From a virus: a DNA stretch of 58,414 nt. Below the pieces are notes generated by a model. The model was not told the origin of the DNA. It worked only from the letters and a program-made list of their open reading frames with translations, and made no database searches. Position 1 is the first letter of the stretch; each line of letters begins with the position of its first letter. The DNA lies in the IMG/VR virus record IMGVR_UViG_3300042882_000932, positions 1-58,414 of that record; one strand, written 5' to 3'. The position numbers were made by a program, and so were the translations under genes. Below are positions 1-58,414 of this stretch, one piece after another.

Positions 1-1
1 A

Positions 2-70
2 CTCGCTGGAAACTGCGAAGAGTTTGATCGCGTTGACACGCTGCGCAACCTACTAGAGAGAACGAAGTGA
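2..70 (+). CDS. 3' end of small LLERTK-module protein (partial)
   Basis: This is the last 22 codons of a gene that starts before the window. The readable peptide ends in DTLRNLLERTK, the same C-terminal module carried by most of the genes that follow, so it is the first visible member of a tandem paralogous array. Its final codons contain a purine-rich GAGAGA run and the stop TGA overlaps the GTG start of the next gene (GTGA, 67-70). Function is unknown. Confidence 0.6.
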   Translation, partial: LAGNCEEFDRVDTLRNLLERTK

Positions 71-330
71 CTAAAACACAATGTCAAGTTCCGTCGCAAA
101 TAAACGTGACGCTCACAGACGAGCAGCGAGAGTCATTGCGGGCGTCCTTGTCAGGCGGTGCAGGAGGCCCGCTGGTTCATCCACCGCAGCCCGCGCTCAC
201 CGCCGATGAGTGGGAAGCCGTCTGGCTGGCAATCGGAATGTTCGCGGAAGGGCCGGAGCATATCAAGCGACATGAGGAAATGGCCGACGCGCTGCGGGGC
301 CTACTGGAGCGGCTTGGAGGCGCAAGGTGA
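67..330 (+). CDS. Small protein with two TDE-R...LLER modules
   Basis: This 87-residue protein starts at a GTG that overlaps the previous stop. Two module starts are visible: NVTLTDEQRESL near residues 13-24, and ALTADEWEAVWLAIGMF near residues 43-59, which ends in LRGLLERLGGAR. The module pattern is T-(D/A)-E-x-R/W-x-x-(L/V) followed about 30 residues later by L-R-x-L-L-E-R. It is the only member whose C-terminus departs from LLERTK. There the bases encoding LGGA supply a GGAGG (316-320) six bases before the next GTG start. I recall similar short proteins from planctomycete genomes, but function is unknown. Confidence 0.7.
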   Translation: MTKTQCQVPSQINVTLTDEQRESLRASLSGGAGGPLVHPPQPALTADEWEAVWLAIGMFAEGPEHIKRHEEMADALRGLLERLGGAR

Positions 331-527
331 GCGACTTCGACGACCAGATGGCCGAGTGGCGAAAAACGCTCTGGGCGACGGGGCCTTGTCCAGATTCGTC
401 GCAGCAAAACTTGACACTCGCCGACGAGGAACGGGATTCTCTGAAGTTTGCGATCAACCAAATGAAATACATTCGCGCAGACAGCGCAGCCGCTACGCTC
501 CGCGCACTACTGGAGAGGACGAAATGA
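327..527 (+). CDS. Small LLERTK-module protein
   Basis: This 66-residue protein starts at a GTG in a GTGA overlap with its upstream neighbour, preceded by GGAGG at 316-320. One copy of the module is clear: LTLADEERDSLKFAINQM near residues 29-46, then a spacer, then TLRALLERTK at the C-terminus. The last codons (507-527) form the shared junction motif, in which GGAG lies 9 bases before the next ATG. It is paralogous to the genes on both sides. No catalytic motif or membrane segment is visible. Confidence 0.7.
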   Translation: MSDFDDQMAEWRKTLWATGPCPDSSQQNLTLADEERDSLKFAINQMKYIRADSAAATLRALLERTK

Positions 528-949
528 GGACATTACTTTCGATGTGGATTTCTGTTGAAGAATCCCTGCCCGAAAAGGGCGGGGCCGTGCTGGGATTCCG
601 CGATGCAGACCAGCACTGGGGAAACGCCGCATACGGCATGGCGTGGCGAGAGATCGACGATGAATCTCAACCCGGCCTGCGCTGGAATGAGTCAGGCAGG
701 CCAACTCACTGGATGCGTCTTCCTGCACCTCCGCGTGATGAGGCACCGTACAGCGTCATGCTGTGGGTGACAGACGCGGATCGCGAGAAAATCATTGATG
801 GCCTTTCCGGCCAACACGCCCTCACCGACGAGGAGCGGGAGGCGATAAATATGGCTAGGAAAATAATGGTTAGCGAGCCGTCAATGAATCCTGCTCAACG
901 TGCGGAGTGGGCCATCACACTAAGCAGACTTCTGGAGAAAACCAAATGA
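524..949 (+). CDS. DUF551-like domain fused to an LLEKTK module
   Basis: This 141-residue protein starts at an ATG in an ATGA overlap (524-527). The first half reads W-I-S-V-E-E-S-L-P ... G ... V-L-G-F-R ... T-H-W-M-R-L-P-A-P-P, the layout of the DUF551 family found in many phages. The second half is the array module, HALTDEEREAINMARKIM followed by LSRLLEKTK. It is therefore a fusion of a common phage domain with the repeated module of its neighbours. The longer reading from 158 passes through two other genes and is not preferred. Molecular function is unknown for both parts. Confidence 0.72.
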   Translation: MRTLLSMWISVEESLPEKGGAVLGFRDADQHWGNAAYGMAWREIDDESQPGLRWNESGRPTHWMRLPAPPRDEAPYSVMLWVTDADREKIIDGLSGQHALTDEEREAINMARKIMVSEPSMNPAQRAEWAITLSRLLEKTK

Positions 950-1179
950 GAATCGACCCTGACGTAATTGAGGCATCTCGGCCTGATGATCGCGAGATAG
1001 CGTTACTCGCGGCAGAAGTGCGGCGCCTACAGGCCGTAATTAACAGCGAAGAACCCACGCTTACCAAATCGGAACGGTTCGTTTTGCAAGAGGTGCGAGA
1101 CATTTACGCCGATGAGGACGATGTGAAATGCAACGAGATAGCGGCGGTCCTTGACGGACTTTTGGAGAGAACGAAGTGA
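946..1179 (+). CDS. Small LLERTK-module protein
   Basis: This 77-residue protein starts at an ATG in an ATGA overlap, with GGAG in the preceding junction motif (929-949). The N-terminal part holds a short helical stretch, REIALLAAEVRRLQAVIN. The module follows as PTLTKSERFVLQEVRDIY, then AAVLDGLLERTK. It is paralogous to the preceding genes, with the most diverged module start (TKSER in place of TDEER). The stop lies in another GTGA at 1176-1179, so an additional coupled start is available for the next gene. Confidence 0.7.
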   Translation: MRIDPDVIEASRPDDREIALLAAEVRRLQAVINSEEPTLTKSERFVLQEVRDIYADEDDVKCNEIAAVLDGLLERTK

Positions 1180-1217
1180 GAACGGCTGCATTGAGCAGCC
1201 CGAGAAAGGAAGTTGAT

Positions 1218-1709
1218 ATGACACAGGAAGATGCCGGGTCTGCTCCAATTCGAGAAAACACTATTCCGCTCAACGAGTGTCGCAACGGCTGGGTGTATAG
1301 ACTGTCCAGTCGAAATCTTGGCTTTGGCGTTTTCGTGCAGGCCAGCAATGGTTTTATCGGCATCCGCGAGAAATTTAATCACAAATATCTATTCACTGAG
1401 TACCACCGTGATACGGGTGTGCCGTTTGGAACAGTGTGCCCCAAGGAAGAACTGGAACCTGCTCCACCCGGTTTAGTATTGAAAGAAAACGGCCCGCTTA
1501 TTAATGAGGAAAACGGTCGCGTCGTCGTGCTCGAAGCGGGAACGGAATATCCGTCACCGCGAACCTATCGGTACGCCGATACATCAGAGATCTGCGATCC
1601 GGGTGAAATTGTGTGGTCGTGCAATCAACCGCTACACGACTATATGCTACAGATCGAGGCTAAGTACGGTCCGTGCACTGAAGAACGTGTCGCAGAGACG
1701 AAAGAATAA
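1218..1709 (+). CDS. Hypothetical phage protein
   Basis: This 163-residue protein has its ATG at 1218 preceded by AAAGGAAG (1205-1212) with a 5-base spacer. A GTG at 1176 in the GTGA overlap would add 14 residues and cannot be excluded. It reads as a soluble mixed alpha/beta protein (GWVYRLSSRNLGFGVF, KYLFTEYHRDTGVPFGT, ICDPGEIVWSCNQPLHDYML). It lacks the LLERTK module, so it ends the array. I do not recognise the family. Similar short proteins occur in the accessory regions of many phages. Confidence 0.6.
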   Translation: MTQEDAGSAPIRENTIPLNECRNGWVYRLSSRNLGFGVFVQASNGFIGIREKFNHKYLFTEYHRDTGVPFGTVCPKEELEPAPPGLVLKENGPLINEENGRVVVLEAGTEYPSPRTYRYADTSEICDPGEIVWSCNQPLHDYMLQIEAKYGPCTEERVAETKE

Positions 1710-1754
1710 CGACACGTTTCGATAACATGTCGCCGCCTGTAACATTTAATTTGC

Positions 1755-1773
1755 TGTATACTGAGCACGGAGG
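1755..1773 (+). promoter_or_regulatory. Possible promoter -10 and RBS before 1780
   Basis: The 70-base gap between genes contains TTTGCTGTATACTGAG; TATACT (1757-1762) matches a sigma70-type -10 box at five of six bases. No convincing -35 is seen 16-18 bases upstream. GGAGG at 1769-1773 sits 6 bases before the ATG at 1780. Closely similar TTTG-C-TATACTG strings occur before the fibre gene at 40148, which supports a shared promoter type. Confidence 0.35.
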
Positions 1774-1779
1774 CTCAAA

Positions 1780-2379
1780 ATGCTTAAGCCAGAGCAAATG
1801 TCGCCAGCGGAAATGTTGTTTATCCGCACGTACGTCTCAGCCCTGCGCCGCGACTTCAGCACCTTAAATACAGCACTAGCCTTGATGCACCCAGATGGGC
1901 TTGACGTGTATGACGCCGTTTCTGCTTCCAGTATGGCGGTAGAGCTACAGCACATGCAGGCTGAATTTGAGCATGCATTAGTGCATTTGCCCGCCTGTCA
2001 AAAATTCATTAAGCGCAGCCCAAGTTCTAAGCCGTCGTTAGACGACCTAGCCGATTTATTTTCGTTGTCGTTTTTCAAGATATTTACGACAGTCGATACA
2101 GCACACGGCAGTATTAAAAACAAAGACGTCGGTTGGTTTAGCGGTAAACCAGACGAGTGGCATAAATTGCTGCTGCAGATGAAAAGCCAACAGGCGCCGA
2201 ATAAAAAAATGCCGTCGGCAATATTTAACACGTTTGCAAAGTTGTTCAAGCATCTGGAGTTATTCACAAATTTTCCAGAAGCAGAAGATACACCGATGAA
2301 TTTTTGGCCGCCGTACGCCAAAGACAAGAATTACGATGACGAAGATTATGAAGAAGACGACGAACACTCAGACGAGTAG
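1780..2379 (+). CDS. Hypothetical protein with strongly acidic tail
   Basis: This 199-residue soluble protein has an N-terminal helical region (MSPAEMLFIRTYVSALRRDF) and a C-terminal tail made almost only of Asp and Glu (DDEDYEEDDEHSDE). GGAGG lies 6 bases before the ATG. It is the first gene after a probable promoter and lies 9 bases upstream of the SbcD homologue, so it may lead the replication and recombination operon. Acidic tails are common in phage DNA-mimic and single-strand-binding proteins, but no family is recognised and this is not evidence enough for a function. Confidence 0.6.
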   Translation: MLKPEQMSPAEMLFIRTYVSALRRDFSTLNTALALMHPDGLDVYDAVSASSMAVELQHMQAEFEHALVHLPACQKFIKRSPSSKPSLDDLADLFSLSFFKIFTTVDTAHGSIKNKDVGWFSGKPDEWHKLLLQMKSQQAPNKKMPSAIFNTFAKLFKHLELFTNFPEAEDTPMNFWPPYAKDKNYDDEDYEEDDEHSDE

Positions 2380-2388
2380 GAGAATCTA

Positions 2389-3549
2389 GTGCAGCCTCTT
2401 TTTGTGTTCTGTGCTGATTTGCATTTAGAAGACGGTGCCTGGACATCTAGGCCCGGTATTTATGGCGACGCGTATTACAGTTTCGAGCAGATCGTAGAGT
2501 ACTGCTTGGCAAAAAAACTGCCGCTAATCCTCGGCGGCGACATCCTTGAGAAAAAGCAAAATCTTGCCCGCCCCATCGCGAAACTGTGCCGCGGTTTAAC
2601 GCGAATGCAAGATGCTGGTATTTCTGTTTACTACATTCAGGGCAATCACGAATACGACCGCAACGCACCCTGGCTTAGTATTCATCCCTGGCCTATTCAC
2701 TTGCACGACACTGGCGTCTTATTTGATGACGTAGCCGTATGGGGGCTTGACTGGTTGCCCCGCGGCGAGATACAAGAAGCCATGAAAATAGTACCGAAAG
2801 ACACGGACATTCTTGTTACGCATCAGGTCTGGAAAGACTTTATGGGTGAAATCGGCCGCACCGAATGCGAGTTGTCAGATGTGCATTACGCCCACACCGT
2901 GTTGGCCGGCGATTTTCACGTCACAAAAATTGCAGAGGGCACAAACGCAAATGGAAAACCAGTCCGCATGTTGTCGCCCGGCTCTACGGCGATGCAAGAC
3001 ATGAGTGAGGCGCCAGACAAGTTCTTTTTTGTTATTAATAAGACAATCACCGGCATAATCCATTTTGAGCCCGTGCAATTAAAAACACGCCGGTTTCTGA
3101 CCTACACAGTTAAAGATTCGGAAACCCTGGATAAGCTCTGCGCCGGGCAACTGGCAAAAGACATCGCGGCTGTTCGTGGCGGACTGCCTGCAGAGATCGA
3201 TAAGCCGCTTGTGCGTATCAAATTTGACAAGAAACTGCCGGACGCCTATCTCCGGCTTATGACATCAGCGTCAGATCTTGCTCACGTCGCCTGCGAGGCG
3301 ATTACGGATAAAGCAAGTTCCAAAACGGTCGCGACAAGAGACCATACAAAAAACGATTTACTGGCCGCCGTGGCCGACCTGCTCGGCGACAGTAGCGCCG
3401 CATACAAATTAGCGACGGCGTTGTTAAACGCTGTCGATCCTGTAAAAGAGTTTGATGAACAGTTTTCAAGGTATACACGAGAACTAAACGATGCAACTCT
3501 TGAAGTTGGAAGTCCGGAATTGGGTACACCATCGGCAGCGTACGTGTGA
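2389..3549 (+). CDS. sbcD: SbcD/Mre11-like (T4 gp47-like) nuclease subunit
   Basis: This 386-residue calcineurin-type metallophosphoesterase starts at a GTG, preceded by AGGAG 6 bases upstream. Metal-binding motifs appear in the family order: ADLHLED (D10, H12), LGGDIL near residue 49, GNHEYDR near 86, VTHQ near 143 and AGDFH near 171. The C-terminal part matches the capping and SbcC-binding region in length. It would form the nuclease subunit of an SbcCD/gp46-gp47 complex that trims DNA ends for recombination-dependent replication. The next gene overlaps it by 59 bases and encodes the ATPase partner, which strongly supports the assignment. Confidence 0.93.
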   Translation: MQPLFVFCADLHLEDGAWTSRPGIYGDAYYSFEQIVEYCLAKKLPLILGGDILEKKQNLARPIAKLCRGLTRMQDAGISVYYIQGNHEYDRNAPWLSIHPWPIHLHDTGVLFDDVAVWGLDWLPRGEIQEAMKIVPKDTDILVTHQVWKDFMGEIGRTECELSDVHYAHTVLAGDFHVTKIAEGTNANGKPVRMLSPGSTAMQDMSEAPDKFFFVINKTITGIIHFEPVQLKTRRFLTYTVKDSETLDKLCAGQLAKDIAAVRGGLPAEIDKPLVRIKFDKKLPDAYLRLMTSASDLAHVACEAITDKASSKTVATRDHTKNDLLAAVADLLGDSSAAYKLATALLNAVDPVKEFDEQFSRYTRELNDATLEVGSPELGTPSAAYV

Positions 3550-5647
3550 GTTTACTCGCGGTTTGGTTGCCATACTTGGCGAAAACGGCTCAGGCAAAAG
3601 CAGTTTATTTGGCGCTATTCGCTGGGCATTGACCGGCGAGAACCCTAATTTTGGCGTCAAGGCTGAAAACGTATCGCAGTACGCCAAGCCCGGCGAGCCG
3701 TCTTACGTATCGCTTGAGTTTGAGCACAACGGCCATATTGCTGTTGTGACCCGGCATCTCTTGCCGGAAAAAGAACAAGCGTTGCTGACTGTTGACGGCA
3801 AAGAAGCCGGGCGTGGCGACAAAAGCGTCACAGCGGGTGTTGAGAAACTACTTGGCGTCGACGCTAAGTTTATCAGTCGTTTTATTATTGTCTCGCAAAC
3901 AGAGATCTTCTCTTTTATTGATGACAATCAGACAGACACAGATAAGTTTTTTCAGCGCCTGTTCAACACAGCCAAGGCTGATAAATGCCAAGATGTAATC
4001 GGCAAATCGTTGTCGAAACTCAGCGTGCCCGAGATTTTAAAATCTAGTGCACAGCTTCTGCTTGAGCAAAAGGTAGTAAAAGACGAGATTGATCGACTTG
4101 ACAACCTGATTGTGCAGTTGCCGTCTATTGACGATTTTCTAACCGCACAAAAGAATGATCAAGAAGTTATTAAACAATGGGAGTCGCATGAGAGTGCCGG
4201 GCACGAACTTGCACGTTTAGCCCAGCAGTCCGCGGATTATGAAAAACAGCTGGAACACATTGCGAAGAGCACAGCACAGCAAGAAACAGATTACGATGCC
4301 CTTGTCAGCGTTACGAGTGGGCAAGAATCGGCTCATGCCGCGGCCCGCAGTGCATTGGGACACTGGCAAAGTTACAAGAGCGTGGAAACGGCTAAAAAGG
4401 AACTGCAGGACACTCGCGAGGCAATTGCAGCCAAACGGCTAGCCAACGTGGCTGTGCCCAGCGTCTCAGCCGATGACTTAGTTGAAGCACAAAAAGCGCA
4501 CGCCACGCTACAGAAGCAACTCAAAGAGGCCGAAAAATTTGTCAGCACGTTTACGACTGATGGCATTGTCTGCTGCCCGACTTGCAAGACTCCTACGACT
4601 GATCTAGCACACGTAATTAAAAAGACCCAAGAGCATGATGTACCCAAATTCGTAGATGAGATCCAAGCGGCAGCGGTAGAGGTTACCCGGCTTATCGCTG
4701 CGGACGAGGCATACCGGCAGTGGGAGAAAACAGACCAAGAACTCGCCACACGCGAGCAGCAACTGCTGGAGGCCGAGCATAAACTGGTCGCTGTACAACC
4801 GCCGCCGCACAGTGAAGACGAGTTGCAGAAAACGGTAAACGAGTACGAAGAGTTCCAAAAAGTTAAAAAAGAGATTGAGCCAATAGTCCGTGCGGCACGA
4901 GAGAAGCGAGCAAAACTAAACGGTCTTTTAGACGACATTAAAGATCGTAACAGCCGGCTTCACGCGCAACGCGACGCGATACTCGTCACAGCCGCCGACG
5001 CTACCCTGGCCGAGGGAAGACTGAACATTCTCAAAGAAAAGGTAGCCGAGCGGCAAACTTTGGAACAGCAGCAAGCCCAAGCCGCCTTCGAGTTTAAAAA
5101 ATTGTCCGAGCAGCATGACATTGTCGTGCAGCAGGAAGATGAAATCGTCCGCATTAAAGAGTGGCTGCATCTGTCAGAACAAGCTCGCGAGGCGCTTAAA
5201 AATGCCCCGCGACTTGTAGCACAGCGTAATTTGTTGAAACTCGAAACCTCGATTAACGAGTTGCTGCAAATTTTCGGCGTAAATTTTGTTGTTGCCGTAG
5301 CCGGTGATGGGTCTCCTACATTTAGAGCCAAATTCTTCGATGGCCGCGACGTACAAGCACAGCGGTTATCAATCGGCCAGAAAACAGTTCTGGCTTTGGC
5401 GTTTCGTGTAGCCGTTAACGCAATGTTCGCTGAAGAGATCGGCCTACTCGCGCTTGACGAGCCGACAGCGTCTTTAGACGCGGCCAGAATACAAGCGCTC
5501 GCGCCGGTGCTGGAAAAACTCCGTGACTTGTCGACATCAAAAGGTTTACAGTGTTTACTGGTCACACACGCATCCAATTTGTCACATTTGTTTGAGTCTG
5601 TGATTGAATTGGAGGCTCCGGAGTTACGCCATGTACGCACAGATTGA
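3491..5647 (+). CDS. sbcC: SbcC/Rad50-like (T4 gp46-like) ATPase subunit
   Basis: This 718-residue SMC-type ATPase has a Walker A GENGSGKSS near residue 31, a Q-loop region (IIVSQTEIFSF), a long coiled-coil arm, and a zinc hook CPTC near residue 363 at the arm tip. A second coiled coil follows, then the ABC signature LSIGQK near 626, Walker B LLALDEPTASLD near 653, and the switch histidine in LLVTHAS. This is the complete Rad50 layout with shortened arms, as in T4 gp46. It starts inside the sbcD gene (59-base overlap), implying coupled synthesis of the two subunits. Confidence 0.95.
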   Translation: MQLLKLEVRNWVHHRQRTCEFTRGLVAILGENGSGKSSLFGAIRWALTGENPNFGVKAENVSQYAKPGEPSYVSLEFEHNGHIAVVTRHLLPEKEQALLTVDGKEAGRGDKSVTAGVEKLLGVDAKFISRFIIVSQTEIFSFIDDNQTDTDKFFQRLFNTAKADKCQDVIGKSLSKLSVPEILKSSAQLLLEQKVVKDEIDRLDNLIVQLPSIDDFLTAQKNDQEVIKQWESHESAGHELARLAQQSADYEKQLEHIAKSTAQQETDYDALVSVTSGQESAHAAARSALGHWQSYKSVETAKKELQDTREAIAAKRLANVAVPSVSADDLVEAQKAHATLQKQLKEAEKFVSTFTTDGIVCCPTCKTPTTDLAHVIKKTQEHDVPKFVDEIQAAAVEVTRLIAADEAYRQWEKTDQELATREQQLLEAEHKLVAVQPPPHSEDELQKTVNEYEEFQKVKKEIEPIVRAAREKRAKLNGLLDDIKDRNSRLHAQRDAILVTAADATLAEGRLNILKEKVAERQTLEQQQAQAAFEFKKLSEQHDIVVQQEDEIVRIKEWLHLSEQAREALKNAPRLVAQRNLLKLETSINELLQIFGVNFVVAVAGDGSPTFRAKFFDGRDVQAQRLSIGQKTVLALAFRVAVNAMFAEEIGLLALDEPTASLDAARIQALAPVLEKLRDLSTSKGLQCLLVTHASNLSHLFESVIELEAPELRHVRTD

Positions 5648-6575
5648 AGAGACAACAATTAAACTGCACACTGCGCCGGACGGCTGTGTGTGGTACGCAA
5701 AAAATATCAGCCCGCCCGTAAATTCCGGCGTAAGTGTTGAAAACTTTTTGCTCAGTCCTGTTATTTCAGGCATGGGCAGCACGGTGCGTATTTTGGGTAC
5801 AGCCCAAAATTCTGAACTGATATCAGCCTTATATCTACGTAGATACAAAGGTGAACTCAGAGCCATTGAAGTAGCAGGGCCGAACATTTTAAACAGCCAG
5901 GCTGATCTTGCTGACCCCAAAGTTGCTCTTCTTCAAATGCGACAGGTCGGACTGTCTCCAGCGTGCGGCGGCTGGCACGCGGTGACTATGCTGGACTACC
6001 CGACGTACGCCATGATCGCACGTTTCCGACGCCCGGGGTATGTGTTTGACGAGGCGGCCAAGACATACTTAAATTTGCACCCGGCGTATAAAGCACTGTC
6101 GTTCATACCGACTATAGACGCCCCAGAACTGGCACAGTTATTGACAACAATTATTGATCCGCGCTGGTACGTCGATAAGCGAATGCCGGAACGTGCGGCG
6201 AAACTTGAGTTGTTTCTGGGGCTGACTCCGCAAATACAGCCACGCGTCTCAAGCGGAGACTGGGCACCTAGCAGAAACCGAGAGGCACGGTGTGCGTGTG
6301 TTTTGGCGGCCTGGAAATCGAAACACGCTGGCACAGTCGATTTAAACAATCCGGCAAATTTTTTGTACCGGATACATCACAACGTCGGTGGCGGCAGCAA
6401 AGGCGACCTGCGAGCCTCGCAGGCATTTGTGCGATATCTGCGTTATAACTGGCTTGCCGGCCTCGAGACGCGTAACGGGCCAAAAGACGGTCTCTTCGCC
6501 CCGAACTTGTTCTTCAAAACGCCGGCGGAGATCGAAACGTACGCTGAACACATGGCGGCACAAAAGCCGGAATAA
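5631..6575 (+). CDS. Hypothetical protein in recombination block
   Basis: This 314-residue protein has its ATG at 5631, preceded by GGAG (5620-5623, 7-base spacer), and overlaps sbcC by 17 bases. A TTG at 5604 would add nine residues but has no fitting RBS. No transmembrane segment or recognised catalytic motif is seen. The C-terminal half is rich in aromatic and basic residues (FLYRIHHNVGGGSKGDL, AFVRYLRYNWLAGL). Its place between SbcC and two further replication genes suggests a role in DNA metabolism, but I do not recognise the family. Confidence 0.7.
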   Translation: MYAQIEETTIKLHTAPDGCVWYAKNISPPVNSGVSVENFLLSPVISGMGSTVRILGTAQNSELISALYLRRYKGELRAIEVAGPNILNSQADLADPKVALLQMRQVGLSPACGGWHAVTMLDYPTYAMIARFRRPGYVFDEAAKTYLNLHPAYKALSFIPTIDAPELAQLLTTIIDPRWYVDKRMPERAAKLELFLGLTPQIQPRVSSGDWAPSRNREARCACVLAAWKSKHAGTVDLNNPANFLYRIHHNVGGGSKGDLRASQAFVRYLRYNWLAGLETRNGPKDGLFAPNLFFKTPAEIETYAEHMAAQKPE

Positions 6576-6576
6576 T

Positions 6577-7095
6577 ATGCAGGAAGTAACTGTAACGTTG
6601 CGTTTTAATCGGGCTTGTCTCGGTGCGGCAAAAAGGCGCCGGCACGGCAACGTCATATTTTGCTTTGACCGAGATCCCGGTAACCGTGTCATGCTGTTGC
6701 CAGCAGCGTGGCTTACGGCTATGCGGTATGCGGCCAAAATTGCTAACCGGCATCATACCGCGGTGAAAAAAATAGACTGGTGTCCTGTCATCGTTGGAGA
6801 ACCAAGAACCGACTGGCGCCGCACAATCGTGACGCAGCAGGATACCAGGATAAAAACGCATTACGCACTTCACGAAGCATTCAGGCCCGGCGACACTATA
6901 GTCGTATCGGTCGTTCTCCCCGACGAGATCCCGTTAAAAGAGTTTGAACACCTGTTGACGTTGATCGGTAAATACCGCGGGTTTTCGCCATTTAATAATT
7001 CACAGGAAAAGTATGGGACATTTGAAGTCATATCAGTCGAGCCAGTCGCCGGCCCCGGAAACGATAACGGCAATGAGTCAACCAGTAACAATTAA
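6577..7095 (+). CDS. Hypothetical protein, possibly single-domain beta fold
   Basis: This 172-residue protein has an ATG at 6577, one base after the preceding stop. The reading can be extended upstream to 6388, but only inside the neighbouring gene. It contains a region ending FEHLLTLIGKYRGFSPFNN followed by YGTFEVISVEPV; the I-G-(K/R)-Y-R-G-(F/I)-S-P ... Y-G-x-F-x-V pattern is one I associate with conserved phage proteins of unknown function. The C-terminus is Gly/Asn/Ser-rich and overlaps the helicase gene by 23 bases. No enzymatic motif is visible. Confidence 0.65.
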   Translation: MQEVTVTLRFNRACLGAAKRRRHGNVIFCFDRDPGNRVMLLPAAWLTAMRYAAKIANRHHTAVKKIDWCPVIVGEPRTDWRRTIVTQQDTRIKTHYALHEAFRPGDTIVVSVVLPDEIPLKEFEHLLTLIGKYRGFSPFNNSQEKYGTFEVISVEPVAGPGNDNGNESTSNN

Positions 7096-8590
7096 GCGTG
7101 TCGGTAATGTCTTGACGCTAACAGCAGCCGACGGCGGGCCGCTAGACGCGTCACTTATTAAAACGCTGACACACGATTTGCGGTACTCGCACGTCGAGCA
7201 AATCCAGGGCCCAGCAAAAAGAAATCCTGTCACTGGCCAAAAGATGTTTTTTCAGACGAAAGAGTACAAGCTCTTTCGCGTTGAAAACGGACATGTGGTT
7301 TTGCTGGCTGGCTACCTAGCCCGCATGGTGCGGCGGCTGCACAAACTCGGGTGCCCAGCAACGATGATCGACGCCAGCCAGCCGCGGCGTAGACCTGATT
7401 GTTATGTACCGCAATGGGATCGGCTTGACGGTGTAATTTCTTTCAGGCCCCGGCAGGAAGAGTGTCTCAGAATTATATCGAAGGCGCCGTGCGGCGTAAT
7501 TAAAGCAGTGACCGGCTTCGGAAAAACAACCTTAATCGGTGCCGCGGCGATACTGTTCCCCGAAGCACGCATTGACGTTGTAACAAAAAGTGTAGATGTG
7601 GCGGAACGCATTGTGCGGAGTCTTCGACGGTTGCTGCCCAAAGTTGGCATGATCGGCGACGGCTGGAAACAACGCGAGCGTGTCACCGTGATCACCGCCG
7701 GCAGTTTAAACCACGCTGACGGCGACGCAGATTTTCTGTTTGCAGACGAAGTACATCAATTAGCGACGGTTAACTTTTCAACAGCACTGGCGGCTCGCTA
7801 CCGAAATTCTCGTAATTTTGGGATGAGTGCTACGCCGTACGCACGCATGGATAACGCACACGCTGTGCTAGAGCCGTTGTTCGGCCCGATGGTGTTCGAC
7901 CTCCCATACCAGCAAGCCGTGGAACTTGGGCTGGTTGTGCCGGTGCGGGTCAACTGGCTGCCAATCAGGCTCAGCCACAACCCCGCAGAACGCTACGGAC
8001 ATCGCGTCGCGAGAAAACGACACGGCATCTGGACAAACTATGAGCGCAATCGTATGATCGCCGCCGCGGTCAACGAGTACCCCGAATCGCATCAAATTTT
8101 AATACTCGTTGAGACGATCGAACACGCTGTTCATCTTGGCCGCCACCTGCCGAACTTTACGTTGATGTATTCGCAGATGTCGCCGCAGGATTGTGCTCAA
8201 TACAAAAAGCAAAAGTATTTGCCGTCAAACTACTCGCCGTTAAATGACTATCAAAAACATGATTTACGTACACAGTTTGAAGCAGGCACTTTACGACACG
8301 TCATTGCGACAGACGTATGGTCCACCGGCGTAGACTTTGAGCAGTTAAATGTACTGGTGCGTGCAGACGACCGGGACAGTGACATTGTTGATGTGCAGGG
8401 CCCTGGTAGAGTAAGCCGGCTCTACACCAGCCCTGACGGCACTAAAAAAGATTACGGCGAAGTTTTGGATTGCATGGACACGTTCGACCCGACTTTTTAC
8501 AGAAAAAGCATGGGTCGTAGGAATAGTTACAAACTCCTCGGATGGGAGCAAAACTGGAATGACGCCCAACGCAGTTGGCGAGATAGTTGA
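7073..8590 (+). CDS. SF2 DNA helicase (UvsW-like)
   Basis: This helicase has about 505 residues from the ATG at 7073 (MSQPVTIKRV); an in-frame ATG at 7013 would add 20. Superfamily 2 motifs are in order: I VTGFGKTT near residue 146, II FADEVHQLA (DEVH) near 225, III MSATP near 253, V IATDVWSTGVDF near 412 and VI VQGPGRVSRL near 440. DEVH and the motif VI form with Q-G-x-G-R fit the phage UvsW/ComF-like group that remodels branched recombination intermediates. It lies among SbcCD, DnaB-like helicase and primase genes. The N-terminal 140 residues are the part least recognised. Confidence 0.88.
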   Translation: MSQPVTIKRVGNVLTLTAADGGPLDASLIKTLTHDLRYSHVEQIQGPAKRNPVTGQKMFFQTKEYKLFRVENGHVVLLAGYLARMVRRLHKLGCPATMIDASQPRRRPDCYVPQWDRLDGVISFRPRQEECLRIISKAPCGVIKAVTGFGKTTLIGAAAILFPEARIDVVTKSVDVAERIVRSLRRLLPKVGMIGDGWKQRERVTVITAGSLNHADGDADFLFADEVHQLATVNFSTALAARYRNSRNFGMSATPYARMDNAHAVLEPLFGPMVFDLPYQQAVELGLVVPVRVNWLPIRLSHNPAERYGHRVARKRHGIWTNYERNRMIAAAVNEYPESHQILILVETIEHAVHLGRHLPNFTLMYSQMSPQDCAQYKKQKYLPSNYSPLNDYQKHDLRTQFEAGTLRHVIATDVWSTGVDFEQLNVLVRADDRDSDIVDVQGPGRVSRLYTSPDGTKKDYGEVLDCMDTFDPTFYRKSMGRRNSYKLLGWEQNWNDAQRSWRDS

Positions 8591-9308
8591 TTCTCCGTTA
8601 CTGAATGCCGATTGGCATACTCGGTTAACGGATGTGCAACTGAATGCGTACGTACGATATCAGTTCATATGGTTAAAAGATAACGCGGTAGACTGGGACG
8701 CACCGGCTCACGCACGACGAAGACCATCCTCTGGCGACGGCGGCGTAGATCACTACGGTGTGCGACGCAGTAGTACGTGGGGGGAAATTTCCAGGCGCGT
8801 ACGCGAGCATAACGCTGATCCTGGAATGTGGGTGCACGCACATTTTTCTCCAGCAGCGGAGTTAAAAATAAATCCAGTAACGTCGTCTCTGCCCGAAATT
8901 CGGCCGACAACGTTGCACTCTAAATTGTCTCCGCAAATTTACGGACGCTACGCACAGTCAATCACTGATGTGTTGTGGCACCGTTTTGAGATGGCGGGAA
9001 AGACGATTCACGATCGATTTTTAACATCAGCCCCGTTTAACCTGTCAGAAAACGAGCAGCGTGTTTACGTCCTTTGCGATGAAAGTTACGTAACGGCTAC
9101 GCCCTTTTTTCGTTACGTGTTCGCGTCAATTGACAACTGTGTGCCAGTCATTGAGGAGTATCTGTGGCTGGCTGCACTGGATTATGACGTTCATCAGCGG
9201 GCGTACGACAGACTTGTACAAATCCACAACGAGACGTGGTGGATAACCGACGAACTAAAAACAGCGGTAACAGCAATTCGACAGCACTGGGAGAACTACA
9301 ATGGCTAG
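8559..9308 (+). CDS. Hypothetical protein between two helicases
   Basis: This 249-residue protein overlaps the SF2 helicase by 32 bases and the replicative helicase by 8 bases. It is rich in Trp, Tyr and His (RYQFIWLKDNAVDW, YVTATPFFRYVFASID) with no signal peptide, membrane segment or known motif. Tight overlap on both sides implies co-expression with the helicases, so a role as helicase partner or loader is possible, but nothing in the sequence proves it. Confidence 0.65.
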   Translation: MTPNAVGEIVDSPLLNADWHTRLTDVQLNAYVRYQFIWLKDNAVDWDAPAHARRRPSSGDGGVDHYGVRRSSTWGEISRRVREHNADPGMWVHAHFSPAAELKINPVTSSLPEIRPTTLHSKLSPQIYGRYAQSITDVLWHRFEMAGKTIHDRFLTSAPFNLSENEQRVYVLCDESYVTATPFFRYVFASIDNCVPVIEEYLWLAALDYDVHQRAYDRLVQIHNETWWITDELKTAVTAIRQHWENYNG

Positions 9309-10956
9309 GGGCGATGGAGCGCCAGTGGATGATGTGCCGGTCAACTATGAAGAAGTAAAAATAATGGTGCGGGGGTTACTGCAGCACAGAAATATGCTGC
9401 AGGACGCGTTGCATCTTGGGCTTGATGCCGGGCACTTTAATCAGGCAGACGAACTCTGCCTGTATTTTTTAGTGGCCGCTATGAAAAATCTGTTTACAGT
9501 GCACAAAGCACTTACAGAGGAAATGCTGCTTACCGAGTTACGCTCGTGGCGAGCGGCGGGGCACATGTCGCTGCCGGAAACGCAGGTCGCGTTTCTTTTT
9601 GGCGACGGGACTACCGCAGGCTTTATTTCTGCGGCCTTTCACGCACCAAAGTTAGACGATGCGGCAGAGGCGGCAGAGAAAAAGTACATCGAGAATATCC
9701 TGCGGCGCTTTTTAAACGCTCGTCTGATCCAGCGTCAAATTCAGGACACGTTCGGCAGCACGGGCATCGGCGGCACACCGACAGACCTGAAAACGCACTT
9801 AGAGCGTTTTGCCCGCACGGCTAACGCTGTTGAATTTATTGGTCGGGACGTAGATAACGCCGCCTGGATGCCCGAGTTCGGTACGCCCATTAAGCTGCCA
9901 CCGCCACCCGTGCCTACCGGTATGCCGTGGATTGACAACTACATCAACGGCTTTCGGCGTGGTGATATTATTGGCGTGCTCGGGCCGTTTAGCGGCGGTA
10001 AGACAACTCTTATGTCTACTGCGGCGGTTCGTATGGCGCAGAACTTTTCGTTCAGGGGCGAAGACAAGCTATCCATCTACATCTGCTATGAGGACGGCAG
10101 TGAAAAGATGAATCACTTGTTCTGGTCGGCCGCGGCACATATTGACCGTAAACTTTTTGAAGATCCGGATTTTTGGTTGCATTTTTCAACGCGCGAAACA
10201 CCGAAGGATTATGACCGTGCGTTACCGGAGAACAAGAACGGCACCATTATCATCGGTGAGCGGGAGCGTTGGGACGCAAGCCGAGGATGGTTAAACAAAA
10301 ACTTTGCGTTTCTAGATTTCTCCGAAAACGCCAAGGCCGGCAACTACGGCGGTGGCGGCGTACCTGAAATCGTTTCTGTGCTCACACGGCTTGCTGAAGC
10401 CAGAAAAATGCAAATTGGTTTTGTGGCTATTGACTACGCCGGTCTGCTGTTAAACAGAGAATTGAGCAAGGATAAAAGCACAAAGAACATGGAGCAGGTG
10501 TGGAGGCCGATGCAGCAATTGCCCGACAATATTCGGACAAACATCGCTGTGCCGTTTGGCTGTACAGTCATGCTTGCGCATCAATTAGCCGGTGGTGACA
10601 TCAAGAAAATTCCGCCGCACAGATACGTAAGTCACCTTGACGCACAAGGCTCAAAGGCTTTTGCCGAGAACCTGCACGCTTGCATGTGCATCAACACCCG
10701 TGACTCGTCGACGAACGTGTCCACTATTCACTGGTCAAAAATCCGGTCAACGGTGCCTCAGTCTCCGTATGGGTTGATAAAAATGGACCAGCATGTGGTT
10801 AACATTCATTTAGTGAACAACGAGTACGAAGCCTGTGAGACCGCACGGCGTATCGTAAAGAAGGGCGAGGCTGGTTTTGTTGCCCCCGAAGAGGCGGTCA
10901 CGTTTAAAAAGAAACCTAAGAAAATCGACACATTCGGCAGCGACATTTTGTCGTAG
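9301..10956 (+). CDS. dnaB: Replicative DNA helicase, DnaB-like
   Basis: This 551-residue protein has a helical N-terminal region of about 200 residues (like the DnaB N-domain) followed by an SF4 RecA-fold motor. The motor carries Walker A GPFSGGKTT near residue 228, a motif 1a-like acidic stretch (YICYEDGSE), Walker B FVAIDYAGLL near 376 and motif III VMLAHQLAGG near 422. It would unwind DNA at the phage fork. The next gene encodes a TOPRIM primase and the one after that a DNA polymerase, the usual replisome order. Length is slightly above that of cellular DnaB. Confidence 0.9.
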   Translation: MARGDGAPVDDVPVNYEEVKIMVRGLLQHRNMLQDALHLGLDAGHFNQADELCLYFLVAAMKNLFTVHKALTEEMLLTELRSWRAAGHMSLPETQVAFLFGDGTTAGFISAAFHAPKLDDAAEAAEKKYIENILRRFLNARLIQRQIQDTFGSTGIGGTPTDLKTHLERFARTANAVEFIGRDVDNAAWMPEFGTPIKLPPPPVPTGMPWIDNYINGFRRGDIIGVLGPFSGGKTTLMSTAAVRMAQNFSFRGEDKLSIYICYEDGSEKMNHLFWSAAAHIDRKLFEDPDFWLHFSTRETPKDYDRALPENKNGTIIIGERERWDASRGWLNKNFAFLDFSENAKAGNYGGGGVPEIVSVLTRLAEARKMQIGFVAIDYAGLLLNRELSKDKSTKNMEQVWRPMQQLPDNIRTNIAVPFGCTVMLAHQLAGGDIKKIPPHRYVSHLDAQGSKAFAENLHACMCINTRDSSTNVSTIHWSKIRSTVPQSPYGLIKMDQHVVNIHLVNNEYEACETARRIVKKGEAGFVAPEEAVTFKKKPKKIDTFGSDILS

Positions 10957-10964
10957 GAGAAACA

Positions 10965-12035
10965 ATGACAATGACTTCTGTGCCGCGGAAAATAGAGCCG
11001 CTTAACCCGGTGCTATACGGTATTCTGCAGCACAAGTTTGGGGTTGTGCGTTTCGCAAATCCCGGCGCACCGGCACAAACTGAAACCGTCATGGACCCTG
11101 TCCGCGGGCGGGCGATTAAGCGTGCGATCAATTGGGGTGAGTACTACACGATTTGCTGTCCTTTTTGCAATGACGTAAATTTTAAGCTGTGGGTGAATCA
11201 CACGTACGGGGCGTCTTACAACGAAAAAACAGGTCATCGGACAGATACCCATTTGGCTTGTTGTTACAAGCACGACTGTTTAAAAGCGCCTGGTCGTTAC
11301 GAGCAGTTTGAAGACCTCGTCTTTGGCGACGGCCGGCGACTCATAAAAGACATGGTGATCCGGTATGCGGCACCTGTCGTGACGCAAATGGCAGTAGAGC
11401 CGCCGGGTAAACTTGCTTCGCTATCTACGTTGCCAGACTACCACCCGGCGATCGAGTACTTGGTCGGCCGCGGTTTTGATCCTGCGGCACTAGAGCAAGA
11501 CTTTGGCGTGGCGGTGTGCGTCGAGCCGAAAGAACGCTTGCGTATCATGCGGGGACGGTTGTACATCCCTGTACATTTTAATCGTCAATTAGTTGGCTGG
11601 CAGGGCCGGGCAACTGACGAGCATAAACTGCCGAAGTACTATAACGTGCCGGGCATGCAAAAAAGTCAGATGCTCTACAATTACGACACGGCTTTAAAGC
11701 AGCCCGCCGTGGTAGTCGTCGAGGGCGTGCCGAGCGTATGGCGCATTGGTGCTGCAGCGGTGTGCATATTTGGCAAAACGTTGTCGGCTTGGCAGTGCAA
11801 TACGCTGGCGACTATGTGGTCCGGTAAACCCGTGTTCTACATGCTCGACGCTGACGCGGTCAAAGAAATTGAAATAGGTGTAACGCATCTGTGCCAGCAC
11901 GGCGCAAACGTTATTCCTGTAATCTTGCCCGACGAACGCGATCCGGCAGACTATTCATCAGAAGAATTGCGGACTATCCTAGCCGAAGCCGCTGACGCCA
12001 TAAATGTAACCGTAGACGTATCGTTCATTAGTTAG
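10965..12035 (+). CDS. DNA primase (TOPRIM, zinc-binding)
   Basis: This 356-residue protein has AGGAGAAA immediately upstream. The N-terminal part holds a zinc-binding ribbon: C-P-F-C-N near residue 65 paired with C-C-Y-K-H-D-C near 99. The TOPRIM core follows, with the acidic residue in VVVVEGVPSVW near 249, a Gly-containing turn (VCIFGKTLS) and the metal-binding pair in FYMLDADAVKE near 292. This matches phage DnaG-type primases that act with DnaB-like helicases. It lies 8 bases after the helicase gene and 7 bases before the polymerase gene. Confidence 0.87.
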   Translation: MTMTSVPRKIEPLNPVLYGILQHKFGVVRFANPGAPAQTETVMDPVRGRAIKRAINWGEYYTICCPFCNDVNFKLWVNHTYGASYNEKTGHRTDTHLACCYKHDCLKAPGRYEQFEDLVFGDGRRLIKDMVIRYAAPVVTQMAVEPPGKLASLSTLPDYHPAIEYLVGRGFDPAALEQDFGVAVCVEPKERLRIMRGRLYIPVHFNRQLVGWQGRATDEHKLPKYYNVPGMQKSQMLYNYDTALKQPAVVVVEGVPSVWRIGAAAVCIFGKTLSAWQCNTLATMWSGKPVFYMLDADAVKEIEIGVTHLCQHGANVIPVILPDERDPADYSSEELRTILAEAADAINVTVDVSFIS

Positions 12036-12042
12036 GAATTTT

Positions 12043-15000
12043 ATGTCATCAACTACGCCACTAGAACACAGACTGCACAGGTCGCTTTACGACTCTGCAA
12101 GTATTGAGTTTACGGCGGCTGCATTTCCGCTGTTAGATTTTAATCTACCTGGGATGCCTATTGCGGGGCAGGATTTCGTAGCCCACGCCAACAACCTCGG
12201 CGACACGATTGACGTCGCTAAAGCGAAGAAAAAGAAAGAAGCGATTATTGGTGAAAAACTGATCGAGCTGTACCGCAAGGCTATGTATCAGTCTGATTTT
12301 GAAATGCCTGTCCTGTTGAAGGGCAAGGAGATCTTTGTTCGGTTTTTGCGCGGACACGTGTGGGGTGAAGACAACCAGCCTGTAGACGCGTACGGTCCTC
12401 GTCCGGCAAGGGTAATGGTAGTCGGTAAGATGCCCGGCAAAAATGAACAGTCACGCGATAAGGCCACGACCGGCCCGGGTATTGCCATCTTAAAACGCGC
12501 CTTCGCAGAAGTCGGGTTAGGTGAGGCTGAGTTTCGGGAGTGGTATGTCACGTTCGCGTGCAAGTTCAGTCCCCCGGATGAAGATATGACCGTGGTGCCG
12601 GCGGCCTGGATTAAAGACTGCTCTATTTTACTTGAGCAAGAAATACGGTATGTGCAGCCTGAGTACATTCTGTGTTTAGGCAACGAAGCCACAAAAGCGG
12701 TACTGGGCGTATCAGGGAGCGTAACGGGCCTTGGCGGGCGTGTAATTCCTCACAAGGTTTACGACCAGCACGGCGCAATTCGTGACATAAAAGTCATGCC
12801 GATTATGCACCCGGCGTACGTCGCCAGAAAACCCGAAGTCTACGAAGATTTCTGCGGGCAAGTCAGCCGGTTTAAAGCGATGCTCGAAGACCGGATCTAT
12901 TCGCACGAGGATATCGATCACGCGGATATTTACACCGAAGACGCACTCGTTGAAATGGTAAACGAGATGGTCTCGGACACGTCGCCCAACGCCAACATCA
13001 TCGCTGTCGACTGCGAATGGAACGGCGACCATCCCGGAGAGCCAAACGCCTATCTTCGGACAATTCAGGTGTCGAATAAAGATAGGTGGGCTCGAACGAT
13101 TGTGCTGCGCTATCAGGGCGGCGAAACAGCGTTTAAACCTGATCTTGCTGTTGTGACGCGGGAATTAAATCGGCTGCTCAAAAGCACACCGGAACGCCAC
13201 GTACGCTTAGGCGGGCACTTCCTCCGTGCCGACTTGCCGTGGCTAATGCATTTCGGCGTAGACGCCAGAGCAGAGTACGCCCCCGCCGAAGACCCAGACG
13301 AACGCATGCGCGGTGGTTGGGATACAAGTTTGATGTATCACGCCATTAACGAGTGCGCCCGTTACGGTCTTGATGAGTGTGTCATGCGGTTTACAACTGC
13401 ACCGACATACTGGGAGGAACTCGACAAGTGGAAAAAACAGCAGAAAACTGTGCACCGCCTAAAAGCCGACGAGTTTGGCTATGGCGACTGCCCGCCGCAT
13501 ATCTTGCATCCATACGCTAGTTACGACGCTGACGTAACGCGGCGTATTATGATGAAGTTCTTCGGTACCAACGGCACCGACGGCATGCTGTCGTGTGACG
13601 CCCACGGGCACGATTGCTGGTTGCCATATTGGACAGCACACAACGCGTCGCTGGCGTTTCTGGAAATGGAGTTGACCGGTTTAGAAATTGACCGCAACCG
13701 TGCGGACGAATTGACAACATTATTCATGAACACGCAAGACAGGCTGCTTGCAGAAATTCGTGAAGAGTTGAACTGGCCGGCGTTTAACCCGAAGTCGCAG
13801 CCTCAATTATCGGTTGCATTGTTTGGGCGTGAATTCGGGCTGCGGTATACGAACGCGCCAGACATCCCGGAAGACGCTAATACGCTCGACCTAAAGCCGG
13901 TGAAGACAACTGGAAAACGACCGGTGCTGTGGGCCGAGATGCATTGGCGTGGAATTGACACTGACACCGCCACTCCAAGCACAGATAAAGAAAGTCTGGG
14001 TATTCTGGGGCACATCAACTCGACCGCAGCAAAAATCCGTGACTACAAATTTACAAGTCAGGTTTTGCAGTCAGTACTCCGAAAGCCCTCGGCAACAGAC
14101 GAAGGCGTATTTGAAATGGACGAGAACGGGAATTACACGTACGAAAAGGGATTGGTCGGCTGTGTGCATAAAGACGGCAAAGTTCGTACGCACATGTTCC
14201 AGACCAAGGAAACTGGGCGTGCGTCTAGTTCTCGTCCGCCCCTGCAGAACCTTAGCTCACGGCGAGAAAACGATTACAAGCGCATTCTCGGGGCTGACAG
14301 GTACAAGCATCCAGTCAGGTCAATCTTGCGTGTGCCGGAGGGTTGCGTTGGTATCGAGACCGACCTTACAGGTGCTGAACTGGCGGTCCTCGCGTGGTTG
14401 GCACAAGACGCGAATATGATCGAACACGTTCGGCGAAACATTCTTCCCGAAAAGCATCCAGATCATTACGACATTCACAGCCAGCAGGCCGTCAAAACTT
14501 TTAACCTTCGCGATGTCGAGCCAACAAAACACGGGCTTGAGGCGGCAGGTAAAAAGGGAATGCGTATCGCGGCTAAAAACGTGAACTTCGGTATTCCGTA
14601 CGGCCGCGGCCCTGAAGCGATTGCCCGTCAATGCCGCGAGGAAGGTGTAGACGTTACGCCCGAAGATTGTCAGGCGATGATCGAGGCGTATTTCGACTCG
14701 TATCCAAAAACAAAAGACTTCCTCGCTGAGTGTCGTACGCGGTCGCAAGACCCAGGCTGGATTGTGGGGCCGTATGGTCGGTTTCGACGATTTGTCAGCA
14801 CGAATGACAGGGCCGTAAAAGGCGAACAAGAACGGCAAGCACAAAACTTTCCGATTCAAGGCGGTGTCGCAGATGCCGTGTCGATCGCCTTATTTAATTT
14901 TCTGCAGTACCGCGAGCAGCATCCAGATGTGCAGTATCAAATTACTTTGCAGATCCATGACGCTATCGTACTGACCGCGCCTTTTGAACATGCAGAGCGC

Positions 15001-15198
15001 GTGTACAAAGAAGTTGTGCCGAAGTGCATGGTTGATGACGTGCCGTTTTATCCCCGGCGGCTAGACGGCTCCCTGATCGAAGGCCAGGGCCCGTATCACT
15101 TCGGTGCCGACAGAGATGTCTTCGTCCACTGGGGTGAAAAGTTGACCCAGGCGGAAGCAGAGAAAATAGGCTTGAATTGGCTGTTTTCTGAGGGCTAG
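12043..15198 (+). CDS. polA: Family A DNA polymerase with N-terminal UDG-like domain
   Basis: This protein has 1051 residues. Residues about 120-275 resemble a family 4/5 uracil-DNA-glycosylase fold: VMVVGKMPGKNE, a TFACKFSPPD region, YILCLGNEATKAVLG and MHPAYVARKPE. The 3'-5' exonuclease follows with IIAVDCEWNG near 320, GGHFLRADLPWL near 388 and YASYDADVTRR near 491. Polymerase motifs are ETGRASSSRPPLQNLS near 723, motif A ETDLTGAELAVLAWL near 772, motif B R-I-A-A-K-N-V-N-F-G near 841 (the Phe762-type residue is kept) and motif C QIHDAIVL. Motif C ends H972-D973-A974, so the usual Glu of HDE is Ala. SPO1-type phage polymerases are known to carry a similar UDG-like N-domain. Confidence 0.93.
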   Translation: MSSTTPLEHRLHRSLYDSASIEFTAAAFPLLDFNLPGMPIAGQDFVAHANNLGDTIDVAKAKKKKEAIIGEKLIELYRKAMYQSDFEMPVLLKGKEIFVRFLRGHVWGEDNQPVDAYGPRPARVMVVGKMPGKNEQSRDKATTGPGIAILKRAFAEVGLGEAEFREWYVTFACKFSPPDEDMTVVPAAWIKDCSILLEQEIRYVQPEYILCLGNEATKAVLGVSGSVTGLGGRVIPHKVYDQHGAIRDIKVMPIMHPAYVARKPEVYEDFCGQVSRFKAMLEDRIYSHEDIDHADIYTEDALVEMVNEMVSDTSPNANIIAVDCEWNGDHPGEPNAYLRTIQVSNKDRWARTIVLRYQGGETAFKPDLAVVTRELNRLLKSTPERHVRLGGHFLRADLPWLMHFGVDARAEYAPAEDPDERMRGGWDTSLMYHAINECARYGLDECVMRFTTAPTYWEELDKWKKQQKTVHRLKADEFGYGDCPPHILHPYASYDADVTRRIMMKFFGTNGTDGMLSCDAHGHDCWLPYWTAHNASLAFLEMELTGLEIDRNRADELTTLFMNTQDRLLAEIREELNWPAFNPKSQPQLSVALFGREFGLRYTNAPDIPEDANTLDLKPVKTTGKRPVLWAEMHWRGIDTDTATPSTDKESLGILGHINSTAAKIRDYKFTSQVLQSVLRKPSATDEGVFEMDENGNYTYEKGLVGCVHKDGKVRTHMFQTKETGRASSSRPPLQNLSSRRENDYKRILGADRYKHPVRSILRVPEGCVGIETDLTGAELAVLAWLAQDANMIEHVRRNILPEKHPDHYDIHSQQAVKTFNLRDVEPTKHGLEAAGKKGMRIAAKNVNFGIPYGRGPEAIARQCREEGVDVTPEDCQAMIEAYFDSYPKTKDFLAECRTRSQDPGWIVGPYGRFRRFVSTNDRAVKGEQERQAQNFPIQGGVADAVSIALFNFLQYREQHPDVQYQITLQIHDAIVLTAPFEHAERVYKEVVPKCMVDDVPFYPRRLDGSLIEGQGPYHFGADRDVFVHWGEKLTQAEAEKIGLNWLFSEG

Positions 15199-15223
15199 AC
15201 AAGAGCGTTTTTTGTGCTAGACT
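15196..15223 (+). promoter_or_regulatory. Putative sigma70-type promoter for 15278
   Basis: TAGACA (15196-15201, five of six match to TTGACA), a 16-base spacer, then TAGACT (15218-15223) preceded by TG-C as an extended -10. The -35 box overlaps the polA stop codon. The transcript would carry a short GGGC-N6-GCCC hairpin (15243-15256) in its leader, then AAAGG 6 bases before the ATG at 15278. Together with the strong terminator at 16692 this makes the next gene a separate transcription unit. Confidence 0.5.
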
Positions 15224-15277
15224 GCGGCCAATTACTCAACACGGGCGAATTAGCCCTTAATTACAGAAAGGTCGATT

Positions 15278-16684
15278 ATGCCACGCTATGCTGGCCAGAA
15301 TCTTGCGTCGATTAATCCAGAGTTCCGCAAGGCACACAATCTGGATTCTGCGGGAAAACGCAGCACCCGCTATACGTACGGTAAGAACGTTCTAATTGCT
15401 GCTGGTAACAAAGTCATGGCCAACGGGCTATGTCTTCGTTTACTGCCGGTTAACGATGAAAACTCACGGGGTAACTTCGTAAGTTTTCGCGAAGGGCAGA
15501 ATAACGAGGCGTTTGGCGACTGGGGTCGTTTAATGACCTGTGCCAATTGGGTTGGCAATCCGGGTGTTTGCTTTGTCATTCACGACGGCAACCCTGAAGT
15601 AAACATGTATCACAGCCCGTATCACGTGCTGCGAAACGTGGCTTACAACAGCAAAGAAGTGCCCGGCATTGGGCGTCTTTTCACTGAGTTGCTGTCGCCG
15701 CAGAAGCAACTGGATTCGCATATCGGCGCTCTTGCCAAGCCCGATAAGATCTTGTTTATCTCTGCAAGCACTGTTTACGTGAATGAGCACGGGCAGGTTG
15801 TTCTTGGTGCGTTTACAGATGACCAGGATCACGATGCTCGTATCATCGGCTTGAAGTTTAGTGCGGCCACGGCGCTGTATAACGCACTCAGCGTTATGGA
15901 CGCGTCGGGTGAGTACGCCTCTGGCGATATGCTGTCGCTTGGTCCGGCGAAACTCATCACGATTCTGCCGGAGTCGTTTAAGGACGGGCAGCAGCCCAAG
16001 GTGATGGGTGTTGGTACGGCTGGGCCGGAAACGTTTTACTGTCCGAAGTATGCCCGCGGGCAGCAGGGGCAGTATATCGTCGGCTACCCCAAGTCTCGTA
16101 GCGACTTCACTCATTTTGCGTTCTTGCACGATTCGTATCAGAACCAGGCTATTTCACTTGAGAATCACGTAGATTCTTTGCTTGCTGACACGAAGTCTTG
16201 GGACGACAGGGTCTATGTTCCGTCCTATGAGGAACAGGCCTCGCTAATTGCCCCGGCGTTCCCGCGTGAGGCACTTGAGTACGCGTGGCGAGAGCATCCG
16301 GATTATCTTCGTACGCTTTCCAAGGGCACAACCACGTCGGCCCCAGCGGCTATGTCAGATGATGACGAGGAAGAAGCTGTTACGGCTGCGTTCTCCCAGC
16401 GGCCGGCGCCTGTGCAGCGTCCTGCTGCGAAGCCGGCACCGCAAGATCCCCCGGCGCCATGGGACGCTGCGGCAGGCGAACTCTCGCCCGAGGAAGAAGC
16501 CGGTGTTGTCGACATGTTCTCCATGCCGGCCGAACCAGCCCCTGCCCCTGTTAAGGCTCCGGCTGTTCCTGCTGGTGCTTTAACGTCGCCACCGCCGGCA
16601 CCGGCTGCAAAGCCTGCTGCGGCGTCTAGCTCTGCTGACATTCTGGCTCGTGCGCGGGCCAAGGCTGCTGCGGCAAAGCGTTGA
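15278..16684 (+). CDS. Putative ssDNA-binding protein with disordered acidic/Pro-Ala tail
   Basis: This 468-residue protein has an N-terminal folded part (residues 1 to about 350) whose aromatic and basic strands (CLRLLPVNDENSRGNFVSF, GDWGRLMTCANWVGNPGVCF) could suit an OB-type fold. A low-complexity tail follows: an acidic run DDDEEEA near 365, then alternating Pro/Ala stretches, ending in RARAKAAAAKR. It lies between DNA polymerase and recombinase, has its own promoter and RBS, and is followed by a strong terminator, as expected for an abundant protein. These points favour an SSB (T4 gp32-like role), but no diagnostic motif is visible and it could be another replication factor. Confidence 0.5.
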   Translation: MPRYAGQNLASINPEFRKAHNLDSAGKRSTRYTYGKNVLIAAGNKVMANGLCLRLLPVNDENSRGNFVSFREGQNNEAFGDWGRLMTCANWVGNPGVCFVIHDGNPEVNMYHSPYHVLRNVAYNSKEVPGIGRLFTELLSPQKQLDSHIGALAKPDKILFISASTVYVNEHGQVVLGAFTDDQDHDARIIGLKFSAATALYNALSVMDASGEYASGDMLSLGPAKLITILPESFKDGQQPKVMGVGTAGPETFYCPKYARGQQGQYIVGYPKSRSDFTHFAFLHDSYQNQAISLENHVDSLLADTKSWDDRVYVPSYEEQASLIAPAFPREALEYAWREHPDYLRTLSKGTTTSAPAAMSDDDEEEAVTAAFSQRPAPVQRPAAKPAPQDPPAPWDAAAGELSPEEEAGVVDMFSMPAEPAPAPVKAPAVPAGALTSPPPAPAAKPAAASSSADILARARAKAAAAKR

Positions 16685-16691
16685 TTTTAAT

Positions 16692-16730
16692 CCCAGCACG
16701 TTGCATATGAATGTAACGTGCTGGGGTTTT
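16692..16730 (+). terminator. Strong rho-independent terminator
   Basis: CCCAGCACGTT (16692-16702) and AACGTGCTGGG (16715-16725) pair perfectly. The inner GCAT/ATGT bases extend the stem to about 15 pairs around an ATGA loop, and GTTTTCTATTT follows directly. It lies 8 bases after the stop of the gene at 15278 and isolates that gene from the recombinase operon. Confidence 0.88.
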
Positions 16731-16764
16731 CTATTTACACACTTATTTAACTCGTGGGGATACT

Positions 16765-18141
16765 ATGGGACGACGTAGAAAAGACGCCGACACGGATACT
16801 ATTGACGTTCACGCACGGAACGGCGAGCATCCGATTATTACTGAGATTTTGAAAGCCTCGGCGGAAGATAACGATCCGCTTATTGGTTTGCCGCTGCCGG
16901 CATTGTCTGCCAGATATCTTCTGCAGGCTAATATTTTTCCGCTGTCACGCTTCACCCAATTGCGTGGTGAGTTTAGTGCTGGCAAGTCAGCCATGCTTAC
17001 CGAGATCATGCGATGGTTTCATATGTACGGCGGCGGGGCCATCATGATCGACACAGAGAACAAAGGTTCGCCGACCATGCTGTCGGGGATCTTTGGGCAC
17101 AACCCGCAGTATATGAGTCGCACAAAGGTTGTCACCGCTGCTAGCGTGGAAGAATGGCAAAAGAAGTACATGGGCTTTTGCCAGGCGATTCACAAGCAGA
17201 TTGACGACGCCAATTCGCCAGACCGGGCTGTGCCGATCTGTATTGGCATTGACTCGATCTCTGCGGTTGAGGTTGATCGCCGCGTGGAGAAGGTGGCTGA
17301 CGAAGGGCATGCCGCGGCTGGCCATCCATACCTAGCCCGTAACCTGTCTGATTTCATGCGTACGGCTCTTGTGCCAACGCTGCGGCATTACCCGATTGCG
17401 CTGGTGGCCACGAATCATCTCAAGGAAGAGATTAATTCTTCTGGGTTTGGCCCGCCCAAAAAGTACGCTCCTGGCGGCGCGTCGCTGGATTACTACCCGA
17501 CGTTAATTATCGATATGGCGAAGGCGTCGAGTAAGAACTTGGTCATCGGACGTGCCGAAGGCCAAATGGTGCGATTAATTGCCACGAAGAATAATCTCGG
17601 TGCTCCTGGCCGGCGCATTGTGGTTAATTTAATGTGGTACAACGACATTGTTGAGGGCACGGATGCAAACGGCAACAAGACTTACAAAAACCAGCAGTAC
17701 CATTATTGGGATTGGCACACGGCTACTATCAGACTGTTACTCGACCTGCAGTCAAGCGATAAGAAGCCTCAACCAGGGACCGACCCAAAACTCGGTGGCC
17801 TTATCAAGCAGGTCTGTGATCTTGAGTACAAGCACGGCACCAAAAACGCCGAAGTGCCGCTCGTATATTCAACGGCTCTCGGGATCTCGAAGTCGGACGC
17901 GGTCTCCGAGGTGGAAGCCTCAATGATTCTTGAGTCGAGTCCGCAAGTTGTCGGTGTGCTTCACGGGCTGCTCGGCGTAAACGAGTATCCCGTATGCGAC
18001 CCGGCACGGCGCTATCGTGACCAGATTATGGCAGAACTCAAGAAGAACGAATTGACCGACAATCCCGAACTTATGGCCGCGAGCAGTGTTATATCGGACA
18101 TTATTCCTTCTGATTTTGACCCGCTTGGACAGGTGGACTAA
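16765..18141 (+). CDS. recA: RecA/UvsX-like recombinase
   Basis: This 458-residue protein has GGGGA upstream of its ATG. The RecA core shows Walker A GEFSAGKS at residues 68-75, a following acidic strand IMIDTENKG, Walker B ICIGIDSISAVEV near 155 and IALVATNHLKEE near 212 (the RecA motif ending in Asn/Gln-x-x). The C-terminal 120 residues are phage-specific. It would form filaments on ssDNA with the SSB encoded upstream and ends processed by SbcCD. The position immediately after the terminator suggests a start of transcription in the short gap 16731-16764, where no clear promoter is seen. Confidence 0.87.
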   Translation: MGRRRKDADTDTIDVHARNGEHPIITEILKASAEDNDPLIGLPLPALSARYLLQANIFPLSRFTQLRGEFSAGKSAMLTEIMRWFHMYGGGAIMIDTENKGSPTMLSGIFGHNPQYMSRTKVVTAASVEEWQKKYMGFCQAIHKQIDDANSPDRAVPICIGIDSISAVEVDRRVEKVADEGHAAAGHPYLARNLSDFMRTALVPTLRHYPIALVATNHLKEEINSSGFGPPKKYAPGGASLDYYPTLIIDMAKASSKNLVIGRAEGQMVRLIATKNNLGAPGRRIVVNLMWYNDIVEGTDANGNKTYKNQQYHYWDWHTATIRLLLDLQSSDKKPQPGTDPKLGGLIKQVCDLEYKHGTKNAEVPLVYSTALGISKSDAVSEVEASMILESSPQVVGVLHGLLGVNEYPVCDPARRYRDQIMAELKKNELTDNPELMAASSVISDIIPSDFDPLGQVD

Positions 18142-18142
18142 T

Positions 18143-18721
18143 ATGACAGCAAAAAAAGTTTCTCGGGTGTCGATTTCTTTTACAGCAGAAGAAATTGATT
18201 TTCTGGCGTGGTTAGTGGCCGAGGTACTGGGGTCTGATTACTCGGCGGCAGTAAAGACATCTGTCGCCGATAAGGTGGCAAAGGCTGCAGAACTTATCAC
18301 AGATATTAATTCTGCGGCGCAGGAACCAATTGTTGGCTTAAAAAGTTTTATGGACCTTGAGGCATTTCATAATGCAGTGACTAATTTAGAAGAAGAGTAC
18401 CCAACCTCGTGGCCCGACGGTTGCGAAATAGAGGGGCTGCGGCTTGTATGTACCTGCCCGGCGTGCCCCGAACAGTACGACGTCTTCGATTCAGCGGAAA
18501 AGCAAGTCGGTTACTTACGCCTGCGACACGGCACCTTCAGAGCCGACTACCCGGGCTGTGGTGGTGAAACTGTGTATCAAGTTAGCACAAAAGGTGATGG
18601 TGTTTTTTCGGACGATGAGCGGCAGCAGGAATTAACAAACGCAGTTAAAGCATTAAAACAAAGGATTGAAAAAAATGCGGTTTCAGGAAGTACAGCAAAA
18701 AGTTCTAGCATGGGCAACTGA
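18143..18721 (+). CDS. Conserved phage protein with Cys-rich C-terminal domain
   Basis: This 192-residue protein has AGGTGG at 18131-18136 before the ATG at 18143, one base after the recA stop. The N-terminal 90 residues are helical. The C-terminal part begins with C-T-C-P-A-C-P-E-Q-Y-D-V-F, then VGYLRLRHGTFRADYPGCGG, a pattern I recall from a widespread phage/bacterial domain of unknown function. The Cys residues may bind zinc. A final helix overlaps the MazG gene by 47 bases. Function unknown. Confidence 0.65.
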   Translation: MTAKKVSRVSISFTAEEIDFLAWLVAEVLGSDYSAAVKTSVADKVAKAAELITDINSAAQEPIVGLKSFMDLEAFHNAVTNLEEEYPTSWPDGCEIEGLRLVCTCPACPEQYDVFDSAEKQVGYLRLRHGTFRADYPGCGGETVYQVSTKGDGVFSDDERQQELTNAVKALKQRIEKNAVSGSTAKSSSMGN

Positions 18722-18980
18722 CAGGCAGATCATCCCAAACAGTAATCCGACGGCGCAGTTAATGAAAACTGTGTCCGAACTGGGAGAGCTTGCTGACGCC
18801 ACGCTAAAAGGCATCCCCGACGAAATCGAGGACGGCGTAGGTGACGTGTTAGTGACGCTCATCTTGTACTGTGCACTTTCCGGTATTGACCCCGTGCAGT
18901 GTCTTGAGGGTGCTTACAACACTATTAAAGACCGCAAGGGCACGCTGACTCCCGAAGGTATTTTTGTCAAAGAGGCGTAA
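18675..18980 (+). CDS. mazG: MazG-like nucleotide pyrophosphohydrolase
   Basis: This 101-residue protein has AAGGA at 18661-18665, 9 bases before the ATG at 18675. The all-alpha NTP-PPase motifs are present: SELGELADA (E35, E38) and EIEDGVGDVLVTL (E50, D53, D57), matching the E-x-x-E ... E-x-x-D metal-binding pattern. A single domain of this length is typical of phage MazG proteins, which hydrolyse NTPs/dNTPs or alarmone-type nucleotides. It sits at the end of the replication block, where nucleotide pool control is expected. Confidence 0.85.
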   Translation: MRFQEVQQKVLAWATDRQIIPNSNPTAQLMKTVSELGELADATLKGIPDEIEDGVGDVLVTLILYCALSGIDPVQCLEGAYNTIKDRKGTLTPEGIFVKEA

Positions 18981-18996
18981 GTTTACTTTACTTCCA

Positions 18997-19032
18997 GACG
19001 TAAATGTATACCGTCGGTATACGTTTAGCGTC
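18997..19032 (+). other. Long near-perfect inverted repeat (hairpin or operator)
   Basis: GACGTAAATGTATACC (18997-19012) and GGTATACGTTTAGCGTC (19016-19032) are complementary over 16 positions around a GTC loop, with one wobble pair and one bulged base. It lies in the 71-base gap after mazG. TATTTC follows, but not a true T run, so it could be a weak terminator or a protein-binding palindrome centred on GTATACC-GTC-GGTATAC. Confidence 0.6.
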
Positions 19033-19051
19033 TATTTCAAAGGACCAATCA

Positions 19052-19267
19052 ATGCGAAAAGCATGTGGCGGACCTGTATACCCGCAAACAGCAGATGTAG
19101 AAATCGGGGGCGAGGGGCTTTCCCTGCGCGATTATTTTGCCGGCTTAGCAATGCAGGGCATTCTCGCAAATGGTCGTGCGGCGTTAGCGCCGCTAGCGGC
19201 TGAGGTTGCTTACGATTATGCAGATGCCATGATCGCGGAGCGGCGGCAGGCTCTGGCGGCAAAATAA
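19052..19267 (+). CDS. Conserved small phage protein (LRDYFA type)
   Basis: This 71-residue protein has AAAGGA (19039-19044) seven bases before the ATG at 19052. An upstream ATG at 19004 lies inside the hairpin and is less likely. It contains L-S-L-R-D-Y-F-A-G-L-A-M-Q-G-I-L-A-N and a C-terminal AYDYADAMIAERRQAL, the pattern of a very widespread small phage/prophage protein of unknown function. Its stop overlaps the next start by one base. Confidence 0.75.
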   Translation: MRKACGGPVYPQTADVEIGGEGLSLRDYFAGLAMQGILANGRAALAPLAAEVAYDYADAMIAERRQALAAK

Positions 19268-19806
19268 TGGACCGCGACGCGTTCTTTAACAACTTATTCA
19301 ACGAAGAAGGCGACGCTATTGAAGCGATTCGTTTTCAAAGACAACTGTCATTTGAAGAGCGTACGGTTAAACGCGCCTTTGCCGAGTGCGGCATAAAAAT
19401 TAAATCTTGGGGCATGCTTGTCAATCAGTGCAAAAACGAAACAGGCTTGCACAAGTTAAATTTTAACTGGTTCAACTCTAGCTACCGATTTCCGGCCCGC
19501 CTCTGTGGACGCCGAATTCCAAGACTGCATGAACTGACGATACAGGATTTGTTCAAACCAAAAAAGAACAGGCTTGTACACGCGGTTGTAAAAAATCTGG
19601 CAAAACAAGAAATAGATCCAGACGAAAAATTTGTATTCGTGTTTCCGGTAACACGAAAAATGTTTTGTGCACACAATCTGACGCCTGATCGCAGCGCTGG
19701 TATTGACACGATCAGCTGGCAGTTTAAAACAGACGATTGGCAACTCACTGTCGAACCCACGATTTCTTTTTTCGGCAATCTGGGGGCGGACTGGTTTAAC
19801 GTTTAA
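19267..19806 (+). CDS. Hypothetical protein
   Basis: This 179-residue protein starts at an ATG that shares its first base with the previous stop (TAATG). The N-terminal half is helical and basic (AFFNNLFNEEGDAIEAIRF, EERTVKRAFAECGIKIKSWG). The C-terminal half is beta-rich with aromatic residues (KFVFVFPVTRKMF, ISWQFKTDDWQLTV). No motif or membrane segment is visible and the family is not recognised. Confidence 0.6.
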   Translation: MDRDAFFNNLFNEEGDAIEAIRFQRQLSFEERTVKRAFAECGIKIKSWGMLVNQCKNETGLHKLNFNWFNSSYRFPARLCGRRIPRLHELTIQDLFKPKKNRLVHAVVKNLAKQEIDPDEKFVFVFPVTRKMFCAHNLTPDRSAGIDTISWQFKTDDWQLTVEPTISFFGNLGADWFNV

Positions 19807-19817
19807 CGGGTTGTGCC

Positions 19818-20963
19818 GTGACCGTGCAATTACAGCATAAAAGCGTGTTCGCCCCTGTCACGGCGCTATTCTTCCAGGCTAATCAGCTTGATGAGTGCCG
19901 TGCGTTCCTTGTACGCCGTGCCGCCCACACGGAGTCTGTGCCCGTTGGCGACGAGTCCCAGTTGGTTTTAAAAGCCGACGGGCGTTTACGTGAAAACAAC
20001 TATAGGTACAATCCTATTGGTTTTGACGCGCTTAGCAGGGCACTTAGCCCAGGTTTGACCGCACTGTTTAACGACCTGTCGGGCGAAGTGACAAGAAAGA
20101 TAGTTGACACGGATAACCTCGCGGCGGATATTGCAGCCGCGGTCAGCATCTACAACACGACGCTACACGCACGGTTTGAACTGTTGCGAGAACGTACGTT
20201 GCTGGTAAACCATCAAGAAAAAGCAGTTGAGGGTTTCCTGGGGTTAGATCACAGGATGCTGCCCAACTCAGATTTCTTGGACATCGTCTGTGCTGCCATA
20301 AAAGAACAGCAAGACTCGGCACGGTTCTATCGGGCTGAAATAGTTGGCCGGGAACTACGGGTGTACTTCATCGACGACGAATCCAGGCGAAATGACCTGC
20401 ACCCAGATAGTCAGCACACGTTCGCTGCCGGCTGGTATTTTTCAAATCGAGAAGACGTTGGCCAGGCAATCCGCGGCTCTGTGTGCCTATACACTAAATT
20501 CGGTGTGGCGATTGAGGCCGCGAGTTCAAAATCGAAAGTTGTTCACACTGGTGCAGATCTTACTGGGCGTACTACGGCATTAGCTGTTTACGTGTCTAAA
20601 CGTAATATCGACATGGGCCTGGTTGGGGCGCAGGTTAAAAAACTGCTGAGCACAAATCTCGGCTATTCCGACAAGAAATCAGAACAGGATAGTGCTGTCA
20701 AAAATTGGTCAAGATATTTGACTCAATTAAAAGTGCGCGGCGATACAGCTACGGCTGTCTGTAAAAATGCTGCGACAGTAGGTGCTGACCTGACGCCGCG
20801 GGATCTGATAGAGGCGTACACGCGGGCAGCACTTACTTCTCGTACTGCGTATGACCTGGCCTGCTCGATGTTGCGTTATGCCAAAAATGAATACGGCGCG
20901 TACAAGGATATTTTGCAAACCGCCGCAATGCGTATGTTTTTACCGGAAAAGTCTCACAAGTAA
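19818..20963 (+). CDS. Hypothetical protein, possible DUF932-like
   Basis: This 381-residue protein starts at a GTG at 19818 without a strong RBS. Stretches such as NNYRYNPIGFDALSRALS, LVNHQEKAVEGFLGLDHRML and a strand-rich FAAGWYFSNREDVGQAI ... CLYTKFGVAIE recall the DUF932 family of phage and plasmid proteins, but the match is only by eye. The C-terminal 120 residues are helical (DLIEAYTRAALTSRTAYDLAC). It precedes the DUF1016_N-like gene with a 16-base gap. Function is unknown in either case. Confidence 0.6.
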   Translation: MTVQLQHKSVFAPVTALFFQANQLDECRAFLVRRAAHTESVPVGDESQLVLKADGRLRENNYRYNPIGFDALSRALSPGLTALFNDLSGEVTRKIVDTDNLAADIAAAVSIYNTTLHARFELLRERTLLVNHQEKAVEGFLGLDHRMLPNSDFLDIVCAAIKEQQDSARFYRAEIVGRELRVYFIDDESRRNDLHPDSQHTFAAGWYFSNREDVGQAIRGSVCLYTKFGVAIEAASSKSKVVHTGADLTGRTTALAVYVSKRNIDMGLVGAQVKKLLSTNLGYSDKKSEQDSAVKNWSRYLTQLKVRGDTATAVCKNAATVGADLTPRDLIEAYTRAALTSRTAYDLACSMLRYAKNEYGAYKDILQTAAMRMFLPEKSHK

Positions 20964-20979
20964 TCAATAAGGAGAGAAA

Positions 20980-21870
20980 ATGTCTAGCAAGGAAACGGCT
21001 GTGGCGATCACGGGCGAGGTTGTTTACGCGGGCGAGTTGTCGCCCGACGTGGGCGCGCTAACGCCTAACCTGCAAAAAGTCGTCGCACAGATAGACCGGC
21101 TTTTTAGCGACGCACAAGTTATAAGTATTAAAGTGTTCTGGAACGTTGGCCGACTTATTTCAGAGGTGCAGGGCGACCCTGATCGTTACCTGACTTCAGA
21201 GCAACAGTCTGCACACGTAGACGGCGAAGCAATTATCATGTCAATTTTTGCTCCGGTTTACTCGGCCGAGCAGTTACGCAGTGCTGTAATGTTCTTTGAC
21301 CGCTACCCGTCTGAAACTGAAATTAGTCGGCTGCTTAACTTGCGTTGCCCAGAGAAGCCCCGCTGGCGGCTTACGACGTCGCACGTACAGTTGCTCGCAC
21401 AGATCCCTGATGACGGGCAGCGCTCTGCGATCGAGGAGAAGTGTGCCGAAGAGGCGTATACGGCCAAGACGCTGGCGAGCGAACTGCAGGAAATTCGTGG
21501 CAAGCGCCGCCCTGGTGCCGGCCGCACGCACGAGGCTCCGAAAGGCCTCAAGCAACAGGTGGCAGATTTGCTGTCAAATCAGCGACGTTTCATCTCTCGA
21601 TCTGACCAACTTTGGTTAAACGAAGAAAGTGACAACATCTATGACGATATTGCAAACGCTTCGCCCACCAGGTTGGACGAAACAGTCAAGGGCTACCTTC
21701 GAGAGATTGAAAGCAATTTCAATAAGTTGTCTGACATCGTCGCCGATCATTTGGCTATGTGCCGTAAGATTCGCGAAGAGGTGTTGGCTAAATTAAATGA
21801 CGACGAGAATGAGGAAGAAGAAGACGACAAAGATCACGGTCGAAAGTCTCGCTCACACATGACCCGATAG
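20980..21870 (+). CDS. DUF1016_N-like protein without nuclease domain
   Basis: This 296-residue protein has AAGGAGAG just upstream. Residues about 45-175 follow the DUF1016 N-terminal pattern: IKVFWNVGRLISEV, then YSAEQLRSAVMFFDRYP, then WRLTTSHVQLLAQI with AEEAYTAKTLASELQEI. In YhcG-type proteins this winged-helix region precedes a PD-(D/E)XK nuclease. Here the rest is helical (EIESNFNKLSDIVADHLAM) and ends in an acidic run, EENEEEEDD-like, with a basic tip. It may bind DNA as a regulator or partition-type factor. Only the N-terminal similarity is visible. Confidence 0.55.
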   Translation: MSSKETAVAITGEVVYAGELSPDVGALTPNLQKVVAQIDRLFSDAQVISIKVFWNVGRLISEVQGDPDRYLTSEQQSAHVDGEAIIMSIFAPVYSAEQLRSAVMFFDRYPSETEISRLLNLRCPEKPRWRLTTSHVQLLAQIPDDGQRSAIEEKCAEEAYTAKTLASELQEIRGKRRPGAGRTHEAPKGLKQQVADLLSNQRRFISRSDQLWLNEESDNIYDDIANASPTRLDETVKGYLREIESNFNKLSDIVADHLAMCRKIREEVLAKLNDDENEEEEDDKDHGRKSRSHMTR

Positions 21871-21877
21871 GAATAAT

Positions 21878-22426
21878 ATGTTTGCACTTCGCAATGTGCC
21901 GATTGTAATAGAACCAGGCGTGAGCACGCTTGAAGCCGAAATGGCTGTTGAAGACCTAAAGGCTGGCCGGCGACTAGTGCCGGTACACTTACACCGCGTC
22001 GACGCTGATGAGGTAAATGTTAAAGATTTACCGTTCATACCGACAACTAGGATTCCGCATATCTTTTCGTTATCAACGGACATCAAAAGTACGCTGACGT
22101 TGGTTGTGTATGATTCGTTGGGCCGTATCTCTGCGGTTCACACCCGGGAGGGCGGCAAACGTAACTGGACGCGTTACGACGTAGCCGAAGAACACGCAGG
22201 CAAATCCGTCACGCAGTTTTCTGTGCGGTTCGTCTTCGGGTCAGCGAAAGATAGGTTAAAGTTTCTTACCACGATGGAGAAGATAACTGAGCAGGCGGGG
22301 CGAGAAATAAAGCCCGATATGGACGAGGTTATGAGCGCGTTACGTATTTTATCCCGTATGCGTGTAGCCCCAGTGCTGTTGCCTGTAGCGACAGAGAAAT
22401 GTACGATGAGCAAGATTAAACTCTAA
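21878..22426 (+). CDS. Hypothetical protein
   Basis: This 182-residue protein starts 8 bases after the DUF1016_N-like gene with AGGAAT before the ATG. It is beta-rich in the middle (TLTLVVYDSLGRISAVHT, VTQFSVRFVFGSAKDRL) with a helical C-terminal part (MDEVMSALRILSRMRVAP). It has no signal peptide, membrane helix or recognised motif. It is followed by a 32-base gap before the glycosyltransferase gene and probably belongs to the same operon. Confidence 0.6.
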   Translation: MFALRNVPIVIEPGVSTLEAEMAVEDLKAGRRLVPVHLHRVDADEVNVKDLPFIPTTRIPHIFSLSTDIKSTLTLVVYDSLGRISAVHTREGGKRNWTRYDVAEEHAGKSVTQFSVRFVFGSAKDRLKFLTTMEKITEQAGREIKPDMDEVMSALRILSRMRVAPVLLPVATEKCTMSKIKL

Positions 22427-22458
22427 CTCATTGTTATCTATAGCAGAAGGATCTGCGT

Positions 22459-23181
22459 ATGGCGGATGGAGCCGCTGACGTATGCGTGTGCGTGCTGTTC
22501 TACGGCACCGACGATTACTGTTATTCTCTGGCCCAGCGTGTGCTGAATAAGCCCATGCGGCAGCTCGCCGAACTAGGCGCCGAATTTCGTTTCGGGCTGA
22601 ACGCCGTCGGCGAACAAACTAGAGAACTAGTCATGTCGGTCGCAGAAAAAACAGGGGCCGCAATAACAGAGTCGCCTGTCAATATCTACAAGTACCCGAT
22701 CATGCGGCGCATGTTTTATGAAAAACCGCTGCACGCGTCGGCAACGATGTGGTTTGACGACAACTCCTTTATTTCCCCGGATGCCGACGCAGCACGATGG
22801 GTGCAGCGAGTGTTAAATCAGTTATCTGGCTGCACTATGCTGGGGTCTGTTTACACTCAAGGCCTTGTCGGCAAACAGCCTGAGTGGGTTAGAGGTCAAC
22901 CGTGGTTCACCGGGAGAGAACCGGGCCCGTATGTCAAATACGCTGCGGGCGGTTGGTGGACTATTCAAACTGAGGCTCTGCACCAACTTGACTGGCCCAC
23001 AAAAAATGTTAAACATCACGGCGGAGACGTCATGCTCGGTGAGGCATTAAAACAGCAAGATATGTTGCTGTGTCATTTTCGCGATGACGTTATGATTCAA
23101 GCAAACGCAAACGGGTTAGAGTCTGCACAAAAAAGGCGTGGCTTTGACGCAGCCCCTGTTGGATTTGATTATGCAACTTGA
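22459..23181 (+). CDS. GT-A fold glycosyltransferase-like protein
   Basis: This 240-residue protein has AGAAGGA (22445-22451) 7 bases before the ATG. The N-terminus VCVCVLFYGTDDYCYSLAQRVL is the first Rossmann-like strand and helix. After YPIMRRMF comes the putative metal-binding motif M-W-F-D-D-N-S (W98-S103), followed by AAGGWWTIQTEAL and HHGGDVMLGEAL, a typical acceptor-side G-G-D. This matches phage and bacterial GT-A enzymes with a D-D-x-S motif. It lies outside the fibre cluster among unknown genes, so it might modify DNA, virion or host surface. Substrate cannot be told. Confidence 0.7.
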   Translation: MADGAADVCVCVLFYGTDDYCYSLAQRVLNKPMRQLAELGAEFRFGLNAVGEQTRELVMSVAEKTGAAITESPVNIYKYPIMRRMFYEKPLHASATMWFDDNSFISPDADAARWVQRVLNQLSGCTMLGSVYTQGLVGKQPEWVRGQPWFTGREPGPYVKYAAGGWWTIQTEALHQLDWPTKNVKHHGGDVMLGEALKQQDMLLCHFRDDVMIQANANGLESAQKRRGFDAAPVGFDYAT

Positions 23182-23575
23182 CATTGCGCAACTAGACCTA
23201 AACAAGACTCGAGAGAACTGGCCATCCGGCGTGCCGTTCACGCCTGCGTATGTTAGAAAGTTTAAACACAACGAGTCTACGAACTGGCTGGCATTGGAAA
23301 GTCAACTGGTTCCAGGTCAGCCACCAGCGTGGGCAAAAACCGTGAACGACGAATACATGCGTATTCCGCTGTTCCCGTACACCCTCAACGCACAGGCAGA
23401 TCTGGCGCTTGCATTTATGCTGCAGCTTGGATTATCTTGTGCCGGCTATTTGCCCGCCGCAGTTGAGCGGTTTTTCGTCGTCACCGGCACGCCGGTTGAG
23501 TTGCTGTACAACCCGGACACTGATGTGAACACGGGTATTCGTTATTTTGTCGGTTTTGCTGTCATTTTGAAGTAA
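23171..23575 (+). CDS. Hypothetical protein
   Basis: This 134-residue protein is read from the ATG at 23171, which overlaps the glycosyltransferase by 11 bases. A GTG at 23138 would extend it by 11 residues. It has helical and Trp-containing N-terminal parts (KHNESTNWLALESQLV) and a C-terminal region with hydrophobic stretches (ALAFMLQLGLSCAGYLPAAV, IRYFVGFAVILK). The hydrophobicity is too short and interrupted for clear membrane helices. Family not recognised. Confidence 0.6.
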   Translation: MQLDIAQLDLNKTRENWPSGVPFTPAYVRKFKHNESTNWLALESQLVPGQPPAWAKTVNDEYMRIPLFPYTLNAQADLALAFMLQLGLSCAGYLPAAVERFFVVTGTPVELLYNPDTDVNTGIRYFVGFAVILK

Positions 23576-23584
23576 AGGATTACC

Positions 23585-24223
23585 ATGGTTAATTCAAAGA
23601 TCGTTGATGCAGTGGCGACACCTGTTGTCGGTCCCCAGGTTACTACAGCCGCTGTGTCGGGCCACATCGGCAGCGCCAACGGCACGAGCGTGCCCCTGTC
23701 TCTGGACGCTGCGTCTTCTGCGGCAATGGCACAGATGATGCAACAGATGGCGGCAAGCCAGTCAGGCAAGACGCAGTACCGCAACGTCAACCCGGCCGAC
23801 GTAATTTATGAGACAGGCGAGCGCATGAAAGCGGTATACGCCCAGTTTGAGGCGCTAGAAGAACTCGGCCGCCAGTTAAACGGCAAATCGACTGTAGAGT
23901 CGTTGCCGGCATCGCTGGTATTAGATGACATTAAGATTTCTTTCCGTACTCAAGATGATACCGGTCAACTGAGTGCTAAAAAGGTGGCTGTAATTAAGAA
24001 TGTCTCGTGCGTCGGCGACATCGCACGGCTGCTGTCAACAGAAATTGGCATCATTATTCTGACGTTGCAGCAGGAAATTGCTGACATCACCACGATTACG
24101 CAAAAGGCTGACGAGCACTATGCGAAAATGCGGAAATCGTGGGAGGCAGCCAACCCTGACGCCGTCATCAAACCCGTCACCGAGGTCGACGCGGCACAGC
24201 AGGAAACGGAAGCTGTTAAATGA
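23585..24223 (+). CDS. Hypothetical protein with helical tail
   Basis: This 212-residue protein has AAAGGA before the ATG. The N-terminal 45 residues are Ala/Ser/Val-rich and probably disordered, followed by a Met/Gln-rich helix (AAMAQMMQQMAASQ). A central beta region (SLVLDDIKISFRTQDD, KKVAVIKNVSCVG) and a long C-terminal helix (LLSTEIGIIILTLQQEIADI) with charged tail follow. It overlaps the next gene by 4 bases (ATGA). This type of coiled-coil protein occurs in many phages without known function. Confidence 0.6.
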   Translation: MVNSKIVDAVATPVVGPQVTTAAVSGHIGSANGTSVPLSLDAASSAAMAQMMQQMAASQSGKTQYRNVNPADVIYETGERMKAVYAQFEALEELGRQLNGKSTVESLPASLVLDDIKISFRTQDDTGQLSAKKVAVIKNVSCVGDIARLLSTEIGIIILTLQQEIADITTITQKADEHYAKMRKSWEAANPDAVIKPVTEVDAAQQETEAVK

Positions 24224-25074
24224 AGAGCACGTCGTTTAGCTACCAAAGAATACTGGCTAGACGCGACAAGATTTTTAGCACGGCTCTCGGCCCTTACCAC
24301 GACGCAGTTTTGACCGGCAGCACACCGCGTGATGTTTGTAAAGACATCATGAGTGTGCTGCCGGCGAACGTATCGGAGGGCGCCGTGTTCGAATCTGTCC
24401 GCGTACTTGCCGGTACAAAATTGACGAAAAAACTATCGGGCGATCTCGCATGGCGTTTGGCTGGAAACGTAGATCGGCTCGTTGACGGTGTGCCAGTTTT
24501 TCCATGGACGCAGCAAATAGAAGATGAAAAAGTCCCCGTGTGCGTCGAAGATATGCGACCCATGCGTAAGAAAAAAATTCCTGGCTTTTTGTTCTATTGC
24601 CGTGCCCTTGCCGGGACGCCGTGCCCGACTTTGTTTACGCAATTTGTGTCATTGAGCAGTTGCCGTGGAATCGCACCGGTGCTTGGCTTTTCAAAACCTT
24701 GGGGCCCGTATCCGTACCGCACGCCGCTTCATTTTGTGAACCTGCTTTTTTACGCTCACGTTGAAGCAGAGCGCAGTAAGCATCAGCCCAGTTTTGTTAA
24801 AATAAGTGCGTCAAGCAGCATGTTAAAAGAAAATAGGGAAAAGATCGAAGTGCGGTGTCGGGCAAAACCGTGCCCGCAGCAGTTCGCGCATCCTTGTGCT
24901 TTTTGTTGGGTTGGTTATGATAACTGCGAAGCAGCCGTGCATCCGCTTACATATGTTGCACGTGAGTGCGTGACTTGTAATTCAAGCGGGTGGTTTAATC
25001 CTGGGGAAGCAAGTTTGACGTGCCAACAGTGCCGTCAAAAAATGTTTCAAGAAGAACTGGGCACAGCAACGTAG
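24220..25074 (+). CDS. Cysteine-rich putative zinc-binding protein
   Basis: This 284-residue protein starts in an ATGA overlap. The C-terminal 80 residues hold at least nine Cys and several His: VRCRAKPCPQQFAHPCAFCW, GYDNCEAAVHP, then ARECVTCNSSGWFNPG and LTCQQCRQKM. The spacing suggests two zinc-binding knuckles. A Cys is also in the central FYCRALAGTPCPT. Such modules often bind nucleic acid or act as structural clamps. I do not recognise the full-length family, and its neighbours are unknown proteins. Confidence 0.62.
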   Translation: MKSTSFSYQRILARRDKIFSTALGPYHDAVLTGSTPRDVCKDIMSVLPANVSEGAVFESVRVLAGTKLTKKLSGDLAWRLAGNVDRLVDGVPVFPWTQQIEDEKVPVCVEDMRPMRKKKIPGFLFYCRALAGTPCPTLFTQFVSLSSCRGIAPVLGFSKPWGPYPYRTPLHFVNLLFYAHVEAERSKHQPSFVKISASSSMLKENREKIEVRCRAKPCPQQFAHPCAFCWVGYDNCEAAVHPLTYVARECVTCNSSGWFNPGEASLTCQQCRQKMFQEELGTAT

Positions 25075-25081
25075 GGCTTAT

Positions 25082-25804
25082 ATGAGCACCATCGGATATC
25101 GTAAAAAGGGTGAAAACGGTCCGCTGTACAGCCCCGAACGCGATTACGCTTACATAACGCCAACGCTTATGCGGGCTGCGATCGAAAACTTGGATAACAA
25201 ACAAAACCCAATAGTGTCGGCGTGGCGTGAAAAATTTAACGTTACAGACGACGAGGTAGTGCAAATTTCTGTCGCCCTCGCCGCAGCCCAGGAAGCGTTT
25301 GTAAACGCTGCTGATCCTGTAAACAGTTTTGAGCAGGCACTTCGGCGTTACAACTTCTATGATTTCAGGCCAGAGGTGCAGTGTTTATTGTTTGCCAGCG
25401 TGGGCGAGGTATTCTGTGCCGCGTGGTTCATGGCTGTGCGCGAGGTATCTGTTGTCGGAGAAGAGTCCCCGGCTGCCGAGGACATGGCTAGATTTTCTGC
25501 GGCTGTGCGGCAGTTTGCGGTACAACACAACCGTGCGCCCTACGAAGTTGACGCTACCGCTGAGCAATTGAGAATGTGGCAGAACGTGCTGCAATATCGC
25601 ACGCAAGAATTAGCAGCACAACTGCAGGCAGCCAGGAAAGAACTTGTAGCAGCTAAGACGGAACTAGCAGAGGCTGAACAGCGTTCGATTGCTGCCCCGC
25701 CACAAGTATCACTGTGGCGGCGGTTATTAAATTTTTCAAAGAAAGGCAACGAATGCCCAAGTACAGGATGTACAAAGACCCAGCACAGTTCGGGTCGAAA
25801 CTAG
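25082..25804 (+). CDS. Conserved phage hypothetical with C-terminal coiled coil
   Basis: This 240-residue protein has a central region reading RYNFYDFRPEVQCLLFASVG then EVFCAAWFMAVREVSVVGEE, a pattern I recall from other phage proteins of unknown function. Residues about 165-205 (AAQLQAARKELVAAKTELAE) form a likely coiled coil. The last 30 residues overlap the RuvC-like gene by 52 bases and look weakly constrained (Cys/Gly/Ser-rich). This implies that the overlap serves the downstream frame. Confidence 0.6.
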   Translation: MSTIGYRKKGENGPLYSPERDYAYITPTLMRAAIENLDNKQNPIVSAWREKFNVTDDEVVQISVALAAAQEAFVNAADPVNSFEQALRRYNFYDFRPEVQCLLFASVGEVFCAAWFMAVREVSVVGEESPAAEDMARFSAAVRQFAVQHNRAPYEVDATAEQLRMWQNVLQYRTQELAAQLQAARKELVAAKTELAEAEQRSIAAPPQVSLWRRLLNFSKKGNECPSTGCTKTQHSSGRN

Positions 25805-26394
25805 GAAAAAAACCAGCGGACGCTATCCGCTTTCTTGGGCTGGATCTTGGCAGTAACTGTGGTGTTGCTGTCTATGACTACGAACCCGGCAAGAAGATGT
25901 TGCAGGAAAAACTGCAACTTTTTCAATGGGACCTATCTACACAGGGTCTTGAGTCCGGTGCGGCACGCTTTGTACGGTTGCGTGCTTTTTTGAATGTTAC
26001 GATGCCCGATGTCATCGGGTATGAAGACGTCAAATACTCGCCGCCGAAAGAGTTCTTTGTCAACAAAAAGTTTGGCATCCCGGCAGTACTGTCTCGTGTG
26101 GCCACGGCATCCGAAGTGCTAGGCGGCATGAAGGTGACGGTAGCGACATGGGCACAAGAAGCCGAATTGCTGGCGAACGGATTTGCAATTAGCACGATTA
26201 AAAAGTTTGCTACCGGCAGCGGCAAGGCCAACAAAGACGACATGATTGCCGCCGCGAATAAGGCGCTCGGCGCGGCGTTTGACGCTACGAAGTATAAGTC
26301 TACGGGTATAGACAATGTAGTTGACGCGGCTTTTGTTTTGTTGTTATTAATCCAGACAACATATTCAGGCATTACAAATACAAAAGCAAAATGA
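25753..26394 (+). CDS. ruvC: RuvC-like Holliday junction resolvase
   Basis: This 213-residue protein has AAAGG (25742-25746) 6 bases before the ATG at 25753. The RNase H-fold catalytic residues appear in order: D31 in FLGLDLGSNCGVAVYD, E91 in DVIGYEDVKYSP, a K-A-N-K-D-D segment, and the final Asp in IDNVVDAAFVLLL. This matches the phage RuvC branch that resolves replication and recombination junctions before packaging. It complements SbcCD, UvsW-like helicase and RecA in the same window. Confidence 0.85.
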   Translation: MPKYRMYKDPAQFGSKLGKKPADAIRFLGLDLGSNCGVAVYDYEPGKKMLQEKLQLFQWDLSTQGLESGAARFVRLRAFLNVTMPDVIGYEDVKYSPPKEFFVNKKFGIPAVLSRVATASEVLGGMKVTVATWAQEAELLANGFAISTIKKFATGSGKANKDDMIAAANKALGAAFDATKYKSTGIDNVVDAAFVLLLLIQTTYSGITNTKAK

Positions 26395-27032
26395 AGCGGC
26401 CAGATTCATTTAGCGAGGCATCGAATGTAGCGAATGGCGACGGCGTTCTGCGGCTCTCGTTCGCGGACGTTGTACGCCAGCGCGGTCGAGCTATGGCTTT
26501 GTTCACGCCTGCTTTACTTTTTACGCATGGCGGTTTTGACCGCGACCCCGTAGTAGAGTTCGATGCGCGGTTTCCGGCTGCCAGTCACGATATGCGGCCT
26601 GTGTATGTAGATTTAACATACGACAACCAATACTTTTTTGCAGGCATGAAAGTTCAGCCGCCGCCGGGACTTACCCGCAACGTCGATTGGAACCGCCGGC
26701 TATACGCCATTGACGAGTCGCGAGCAAAAGAGTGCTTTGGCTTTCTGAGTGGCATCGCGTATTCGGAGCCGACTAAAGATTTTTTCGGCAGCTCGTTTGC
26801 TTACGGCCTAGACATCGCAGATCCAACATCTAAAAAAAACGACCGACTACTGGTTACAGTGTTCGGCGCTATTACGAGTCGGTTTGTTGTTTTTCTGGAA
26901 CCCAGGCCGACAGACGTGCCAATTGTTCGGCAGTATAAAACTGTAAACGGACAACTGCCGCCGATTCTCCGCGGGCAGGCTATATTTACTAGCTTTACGG
27001 GTGAAGACCCAATAAGTATGCGAGATAACTGA
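26391..27032 (+). CDS. Hypothetical protein
   Basis: This 213-residue protein starts in an ATGA overlap with the RuvC-like gene. It has several aromatic beta segments (PVYVDLTYDNQYFFAGMKV, LLVTVFGAITSRFVVFLEP) and a Pro-rich linker (VQPPPGL), with no membrane helix or catalytic motif. The sequence would suit a small virion or assembly protein, but the family is not recognised. It ends in a one-base overlap with the following gene. Confidence 0.6.
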   Translation: MKRPDSFSEASNVANGDGVLRLSFADVVRQRGRAMALFTPALLFTHGGFDRDPVVEFDARFPAASHDMRPVYVDLTYDNQYFFAGMKVQPPPGLTRNVDWNRRLYAIDESRAKECFGFLSGIAYSEPTKDFFGSSFAYGLDIADPTSKKNDRLLVTVFGAITSRFVVFLEPRPTDVPIVRQYKTVNGQLPPILRGQAIFTSFTGEDPISMRDN

Positions 27033-27445
27033 TGAGCGAGCAGCAAAGCATTTCTTCGTGTCATGCCGTCATTCTTAATGCAGATGGCGACATCACAGTT
27101 GAATCATTTTCAAACGTGCAAGATTTGGCTGTGCGTTTAAAAGCCCTGATTGATCGTGACGTATCAGTGTTCCCGTTTGTCGGGCAGCGCTTGTTTATCT
27201 CTAAGCCGCCTATGCGTTATCTAATGACGCCTGACGGCAACGTACCATTATTCGACATAAACGCAGAGCAACTTGAGCCTGACGACACCGGGTACCTCGG
27301 CGTCGACCCGATTCATTTTGAAGGGCCGCCGCAAATAAAAATGCAGGCACCGCGGCAAGCCGACACTGCAGATGAGTTTTTTGACGACAAAACCGATGAA
27401 ACGTTTGGCGTTTTTGATAGCGTGCTGCCTGATCCGGACAGTTAA
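27032..27445 (+). CDS. Conserved phage hypothetical protein
   Basis: This 137-residue protein starts at an ATG sharing a base with the upstream stop. It contains VFPFVGQRLFISKPPMRYLM followed by TPDGNVPLFDI, a strand-turn pattern I recall from other phage proteins of unknown function. The C-terminal 35 residues are acidic (DEFFDDKTDETFGVFD) and probably disordered. It is the last gene before a 96-base gap with a small hairpin, so it may end a transcription unit. Confidence 0.6.
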   Translation: MSEQQSISSCHAVILNADGDITVESFSNVQDLAVRLKALIDRDVSVFPFVGQRLFISKPPMRYLMTPDGNVPLFDINAEQLEPDDTGYLGVDPIHFEGPPQIKMQAPRQADTADEFFDDKTDETFGVFDSVLPDPDS

Positions 27446-27541
27446 ATTTTTGCCAATATCGTGGCATATTTATTGCCCACCGTTTTTGCTGTCGGTAGGC
27501 TATTTCCGCCGGGTGCTTATCCGGGTAAGAAAGTCTGGTAA
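27446..27541 (+). promoter_or_regulatory. Intergenic region with hairpin and weak promoter-like boxes
   Basis: TGCCA-N6-TGGCA (27451-27466) preceded by a T run could form a small hairpin. TTGCCC (27474-27479), a 16-base spacer and TAGGCT (27496-27501) form a weak sigma70-like pair. The CCGGG-containing stretch at 27511-27525 has a second small inverted repeat. None is strong. This is the largest gap in the middle of the window and a plausible operon boundary. Confidence 0.3.
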
Positions 27542-27769
27542 ATGCGAGTTGTTGAGTTTGAGGGTTATGCCGTGCGGCGGCAACGTCAGGTAAAAGACGC
27601 ACACGGAAATATTGCTATTTCTGTGACGTTCTATGATCCAGAAAAACCCGCTATCGTGGTGTCGCCGGCTACTTGGAAAAGTGGCATGACAAACAAATAC
27701 TACGATGACCCAAATATACGGCGTCGCGATGTAGTGCGCCGTAACGACAACTTATTCGTCTGTCACTGA
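27542..27769 (+). CDS. Small hypothetical protein
   Basis: This 75-residue basic protein (RVVEFEGYAVRRQRQV ... RRRDVVRRNDNLFVCH) has a weak RBS. It looks beta-rich and single-domain. It is first after the intergenic gap and 19 bases before the next gene. No recognisable motif, and the function is unknown. Confidence 0.55.
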   Translation: MRVVEFEGYAVRRQRQVKDAHGNIAISVTFYDPEKPAIVVSPATWKSGMTNKYYDDPNIRRRDVVRRNDNLFVCH

Positions 27770-27788
27770 TCTAACACTAGGAACATAC

Positions 27789-28730
27789 ATGTCACTCTCA
27801 GTTAAGCAACGTGAACTAGTTCAGAAGTTCGATGAAGAGGCCCTGTATTGGTTGGACGGTATAACCGGTGTTATTAACACCAGCGGAGTCGGCGGCTCTC
27901 TTGTGAATCTTCGACGGGGCCGAGAGCCCAACCGGCCTGTGATGGTCACGCTTGAGCCAACGCGTGCCGGCCGCTTGTGGCTGGGGCTTACGGTCAGCCG
28001 CCCCAGAAACGGGAAGTTTGTGTACGACACGGTGCTTGGTCGATGGGATCTCGCCGTCCCCATCCGTCGAGGCGGCCCGCTAAACGAAAACAAACCCCGA
28101 CACAGGCGTGTGGCTGTGTGGGGTTTGCAGCTGCTTCGGGCAATGATAAACGCCAGCGAGCAGATCAAGGCGGGCGCGGACCCAGTAACCAGTCTGGTAG
28201 TGCCGCGTGTGTTTATTCCGTTTGCTGTCGGTAGTGAACGGGTTGATTCGGCAAAACTTGCCGCGCACCCCGACGCAGTTATCGACAGTCAGCGCGTGAC
28301 CGGCAAAACGCTGGTCGATTCAATCGTTGCCCGCGATGCCGACGTATCGAGAGCGATTGACGACGATTCCGCACTGGAAGATTTTTCTCCGGTGCTCGGG
28401 CAGAAGGTGTTAAATCCGTTTCGAATGACGTCGGCTGTGCGAGACGAAAACGACAACCCGATTCCGATCAGCAAAATTCAATCTACTGCTGATGCGGATA
28501 TCATGGCGGCGGCCCGCAGGTTTCTTGGTCGTGGGCTCTCTGGCGGAGCCACCGACATTGACGTTGTTACTGCCGCACAGAACGTAGGCGACGACATGAC
28601 GTTGAGCCTGTTTTCCCGTGTCCAACTCGTGTCTACGGAGGCGTTGTCGAACCTTCCTGATCCGTATGCCGGAAGCGCGATCCCGCCTATTAACTGGCAG
28701 GTCACGAAAAAGGCGCCCGTGTTAATCTAA
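27789..28730 (+). CDS. Hypothetical protein, possibly virion-associated
   Basis: This 313-residue protein has an AGGAAC RBS. An N-terminal region with Gly-rich strands (INTSGVGGSLVNLRRG, RLWLGLTVSRPRNGKFVYD) is followed by helical and acidic parts (RDADVSRAIDDDSALEDF). It has no membrane segment or catalytic motif. It sits between the DNA-metabolism genes and the portal gene, together with two shorter unknown genes. A structural or assembly role is possible, but nothing in the sequence settles it. Confidence 0.58.
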   Translation: MSLSVKQRELVQKFDEEALYWLDGITGVINTSGVGGSLVNLRRGREPNRPVMVTLEPTRAGRLWLGLTVSRPRNGKFVYDTVLGRWDLAVPIRRGGPLNENKPRHRRVAVWGLQLLRAMINASEQIKAGADPVTSLVVPRVFIPFAVGSERVDSAKLAAHPDAVIDSQRVTGKTLVDSIVARDADVSRAIDDDSALEDFSPVLGQKVLNPFRMTSAVRDENDNPIPISKIQSTADADIMAAARRFLGRGLSGGATDIDVVTAAQNVGDDMTLSLFSRVQLVSTEALSNLPDPYAGSAIPPINWQVTKKAPVLI

Positions 28731-29029
28731 TGCGATACTTCATCCGGCCAGAAGATAAACGTAGTAAACTTAACGGCGTATTGCCGTGGTTACTGGATAT
28801 AGATCCAAATCCAAACGTTTTGCCAATCTTCCCGGATGACGCAAATCTCGGGCTAGTTGTCGCTCATCTAGTCTCTGGAGAGGTTTACGCGGAGGTGTTA
28901 CCGCATTCTAAAAATTTCGTCGCTACGTGCGGCGACGGGTTTCCCATGGGCAGGCTGTATTTCCAAATCCCGCGGGATCGGTTATACAGTGTTTGCCCAC
29001 GGCTAACGCCGGAAATTTTTGAGGGGTAG
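28730..29029 (+). CDS. Small hypothetical protein
   Basis: This 99-residue protein starts at an ATG sharing one base with the upstream stop. It shows YFIRPEDKRSKLNGVLPWLL and beta segments NLGLVVAHLVSGEVYAEVL and MGRLYFQIPRDRLYSV. Its last codons and TAG stop form the left arm of a terminator hairpin, which is an economical arrangement. Family not recognised. Confidence 0.58.
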   Translation: MRYFIRPEDKRSKLNGVLPWLLDIDPNPNVLPIFPDDANLGLVVAHLVSGEVYAEVLPHSKNFVATCGDGFPMGRLYFQIPRDRLYSVCPRLTPEIFEG

Positions 29030-29054
29030 CGGTATGTATCGCACCCCTTTTTTT
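29022..29054 (+). terminator. Rho-independent terminator overlapping a stop codon
   Basis: AGGGGT-A-GCG (29022-29031) pairs with CGCACCCCT (29040-29048) around a short GTATGTAT loop, with one bulged A, and is followed by a run of seven T (29048-29054). The stem includes the TAG stop of the gene ending at 29029. The next gene starts 17 bases downstream with its own GGAG RBS. Confidence 0.8.
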
Positions 29055-29070
29055 AGCTATTGGAGCTTCC

Positions 29071-29982
29071 ATGCCGGATTACAGAGACCCGTCCGATGAA
29101 AAAATGAGCAACGGCCGGTCTTTGGCTGATTACATGCGCCCCGGGCCGCATGGTTTAAGAGGTATTGTTGTGGCTAAAGCTACGCCAGGCGGCATGCCGT
29201 CTAATTTTAATCCTCACGATCTTGACAATATTAAAGTCAACATGGTGAGCCCGGACGGCTCGAAAGCGCAATCTTTAGTGCTGGGCAATGTAAGTAAACA
29301 AGCCTCCGCACAAGCAATTGCCGCGGCACGGAGTCGTGTGCAAGGAAATGACATCGAATCTATTAGGGAGCGTGCAGCCGTGGCATTTGAAGAACTGGCA
29401 AAAATTTCTTCTTCTGTGCAGCGCGTGCCGACAAAAGCGGTAACTCCGCGGCCGGCGGCAGTCGAAACTACGGAAGAAGAATTAATGGACGAGTTGCAGC
29501 AGGAAGCGTCGCAGCCGTTAATTGTGGCACCGCCGGTTGATCAGGTGGACCGCAGTTACAGCCCGATGGCGGCGTTCGGATTGAAGAAGTCAGGTATAAA
29601 ACCAGCACCTGCGGCTGTCGCCATGAGTGCTGGTCAAAGAGTTGGCGCACCGCAGCAACTTCTATATTTTGAAAAAGAAGGGCTCGGCACTGTGCCGGCT
29701 TTTTATCACGAAGTCATAATTAATGTGATAAGAGAAGATGTTGATATTCCAGAGTATAGCGGTTTTATAGTATTGATATACGACCTACGATTTGAGCAGA
29801 ACGCAGCTAGGTGGTTTCCGCCCGCAAATGATCCTTATCAACGTCCGTGGGCTGTGCAGATTAAAAACGACCAGCGGCTTTACCTTGTCTATACGACCGG
29901 ATTCCAGTACATTTATGACAATAGAGAGCACTGCGTTTTGCGGGTCGAGCGGGCTGTAATCGCGCCGACCGAGGAGATTTAA
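29071..29982 (+). CDS. Hypothetical protein upstream of portal
   Basis: This 303-residue protein has GGAG 6 bases before the ATG. Residues 1-180 are low-complexity, rich in Ala, Pro and Glu, with a helical stretch (ESIRERAAVAFEELAKI) and an acidic run (TTEEELMDELQQEA). The C-terminal 110 residues form a compact beta domain (LGTVPAFYHEVIINVIR, SGFIVLIYDLRFEQNAARWF, LYLVYTTGFQYIYD). It comes just before the portal operon genes. It may be a head-associated protein, but the family is not recognised. Confidence 0.58.
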   Translation: MPDYRDPSDEKMSNGRSLADYMRPGPHGLRGIVVAKATPGGMPSNFNPHDLDNIKVNMVSPDGSKAQSLVLGNVSKQASAQAIAAARSRVQGNDIESIRERAAVAFEELAKISSSVQRVPTKAVTPRPAAVETTEEELMDELQQEASQPLIVAPPVDQVDRSYSPMAAFGLKKSGIKPAPAAVAMSAGQRVGAPQQLLYFEKEGLGTVPAFYHEVIINVIREDVDIPEYSGFIVLIYDLRFEQNAARWFPPANDPYQRPWAVQIKNDQRLYLVYTTGFQYIYDNREHCVLRVERAVIAPTEEI

Positions 29983-29984
29983 CT

Positions 29985-30155
29985 GTGGAAAAACGAGGCG
30001 TAATTGAGCCGGGCCGCACTCCTGAAGAGCAGCCAATAGCGGCAGATAATAAACTGCACGAAAAATCGGCAGCTATAGCGGATCTAGACAATGACTTTCG
30101 TAAGCGGGCGGCTAACACGGCCTGCACGCATGTAGACGCTGCTGCCAAAAAATAA
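29985..30155 (+). CDS. Small charged protein (56 aa), GTG start
   Basis: A 56-codon gene read directly from the bases. GTG at 29985 is preceded by GAGGAG (29971-29976, 8-base spacer), and the frame ends at TAA 30153-30155. The peptide begins MEKRGVIEPGRTPEEQP and ends DFRKRAANTACTHVDAAAKK. The V-I-x-P-G-R-T-P-E start and the L-D-x-D-F-x-x-R-A helix resemble small conserved proteins found next to portal genes in other phages. It lies exactly between the upstream gene and the portal RBS. Confidence 0.65.
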   Translation: MEKRGVIEPGRTPEEQPIAADNKLHEKSAAIADLDNDFRKRAANTACTHVDAAAKK

Positions 30156-30166
30156 GGAATGTAGCC

Positions 30167-32131
30167 TTGTCACAAATGCTCGGCCCTTCGTCGCAAGCTG
30201 GTTTTGGAACATTGGGCCGCGGCGTAATGTCCGATGAGCGGTTTCCAGACCCGTTCTGCGACGTCGCCAGCCTGTCGATGCCGGAAAGTATTCAGACCGC
30301 ATTGCGCTGGTGTGAGTACATCATGAACGCCAACGGACCGTACAGGCAGGCCGTTGACCGCGTCGTGTCCTACTTCATCACTGACATCGAAGTCAAAGAT
30401 GCTGGCGAAAATACTGTCGGTCGCGAAGAGAAAGAAAAGTTTCGTGTCTTTCTTGACGACACGCTCAGCATTAAAAACGTGCTTCATACCGTCGCCATGG
30501 ATTACATGACGTACGGCAACTCGTTTACAAGTTTGCTTATTCCGTTCCGGCGTTATTTGTCTTGCAATGGCTGCGGACTTGAAATGCCGCTGCGGAAAGT
30601 TCACGCAACCGCTAGTTGTAATTTTAAGTGGGAGAATTTTGAGTTTTACGCTTCGTGCCCTAACTGCAAGACGCACGGTAAGTGGCGCCATATTGACCGC
30701 CGGGCAGGCAATGATGACGGCATCAAAGTTAAACGATGGAGTCCGCACGAGATTGACATTCTTTGGGACCCGTACAGCACAGAGTGCACGTATGTCTGGA
30801 AGATCCCCGAAGACTATCGGAACATGATCAAGCAGGGCTACCTGCATTATTTAGACCACGCGAATTGGGAAGTCATTCAAGCCATTAAAGATGGTAAAAA
30901 CTTAATGTTCGACAAGGACGTTATTTTCCATCTTAAAGAAGACGCGCTCGCTGGCATGCGTAATCGCGGCTGGGGCATCTCACGCATCCTGACCAATTTC
31001 CGTGAGGCGTGGTATTACCAGATTTTAAAGCGATACAACGAAGCCATTGCACTCGATTACGTAGTGCCGTTCCGGGTTATTACGCCGGCACCAAAGGGTG
31101 GCGACCCCACATCGGGCGACCCAGTGCACACAATCAATCTCTCGAGTTTTTCTGCTCGCGTACAGTCAATGCTGCGAGCGCGGCGAAGTGACCCGGCACG
31201 CTGGAACGTGCTGCCGTTCCCTGTGAATTACCAGGCCCTTGGCGGCGATGCCAGTCAGTTAGCCCCCAAAGATTTAATCGACCAAGGTCTCGAGACTCTC
31301 TTGAAGTGCATCGGCATGCCTGTGGAGTTATTTAACGGCACGCTGACGTTGCAGGCGGCACCGACAGCCTTGCGGTTATTCGAAGCGAACTGGGGGCATT
31401 TACCGCATAACCTTAATCTTTTTCTCAACAAATTAGCGGACTCTGTTTCGCGCACGTTGTCTTGGGACCCGGTGGTTGTCAGGTTGCAACGCGTCACGCA
31501 CGCCGACGACCTTAATCGGCAGATGGCCAAACTGCAACTCATGCAGGGGGCGGCGATCAGCAAGACGACAGGCCTGGCAAGCGTTGGGCTGGATTACGAA
31601 GAAGAGACAAAGCGTATGCTGGATGAAGAACGTATCTACGCAGACGAGCAGCGACGCATGCAAGAAGAAATGCAACAGGCCGACCAGATGCAGGCTATGT
31701 CGCAGCCGGCCAGCATGCTCGCGGGCGTTGGCGATACTGGATCTGGTGCGACAGGTATGCCACAGGGCGGGGCACCTCCCGCAGGCGGTATGCCGCCGGG
31801 CGGCGCACCTGCACCGGCTGGTGGCGCACCGGCTATGCCCGGCACGCAGCCGAGTTCTGTGGATCAGTTTATTACGCAGCGTCAAAACTCGCCCAATGTG
31901 CCGCGGACGCCAGAAGAGTTGCAAGCACAGGCACAACTTATTGCTAATCAACTTCTGTCGATGCCCGAAGCACTCAAGGACTCCGAACTTATCAAGCTTA
32001 AACGGGCTGACAATATGATGCACTCGTTAGTGACGAGCATTATGGACGATATTCGTCAGCAGGCACGTACGCAGGGCGGCGCAATGGTTATGCAGCAGCA
32101 GTATGGGCAGGGCGGAGCGCCACCGCAGTAA
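30167..32131 (+). CDS. Portal protein
   Basis: This 654-residue protein has TAAGGA (30153-30158) 8 bases before a TTG at 30167. The next ATG (30176) would be 17 bases away, so TTG is the better start. The N-terminal region contains the portal-type MNANGPYRQAVDRVVSYFITDIEV followed by a long segment on a newly made monomer (YMTYGNSFTSLL). A zinc-binding insertion (CNGCGLEMPLRK ... YASCPNCKTHGKW), the stem region (LETLLKCIGMPVELFNG) and helical wing follow. The C-terminus has a Gly/Pro/Ala-rich linker near 525-560. It forms the dodecameric DNA gate of the head. No terminase or capsid gene lies next to it. Confidence 0.82.
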   Translation: MSQMLGPSSQAGFGTLGRGVMSDERFPDPFCDVASLSMPESIQTALRWCEYIMNANGPYRQAVDRVVSYFITDIEVKDAGENTVGREEKEKFRVFLDDTLSIKNVLHTVAMDYMTYGNSFTSLLIPFRRYLSCNGCGLEMPLRKVHATASCNFKWENFEFYASCPNCKTHGKWRHIDRRAGNDDGIKVKRWSPHEIDILWDPYSTECTYVWKIPEDYRNMIKQGYLHYLDHANWEVIQAIKDGKNLMFDKDVIFHLKEDALAGMRNRGWGISRILTNFREAWYYQILKRYNEAIALDYVVPFRVITPAPKGGDPTSGDPVHTINLSSFSARVQSMLRARRSDPARWNVLPFPVNYQALGGDASQLAPKDLIDQGLETLLKCIGMPVELFNGTLTLQAAPTALRLFEANWGHLPHNLNLFLNKLADSVSRTLSWDPVVVRLQRVTHADDLNRQMAKLQLMQGAAISKTTGLASVGLDYEEETKRMLDEERIYADEQRRMQEEMQQADQMQAMSQPASMLAGVGDTGSGATGMPQGGAPPAGGMPPGGAPAPAGGAPAMPGTQPSSVDQFITQRQNSPNVPRTPEELQAQAQLIANQLLSMPEALKDSELIKLKRADNMMHSLVTSIMDDIRQQARTQGGAMVMQQQYGQGGAPPQ

Positions 32132-32135
32132 CAAC

Positions 32136-33179
32136 ATGCGTGTCGGAATTCACACCCACTACTCCCACTGCGACCAGGCGTACTTCTGTGTGCGTCTTGT
32201 AGATTTTTTACGGGCGAACGGCGTCGAGTTCAGCATCTATTCTGAAAATGGGCCGGGCAAGTTACGCATTCCGTACGACAGCGCAGTAACGCACAAAGGG
32301 TTAACGCGTTACACTGATTGGGCTAAAAAACAAACAGCCATAATCTGGACACACGTGCCAAAAATAGAGCAAATAAATTTTGCAAATAGGCACGACAAGC
32401 TGACGGTGCTGGTGCCCATGTGGCAGGAAATGATGCCGCCGCTTAAAAAAGCCATGCAGCGGGCTGATACCGTAGTCGCGATGTCAGCCGAATGCCGCGA
32501 ACTGTTTAGTGACGTGTATAACGTTCGAGCAACGTCATACATTCCTTTTGACACCGGGCTGCCCGTCACAAAAAAAGATGCTCGTGTCAACGGGCGCCGG
32601 GTAAAGATTTTTTTACCTTGGTTTGACCGTAATGCTAGGTGTGCTCATAGCAACTTCTTATCTGATCTAGCGTATCTGTTTGAGCACATGCCTGACGCTG
32701 AATTAACCGTGGCAATTATGTCGAGCCGGTTTTCGCCAGCCATTGCCAAATTTTTTCAGGCTCTCGGCCAGCGTACAAATGGCCGTGTTAAATTAGTAAG
32801 AAACGTGCCATTCGCTAAAAGAGCCAGCCTGTACGGGGAGCACGATTTAACGCTGTTTCCGGCGGAATGTGACAACTATGGTTTTTGTGGTTTAACGTCA
32901 ATTAGTTGTGGTACGCCAGTTTTGTCATTTGCGGTTTCTCCGCAACTAGATTACGTTTATCCAAACGAGAACGGCGTTTTGGTGCGCACGAAAACCGATT
33001 ATGACGAAAACGGAGTGCCGCACGCCGTTCCCGACTACGACCCAATGACGGCAACATTACAAACATTAATCGCGGAACCGTGGCACATTGACAATATGAA
33101 TAATCGAGTAAATTACAACCTGGCAACACGTCGCAAGTCGTTCGAGGCTGGCTGGAAAAAAATACTCGGTATTGCATAG
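32136..33179 (+). CDS. GT-B glycosyltransferase (GT4-like)
   Basis: This 347-residue protein is read from the ATG at 32136 (MRVGIHTHYSHCDQAYF), 4 bases after the portal stop, with a poor RBS. The N-terminal Rossmann half ends in IWTHVPKIEQINF. The C-terminal donor half contains LTLFPAECDNYGF followed by CGLTSISCGTPVLSF, near residues 237-262. This matches the E-x(7)-E-type region of GT4 enzymes, although the second acidic residue is not obvious. It would transfer a sugar from a nucleotide donor. The acceptor is unknown; with other glycosyltransferases here, virion glycosylation is plausible. Confidence 0.75.
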   Translation: MRVGIHTHYSHCDQAYFCVRLVDFLRANGVEFSIYSENGPGKLRIPYDSAVTHKGLTRYTDWAKKQTAIIWTHVPKIEQINFANRHDKLTVLVPMWQEMMPPLKKAMQRADTVVAMSAECRELFSDVYNVRATSYIPFDTGLPVTKKDARVNGRRVKIFLPWFDRNARCAHSNFLSDLAYLFEHMPDAELTVAIMSSRFSPAIAKFFQALGQRTNGRVKLVRNVPFAKRASLYGEHDLTLFPAECDNYGFCGLTSISCGTPVLSFAVSPQLDYVYPNENGVLVRTKTDYDENGVPHAVPDYDPMTATLQTLIAEPWHIDNMNNRVNYNLATRRKSFEAGWKKILGIA

Positions 33180-33202
33180 TGGTGTGGCACATGGAGGTGC
33201 CG

Positions 33203-33970
33203 ATGAAAAAATCAGATGTGTTGTGTACGCAACGCACGATAGACTTCGCTAAACAGTACTACGGCCAGAGAAAAACTCTTTCTGGGCAAGCATTAATTGA
33301 CCACTGTATTTTGGTCGCCCGGCAAGCCGAGTTAATTGCGCAGAAGTTGTATCAAGACGTCCGGGTTGATTTTTTACCGGACAGCACAAAAGACAGCATT
33401 GCAGCTATTGTGCACGCGTCGCTGCTCCACGACGTAATTCAGGTCAGTGACTGTGCATTTGAAAATGTCGCGGAGACGACGACTGTGCAGATAGCGGCCA
33501 TGGTCGCCGACATAAGCCGCGACTTCCGGCTCGTCGAAACAAAGCGTGACATGGAATTCCGGGGGCGTGTCAGTCAGAGCCCAGTGGGCGCTCAAATCAT
33601 CGTGGCCGCTGATATTATTTGTACAGCCCGCGAAGCCGCCAAAGTATTAGAGGCGAATGGCATAACAGCCGTGCCCGCCGTCAAAAAAATCTTGACGCAA
33701 CTAGACGGCGACCTACTTGCAATCTACGCCGCAAACAGGTATTACATGCTGCGTTTGTATGTGCACGCTGCACGTAACATGCTTAACGACATAAGCCAAA
33801 AAATTAAAGAATGCAAACACCAGGCTAAGACGGCCCGGCACGCGGCAAACAGCATGCAACGGTTAAAAGAAAAACTGGCGGCAAAGGCTAATGATAAGCC
33901 AACTACGGTAAAAAAGAAAAGGAGTGTGCGGTATGCAAAAAAGCGAACTGCTGACGACGATTCTCAATGA
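33203..33970 (+). CDS. HD-domain protein, SpoT/MESH1-like (p)ppGpp hydrolase fold
   Basis: This 255-residue protein has GGAGG (33193-33197) 5 bases before the ATG at 33203. The HD metal ligands follow the SpoT order: H34 (LIDHCILVA), H76-D77 (ASLLHDVIQVS) and D137 (IIVAADIICTAREA). The AMVADISRDFRLVE strand-helix corresponds to the SpoT L-V-x-x-V-S segment. A C-terminal basic coiled stretch (MQRLKEKLAAKAND, TTVKKKRSVRYAKKR) is not part of the domain. It could hydrolyse alarmones or other nucleotides to counter host stringent or defence signalling. The exact substrate cannot be read from sequence. Confidence 0.7.
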   Translation: MKKSDVLCTQRTIDFAKQYYGQRKTLSGQALIDHCILVARQAELIAQKLYQDVRVDFLPDSTKDSIAAIVHASLLHDVIQVSDCAFENVAETTTVQIAAMVADISRDFRLVETKRDMEFRGRVSQSPVGAQIIVAADIICTAREAAKVLEANGITAVPAVKKILTQLDGDLLAIYAANRYYMLRLYVHAARNMLNDISQKIKECKHQAKTARHAANSMQRLKEKLAAKANDKPTTVKKKRSVRYAKKRTADDDSQ

Positions 33971-34253
33971 TTACGCCACCGAAAATAACAGCTCAGATGC
34001 TGACCGTGCAGCGCTAACGCAATTTTGCGATTACGCGGCGCAGTGGTTAATTAAGCATAGTTGCTTGGGTCTCGGGCACGCCGCGCACGGCTTGAATCTC
34101 AGATTCGCCGACGGCTCTGAGCTTATTCTTTTTTCAACAGCGCCTGACACTACGACGGCGGCTACTGATGTGCAAATTGGCGGTACAAGCACAAAACTTG
34201 CTGTGAATACGCCACAGGTTTTAAACACAAGTTTTCAGATTACCGGACGTTAA
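33933..34253 (+). CDS. Small hypothetical protein
   Basis: This 106-residue protein has AAAAGGAG (33917-33924) 8 bases before the ATG at 33933 and overlaps the HD gene by 38 bases. The N-terminal helix (LLTTILNDYATEN) is followed by a region with LIKHSCLGLGHAAHGLNLRF and beta strands (ELILFSTAPDTTT). It carries no recognisable motif. The overlapping frame suggests coupled expression with the HD protein. Confidence 0.6.
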   Translation: MQKSELLTTILNDYATENNSSDADRAALTQFCDYAAQWLIKHSCLGLGHAAHGLNLRFADGSELILFSTAPDTTTAATDVQIGGTSTKLAVNTPQVLNTSFQITGR

Positions 34254-34275
34254 TTGTTGTCATAAAGGACGTACT

Positions 34276-34980
34276 GTGTTTGTCTGTTTAGAAGGCATCG
34301 ACGGCGCTGGCAAAAGCACACAAGCCAGAATGCTGGTGCAAAAATTAAATGATCTTGGCACGACGGCCGAACTTGTAGCAGATCCCGGCACGACACGCAT
34401 CGGCACGGCTATCCGGCAGATTCTTTTGCACAATGACGCCCCGATATCTAACGCGGCGCAGATGCTTCTTTTTTCTGCCGCACGCACTGAACTCGCCGAA
34501 CACATCAAACAGCGGTTATCTGAAAACGTTGTAGTGATTTGTGACCGGTGGCTGTTGTCGACGCTCGTGTATCAGGGCGAAATAAATCAGATTGACCATG
34601 ATTTTATTTTGTCTGTGTTTCGGCAGACATCTAATCTTTCTCCTGATCTTTGCGTTGTTTTAGATTTGCCACCAGAGGAGTCGGCAAAAAGAACGGGCCA
34701 GGGTCGCGACCGTTACGAGCGTGTTGATCACAAAACGCGCAGCAGAATGCGGGACGCCTATTTGCGTTTCTCAGGCTTTAGCCGCAAACAAGTCGCCGTG
34801 CCCGAGATCGCCAAGCACGGCCTGCATATTGTTAACGCTACGCTCCCGAGCGAGCGAATTCATAACAGTATTTTTAACGCGTATACCCGTGCCGCCGAGC
34901 GTCGCGGGAAAGATGGATCGATTACCACTGTAGAAAGGATCTACGATGACGACGGTTGCTGCAACACCGACGCGGCTTGA
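34276..34980 (+). CDS. tmk: Thymidylate kinase
   Basis: This 234-residue protein has a GTG start preceded by AAAGGA (34264-34269, 6-base spacer). The P-loop EGIDGAGKST lies at residues 6-15. The substrate-binding D-R-W motif is in VVICDRWLLSTLVYQGE near 91-107, and the LID region RTGQGRDRYE near 135-144. This is the usual dTMP kinase layout and length. It phosphorylates dTMP to dTDP for DNA synthesis during infection. It is followed by a 35-base overlap with the next gene. Confidence 0.9.
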   Translation: MFVCLEGIDGAGKSTQARMLVQKLNDLGTTAELVADPGTTRIGTAIRQILLHNDAPISNAAQMLLFSAARTELAEHIKQRLSENVVVICDRWLLSTLVYQGEINQIDHDFILSVFRQTSNLSPDLCVVLDLPPEESAKRTGQGRDRYERVDHKTRSRMRDAYLRFSGFSRKQVAVPEIAKHGLHIVNATLPSERIHNSIFNAYTRAAERRGKDGSITTVERIYDDDGCCNTDAA

Positions 34981-35434
34981 GGCAGACAGGTCAAAGGCTT
35001 TAACGCGTGCGAGGCGCAAGGCAGAAACGGCGCATCAACAGTTAAATGAAAAAACACAGATGCCGGGGTTTATCGATGAGTTAACCCAGCTTTGCGGCAA
35101 TCTATTGCGGCTTGCACAGAAATATGTGCCGCACGGCCCCGCCGCCTTTGCAGACGCGGCTGAAATAGTTCGCTGCGCTAGTACGTTAAAACTAATGGGT
35201 TTGACTGTAAATGTTAATGAGCGTTTTTCTGCCGCCGTAAATTCCGACAGCGAAATGCTTACGCCGCCTAATGATCATCGGCAGTTGCGGAACAAGGCTA
35301 TCGCCGGTTTTGCTACAATTGCAGATCTGACGGATAAACCAGCGGCAGTAGGTTCACAGGAATTTCAGCGCGGCGTACGTGAGGGCTATCGTAGGGCCAG
35401 CGACATCGCAATATCATTTCTCGAAGACATTTGA
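34946..35434 (+). CDS. Hypothetical protein
   Basis: This 162-residue protein has GAAAGGA in the tmk coding sequence before the ATG, giving a 35-base overlap. It has a long basic helix at the N-terminus (ADRSKALTRARRKAETAHQQL) and further helices throughout (LTQLCGNLLRLAQKYV, FADAAEIVRCASTLKLMG). It is all-alpha with no known motif. Function unknown. Confidence 0.58.
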   Translation: MTTVAATPTRLEADRSKALTRARRKAETAHQQLNEKTQMPGFIDELTQLCGNLLRLAQKYVPHGPAAFADAAEIVRCASTLKLMGLTVNVNERFSAAVNSDSEMLTPPNDHRQLRNKAIAGFATIADLTDKPAAVGSQEFQRGVREGYRRASDIAISFLEDI

Positions 35435-35446
35435 GGGTGAGCAATT

Positions 35447-35710
35447 ATGACGCAGCACATTCTAAATCAGCTGAATGACGAGAATCCAGACGCGGTATTG
35501 TTTGACAATATGCACGGGGCCCTCATTGGTTTTGGGGCCGCGGGGTATTTAAGTCCAGTGGCTATTTACAGCAAAAAACTTATGCTGGCTCAATTAATGC
35601 GTGACGGCTTATCGGCCGATGACGCGGAAGAGTATTTTTTGAGCAAATTTGTTGGGCTCTGGGCGGCAGACAATACGCCAGTAATTTTAGACGATACGCA
35701 GGGGGAGTAA
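35447..35710 (+). CDS. Small conserved phage protein
   Basis: This 87-residue protein reads LSPVAIYSKKLMLAQLMRDG, then LSADDAEEYFLSKFVGLWAA and NTPVILDD. The order P-V-A-(I/V)-Y ... D-G-(L/M)-(S/D)-x-(D/E)-E-A-x-E-Y-F ... V-G-x-W ... T-P is a common small phage/bacterial protein pattern of unknown function. It lies 12 bases after its upstream neighbour, with a GGGTGAG RBS. Confidence 0.65.
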   Translation: MTQHILNQLNDENPDAVLFDNMHGALIGFGAAGYLSPVAIYSKKLMLAQLMRDGLSADDAEEYFLSKFVGLWAADNTPVILDDTQGE

Positions 35711-35715
35711 CCGCG

Positions 35716-36021
35716 GTGGCCACAGTTGTTATAAACCAGCCTGATCACATAGAATTTAAGAATCTAGCGTCCAAGACGCCCGCAGATGAGGTACCAACTT
35801 TTGCGGCCCAGGCCGGTACGTGGCAAATCGGAAATAACGAAGAAACAGGTATAGTTCTGGATGTATTTGGAAAAGACCCCCCGCTGCTCCTCCCGCCCGA
35901 CGCACGAAAGTTAGCAAAATGGCTACTTCGTGTCGCTGACGATTTGGAGGGCGTTAAAACCGAAAAGAAGAAAAAGTCCCGGCGCCACTGGGAAGAGAAT
36001 GAAGACGAAAATGACTACTAG
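35716..36021 (+). CDS. Small hypothetical protein with basic/acidic tail
   Basis: This 101-residue protein starts at a GTG at 35716 shortly after the previous stop. A short beta region (GTWQIGNNEETGIVLDVFG) is followed by LPPDARKLAKWLLRVADDLE, a helix I associate with other small phage proteins, then a basic stretch EKKKKSRRHW and an acidic end. It precedes the first fibre gene by 14 bases. Function unknown. Confidence 0.6.
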   Translation: MATVVINQPDHIEFKNLASKTPADEVPTFAAQAGTWQIGNNEETGIVLDVFGKDPPLLLPPDARKLAKWLLRVADDLEGVKTEKKKKSRRHWEENEDENDY

Positions 36022-36035
36022 TGGGAGCCGGTTAA

Positions 36036-37016
36036 ATGACAGAAAAAAAGATTTCGGAACTGCCCGAAAAGCTGACGCCGATTTTAAATGACATTATTCC
36101 GCTTGTAGACACTCAAGACGCGGGTGGACTGGCGACAAAACGCACAACGTTATCGGCTATTGTTGCGTTAACTGGCGGTATTCCGTCTAGCGATAAGGGC
36201 GTGCCTAACGGCGTGGCGACGCTTAATAGTTCCGGCAAAGTCCCTACGGCGCAATTACCTGATATCGGTTTAGGTTCCACGGGGCCGTCTGGCCTTCAAG
36301 GGCTTCTAGGCTTACAAGGTATCACTGGCGTCACAGGAGCTACAGGCCCTGCCGGCGTTACTGGTGCTACAGGGTTTACCGGGCTAACCGGTCCGTCAGG
36401 TGCTAGCATTACCGGCCCAGTTGGCATTACTGGCACTACAGGGGCTACCGGGCCTGCCGGAGCGACAGGGGTTACTGGTGCTACAGGACTAACGGGTCCG
36501 TCAGGTGCTAGCGTAACAGGCCCGAGCGGCGCTACAGGTCCTGCTGGGGTCACAGGTGTTACTGGCGTAAGCGGCGTCAACGGTCCCACGGGTATCGGCG
36601 TAAGTGGCGTTACTGGTGTCACAGGTGCTACGGGCCCAGCTGGCGTTACGGGTGTCACAGGCCCAGTTGGCGCGACAGGCGTGACAGGCTTAAGTGCCGC
36701 AGACTCTATGTTTGAGTTTAACGTGACATTTTCCGGTGCGTCACCCGGCACTATTACAGGCCTACCAGCCGGGTGGTCATCAGCGATCTCTTCGAATGAC
36801 GTGACGATTACGCACACTGTCGGCAAAGAAGTTAAAGACGTTACTTATTGGGGTTACACCGCCGGTACAGACTTGTGGCACGCACGGTATCCGACATCCA
36901 CAAGCGAACTAACAATGACAGGAGCAACAAAAACGACAGCATTTAAAATTCGTATTTCGAATTCTGTCGTGTCATGCGATACGAACGGCACAGCGCGTAT
37001 TGTTTGTTTCTTCTAA
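36036..37016 (+). CDS. Collagen-like fibre protein
   Basis: This 326-residue protein begins [20 protein letters not shown] and [18 protein letters not shown], the usual virion-anchoring N-terminus of phage fibres (paralogous to the gene at 52579). Residues about 80-220 are uninterrupted Gly-X-Y triplets dominated by G-A-T, G-V-T and G-P-S/A, expected to form a collagen triple helix. A C-terminal globular tip of about 100 residues ([20 protein letters not shown] ... [15 protein letters not shown]) would trimerise or bind receptor. Thr in the Y position is typical of bacterial collagens such as BclA, where it is O-glycosylated. Confidence 0.85.
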
Positions 37017-37029
37017 CAGCAAAGCCTGA

Positions 37030-39818
<2,789 letters not shown>

Positions 39819-39819
<1 letters not shown>

Positions 39820-40100
39820 TGGGGACAATTTCTGGCGGCATCAATTTGGGTGCGCCCATTTTGCCTGCTACCGAAGAGGATATTTTTCCCACGCATGATG
39901 CGCAATACGGTAAAGGTGGTTATCGGGCCGTACCCAGTGTTGCCGCCCGTGATGCCATTCCGGTTGCACGGCTTGCGGTTGGGTCAATTGTTAAAACTAT
40001 GGATACGGGCACGAACTGGATCGTCACGGCAATTTTAAATATAGCTGGACAAGATACGCCCCAGTGGGAAGCCGAACAAACAGACGGCGGCACGTTCTAA
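39819..40100 (+). CDS. Small fibre-associated protein
   Basis: This 93-residue protein starts at an ATG sharing a base with the upstream stop. It contains DAQYGKGGYRAVPSVAARDAIPVARLAVGSIVKTM in two adjoining segments; the Y-G-x-G-G-Y-R-x-V ... R-D-A-I-P motif is common in phage proteins next to tail-fibre genes. It ends in TDGGTF, the same residues that end the giant fibre downstream (IDGGTF). It is probably a virion or fibre assembly component. Confidence 0.65.
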
Positions 40101-40102
40101 TT

Positions 40103-40111
40103 TGCTATACT
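40103..40111 (+). promoter_or_regulatory. Putative extended -10 promoter for giant fibre gene
   Basis: TGCTATACT matches an extended -10 element (TG-N-TATAAT) with one mismatch. It lies in the 47-base gap before the gene at 40148. No -35 box is evident, as is usual for extended -10 promoters. AAAAAGG at 40134-40140 gives a good RBS 7 bases before the ATG. The same core appears at 1757 and, weaker, at 15215 and 52536. Confidence 0.45.
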
Positions 40112-40147
40112 GCTAGTAGTGTGTAACCCCAACAAAAAGGTATTTCA

Positions 40148-43100
40148 ATGTCTAACGTATTACGTATTAAGCGTCGCGCGTCAAACCAGTCAGCAGCGGC
40201 CCCTGGCAACAACGTTTTACGTAATGCTGAACTTGCCTTTAACGAGGCGTCTAACACGCTGTACTACGGCCGCGGCGGCGACGCTACTGGGACTAACGCT
40301 AACGCAATACCGTTAGCCATCACGGGCGACGGCGCCGTATGGACGGGCACGGCCACCTTCGGTGCAGTAAATACGACTGGTAAGTTATCAGTTGGCGACG
40401 AGGCGTACGCCTACACGAACACATATCCGCCTGCCACTACGGGCGCACAAGGTGGAAAACTGTTGTCGACTACAGAGTATGTCGATGACGCTGTTGCACG
40501 TAGTGCCGGTGCGGGTATGTCGTTGCACCCTGTGGCCGCAGACTGTGCGACGACAGTGCCGCTTATCGCGGGCAGTCCGTATGACAACCTGCAAGGTTTC
40601 TCAAACGTAAAAGTGGCGGTACCGCAACCAGGGTCTATGGCTGACGGGCTAGCGCTGTACGAATTACGCGGCCTGCCGACAATCCCAAATCAATCGGTAA
40701 CGTTGGTGGCAGGCGATCGCGTACTGATCATGGGGCACTTAGATCCCCTGAAAAAAGGTATTTGGAAAATACCTGCCGGCGCGACAGCAACAACCGGCGA
40801 TTGGACGCGTGAGACAGGCGAGACAGAAGCTTCAAACTTTGCGGTCGGCGCACGTGTTTTCGTCACAAACGGTACTTACGCTAATTACACTTTTGAAGTA
40901 GCGCAGAGCCCCGTGGAGCCGACGGCCACTGTACCTTTTGGTTTTACGAATCTTAATTTCAATGCAAACAAAACAACCGCCCCGAGTAGTGTGCCTGCCG
41001 GCGGTGCAGTTTTGTTTAAGCGTATTGCGCGTGCAAAAAGCGATTACTATCAAATTATTAACGGTAAAGTTGTTGTAGACGGCGTAACGCTCAATCAAAA
41101 TGATCATTTCATCTGGACGCCAAAAAACAATAATCCGGGCGGGCACAATCTGACCGCATATGGTTACGTCGGCGCAGGCAGCGGGGACGAAGGCGGCGAA
41201 TACGACAATGCTCGCGCGGGTATTTATCGCGTCAATTACTCTAGGTCGACCGGCGGTGACCCGTACAACGTGATAGTGCGTGCACGTGATTTAAACACAA
41301 GCGAAGAACTGCAGTTAGCACACAACACCAAAGTGCTGGTTCGCGAGGGCGCGGTAAACAAGAACACCATATTCACAATTACGACGGGTCCGTCTTTTGT
41401 GATGGATTCAAATGTTGCGACGTTTGACAACGCCACCGCGTTTAATGCCACGACTGGTTCGTTTGCCGGTGTTCCGATTATTGACGGCTACCAAACTGTC
41501 GAAGAGCAGCGCGATGGTAGCAACAACATTACACGTCTTGGCAGCGTTATTCTCGTAAAAAATGAAGTGGAGCCGAAAACAAACGGGCTCTACTACATTC
41601 CAAAACCAACGGCGCCTGAGACCGCCGCAAATGTTACCTGGATTCGTCACTCTACGGCTGATGCAACCGGTGAACTTGTTTACGGTACTTATATTCGCGT
41701 AAAGTTCGGCAACGTAAATAAAAATAGCGGGTTTGTTCAGGTCACAAACATTGACCCGCTAGTAATTGATTCAGCAAGCGGTGACGCGCTTGTTTTTGAG
41801 TCTCCGCAGGCCTTGCTTGACTTCCGTGCCGGTCTCGGTCTCGGCCGTAACGACCGTACTTTTTATGTGAAGACAGCCGGCTCGGATCGTATCGTTGTCA
41901 ATGAGACTGGTGTCGATCTAGCACAAATGCCTAACGGTGGCGTTTTCAACGACATCACTGTCGCAACAGATCCCGCGAATATCAGCACGGCCTACATACT
42001 GGTGCACGCTGATAAGTACGGTCGCGTAACTGCCGAGAGCAAAGACACTATTACTGCTACTGACCTGCGCAATGCAGTAGTAGGAGACGGCATTACCGGC
42101 GACACCACCGGTACCGTCAATCTTGTGTTCTCTGAAAGCCCGGCGTTGACTGGCACGCCCACAGCGCCGACCCAGTCGGCAAATAACAATAGCACAGCAA
42201 TTGCGACCACCGCTTATGTCGATGCGGCGGCATCCGCTGCCACAGTCACTGCGGGCAATGGTTTAACGCAAACTACTCCGGGCACAATTGACGTTGCTTC
42301 TACCGGCAACGGCTCGTTAACGGTAAGTGCAAACTCTATAAACCTTACTGGCAGCGTCATTGCGACCGTCGGCACGTACAGAAGCGTAACTGTGGACACC
42401 TACGGTCGCGTCACTGCCGGCACAAACCCGACAACTCTTTCTGGCTATGGCATTACAGATGCGTTATCGAACAGTGCTACGTCGACGCAAAGCGGTTACT
42501 TCGGCGACATTTACCTTTATGACGACAGTTCGCCGTCGCATTACCTGCAGGTTACAAATTCGGCTAATTTAACAGCCGCCCGTACGTTCAGCATTAATGT
42601 CAATGATGGTAGTCGCACGTTGTCGCTCAGCGGCAATCTCACCGCCTCGGCTGACGCCACGGTTTCGGGAACAAATACCGGCGATCAAACTATTACGCTG
42701 ACTGGCGACGTAACGGGTAGTGGCACAGGTAGTTTTGTAACCACGCTTTCTGCCTCTGGTGCCACAGCCGGCACCTACCGCTCTGTAACGGTAGACGCTA
42801 AGGGTCGTGTCACCGCTGGCACAAACCCGACAACACTTTCGGGTTACGGCATTACGGACGCTTACACGTCTGCCCAGGTCGACTCGCTCGTACAGGGTCT
42901 AGACGTCAAGGCGTCTGTCAAAGCGGCGTCTACCGGTAATCTGACGTTGTCAGGCGCACAAACTGTCGACGGCGTTTCTCTCGTTGCCGGCGACCGTGTG
43001 CTTGTTAAAGACCAGACAACAACAAACCAGAACGGTATTTATTCGGTAGCGGCTGGCGCGTGGACACGGGCTACTGATTTTGATGCTTGGACAGAAATTC

Positions 43101-45700
43101 CGGGTGCGTTCTTCTTCGTCGAGCAAGGTACAGTAAACGGCGACAATGGCTGGGTATGCACGGCCGACGCAAACGGCACACTAGGTTCTACCGCCGTTAC
43201 ATTTTCGCAGTTCAGCGGTGCTGGGCAAATTACGGCCGGTACGGGGCTTTCAAAGTCTGGCAACACTCTTAACATTTCCAACACGACGGTCACCGGTGCA
43301 GCATACGGTTCTGCGTCGCAGGTTGCTACGTTCACCGTCAACTCGCAGGGGCAGTTAACAGCCGCTGCTAACGTCGCGATCGCTATTGCGTCTGGTGCTG
43401 TATCCGGTTTAGCGGCCTCGGCCACTACTGACACCACGAATGCTAGTAACATTTCTAGTGGCACGCTTAACGCACTTCGGCTCCCAGCGTTTAGTGGCGA
43501 CGCCACCAGCACTGCTGGTTCGTCTGCCCTGACGTTGGCCAACAGTGGTGTCACGGCCGCGGCTTATGGTAGTGCTTCTAGCGTTGCTACTTTTACGGTC
43601 GACGTTAAGGGTCGTTTAACGGCTGCTGCCACAACAGCGATCGCTATCTCCGCTGGCGCTGTATCGGGGCTTGCTGCATCGGCTACCACTGATACAACCA
43701 ACGCCTCTAATATCTCCAGTGGTACGCTCAACGCACTTCGACTCCCGGCTTTCTCTGGGGACGCTACCAGCACTGCTGGTTCATCTGCCTTAACTTTAGC
43801 TACAGTTGCCTCTGCCGGCACTTACAAGTCGGTAACTATAGACGTTAAAGGCCGAGTCACGAGCGGTACGAATCCGTCGACACTTGCTGGCTATGGCATT
43901 ACGGACGCACAACCGCTGGACGGTGACCTGACGGCTATTGCTGGTTTAACCGGAACGAGCGGCTTTCTTAAAAAGACAGCTGCGGATACGTGGACACTCG
44001 ATACCGCCGGCTATTTAACTGCAAATCAAAATATTACGCTGACTGGCGATGCTACCGGTTCCGGAACAACAAGTATTACCGTCACGCTTGCTAACAGTGG
44101 CGTCACGGGCGGCACCTACCGCTCTGTAACGGTAGACGCTAAGGGTCGCGTTACCGCTGGCACAAACCCGACAACGCTTTCGGGTTATGGTATTACGGAC
44201 GCGTTGTCTAACAGCACCACTTCGGTTCAAAACGGTTACTTCGGCGACATTTACCTTTATGACGACAGTTCGCCGTCGCATTACCTGCAGGTTACAAATT
44301 CGGCAAACCTAACGGCTGCTCGGTCGTTAAGCGTAAACGTCAACGACGCTAACCGCACAATATCGCTCAGCGGCGATTTTACTGTTTCTTCAACTGCTTC
44401 TGTGGCGGGAACAAATACCGGCGACCAGACTATTACACTGACTGGTGACGTAACAGGTAGCGGTACGGGTAGCTTTGCAGCCACGCTTTCTAATTCTGGT
44501 GCCACAGCCGGTACTTATCGATCTGTAACGGTAGACGCTAAGGGTCGTGTCACCGCCGGTACAAACCCGACAACGCTTTCGGGTTACGGTATTACGGATG
44601 CTTACACGGCTGCTCAAGTTGACGCGCTCGTACAGGGTCTGGATGTAAAAGCGTCTGTGAAGGCATCAACGACTGCTAACATCGCGTCGTTGTCAGGCGC
44701 ACAAACTGTCGACGGCGTTTCTCTCGTTGCCGGCGACCGTGTGCTTGTTAAAGACCAGACAACAACAAATCAAAACGGTATTTACGTCGTAGCAGCCGGT
44801 GCGTGGACACGCGCCACCGACTTTGACGTATGGACAGAAGTTCCAGGCGCGTTTACGTTTGTCGAGCAGGGAACAACAAATGCTGACAGCGGTTGGGTAT
44901 GCACTGCTGACGCAGGCGGTACAGTAGGGTCTAATGCTATTACGTTCTCGCAGTTTAGCGGTGCTGGGCAAATTACGGCCGGTACGGGGCTTTCAAAGTC
45001 TGGTAATACGCTCAGCATCGCCAACACGACGGTCACCGGTGCAGCATACGGTTCTGCGTCGCAGGTTGCTACGTTCACCGTCAACTCGCAGGGGCAGTTA
45101 ACCGCCGCTGCTTCGACTACGATCGCCATCGCCTCTAGCGCTGTATCCGGTTTAGCCGCCTCGGCCACGACCGACACCACGAATGCCTCTAATATCTCCA
45201 GTGGCACGCTTAACGCACTTCGGCTCCCAGCGTTTAGTGGCGACGCCACCAGCACTGCTGGTTCGTCTGCCCTGACGTTGGCCAACAGTGGTGTTACGGC
45301 CGCATCTTATGGTAGTGCTTCCAGCGTTGCTACTTTTACGGTCGACGTTAAGGGTCGTTTAACGGCTGCGTCCACAACAGCGATCGCTATTGGGGTAGCT
45401 GCGGTGTCTGGTGCCGCCGCCGTAGCGTCAAACAACGCGTTTACCGGCGCGAACACCTTCTACAACGCGACTGGGCAAACATTTGGCACCGCGACGGCTG
45501 CACAGGACGGCGTAATCATTGCCGGACGAGCCGGCGGCTCGGGAACGCTTCGCGTAACCATGCAGCCGACGACGTTAACGACGGCGAGAACATTAACGCT
45601 GCCTGACGAGACCGGCACTGTCCTTACAACAGCGTCTACTACCAATTTTTGCACGGCTTTTGCTAACGCCGATTGCACTATTGACGGCGGAACTTTCTAA
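40148..45700 (+). CDS. Giant repetitive tail fibre (1850 aa)
   Basis: The N-terminus NVLRIKRRASNQSAAAPGNN and AELAFNEASNTLYYGRG is the usual head of phage fibre proteins. Residues about 120-640 hold repeated beta units with V-(S/T)-L-V-A-G-D-R-V-L-(I/V) and (G/N)-x-I-(W/Y)-x-(I/V) motifs. The rest is a long array of fibre repeats of the Y-R-S-V-T-V-D-x-(K/Y)-G-R-V-T-A-G-T-N-P-T-T type, ending GYGITDA. A unit of about 580 residues is present twice. The C-terminus (SGAAAVASNNAFTGANTF to LTLPDETGTVLTTAS) is a common fibre ending, here followed by NFCTAFANADCTIDGGTF with two Cys. It is expected to form a trimeric adsorption fibre. Confidence 0.88.
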   Translation: MSNVLRIKRRASNQSAAAPGNNVLRNAELAFNEASNTLYYGRGGDATGTNANAIPLAITGDGAVWTGTATFGAVNTTGKLSVGDEAYAYTNTYPPATTGAQGGKLLSTTEYVDDAVARSAGAGMSLHPVAADCATTVPLIAGSPYDNLQGFSNVKVAVPQPGSMADGLALYELRGLPTIPNQSVTLVAGDRVLIMGHLDPLKKGIWKIPAGATATTGDWTRETGETEASNFAVGARVFVTNGTYANYTFEVAQSPVEPTATVPFGFTNLNFNANKTTAPSSVPAGGAVLFKRIARAKSDYYQIINGKVVVDGVTLNQNDHFIWTPKNNNPGGHNLTAYGYVGAGSGDEGGEYDNARAGIYRVNYSRSTGGDPYNVIVRARDLNTSEELQLAHNTKVLVREGAVNKNTIFTITTGPSFVMDSNVATFDNATAFNATTGSFAGVPIIDGYQTVEEQRDGSNNITRLGSVILVKNEVEPKTNGLYYIPKPTAPETAANVTWIRHSTADATGELVYGTYIRVKFGNVNKNSGFVQVTNIDPLVIDSASGDALVFESPQALLDFRAGLGLGRNDRTFYVKTAGSDRIVVNETGVDLAQMPNGGVFNDITVATDPANISTAYILVHADKYGRVTAESKDTITATDLRNAVVGDGITGDTTGTVNLVFSESPALTGTPTAPTQSANNNSTAIATTAYVDAAASAATVTAGNGLTQTTPGTIDVASTGNGSLTVSANSINLTGSVIATVGTYRSVTVDTYGRVTAGTNPTTLSGYGITDALSNSATSTQSGYFGDIYLYDDSSPSHYLQVTNSANLTAARTFSINVNDGSRTLSLSGNLTASADATVSGTNTGDQTITLTGDVTGSGTGSFVTTLSASGATAGTYRSVTVDAKGRVTAGTNPTTLSGYGITDAYTSAQVDSLVQGLDVKASVKAASTGNLTLSGAQTVDGVSLVAGDRVLVKDQTTTNQNGIYSVAAGAWTRATDFDAWTEIPGAFFFVEQGTVNGDNGWVCTADANGTLGSTAVTFSQFSGAGQITAGTGLSKSGNTLNISNTTVTGAAYGSASQVATFTVNSQGQLTAAANVAIAIASGAVSGLAASATTDTTNASNISSGTLNALRLPAFSGDATSTAGSSALTLANSGVTAAAYGSASSVATFTVDVKGRLTAAATTAIAISAGAVSGLAASATTDTTNASNISSGTLNALRLPAFSGDATSTAGSSALTLATVASAGTYKSVTIDVKGRVTSGTNPSTLAGYGITDAQPLDGDLTAIAGLTGTSGFLKKTAADTWTLDTAGYLTANQNITLTGDATGSGTTSITVTLANSGVTGGTYRSVTVDAKGRVTAGTNPTTLSGYGITDALSNSTTSVQNGYFGDIYLYDDSSPSHYLQVTNSANLTAARSLSVNVNDANRTISLSGDFTVSSTASVAGTNTGDQTITLTGDVTGSGTGSFAATLSNSGATAGTYRSVTVDAKGRVTAGTNPTTLSGYGITDAYTAAQVDALVQGLDVKASVKASTTANIASLSGAQTVDGVSLVAGDRVLVKDQTTTNQNGIYVVAAGAWTRATDFDVWTEVPGAFTFVEQGTTNADSGWVCTADAGGTVGSNAITFSQFSGAGQITAGTGLSKSGNTLSIANTTVTGAAYGSASQVATFTVNSQGQLTAAASTTIAIASSAVSGLAASATTDTTNASNISSGTLNALRLPAFSGDATSTAGSSALTLANSGVTAASYGSASSVATFTVDVKGRLTAASTTAIAIGVAAVSGAAAVASNNAFTGANTFYNATGQTFGTATAAQDGVIIAGRAGGSGTLRVTMQPTTLTTARTLTLPDETGTVLTTASTTNFCTAFANADCTIDGGTF
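42361..45300 (+). repeat. 1.74 kb-spaced direct duplication inside the giant fibre gene
   Basis: The segment from about 42361 to 43560 recurs from about 44101 to 45300. Long identical DNA stretches are spaced by 1740 bases (for example GGTTACTTCGGCGACATT at 42494 and 44234). The spacing becomes 1743 after a one-codon insertion before the ...SGAQTVDGVSLVAG segment. Shorter partial copies (ATTDTTNASNISSGTLNALR) occur three times. The high DNA identity points to recent duplication or gene conversion. Confidence 0.8.
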
Positions 45701-45723
45701 GTTTTAGACCTTAAAAATAGCCC

Positions 45724-45767
45724 TTGATGCTTTTGCTTATTCCGGTTAATATTCGGAAAAGCGGAGG
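45724..45767 (+). promoter_or_regulatory. Possible promoter and RBS before 45780
   Basis: TTGATG (45724-45729), a 17-base spacer and TAATAT (45747-45752) make a moderate sigma70-like pair in the 79-base gap. A small TTCCG/CGGAA inverted repeat overlaps it. GGAGG at 45763-45767 is 12 bases before the ATG at 45780, which is slightly long; AAGAG nearer the ATG may contribute. Confidence 0.3.
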
Positions 45768-45779
45768 TAAAAGAGCTGT

Positions 45780-46502
45780 ATGTCTAACACGATTCTTATC
45801 AAGAAAAGCAGTACCGCTGCTGCTCAGCCTACCGCCGGGCAACTCTCTGCGGGCGAACTGGCTATCAATACAGCCGACGGCAGGTTGTTCGCCAAGAACT
45901 CTGCCGGGACTGTCGTTAATCTTCCCGTTACCAGCATCAGCGGGCAGGCTATTACGCCGGCGTCTGTCGGGGCTACCGGTAATGTCGCAGGTTCTACACT
46001 CACGTCGAGCGTGGCCGTGGGTACCGCGCCGCTTGCGGTTACCTCTACCACTGTCTGCACGAACTTAAATGCTGATACCGTAGACGGCCAGCACGCGAGT
46101 GCCTTTGCCGCAGCGCAGTCATTTACCGCCATCAATGCGAACACAGTTACATTGACTGCTGCCCGTGACGCGTTTTATAGATACACTGTTATTTCGCCTG
46201 TCACAATAACGCTACCGACGGCAAGTCTATTAAATGGCGATATTGTGTGCATTTTAGTTGGAACGTATGCTTCCGGTTCTTTGACGGTATCCGGCGCCCA
46301 AACCGGGACAGACGTTCTTTCAGCGGCCGGGCAAAAAGTTACGTATCAGTACGTTTCCGGCCTTGGTGGCGGCTGGTATAAGTTACCGGTCGACGTGCAC
46401 ACACATTCTGCCGCCGACATCACAACAGGTACTGTCGCGAACGAGAGACTACCTACCGGCAACAGGCTTTCTGGGTATTGTGCTGGAATCTTTTTTGGAT
46501 AA
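45780..46502 (+). CDS. Tail fibre protein
   Basis: This 240-residue protein begins NTILIKKSSTAAAQPTAGQL then SAGELAINTADGRLFAKNSA, the standard N-terminal attachment segment of phage tail fibres. A central part LNADTVDGQHASAFAAAQSF (typical fibre V-D-G-x-H-A motif) leads into a beta domain (YRYTVISPVTITLPTASLLN). The C-terminus HTHSAADITTGTVANERLP is the widespread fibre H-x-H-S-A-(A/S)-D-I-T-x-G-x-(V/I) motif. It lies between the giant fibre and the LamG adhesin pair. Confidence 0.82.
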   Translation: MSNTILIKKSSTAAAQPTAGQLSAGELAINTADGRLFAKNSAGTVVNLPVTSISGQAITPASVGATGNVAGSTLTSSVAVGTAPLAVTSTTVCTNLNADTVDGQHASAFAAAQSFTAINANTVTLTAARDAFYRYTVISPVTITLPTASLLNGDIVCILVGTYASGSLTVSGAQTGTDVLSAAGQKVTYQYVSGLGGGWYKLPVDVHTHSAADITTGTVANERLPTGNRLSGYCAGIFFG

Positions 46503-46505
46503 ACA

Positions 46506-46877
46506 ATGGCTGCACCAAATCTACAGGCTCCGACAACAGTCACTGGCAAGACGACGTACGTGTCCTTGTCTTCAACGAGCGAAACGACGCTGCTGTCAAA
46601 CGCTGCGTCTAGCAATAAAGCACTACGTATTGCTAACATAACCGTAGCGAACACTTCTGCTACCACCAGCGCGTCTATTGCCGCAAAAATCTATACGGCC
46701 GCGAGCGCTGGTACGGGTTACGCCCTTGCCGCTACGGTAACTGTACCCGTAGGCGCTGTTGTTATTTTAGTTGGCAAAGAAAATCCGGTGTGGCTGGAAG
46801 AAAACAAGCGCATCACAGTTACAGCTGGCACAGCAAGTATTCTTGACGTTGTTTGCTCGTATGAAGAGGTTGCCTAA
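46506..46877 (+). CDS. Small virion protein, paralogue of N-domain at 54267
   Basis: This 123-residue beta-rich protein is colinear by eye with residues 1-129 of the product at 54267: TTVTGKTTYVSLSSTSETTL aligns to TTLYGRTNYLNVTDYNQILV, RIANITVANTS to KINSLFIANKD, VTVPVGAVVILVGKENPVWL to ITVPRDATLIAVCRDNPIYL, and VVCSYEEVA to VSYEFIAD. Here the domain stands alone and is followed by a one-base overlap with the LamG gene. It is probably an attachment or spacer subunit of a fibre. Function is otherwise unknown. Confidence 0.65.
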   Translation: MAAPNLQAPTTVTGKTTYVSLSSTSETTLLSNAASSNKALRIANITVANTSATTSASIAAKIYTAASAGTGYALAATVTVPVGAVVILVGKENPVWLEENKRITVTAGTASILDVVCSYEEVA

Positions 46878-48841
46878 TGCCCCGCCCGTCAGGTGGTTAC
46901 GCGGCTGGTTTCGTAACGCCCGTACCAAGTGCTAATGCGGCTGCGGGGATATGGACGCCTCGCGATGTATACGCCAATCGGGCCGCCGGTACGTGGCCGG
47001 TCGAAGGCACGGCTACGCCAGCGTTCTCGACTGTTGGCTATACGCGCTTGTGGGGCTTAACGACAAAGTCTTCTGGGCTAGTCACGGGCACGGCTGCAAC
47101 TGACACCGGGCGCTATAACGTGAAATGGTGGGACAACACTATTTCAAACTATCTTTCAGGTGACACGTTCAGCAAAGCCGCCGCGGGTGGCTATCGCGCG
47201 TTTGAGATTTACCCGGTGCGGCTGGCGATTACCGATTCGTCTAGCAGTGCGGCGTTGGCATACAAACACGGCGACGTCGCTATCAGCACCGCACAAAGCA
47301 AGCATGGCGGGGCGAGCGCTTATTTTGACGGCAACGGCGACTATCTCAGGACATCTATTGCGTTTAACTACTCGTCAAACTTCACGATAGAATTTTGGTT
47401 TCGGCGTTCCGGCGATGGCGGTAACAGTTTTCCTACCTTTTACGAAGCCGGCGATATCCAGAGCGGGCAGGGCGGCCTGCATATGTATTATTTAAGCGGT
47501 CAGATGCAGGTTAGCAACGGAATCTCCTCGGGCATCGCTGGCGGATCAGTTCCGGCGTTAAACACATGGGTTCATATTGCCTTAGTGCGGAACAGTGGCA
47601 CGAACACGCTGTACATTGACGGCACCAGCGTTGGAACGAGCACGCAAGACTACTCGGCGACCGTAACGAATAACATTATCTCAATCGGAGGCGCCCCGAA
47701 CTACGATGCTTATATCGAAGGTTTCATTGACGATTTCCGGCAGACGCAGGCTGCTGTGTACACAGCCAACTTTACGCCGCCTACGGCACCCCTCACCGCA
47801 ATCGCCAACACGGCACTCCTGTACAACTTCAATACAGACTTCGTATTTACACCAATCGGTCAGTTTGACGGCTTCGACGTGTCGTCTAACAACATTACCA
47901 AGTTGCGGGGAGAAAGCCTCACAATCGATCGCGGCCCCGGCACTAACAACTGGATATACACGTATGTCGGATATCCGTATTATTACAATCGGTATACTCC
48001 ACAGTGGGTTCCCGGCCCGCCAGAATTTGCAAGTTTAAAGAACAACGATCTCGCGGCCGCTGATTTGAATCAGTTCTATACAGATCTCGGCGCTTGCGAC
48101 GACGGTATTTTGAGCGTGCAGGGCAACCCCGGCATATCATCCGACACGCCCTCTATAGCCACCGCGAAGGGCTATACGGTATTTGGTAGCGTGCCTCCGG
48201 CCACGACACTCTTGTTAAACGGCAACGGGGACAATAACGGAATCACGATTACAGACTCTAGCGTAACAGCACAAACTATCCGCCGCGTTCATCAAAGCAG
48301 TTCCGGGCCCGTTACAAGCACAACGCAGTTTAAGTATGGTTCGGCTTCGATTCTTTTCAACGGCAGCAATTGGCTCGACAACTCCAGCGGCAATTCTGCC
48401 AATGTTTTGGGCACCGAAAACTTTACGATAGAAATGTGGGTTTACTTGGCGTCCCGTGGGGCAGCGACGCCTATTTTTGATCTCGACGGCCAAATTTTGT
48501 GGCGCGTGGGGAGCGACTCAACTAGTCTTTTCATCGCAGGCGGCTCATACAATTGGTCGCCGGCGACGCATGTTCCGTTATCGACGTGGACGCACGTAGC
48601 GCTCGTTAGAGAGAACGATAATGTGCGCGTATACGCTGGCGGAGTGCAGCGGCTCTCTGTCACCCTGCCCGCAAACACGGTAATCGGCTCGAATGGTCAG
48701 ATATCGATCGGTGCGCAGGCCAACAACACCGCAACACGTATGACCGCCAATAGTTATCTTGACGACATCCGGCTGACTCGCGGTACCGCTCTTTACACGG
48801 CTACCTTCACGCCACCGACTGCGCAACTTACGGCACTATAA
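46877..48841 (+). CDS. Adhesin with inserted LamG and C-terminal LamG domains
   Basis: This 654-residue protein opens with a phage motif GIWTPRDVYANRAAGTWPV (paralogous to the gene at 56297). A W-W-D domain (YNVKWWDNTISNYLSGD ... FEIYPV, residues 80-114) is interrupted by a LamG domain (about 117-317; AYFDGNGDYLR, IEFWFRR, WVHIALVRNSGTNTLYIDG, IDDFRQTQAAVYTA). It then seems to resume with GQFDGFDVSSNNITKLRGES. A second, canonical LamG fills residues 444-654 (LLLNGNGD, IEMWVYL, WTHVALVRENDNVRVYAGG, LDDIRLTRGTALYTA). LamG folds bind carbohydrates, so this is a likely receptor-binding protein. Confidence 0.78.
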   Translation: MPRPSGGYAAGFVTPVPSANAAAGIWTPRDVYANRAAGTWPVEGTATPAFSTVGYTRLWGLTTKSSGLVTGTAATDTGRYNVKWWDNTISNYLSGDTFSKAAAGGYRAFEIYPVRLAITDSSSSAALAYKHGDVAISTAQSKHGGASAYFDGNGDYLRTSIAFNYSSNFTIEFWFRRSGDGGNSFPTFYEAGDIQSGQGGLHMYYLSGQMQVSNGISSGIAGGSVPALNTWVHIALVRNSGTNTLYIDGTSVGTSTQDYSATVTNNIISIGGAPNYDAYIEGFIDDFRQTQAAVYTANFTPPTAPLTAIANTALLYNFNTDFVFTPIGQFDGFDVSSNNITKLRGESLTIDRGPGTNNWIYTYVGYPYYYNRYTPQWVPGPPEFASLKNNDLAAADLNQFYTDLGACDDGILSVQGNPGISSDTPSIATAKGYTVFGSVPPATTLLLNGNGDNNGITITDSSVTAQTIRRVHQSSSGPVTSTTQFKYGSASILFNGSNWLDNSSGNSANVLGTENFTIEMWVYLASRGAATPIFDLDGQILWRVGSDSTSLFIAGGSYNWSPATHVPLSTWTHVALVRENDNVRVYAGGVQRLSVTLPANTVIGSNGQISIGAQANNTATRMTANSYLDDIRLTRGTALYTATFTPPTAQLTAL

Positions 48842-49587
48842 TGATTTTCTATTACGGCACGCCAAAATACTCTGTTGCGCTTAACGCCAAAGTTGGTTCG
48901 AGCAGCATGGCGCGGGCTATTATCCAGCAGTTTTATCCGCGGCAAGATTGGCTGATACGTACTGCAGCGTATCCAGAAGGCAAATCACCTGAAACTGAAT
49001 TGTGGCATTGGATGTGTAGCGGATCGCCGACGCCGACAAAGCCTGTGGTGCTACTTGTCCGTGACCCGGTTGATCGTTTTGTGTCCGCGTGCCAGCAGAT
49101 AAACATTAAACCCGGCAATATCCAAAACGCCATAGACTCGATCATCGCTGACGTGCAGTGTCTCCGCCCCAAACCAAGCAATTTACCCGCCGCGCAGTGG
49201 CAAAAACAACTGGATTACCGAACGCGGCAAAATACCCGCACAGCGAACCAGATGATAGCCCGAGGAAAAAAACCGCCTCGCTTTGGGTTCTTGCGCGACA
49301 ACGTACACTTTCTCCATCAGCACGAATACGCCGTAGGGCCGACCACCTGCTTTAAGTTCCCCCGCGACATGAAAGCCGCTTGGGAGTTTCTTGAGATCGC
49401 GGCGCCAATACCGGAAGCAAACAAGGCAAAGCGAAAAAAAGCCGTGTTAACAGAAGAACAAGAAACTGCTGTGCGGCTGTATTACTCGGCAGACCAGCAA
49501 TTATTTGATAATATTACTGAGCCGGGTTATGTGTTTACTCCGGACACGACGCCGGCACCGGTACTAGCGACAACGGCGAATCTTTGA
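48841..49587 (+). CDS. Sulfotransferase family protein (PAPS-dependent)
   Basis: This 248-residue protein starts at an ATG sharing a base with the upstream stop. The 5'-phosphosulfate-binding loop is visible as NAKVGSSSMARAI (K17, S20-S22) near the N-terminus. The 3'-phosphate-binding motif is LLVRDPVDRFVSA (R74-x(7)-S82). Downstream, RDNVHFLHQHEY and CFKFPRDMKAAWEFL follow the order seen in family 2 (carbohydrate) sulfotransferases, ending with LYYSADQQLFDN. It would transfer sulfate from PAPS to a sugar or Tyr. It sits in the fibre/glycosyltransferase cassette, so its likely target is a virion or host-surface glycan. It has no membrane anchor. Confidence 0.75.
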   Translation: MIFYYGTPKYSVALNAKVGSSSMARAIIQQFYPRQDWLIRTAAYPEGKSPETELWHWMCSGSPTPTKPVVLLVRDPVDRFVSACQQINIKPGNIQNAIDSIIADVQCLRPKPSNLPAAQWQKQLDYRTRQNTRTANQMIARGKKPPRFGFLRDNVHFLHQHEYAVGPTTCFKFPRDMKAAWEFLEIAAPIPEANKAKRKKAVLTEEQETAVRLYYSADQQLFDNITEPGYVFTPDTTPAPVLATTANL

Positions 49588-49617
49588 TTTACGCTATTTT
49601 TAAACAAAGGACTAACC

Positions 49618-49956
49618 ATGAGCGTTCTCGACCCAGAAACATCTCCGGCCATTGACCCAGCTACGCGCATTGCCAACCAACTTAAACAAAACGCCCGCAA
49701 TATATTCCGAAATCTTACGGGGGCTTTCTCGCAAAACTCCAAACTGTTTTGGCAGAATCCGCAGGCAACTCCGCAAGAGATTGCCGCGGCGCTAGGCACA
49801 GACGGCGTAGAACTCTTCCAACTCCATGCCAAGATCGGGGCTCTGCTGGCAGAGATTAAGCCTGAATCTGTAATCCCGGGGCTCTCCGTTGTAGGCGAGT
49901 TTACATACAACGAAGACGGGTCGCTGAATATCTCGCCGCCCGTTAACCCTGAATAA
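49618..49956 (+). CDS. Small conserved phage protein near fibre genes
   Basis: This 112-residue protein has AAAGGAC before the ATG. A helical core (IANQLKQNARNIFRNLTGAF) leads into NPQATPQEIAAALGTDGVEL and FQLHAKIGALLAEI, a pattern I recall from small proteins located next to fibre genes in other phages (T-P-Q-E-I-x-x-A-L-G-T ... L-F-x-L-H). The C-terminus (GEFTYNEDGSLNISPP) is extended. Its last 14 bases overlap the 3' end of the minus-strand gene. Confidence 0.65.
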   Translation: MSVLDPETSPAIDPATRIANQLKQNARNIFRNLTGAFSQNSKLFWQNPQATPQEIAAALGTDGVELFQLHAKIGALLAEIKPESVIPGLSVVGEFTYNEDGSLNISPPVNPE

Positions 49957-50959
49957 TTTGCGTTAATTTTTCACGCAATTTTATTGTGTTACTTTGTTGG
50001 TGTATTTTTTTTTGGTCACGCATACGCTTTAATAATAAGCCGTAAGTCGTCTCACTTGTGGCCAGCAACTCGTCAAACTGTTCAGCTACGTTGCCGTAGT
50101 TGTAGTAAATACCTGGCGTATTGTAAATGTCTTTGAATACCTCATGGCAGAACACTGGTTTTTCCAGCGCCCATGCCAGCATAAAATTGCTGCTGTACCG
50201 CTCGATAACATAAGTTTTTCGTTTCATTTCGCCGTCTATTAGCGGCAGCAAAAAATGAGTGTCGCGCGATAAGCGAGAATAAAATTCTTGTTCGCTCGGC
50301 CCGTGAACAAACGTTACGTCGTTGCAGTTTTCAAAATGAGGTCCGGCTATCGTGCCCGCATGTGTGCCGATAATTTGTAACGCAAACTCGGCGCATGTTC
50401 TTTTTTTGAGGGCCGCAGATAGCCACTCGATACGCCTGTTCTCAAGTTCTAGGTGCCCCTGCACGGCCAATTTTAACGGCCGCGTATACGGCACAGTCTC
50501 CGGTGTTACGGGACTGGCGACTAAAAACAAGTAATCAATTCCTATGCGCTCCGAATTGGGCGACAGGCAGAACGTGTTTTTGGCCGTAATTCCAAACAAG
50601 TTATTTACGTAATCATCTAAGCGACGAAACCGATGCGAAATAAACAGCAGTTTGTTTCGCAACTCAGGCGGCAGGCAAAGATGCGCCGCGTTAGGAATCG
50701 CTTCTTTTTTATCAACATGCGGGTTCGGATACGCCGAGATAACTATACCAGCGGCGGCTTTTTTAATTACGTCATTATTGGCTACGGCAATGTTTTTCTC
50801 TTTTAAAAATATAGCCTGGTTAAAAACATCTTCGCCGGGGGCGCACCGATAAACGTAAGGTTTGTAGCCTGCGTCTTCAAGTAACTGGTATATGGCGATG
50901 GTAGTTTCAAAGTGATACCACGTGTTTTGGATCACGAGAATCGGTAAACGGTCTGGCAT
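49943..50959 (-). CDS. GT-B-like glycosyltransferase (minus strand)
   Basis: This 338-residue protein begins LPILVIQNTWYHFETTIAIY with a first Rossmann strand. The central region contains LKLAVQGHLELENRRIEWLS and QIIGTHAGTIAGP, typical of the second GT-B Rossmann domain. HFLLPLIDGEMKRKTYVIER follows, then NFMLAWALEKPVFCHEVF, which is the donor-side acidic/helical region. The assignment is by overall layout and has no unique motif. It overlaps the GT92-like gene upstream on the same strand by 53 bases and converges on the small protein at 49618. Confidence 0.6.
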   Translation of the reverse strand: MPDRLPILVIQNTWYHFETTIAIYQLLEDAGYKPYVYRCAPGEDVFNQAIFLKEKNIAVANNDVIKKAAAGIVISAYPNPHVDKKEAIPNAAHLCLPPELRNKLLFISHRFRRLDDYVNNLFGITAKNTFCLSPNSERIGIDYLFLVASPVTPETVPYTRPLKLAVQGHLELENRRIEWLSAALKKRTCAEFALQIIGTHAGTIAGPHFENCNDVTFVHGPSEQEFYSRLSRDTHFLLPLIDGEMKRKTYVIERYSSNFMLAWALEKPVFCHEVFKDIYNTPGIYYNYGNVAEQFDELLATSETTYGLLLKRMRDQKKIHQQSNTIKLREKLTQIIQG

Positions 50960-51773
50960 TAGTTTGCTCTGCTAAACGTGGATCGAAGATGTCGTTTTTA
51001 TTAAGTTTGTCGTATAGCGTTTCGTCTCGCACGATAGCGCTGTTGTTGCAAGAACCCCGTGTTTTTTTAGTTGCGTAATAATCTCGTGCACCAATGTAGT
51101 GGTTGATAAAACCTAGGCCGTGGCGTGATAGATTAAAACTAAAATCTTCGTTGCCAGCTTTACCTTGCGTGCAAAAATTTGCCGTGCGGTGCCTGCGATA
51201 ATAGTTGAAATGATGACTAAGTTGTGCGATTGTTTTTGTTTTGCTGAATGACTTGCAACACCATTCGTGGTGGTAGCCCTCGGCGTGGTAATTGTACGTG
51301 CGAGACAGGCCAGCCGACCGATATAAAAAAGAACCCACAGTATCAGTTGGCTGCTGTATGTACCCCGCAGATCCGAACCAGTACCAATCTGCAAGAATTT
51401 CCTGGTACGAACTAGTTTCATATTGGCTCAGCAGCGTGGCTAAACTCTTCTCCACGGGCGAGTAGTAAAATTCGTCTAAGTCTAGGATTCCCAGCCAAAA
51501 AGTCTGGCTTACGACGTCACCAAAGTACTTGTTGTACAGGTACCGCTGGCGCTCCATTTTTTTGTTGTCATAGTCCTCTGGCGCGACATGCCGTAGCGTG
51601 ATCTGGCCAGCGTTTAAATACTTGTTAAATGTAGGCGTGTAGAAATCATCTGTGCTGCCGTCGTCTAATAGGTATATGTGCTCTACGCCGCGCATAAAAT
51701 AATGCTCTAACCAGGCGGACATAAAACTAGCCTCATTCCTAAAAACGGCTAGTACGGCTAAGTAGTGCGGCAT
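50907..51773 (-). CDS. GT92/GT2-type glycosyltransferase (minus strand)
   Basis: This 288-residue protein has a GT-A fold with family 92 (DUF23)-like motifs: FRNEASFMSAWLEHY at residues 11-25, GVEHIYLLDDGSTDDFY at 29-45, and the metal-binding L-D-L-D-E-F near D98-D100. A Trp/His-rich acceptor region follows (YHAEGYHHEWCCKSF, HHFNYYRRHRTANF). This combination is the usual one for enzymes that add Gal or similar sugars. It is the first gene of a two-gene minus-strand unit, the only genes so oriented in the window, which marks the pair as a likely acquired module. Confidence 0.8.
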   Translation of the reverse strand: MPHYLAVLAVFRNEASFMSAWLEHYFMRGVEHIYLLDDGSTDDFYTPTFNKYLNAGQITLRHVAPEDYDNKKMERQRYLYNKYFGDVVSQTFWLGILDLDEFYYSPVEKSLATLLSQYETSSYQEILADWYWFGSAGYIQQPTDTVGSFLYRSAGLSRTYNYHAEGYHHEWCCKSFSKTKTIAQLSHHFNYYRRHRTANFCTQGKAGNEDFSFNLSRHGLGFINHYIGARDYYATKKTRGSCNNSAIVRDETLYDKLNKNDIFDPRLAEQTNARPFTDSRDPKHVVSL

Positions 51774-51855
51774 AGTTAGCGCGGGCCTGTCTGTTAAACT
51801 AACACTAGTCTATGTATGCCGTAAAAATCTGCAATACGCCGCCGGGAGCTTCCAA
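51774..51855. promoter_or_regulatory. Divergent intergenic region between glycosyltransferases
   Basis: These 82 bases separate a minus-strand and a plus-strand glycosyltransferase gene and must hold or follow promoters for both. Read on the minus strand, TAGACT (51805-51810 region) resembles the -10 used before 15278. On the plus strand only weak AT-rich strings are seen. GGGAGC before the ATG at 51856 is the RBS. The direction switch makes it a probable edge of an inserted module. Confidence 0.35.
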
Positions 51856-52497
51856 ATGCCGCCTACTGGTTATGTTCTCGGGGCGCTGTTCACTAAGGGT
51901 GAAATTCCAAATTCTGGTAGTCACGATAAACGAATGACGCCGGAGATGGGGCGTGCGTGGGCAGAATCCGTAAACGATCACGGCTACCAGCCTGTTCTCT
52001 TCACAGATGCCGACTGTAGTTTTTTACCTGTAACTCAGGTGCCGGTTGTGTGCCGAGGCCTACCGCATACTTATCGTTTTGTGGTTATTGCAGCGTATTT
52101 AAAGCGGCATCCGATTAACGGAGAACTATGGTGCACAGACGTACGTGATGTCGTCATGTTAAATAAACCAAAACCAGCTCCGGGTTTTTTATATGCCGGC
52201 TCAGAGTCGCTTGAATTTAATCATTGGAATTGGCTGGCACAGTTTGCTCACGGGTGCCCTTTTTGGGGGCATATGGAAAAACCAAAAAATCTTTACAATT
52301 GCGGCATCGTAGGCGGCATAGACATCGTAAAATTTATGCTGCGGCTCGGTAGTTTAAATAGCGTGTGCACGGGTTTAAACGATATGCACGCATTTAATTA
52401 CGCGCTGCAGGGGCATAAAAATATTGTGACTGGCTATCCGGTGCACAACGTGTTTCATTCCTTTGTCTCGTCAGACGAGTGGTTTATGCACCACTAG
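51856..52497 (+). CDS. GT-A fold glycosyltransferase-like protein
   Basis: This 213-residue protein has an N-terminal strand GYVLGALFTKGEIPNSGSHD and PVLFTDADCSFLP. The putative metal motif L-W-C-T-D-V-R-D-V lies at residues 91-99 and YNCGIVGGIDIVKFML near 147-162. T-D-x-R-D-V followed by N-C-G-(I/V)-x-G-G is the pair typical of GT8/GT77-type enzymes and related phage and bacterial proteins. It lies between the minus-strand glycosyltransferases and a collagen fibre gene. No membrane segment is seen, so it acts in the cytoplasm on an unknown acceptor. Confidence 0.7.
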   Translation: MPPTGYVLGALFTKGEIPNSGSHDKRMTPEMGRAWAESVNDHGYQPVLFTDADCSFLPVTQVPVVCRGLPHTYRFVVIAAYLKRHPINGELWCTDVRDVVMLNKPKPAPGFLYAGSESLEFNHWNWLAQFAHGCPFWGHMEKPKNLYNCGIVGGIDIVKFMLRLGSLNSVCTGLNDMHAFNYALQGHKNIVTGYPVHNVFHSFVSSDEWFMHH

Positions 52498-52578
52498 CGT
52501 AATACTTGCCCGCGGTATGTAAACCGGCAAAATTATGCTATTTTATAGGCTGCTCCTTCGTTTGCTGCGAGATCGCCC
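52498..52578 (+). promoter_or_regulatory. Intergenic hairpin and promoter-like element before 52579
   Basis: TTGCC-CGC-GGT (52506-52516) and ACCGGCAA (52523-52530) can pair with a three-base bulge, giving a terminator-like hairpin without a good T run. It is followed by TGCTATTTT (52536-52544), an extended -10-like string. The RBS before the ATG at 52579 is weak (GCGAG). The region probably ends one transcript and starts the collagen fibre transcript. Confidence 0.35.
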
Positions 52579-54264
52579 ATGGCACAAAAACGCATATCGG
52601 ATTTGCCCGGCAAGGCGAACCCTAGTCGTGACGACTTAGTTGCGATTGTTGACCAGCAGGTCTCGCCGCCGACAACAAAAAAGACAACGCTCGGCGCGAT
52701 CCTGGATCTTGTAAGTGCAATTACGACTTCCTTAATAGGGCAGCCGGGCGGTGTAGCCGGATTAGATTCGTCTGGCAAAGTTCCGGCAACGCAACTGCCA
52801 GCAGAGTTAGCTGGCGCTACCGGCCCTAGCGGGCCACCAGGGCCTACGGGTCCGGGCGGTGGTCGTGGCATGACGGGCGTTACTGGCCCCACAGGCACAA
52901 AAGGTGTCACTGGTGTTACAGGCGCTTCTGGCCTGTCAGGGCCCGCCGGTATTACTGGCGTAACAGGCTCTACTGGCCCAGGCGGCACGACCGGTGTAAC
53001 CGGCGTCACAGGCACAAAAGGTGTCACGGGTGTTACAGGTGTCACTGGTGTAACTGGGTCTGCCGGCGCAACTGGTTTAACTGGTGTCACTGGCATTTCT
53101 GGTGTAACCGGTCAGACAGGTGCTACTGGTTTAACGGGCGTTACCGGCGTCACCGGCCCTGCGGGTAGCATCGGTGCCACTGGTTTTGATGGCAGAAAAG
53201 GCGACCAGGGCTCTAGTGGTGCTACTGGGTTCACTGGTGTTACTGGACCAACGGGCCCTGCGGGTCCGAGCGGTGTAACTGGTATGACGGGCCCTACTGG
53301 CGTGTCAGGCTTTCAGGGGCTTTCAGGCGTTACTGGTCCGGCTGGACCCACCGGCATTACAGGCCCAACCGGTATCGGGCAGATGGGCGCTACTGGCTTA
53401 ACAGGTGCGACAGGCATATCCGGTATATCTGGCACACGCGGGCCCACAGGCGTTACGGGCTTAACTGGCGTCACGGGCATCACCGGAATCACTGGCGTTA
53501 CAGGTGTTACGGGCGTCGGTATAACGGGCGCTTCTGGTGCAAAAGGCGTCACTGGGGTTACTGGCATCACAGGTGCCACGGGCATTACTGGTCCGGAGGG
53601 GTCTACGGGCATTACAGGGCCAGCCGGTTTTACTGGTGTTACAGGCCTAACCGGGCCAGCGGGCGAAACGGGTGCAACTGGTGCGTCTGGTGTAACCGGC
53701 TTAACGGGTGTAACGGGTGCAACAGGTGCAACAGGTGGCCCTGGTTTAACTGGCCCCACGGGGCCTACAGGTCCTAGCGGTGACATTGGTGCAACCGGCG
53801 TATCTGGTTTACAAGGTTTTAGCGGTGTTGAAGGGCCTACTGGCGTCACAGGTCTTGACGGCCCGTCAGGCGTGCCAGGGATGCCCGGCGAAACAGGCGT
53901 AACCGGTGTTTCTGGTGTCGGCGTCACCGGTATGACTGGTGTAACTGGGGTTACAGGCCCAGCCGGCGCTGGCGTTACAGGCGCTACTGGTGTCGGCGTC
54001 ACCGGTATGACTGGTGTAACTGGGGTTACAGGCCCTGGCCCGACTGTTGTTATCGATCCGACAGATCCTTCAGCGGTATTCATTAATGGCGTACGCGTCA
54101 TTGCCGCTGTCGGGCAAACAGGCCCGTCAGGTCCGACTGGCCCTAAAGGCGATACAGGGGGCACAGGCCCGTCAGGTCCACCGGGCACACCAGGCGGCGA
54201 GTCAGGCGTTACGGGCGCTACAGGGCCTAGAGTAATCTGGCCGTCATTTATCTTTGGAGGTTGA
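52579..54264 (+). CDS. Collagen-like fibre protein
   Basis: This 561-residue protein has an N-terminus [20 protein letters not shown] and [16 protein letters not shown], paralogous to the anchor of the fibre at 36036. From about residue 80 to 490 almost every third residue is Gly ([13 protein letters not shown]), with brief breaks such as DGRKGDQG and VSGFQGLSG. After a short non-collagen stretch ([20 protein letters not shown]) a final collagen block ends in [12 protein letters not shown]. Unlike the other two collagen proteins it lacks a large tip, so the two following genes may supply the distal adhesin. Confidence 0.85.
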
Positions 54265-54266
54265 AA

Positions 54267-56297
54267 ATGGCCGAGTCAAATATTGCAAATACAACGACGC
54301 TTTATGGGCGTACGAACTATTTAAACGTCACAGACTACAACCAAATTTTAGTCGCGAATCCTCCCGAGTCCGGCGTCATATACAAAATTAACTCGCTATT
54401 TATCGCGAATAAAGACGAAAACTACGCAGTCGACATTGATGTTCGTATTGTGCGTATTGTCGGCTCGGGTGCGTACGCGGAAGTAAAGTCTTTTTATCTA
54501 GCCAAATCCATTACGGTACCGCGCGACGCAACGCTTATTGCCGTGTGCCGCGACAACCCAATTTATCTTGAATCAGGAGATATGGTTCAAGTTAGAGCCG
54601 GTATAGATGCTCGAGCAGACGCCACCGTTTCGTATGAGTTTATTGCCGACACCGTAGTTGTCCCGCCAACGCTTACAGTGCCGTCAGCGCCGCTTAATCT
54701 AACGGCAGAACCAGGTAACGCGACTATTTCGTTGTACTGGAGCGAACCAGCTGCAAACGGCGGTACACCAGTTTTTGATTACGTTATTCAAGTTTCTTCG
54801 CGGCCTGACTCGTCTACGGCGTGGCCTGTATTCACTACCTTAACTAAACCAGAATCTGCGGCACGATCGTTTTCGTTAGCAGCAACAAACGGGCACGAGT
54901 ATAGGTTTCGGGTCGGGGCGTTAAATGGTTTAGGTGTTGGTGCGTGGAGCAACGTGACCGATATCGTCACGCCAACAAGTTTTGCTGCTCCAAGCAATCT
55001 GACTGCCACGGCTTATAACGCGTCTGCACTTATAAACTGGAGCACGCCAGGCAGCATTCCGAGCGGCGTGGTAATTACACAGTATGCTGTACGTTGGTCT
55101 ATAGACGACGGTCAAACATGGTTGCCCAGTCGTAATGGTATTTTGACTGGCAGCGTTACTACTGCAAAAACAATTTTAAATTTGCAGAACAACATACCGT
55201 ATGTATTTAGTGTACGCGGCATAGCGGCAAATACTGCGGGTATTTGGAGCATACCGTCTACACAAGTAATCCCGTTAAGCAGTTCGCCTCCTGCTCCGAT
55301 TAATTCTGCAAATTATGCGGGTGCGGCAAACTGGAACGCCACGACTAACGGTAATTTGTTGTCTGTAGGCACGTCGGGCAGTACTAGCGCGTACGGGTTA
55401 TATGACATGAACGGCAACGTAAATGAATGGTTAGAAACGCGCTCGGTTGAGGCAAGTTCAAGTGCTGACGCTTATACGCCAGGCGGCGCGTTTACCGACG
55501 TGCTCCTCGATAAACTCGCCAGCACAGGATTTATATCTAGTGGTTCTGGCTTAAACACTCAACAGTATTTATCCGTCACGGCAAAGACGCCGACATGCGG
55601 CTTTAGACTGGTAAGTTTTGAGACTAGCCCCGTTATTTTGCATAGCAATATCTTTATGGATGTTGGCGACATAGGTAATTCAAACGCGGCTTCAAACGGA
55701 TTTCTTTTCCGTAGTTTTGGTGCCGTCGCGTATGCCTACAAAATACAGAAATACGAAGTCTCAAATGCGGAGTATGTTGATTTTTTAAACAACGTAGATC
55801 CAACCGGTGCAAATACTTTAGGGCTTTACGACGCTAACATGGCAAGTAATGTGCACGGCGGTATTGTGTATAACGCGGCCGGATCAGCGGGGGCACGGTA
55901 CGAAATAAGACAAAACATGGCGGCGAAGCCTGTTAATTTTGTTTCATGGTACTCTGCGATACGTTACGCTAACTGGCTGCACAACGGACGGACTGGTCCG
56001 GGTACCACAGAAAACGGCTCGTATCAATTCTCGTCTGCATTCCCAACTGGCGACGATACGCCGGCGGGTGATTTTACAAACTACGCTGCCACGCCCGAAA
56101 ACGACGGCTCTGACTCTGATCTTACGTTAGTGCGTAAAACCGGTGCGAAATACGTTCTGCCGACAACGCACGAATGGTTTAAAGCCGCGTTTTACAAAGG
56201 CGGCGGCACGCAGGCTGGTTACTGGGAGTACGCTACACGCTCAAACACGCCGCCGAGTGCGGTTACCGCGACAGCGACGGGTGACGGAGTCTTATAA
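54267..56297 (+). CDS. Adhesin: N-domain, two FN3, circularly permuted FGE-like domain
   Basis: This 676-residue protein has GGAGG (54256-54260) 6 bases before the ATG at 54267; a TTG at 54261 adds only two residues. Residues 1-129 are paralogous to the small protein at 46506. Two fibronectin III domains follow (PSAPLNLTAEPGNATISLYW near 139; APSNLTATAYNASALINW near 239). The rest is an FGE/SUMF1-type fold in reversed order. The usual C-terminal half comes first (NSANYAGAANWN, YGLYDMNGNVNEW near 377, CGFRLVSF near 444), then the usual N-terminal half (YKIQKYEVSNAEYVDFLN near 491, KPVNFVSWYSAIRYANW near 554, VLPTTHEWFKAAFY near 630). The catalytic Cys pair of true FGE is absent. A lectin-like binding role is likely. 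Confidence 0.75.
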   Translation: MAESNIANTTTLYGRTNYLNVTDYNQILVANPPESGVIYKINSLFIANKDENYAVDIDVRIVRIVGSGAYAEVKSFYLAKSITVPRDATLIAVCRDNPIYLESGDMVQVRAGIDARADATVSYEFIADTVVVPPTLTVPSAPLNLTAEPGNATISLYWSEPAANGGTPVFDYVIQVSSRPDSSTAWPVFTTLTKPESAARSFSLAATNGHEYRFRVGALNGLGVGAWSNVTDIVTPTSFAAPSNLTATAYNASALINWSTPGSIPSGVVITQYAVRWSIDDGQTWLPSRNGILTGSVTTAKTILNLQNNIPYVFSVRGIAANTAGIWSIPSTQVIPLSSSPPAPINSANYAGAANWNATTNGNLLSVGTSGSTSAYGLYDMNGNVNEWLETRSVEASSSADAYTPGGAFTDVLLDKLASTGFISSGSGLNTQQYLSVTAKTPTCGFRLVSFETSPVILHSNIFMDVGDIGNSNAASNGFLFRSFGAVAYAYKIQKYEVSNAEYVDFLNNVDPTGANTLGLYDANMASNVHGGIVYNAAGSAGARYEIRQNMAAKPVNFVSWYSAIRYANWLHNGRTGPGTTENGSYQFSSAFPTGDDTPAGDFTNYAATPENDGSDSDLTLVRKTGAKYVLPTTHEWFKAAFYKGGGTQAGYWEYATRSNTPPSAVTATATGDGVL

Positions 56298-58033
56298 TGC
56301 GTTCATCAGGTCCGGGCCGCCTACTTTTCATCAATCAGTACGACTCCCTGGTGAGCGCACACGGGGCTAACTACGTACCGCCGTCGGCATGCAACCAGTC
56401 GACTGGGCTGTGGACGCTGGCGGAAGCAGCGAACTACATAGCCGAAGGACGTTGGCCGTCATCATATTTTACGGTTTCGCCGCTGCCCAATGTTGAACTA
56501 CGCTGCGTGAATTCTGTAACGTTAGAAAGTCAGGTGAGCCAGCCATGCAACAACAGCAATTTTTTTAATTATACGCCGCTGTATTTTTGGGAAGTGTCAA
56601 CAGACGGTGGCAACACATGGCAGCCTGTTACAAAAAGCGCCTACAATTTAACAAGCAAAAAAATAACAATCGGCAACGCTGAGGCTAGTGACGGGACAGT
56701 AAACGCAGCAAACCAGTTTTACGGATATGTCGACTCTGTGCGTGTAACAAAGGGAATACCGCGCTACACGGCGGGCGTTATTTCGGGCTATAACCCGGCG
56801 ACTGCAACGGCTGACCTAGCCGATAATTACACAAAATTAGGTGTAAACCTTGGCAGCCCAGGCACAAGAACAGTATTCAGTCCCGTAATTAACGTTTGGA
56901 CGCCTAGTATTGGTAGTGCTGGTAATTCGCAAAATATTCGTGTCACTACTACGCCGGGCATTAACAGCACGTGGGACAACCTTTTTCCTGTCACACAAAG
57001 CGCAGCATTTTTTGGCTACGGCAGCAACACATCTGCAGTGCAGTTTGTAACGAGTACAAAAAATTACGTCGACCCGCCGCCCGCCGCTGGTAGCGTAGCC
57101 GGGGGGTTGGGGACACACTTCAACTATCTTCGTATTACAAATAGCAGTTTGACCGTACCGTACGACTTCGCAGTCTATCTTGATGATTGCTGTTACGAAG
57201 GGTATGTGCGCGTACGGCGGTTTCTGCATTCATACAACGATAGCGCCGGCTCAGAATCAATTTTCATAGACACACGCACAAACAAAGACGCCACAGACGG
57301 TATCTGCATTTATTTTACACCGCAAAATGGGGCAATTGGTTTTGTAAATGTAAAAATTCCCAACACAACCAAAATCCTCAAATACGGTCCAATTACAAAC
57401 ACTGTTTATTACCACATTGCGGTATCAAAACAATTTAATACATGGCGTCTTTATGTCGGCGGGATACTTCGCGACGAGATCACATCCCAAGGTGCAAGTC
57501 TTAATTTGACCGGCTTAACGACTGCAGACAACGGAACGAAATACCGTGTATACGTACAACTCGGCGCACTTAGAGCACAGTACAGCGATCCGGCTACTAT
57601 TACTATTACGATCGCACAATTTGCGTGGGAGAACCTTGGCACTTTTTCGGGGCCGTTTATTTTGGCCACAGACACGACTACTTACGCTCCCGCGCATTAC
57701 TACACAATTACGCCAGGGCTTTATACAGTCAAAGCACGGGCTTACATCAGTAACTTCTTGGGCGGCGTGTTCTCTTATCAGTGGCAAACTAACGCTAACC
57801 CTATCACGCAACCAGATGAAGAATTTTGGCAAGACATCCCCGGAGCCAACGGCGAAGTAAATAATATGAGCTCAGGTCAATCACCTCTATCCGTAGCCGA
57901 GTTAGTTTTTAGCAATACGTTTGTGTTACAGACTGCGGCTGAGTCTGACGTACAGGGTTGGCGTGTTGTTGTACGTTGTAATGATATTTCTTCCACAAGT
58001 CGCGTAATCATTACAAATACTGTACCAACTTAG
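56297..58033 (+). CDS. Adhesin with LamG segments inserted in an Ig-like domain
   Basis: This 578-residue protein starts at an ATG sharing a base with the previous stop. The N-terminus has GLWTLAEAANYIAEGRWPSS, paralogous to the gene at 46877. An Ig-like first half (residues 62-118, YFWEVSTDGGNTWQPV) runs into what is normally the end of a LamG domain (121-161, ITIGNAEASDG, FYGYVDSVRVTKGIPRYTAG). LamG start and middle follow later (276-400, NYLRITNSSLTVPYDFAV, FIDTRT, YYHIAVSKQFNTWRLYVGG), and then the Ig-like second half (401-438, LTGLTTADNGTKYRVYVQLG). A further Ig-like region (SYQWQTNANPI) lies near the C-terminus. It is probably a receptor-binding virion protein. Confidence 0.7.
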   Translation: MRSSGPGRLLFINQYDSLVSAHGANYVPPSACNQSTGLWTLAEAANYIAEGRWPSSYFTVSPLPNVELRCVNSVTLESQVSQPCNNSNFFNYTPLYFWEVSTDGGNTWQPVTKSAYNLTSKKITIGNAEASDGTVNAANQFYGYVDSVRVTKGIPRYTAGVISGYNPATATADLADNYTKLGVNLGSPGTRTVFSPVINVWTPSIGSAGNSQNIRVTTTPGINSTWDNLFPVTQSAAFFGYGSNTSAVQFVTSTKNYVDPPPAAGSVAGGLGTHFNYLRITNSSLTVPYDFAVYLDDCCYEGYVRVRRFLHSYNDSAGSESIFIDTRTNKDATDGICIYFTPQNGAIGFVNVKIPNTTKILKYGPITNTVYYHIAVSKQFNTWRLYVGGILRDEITSQGASLNLTGLTTADNGTKYRVYVQLGALRAQYSDPATITITIAQFAWENLGTFSGPFILATDTTTYAPAHYYTITPGLYTVKARAYISNFLGGVFSYQWQTNANPITQPDEEFWQDIPGANGEVNNMSSGQSPLSVAELVFSNTFVLQTAAESDVQGWRVVVRCNDISSTSRVIITNTVPT

Positions 58034-58047
58034 TAGCGCGTAAAAAC

Positions 58048-58414
58048 ATGCCAGACGCTGTTAAATTTACGCTTGTTAGAAACAAAATACGCGTTGATTA
58101 CTGCGGCGGTCCGGCTATTATGTCGCCAAAAACTGGCAGCGATAAAGACTGCTGCTGCAGCGAATGCGAAGAAGATACATTTGAAGAAATGACTTTAGAG
58201 TACTCGGCGTGCCACGGCTGCGAACGCGCTGTGTTCGGTGTTCTCGTGTCTTTTGATCCATTTCCAGATACGTCTAAATGGACGCGCATTGGCCGCGTTA
58301 ATTTAAATACAAGTCTGGCAACTCCACCTCCCTGCACATATGCTCCAGCAACGTACATAAACGAAGCGCTTATTAATCGCATCATTAAAAAACGCGAAAA
58401 TAAAACAAACTGCT
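58048..58414 (+). CDS. Cysteine-rich hypothetical protein (partial, runs off window)
   Basis: An open frame from ATG 58048 continues to the window end without a stop (122 codons visible). It begins MPDAVKFTLVRNKIRVDYCG and contains a Cys cluster (DKDCCCSECEEDTFEE) followed by YSACHGCERAVFGVLVSF, so zinc binding is plausible. It starts 14 bases after the adhesin stop. Similar short Cys-rich proteins follow fibre genes in other phages. Function is unknown, and the C-terminus is missing. Confidence 0.6.
   Translation, partial: MPDAVKFTLVRNKIRVDYCGGPAIMSPKTGSDKDCCCSECEEDTFEEMTLEYSACHGCERAVFGVLVSFDPFPDTSKWTRIGRVNLNTSLATPPPCTYAPATYINEALINRIIKKRENKTNC

Follow-up and report, generated by a model that had tools for sequence, protein, structure and literature searches.

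The gene at positions 33203–33970 encodes a protein with the predicted fold of the SAH/MESH1 alarmone hydrolases, within a family whose catalytic residues have been lost or are eroding although a different region of the protein stays almost constant, so that it has probably been reused for a different, non-enzymatic job. We lean, somewhat beyond an even balance, towards a core, phage-specific SAH-fold protein without catalytic activity, which would bind a conserved partner and whose hydrolase function has probably been lost. The window, meaning the whole stretch of DNA analysed, is a virus record of 58.4 kb. Within it the gene belongs to a tight run on the plus strand, formed by portal, glycosyltransferase-like protein, SAH-fold protein, small ORF and thymidylate kinase, the last being two genes downstream of the SAH-fold gene. 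The features referred to are as follows:

18666–18980: MazG, confirmed
30176–32131, plus strand: portal protein at the upstream side of the conserved module, from tblastn and Foldseek
32136–33179, plus strand: glycosyltransferase-like protein, matches below Pfam cut-offs
33193–33197, plus strand: GGAGG, likely ribosome-binding site of the ATG at 33203, 5 nt upstream, read from the sequence
33203–33970, plus strand: SAH-fold HD protein, 255 aa, ATG start at 33203, ORF confirmed
33302–33304, plus strand: H34 codon, a metal ligand position occupied by H in 46/51 representatives
33428–33433, plus strand: H76-D77 codons of the HD motif, with H kept in 45/51 and D in 44/51
33440–33445, plus strand: codons of Q80-V81, site of the E-D pair of hydrolases, E-D kept in 0/60 family members
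33518–33580, plus strand: R106-S126, loop between predicted helices 95–104 and 114–124 plus the second helix, 13/21 positions invariant (51 representatives)
33611–33613, plus strand: D137 codon, a metal ligand position occupied by D in 40/51
33933–34253, plus strand: small conserved ORF, its start overlapping the 3'-terminal part of the SAH-fold gene
34276–34980, plus strand: thymidylate kinase (dTMP kinase), PF02223, 9.7e-37, control enzyme

The sequence-only reading of this DNA had described a SpoT/MESH1-like HD protein with the pattern H34 ... H76-D77 ... D137, encoded alongside dTMP kinase and with MazG elsewhere in the window: the residues were all found at these positions and both genes are confirmed. 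No family match was found for the small ORF, which accompanies the SAH-fold gene in related loci with 30–47% identity (copies identical to that of the window excluded). Directly downstream of the module, at 36036–37016, a predicted 326-aa protein has by eye collagen-like Gly-X-Y repeats and is perhaps a fibre protein. Scanning for promoters and terminators gave site numbers not above those in shuffles.

The AlphaFold2 model of the window protein (pLDDT 82.4) was computed from a 41-row alignment, made of the window and 40 of the 68 loci, picked by hand. Using Foldseek, the best match of this model was 3nqw (E 8.4e-5), and its top structural matches are SAH/MESH1 proteins, with VIA Z of 20.1 to 6yvc, 19.2 to 9chy and 19.1 to 3nr1. 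Further SAHs follow down to Z 17.8, a (p)ppApp hydrolase is found at Z 15.3, and the catalytic regions of SpoT and Rel rank after the SAHs, mostly with high rmsd. Other HD hydrolases, which share the HD fold and the H-HD-D ligands, score lower than the 20.1 of the best SAH (YpgQ 13.8, dGTPase 9.8, DatZ 9.4), and YfbR is not among the structural matches listed; lmo0812, an HD protein without function in its title, equals YpgQ at Z 13.8. The structure comparison that had been suggested as a check thus supports the proposed SAH/MESH1 fold. In comparison with the known SAH/MESH1 structures (6yvc, 3nr1, 3nqw, 5vxa), the likeness lies in the predicted fold, with Z 18.3 to 20.1, and in the H-HD-D positions of the window protein. 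The differences are the lack of the ED motif in the family, the partial loss of the ligands, a fixed block at residues 106–126, and about 55 extra residues in the window protein, a C-terminal helix and basic tail past the aligned part, which ends at model residue 199–201.

Kinship at the level of sequence is less evident. A phmmer search of the PDB with the window protein returned three entries at E≤10, all of them MESH1 orthologues (best E 0.0047), with the local alignment to MESH1 spanning residues 68–144. Its Pfam scores are both sub-threshold (HD 17.8 bits vs a cut-off of 22; HD_4 14.7 vs 27.2), and at E≤0.01 the HD family is matched by 27/41 family members and HD_4 by 13/41. NCBIfam yielded weak, scattered matches in three family members and nothing else. 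A second family member, L005, matches 3nqw at E 0.028, behind an unrelated RimM match at E 0.026. The family profile recovered no SAH from the PDB at E≤1, and hhalign of the family with the SAH of a related phage record, G005, aligned 13 columns with a probability of 2.6. These searches indicate that the resemblance to alarmone hydrolases exceeds chance but that the sequence kinship is thin, since the family profile found no PDB SAHs and the comparison with one SAH gave nothing: kinship is carried by the single-sequence matches of the window protein and L005, together with the fold. Weak matches of the C-terminal part, to the N-domain of seryl-tRNA synthetase and to a PHROG terminase small subunit, were read as helix noise.

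We have then analyzed the residues on which hydrolase chemistry depends. In the phmmer alignment, LLHDVIQVSD of the window protein is paired with LLHDVVEDTD of CG11900, which poises Q80-V81 at the E-D of the hydrolases. The HDxxED motif is hence incomplete (HDVIQV), with Q at the place of E65 of human MESH1, a correspondence that follows from the D66K entry 9chy, whose K comes directly after this position. Pooling 284 loci gave 65 proteins plus the window row, of which 62/66 rows are complete over residues 30–140 and 60 are distinct. The E-D pair occurs in none of these 60 proteins, N-V being found there in 45. The tetrad H34/H76/D77/D137 is intact in 43/60, the window included, and altered in 17: three of these have only D to E, and 14 carry a residue other than H, D or E at one position at least. 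On a tree of 51 rows built with the ligand and ED columns left out, the tetrad-broken state, seen in 12 rows, requires 5 changes, of which starred branches force no fewer than 4, and the D137 column needs 9. In addition, the window protein has T141 where CG11900 and MESH1 have N in the phmmer alignment, and among the 51 representatives this position is T in 45, S in 3, N in 2 and A in 1; the N of MESH1 presumably contacts guanine.

The thymidylate kinase encoded in the same loci provides a control for these variations. Its P-loop residues G7, D9, G10, G12, K13 and T15, as well as D90-R91, are present in 59/59 distinct proteins, and the P-loop and CDRW are kept in all 14 proteins from broken-HD contigs that reach this gene (14 of 17 do). 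In these contigs, residues that do serve catalysis thus remain unchanged.

A distinct picture resulted from the conservation of the remaining SAH-fold protein. Among 51 representatives 38 of the 255 columns are invariant and none of them is a ligand; ranked by entropy, the ligand positions come 67th, 76th, 79th and 129th of 255. Thirteen of the 38 invariant columns fall within the 21 residues R106-S126 and 12 lie before residue 106; others are Q131, C140, Q166, D168-L171, Y181, L183, R184, H188 and K202, with invariant residues at 166–171 and along the C-terminal helix. When 24 invariant positions were rechecked in 60 members, 21 were found in 60/60, K114 and Q131 in 59 and G169 in 58, in a family whose members are 45–69% identical to the window protein. 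Patterns resembling ETKRDME were employed in the first searches, and this biases the 106–126 block toward invariance; the search pattern alone does not make the block, however, as L167, the sole member met only via the portal, carries ETKRDAEFRGR together with the remainder of the block. Values of dN/dS (NG86) were 0.037–0.151 in nine intact pairs and 0.053, 0.054 and 0.075 in three broken pairs, with dS mostly saturated (>1 in 10/12 pairs with a value; three more broken pairs gave no dS). The low ratios in intact and broken pairs alike indicate that the gene is constrained with or without the tetrad.

In respect to these data, the strongest rival to a non-catalytic role is a different hydrolase activity among the 43 members with an intact tetrad, which would bind metal and act on a phosphate ester of another substrate or by a changed mechanism, a few lineages having lost the activity. 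The number of intact tetrads agrees with this, as do the match of YpgQ and such HD hydrolases to the model and the dTMP kinase of the module, which fits a nucleotide-related substrate. However, in conservation the ligand positions rank below dozens of other residues, the broken members are equally constrained, and the catalytic residues of thymidylate kinase are fixed in these contigs; on balance we regard this explanation as unlikely, although it deserves to be kept in mind.

The position of the gene was examined through the portal. The upstream protein has 26% identity over 71% to the annotated portal of Salmonella phage Arash (tblastn, E 6e-56), and the 50 Foldseek matches listed for its model are portals or neck, connector, vertex and tail structures; as the pLDDT of that model is 57, this fold search is support and not proof. 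A search with the portal alignment kept the best 80 of 147 relatives, of which 64 extend for 1800 bases or more past the portal and 16 end too early. Among these best 80 the SAH-fold gene lies downstream of the portal in 64/64 testable contigs, a test that is not fully independent, because the loci behind the portal alignment had themselves been reached via the SAH-fold gene and the contigs are mostly the same. The order portal, glycosyltransferase-like protein, SAH-fold protein, small ORF and dTMP kinase holds in the related loci listed, as far as each extends. The longest contigs with the gene reach 194–205 kb, the group being one of large uncultured phages. In the cultivated phages Arash and D69, which have a distant portal homologue, no HD gene is annotated behind the portal in the displayed stretches. 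The portals of L073 (3891–6923) and L082 (2296–5274) contain an in-frame insert of about 350 residues with a LAGLIDADG_3 match (6.8e-06 and 2.8e-06), that of L073 having also a sub-threshold intein splicing match, and the portals of L112 and L187 would have a similar insert by spacing or match start; the inserts are probably inteins.

A regulatory function is also conceivable, in which the protein would act as a decoy or regulator of the host stringent response, binding host Rel/SpoT or the ribosome via the helix 6–7 surface, without hydrolysis, and holding ppGpp synthesis in one state. The model would place the fixed block on the RelA loop described in PMC8012599 as governing the synthetase, and the synthetase domain PF04607 is present in 0/15 related phage records, so that such a partner would be the host's. 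However, a surface in contact with a host protein would be expected to vary with the host, and variation is almost absent here; the constant location within the portal module likewise suggests something else, and the loop correspondence is by helix order only. In view of how little the block varies and where the gene lies, we consider a decoy for host Rel improbable. The same low standing is given to a combined version, in which a free-standing pseudo-alarmone-hydrolase would be an obligatory part of the portal module and would set the host stringent response by binding Rel/SpoT or the ribosome without chemistry.

One scan of bacterial and archaeal genome contigs gave 33 pattern matches and no confirmed relative, and a cellular or prophage gene was set aside on this basis. 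Running tblastn on 50,697 phage records returned MT839687.1 as single match and no orthologue. This UNVERIFIED record, labelled Bacteriophage sp. (L287:1417-1908), was rejected as a phage isolate with an orthologue, as its ORF starts like canonical Rel (LLHDVIEDT) beside what is by eye a RecJ-like ORF; it appears to hold the start of a canonical Rel gene and looks like bacterial DNA. Within 15 related phage records, HD_4 has a separate match above cut-off in G005 (205 kb), at 14290–14595 with E 1.1e-12, and a second, sub-threshold match in G006 is the family gene itself. The G005 ORF (L138:1761-2387; G005:C1:14260-14886) encodes 208 aa with LHDVIEDV, the ED being aligned with that of MESH1 and SpoT: a separate SAH with intact HDxxED is thus carried by 1/15 records, and the presence of both proteins in G005 speaks for a different function of the family protein.

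Clearing of alarmones or defence nucleotides, as the sequence-only reading had proposed, is accordingly the least probable of the functions weighed. An active enzyme removing (p)ppGpp, (p)ppApp or the products of toxic synthetases during infection would agree with the SAH/MESH1 fold, with H-HD-D in the window protein and with the alarmone-type HD proteins predicted earlier in jumbo phages (PMC7824862). Contrary to this, E-D is missing from all 60 members, the window protein has T in place of N at position 141, ligands are lost repeatedly under constraint with 17/60 tetrads altered, and G005 has its separate SAH with ED. PMC13221220 describes MESH1-E65A, which carries the equivalent single change, as catalytically inactive, and E. 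coli RelA, whose hydrolase domain is without HDxxED, does not hydrolyse (PMC8012599). We have therefore set the active hydrolase aside as very unlikely on the ED and ligand data. Of the two observations named in advance as speaking against it, the absence of ligand residues is largely borne out; as to a closer match to another HD subfamily, YpgQ, dGTPase and DatZ score below the SAHs among the structural matches listed. A decaying pseudogene or a sequencing error is dismissed in view of the open frames, the low dN/dS, the recurrence of some broken forms in several contigs (L131–L135; L024/L025) and the intact dTMP kinase in 14/14 testable cases.

Under the preferred reading of a non-catalytic core protein, the fixed surface, placed from the model and not from a superposition, would bind an obligate partner, which is most likely encoded in this module too and acts at the portal vertex or in head assembly, and the long C-terminal helix with its basic tail may add a second contact, perhaps to nucleic acid. 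A precedent is the dead hydrolase domain of E. coli RelA, which PMC8012599 describes as kept as a regulatory module that controls the synthetase via the helix 6–7 loop; by helix order in the model, not superposition, the 106–126 block may be the counterpart of that loop. Against the preferred reading, H-HD-D is kept in 43/60 members including the window, which is more than expected of a useless site, the profile comparisons recovered no SAH kinship, the ETKRDME-like search patterns favour invariance of the block, and the portal test is partly dependent and covers the best 80 of 147 portal relatives only.

When compared with known systems, the RelA domain (PMC8012599) shares with the family an RSH hydrolase fold without HDxxED that is kept by selection, and the helix 6–7 loop; it is, however, a domain of a ribosome-bound synthetase, whereas the phage protein stands alone, with no synthetase domain in 15 related records. 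The HD-alarmone phosphodiesterases of jumbo phages resemble it in being HD proteins of alarmone-hydrolase type from large phages, yet examples such as BBI90576.1 are predicted in PMC7824862 to be active counter-signal enzymes, unlike the family here, the comparison being one by description. As that prediction dates from 2021, the idea of the sequence-only reading is not new in kind; in the open-licence PMC literature we found no phage-specific pseudo-SAH as a core gene.

Phage HD proteins of SAH fold are easily taken for alarmone-degrading counter-defence, and for this family, which probably keeps the fold and not the chemistry, such a reading would probably be wrong. The conversion of a signalling-enzyme fold into a core component of a phage can be studied here, as nature provides variants that have the metal site and others that lack it; the family also suggests a putative protein contact that is nearly unchanged among members 45–69% identical to the window protein.
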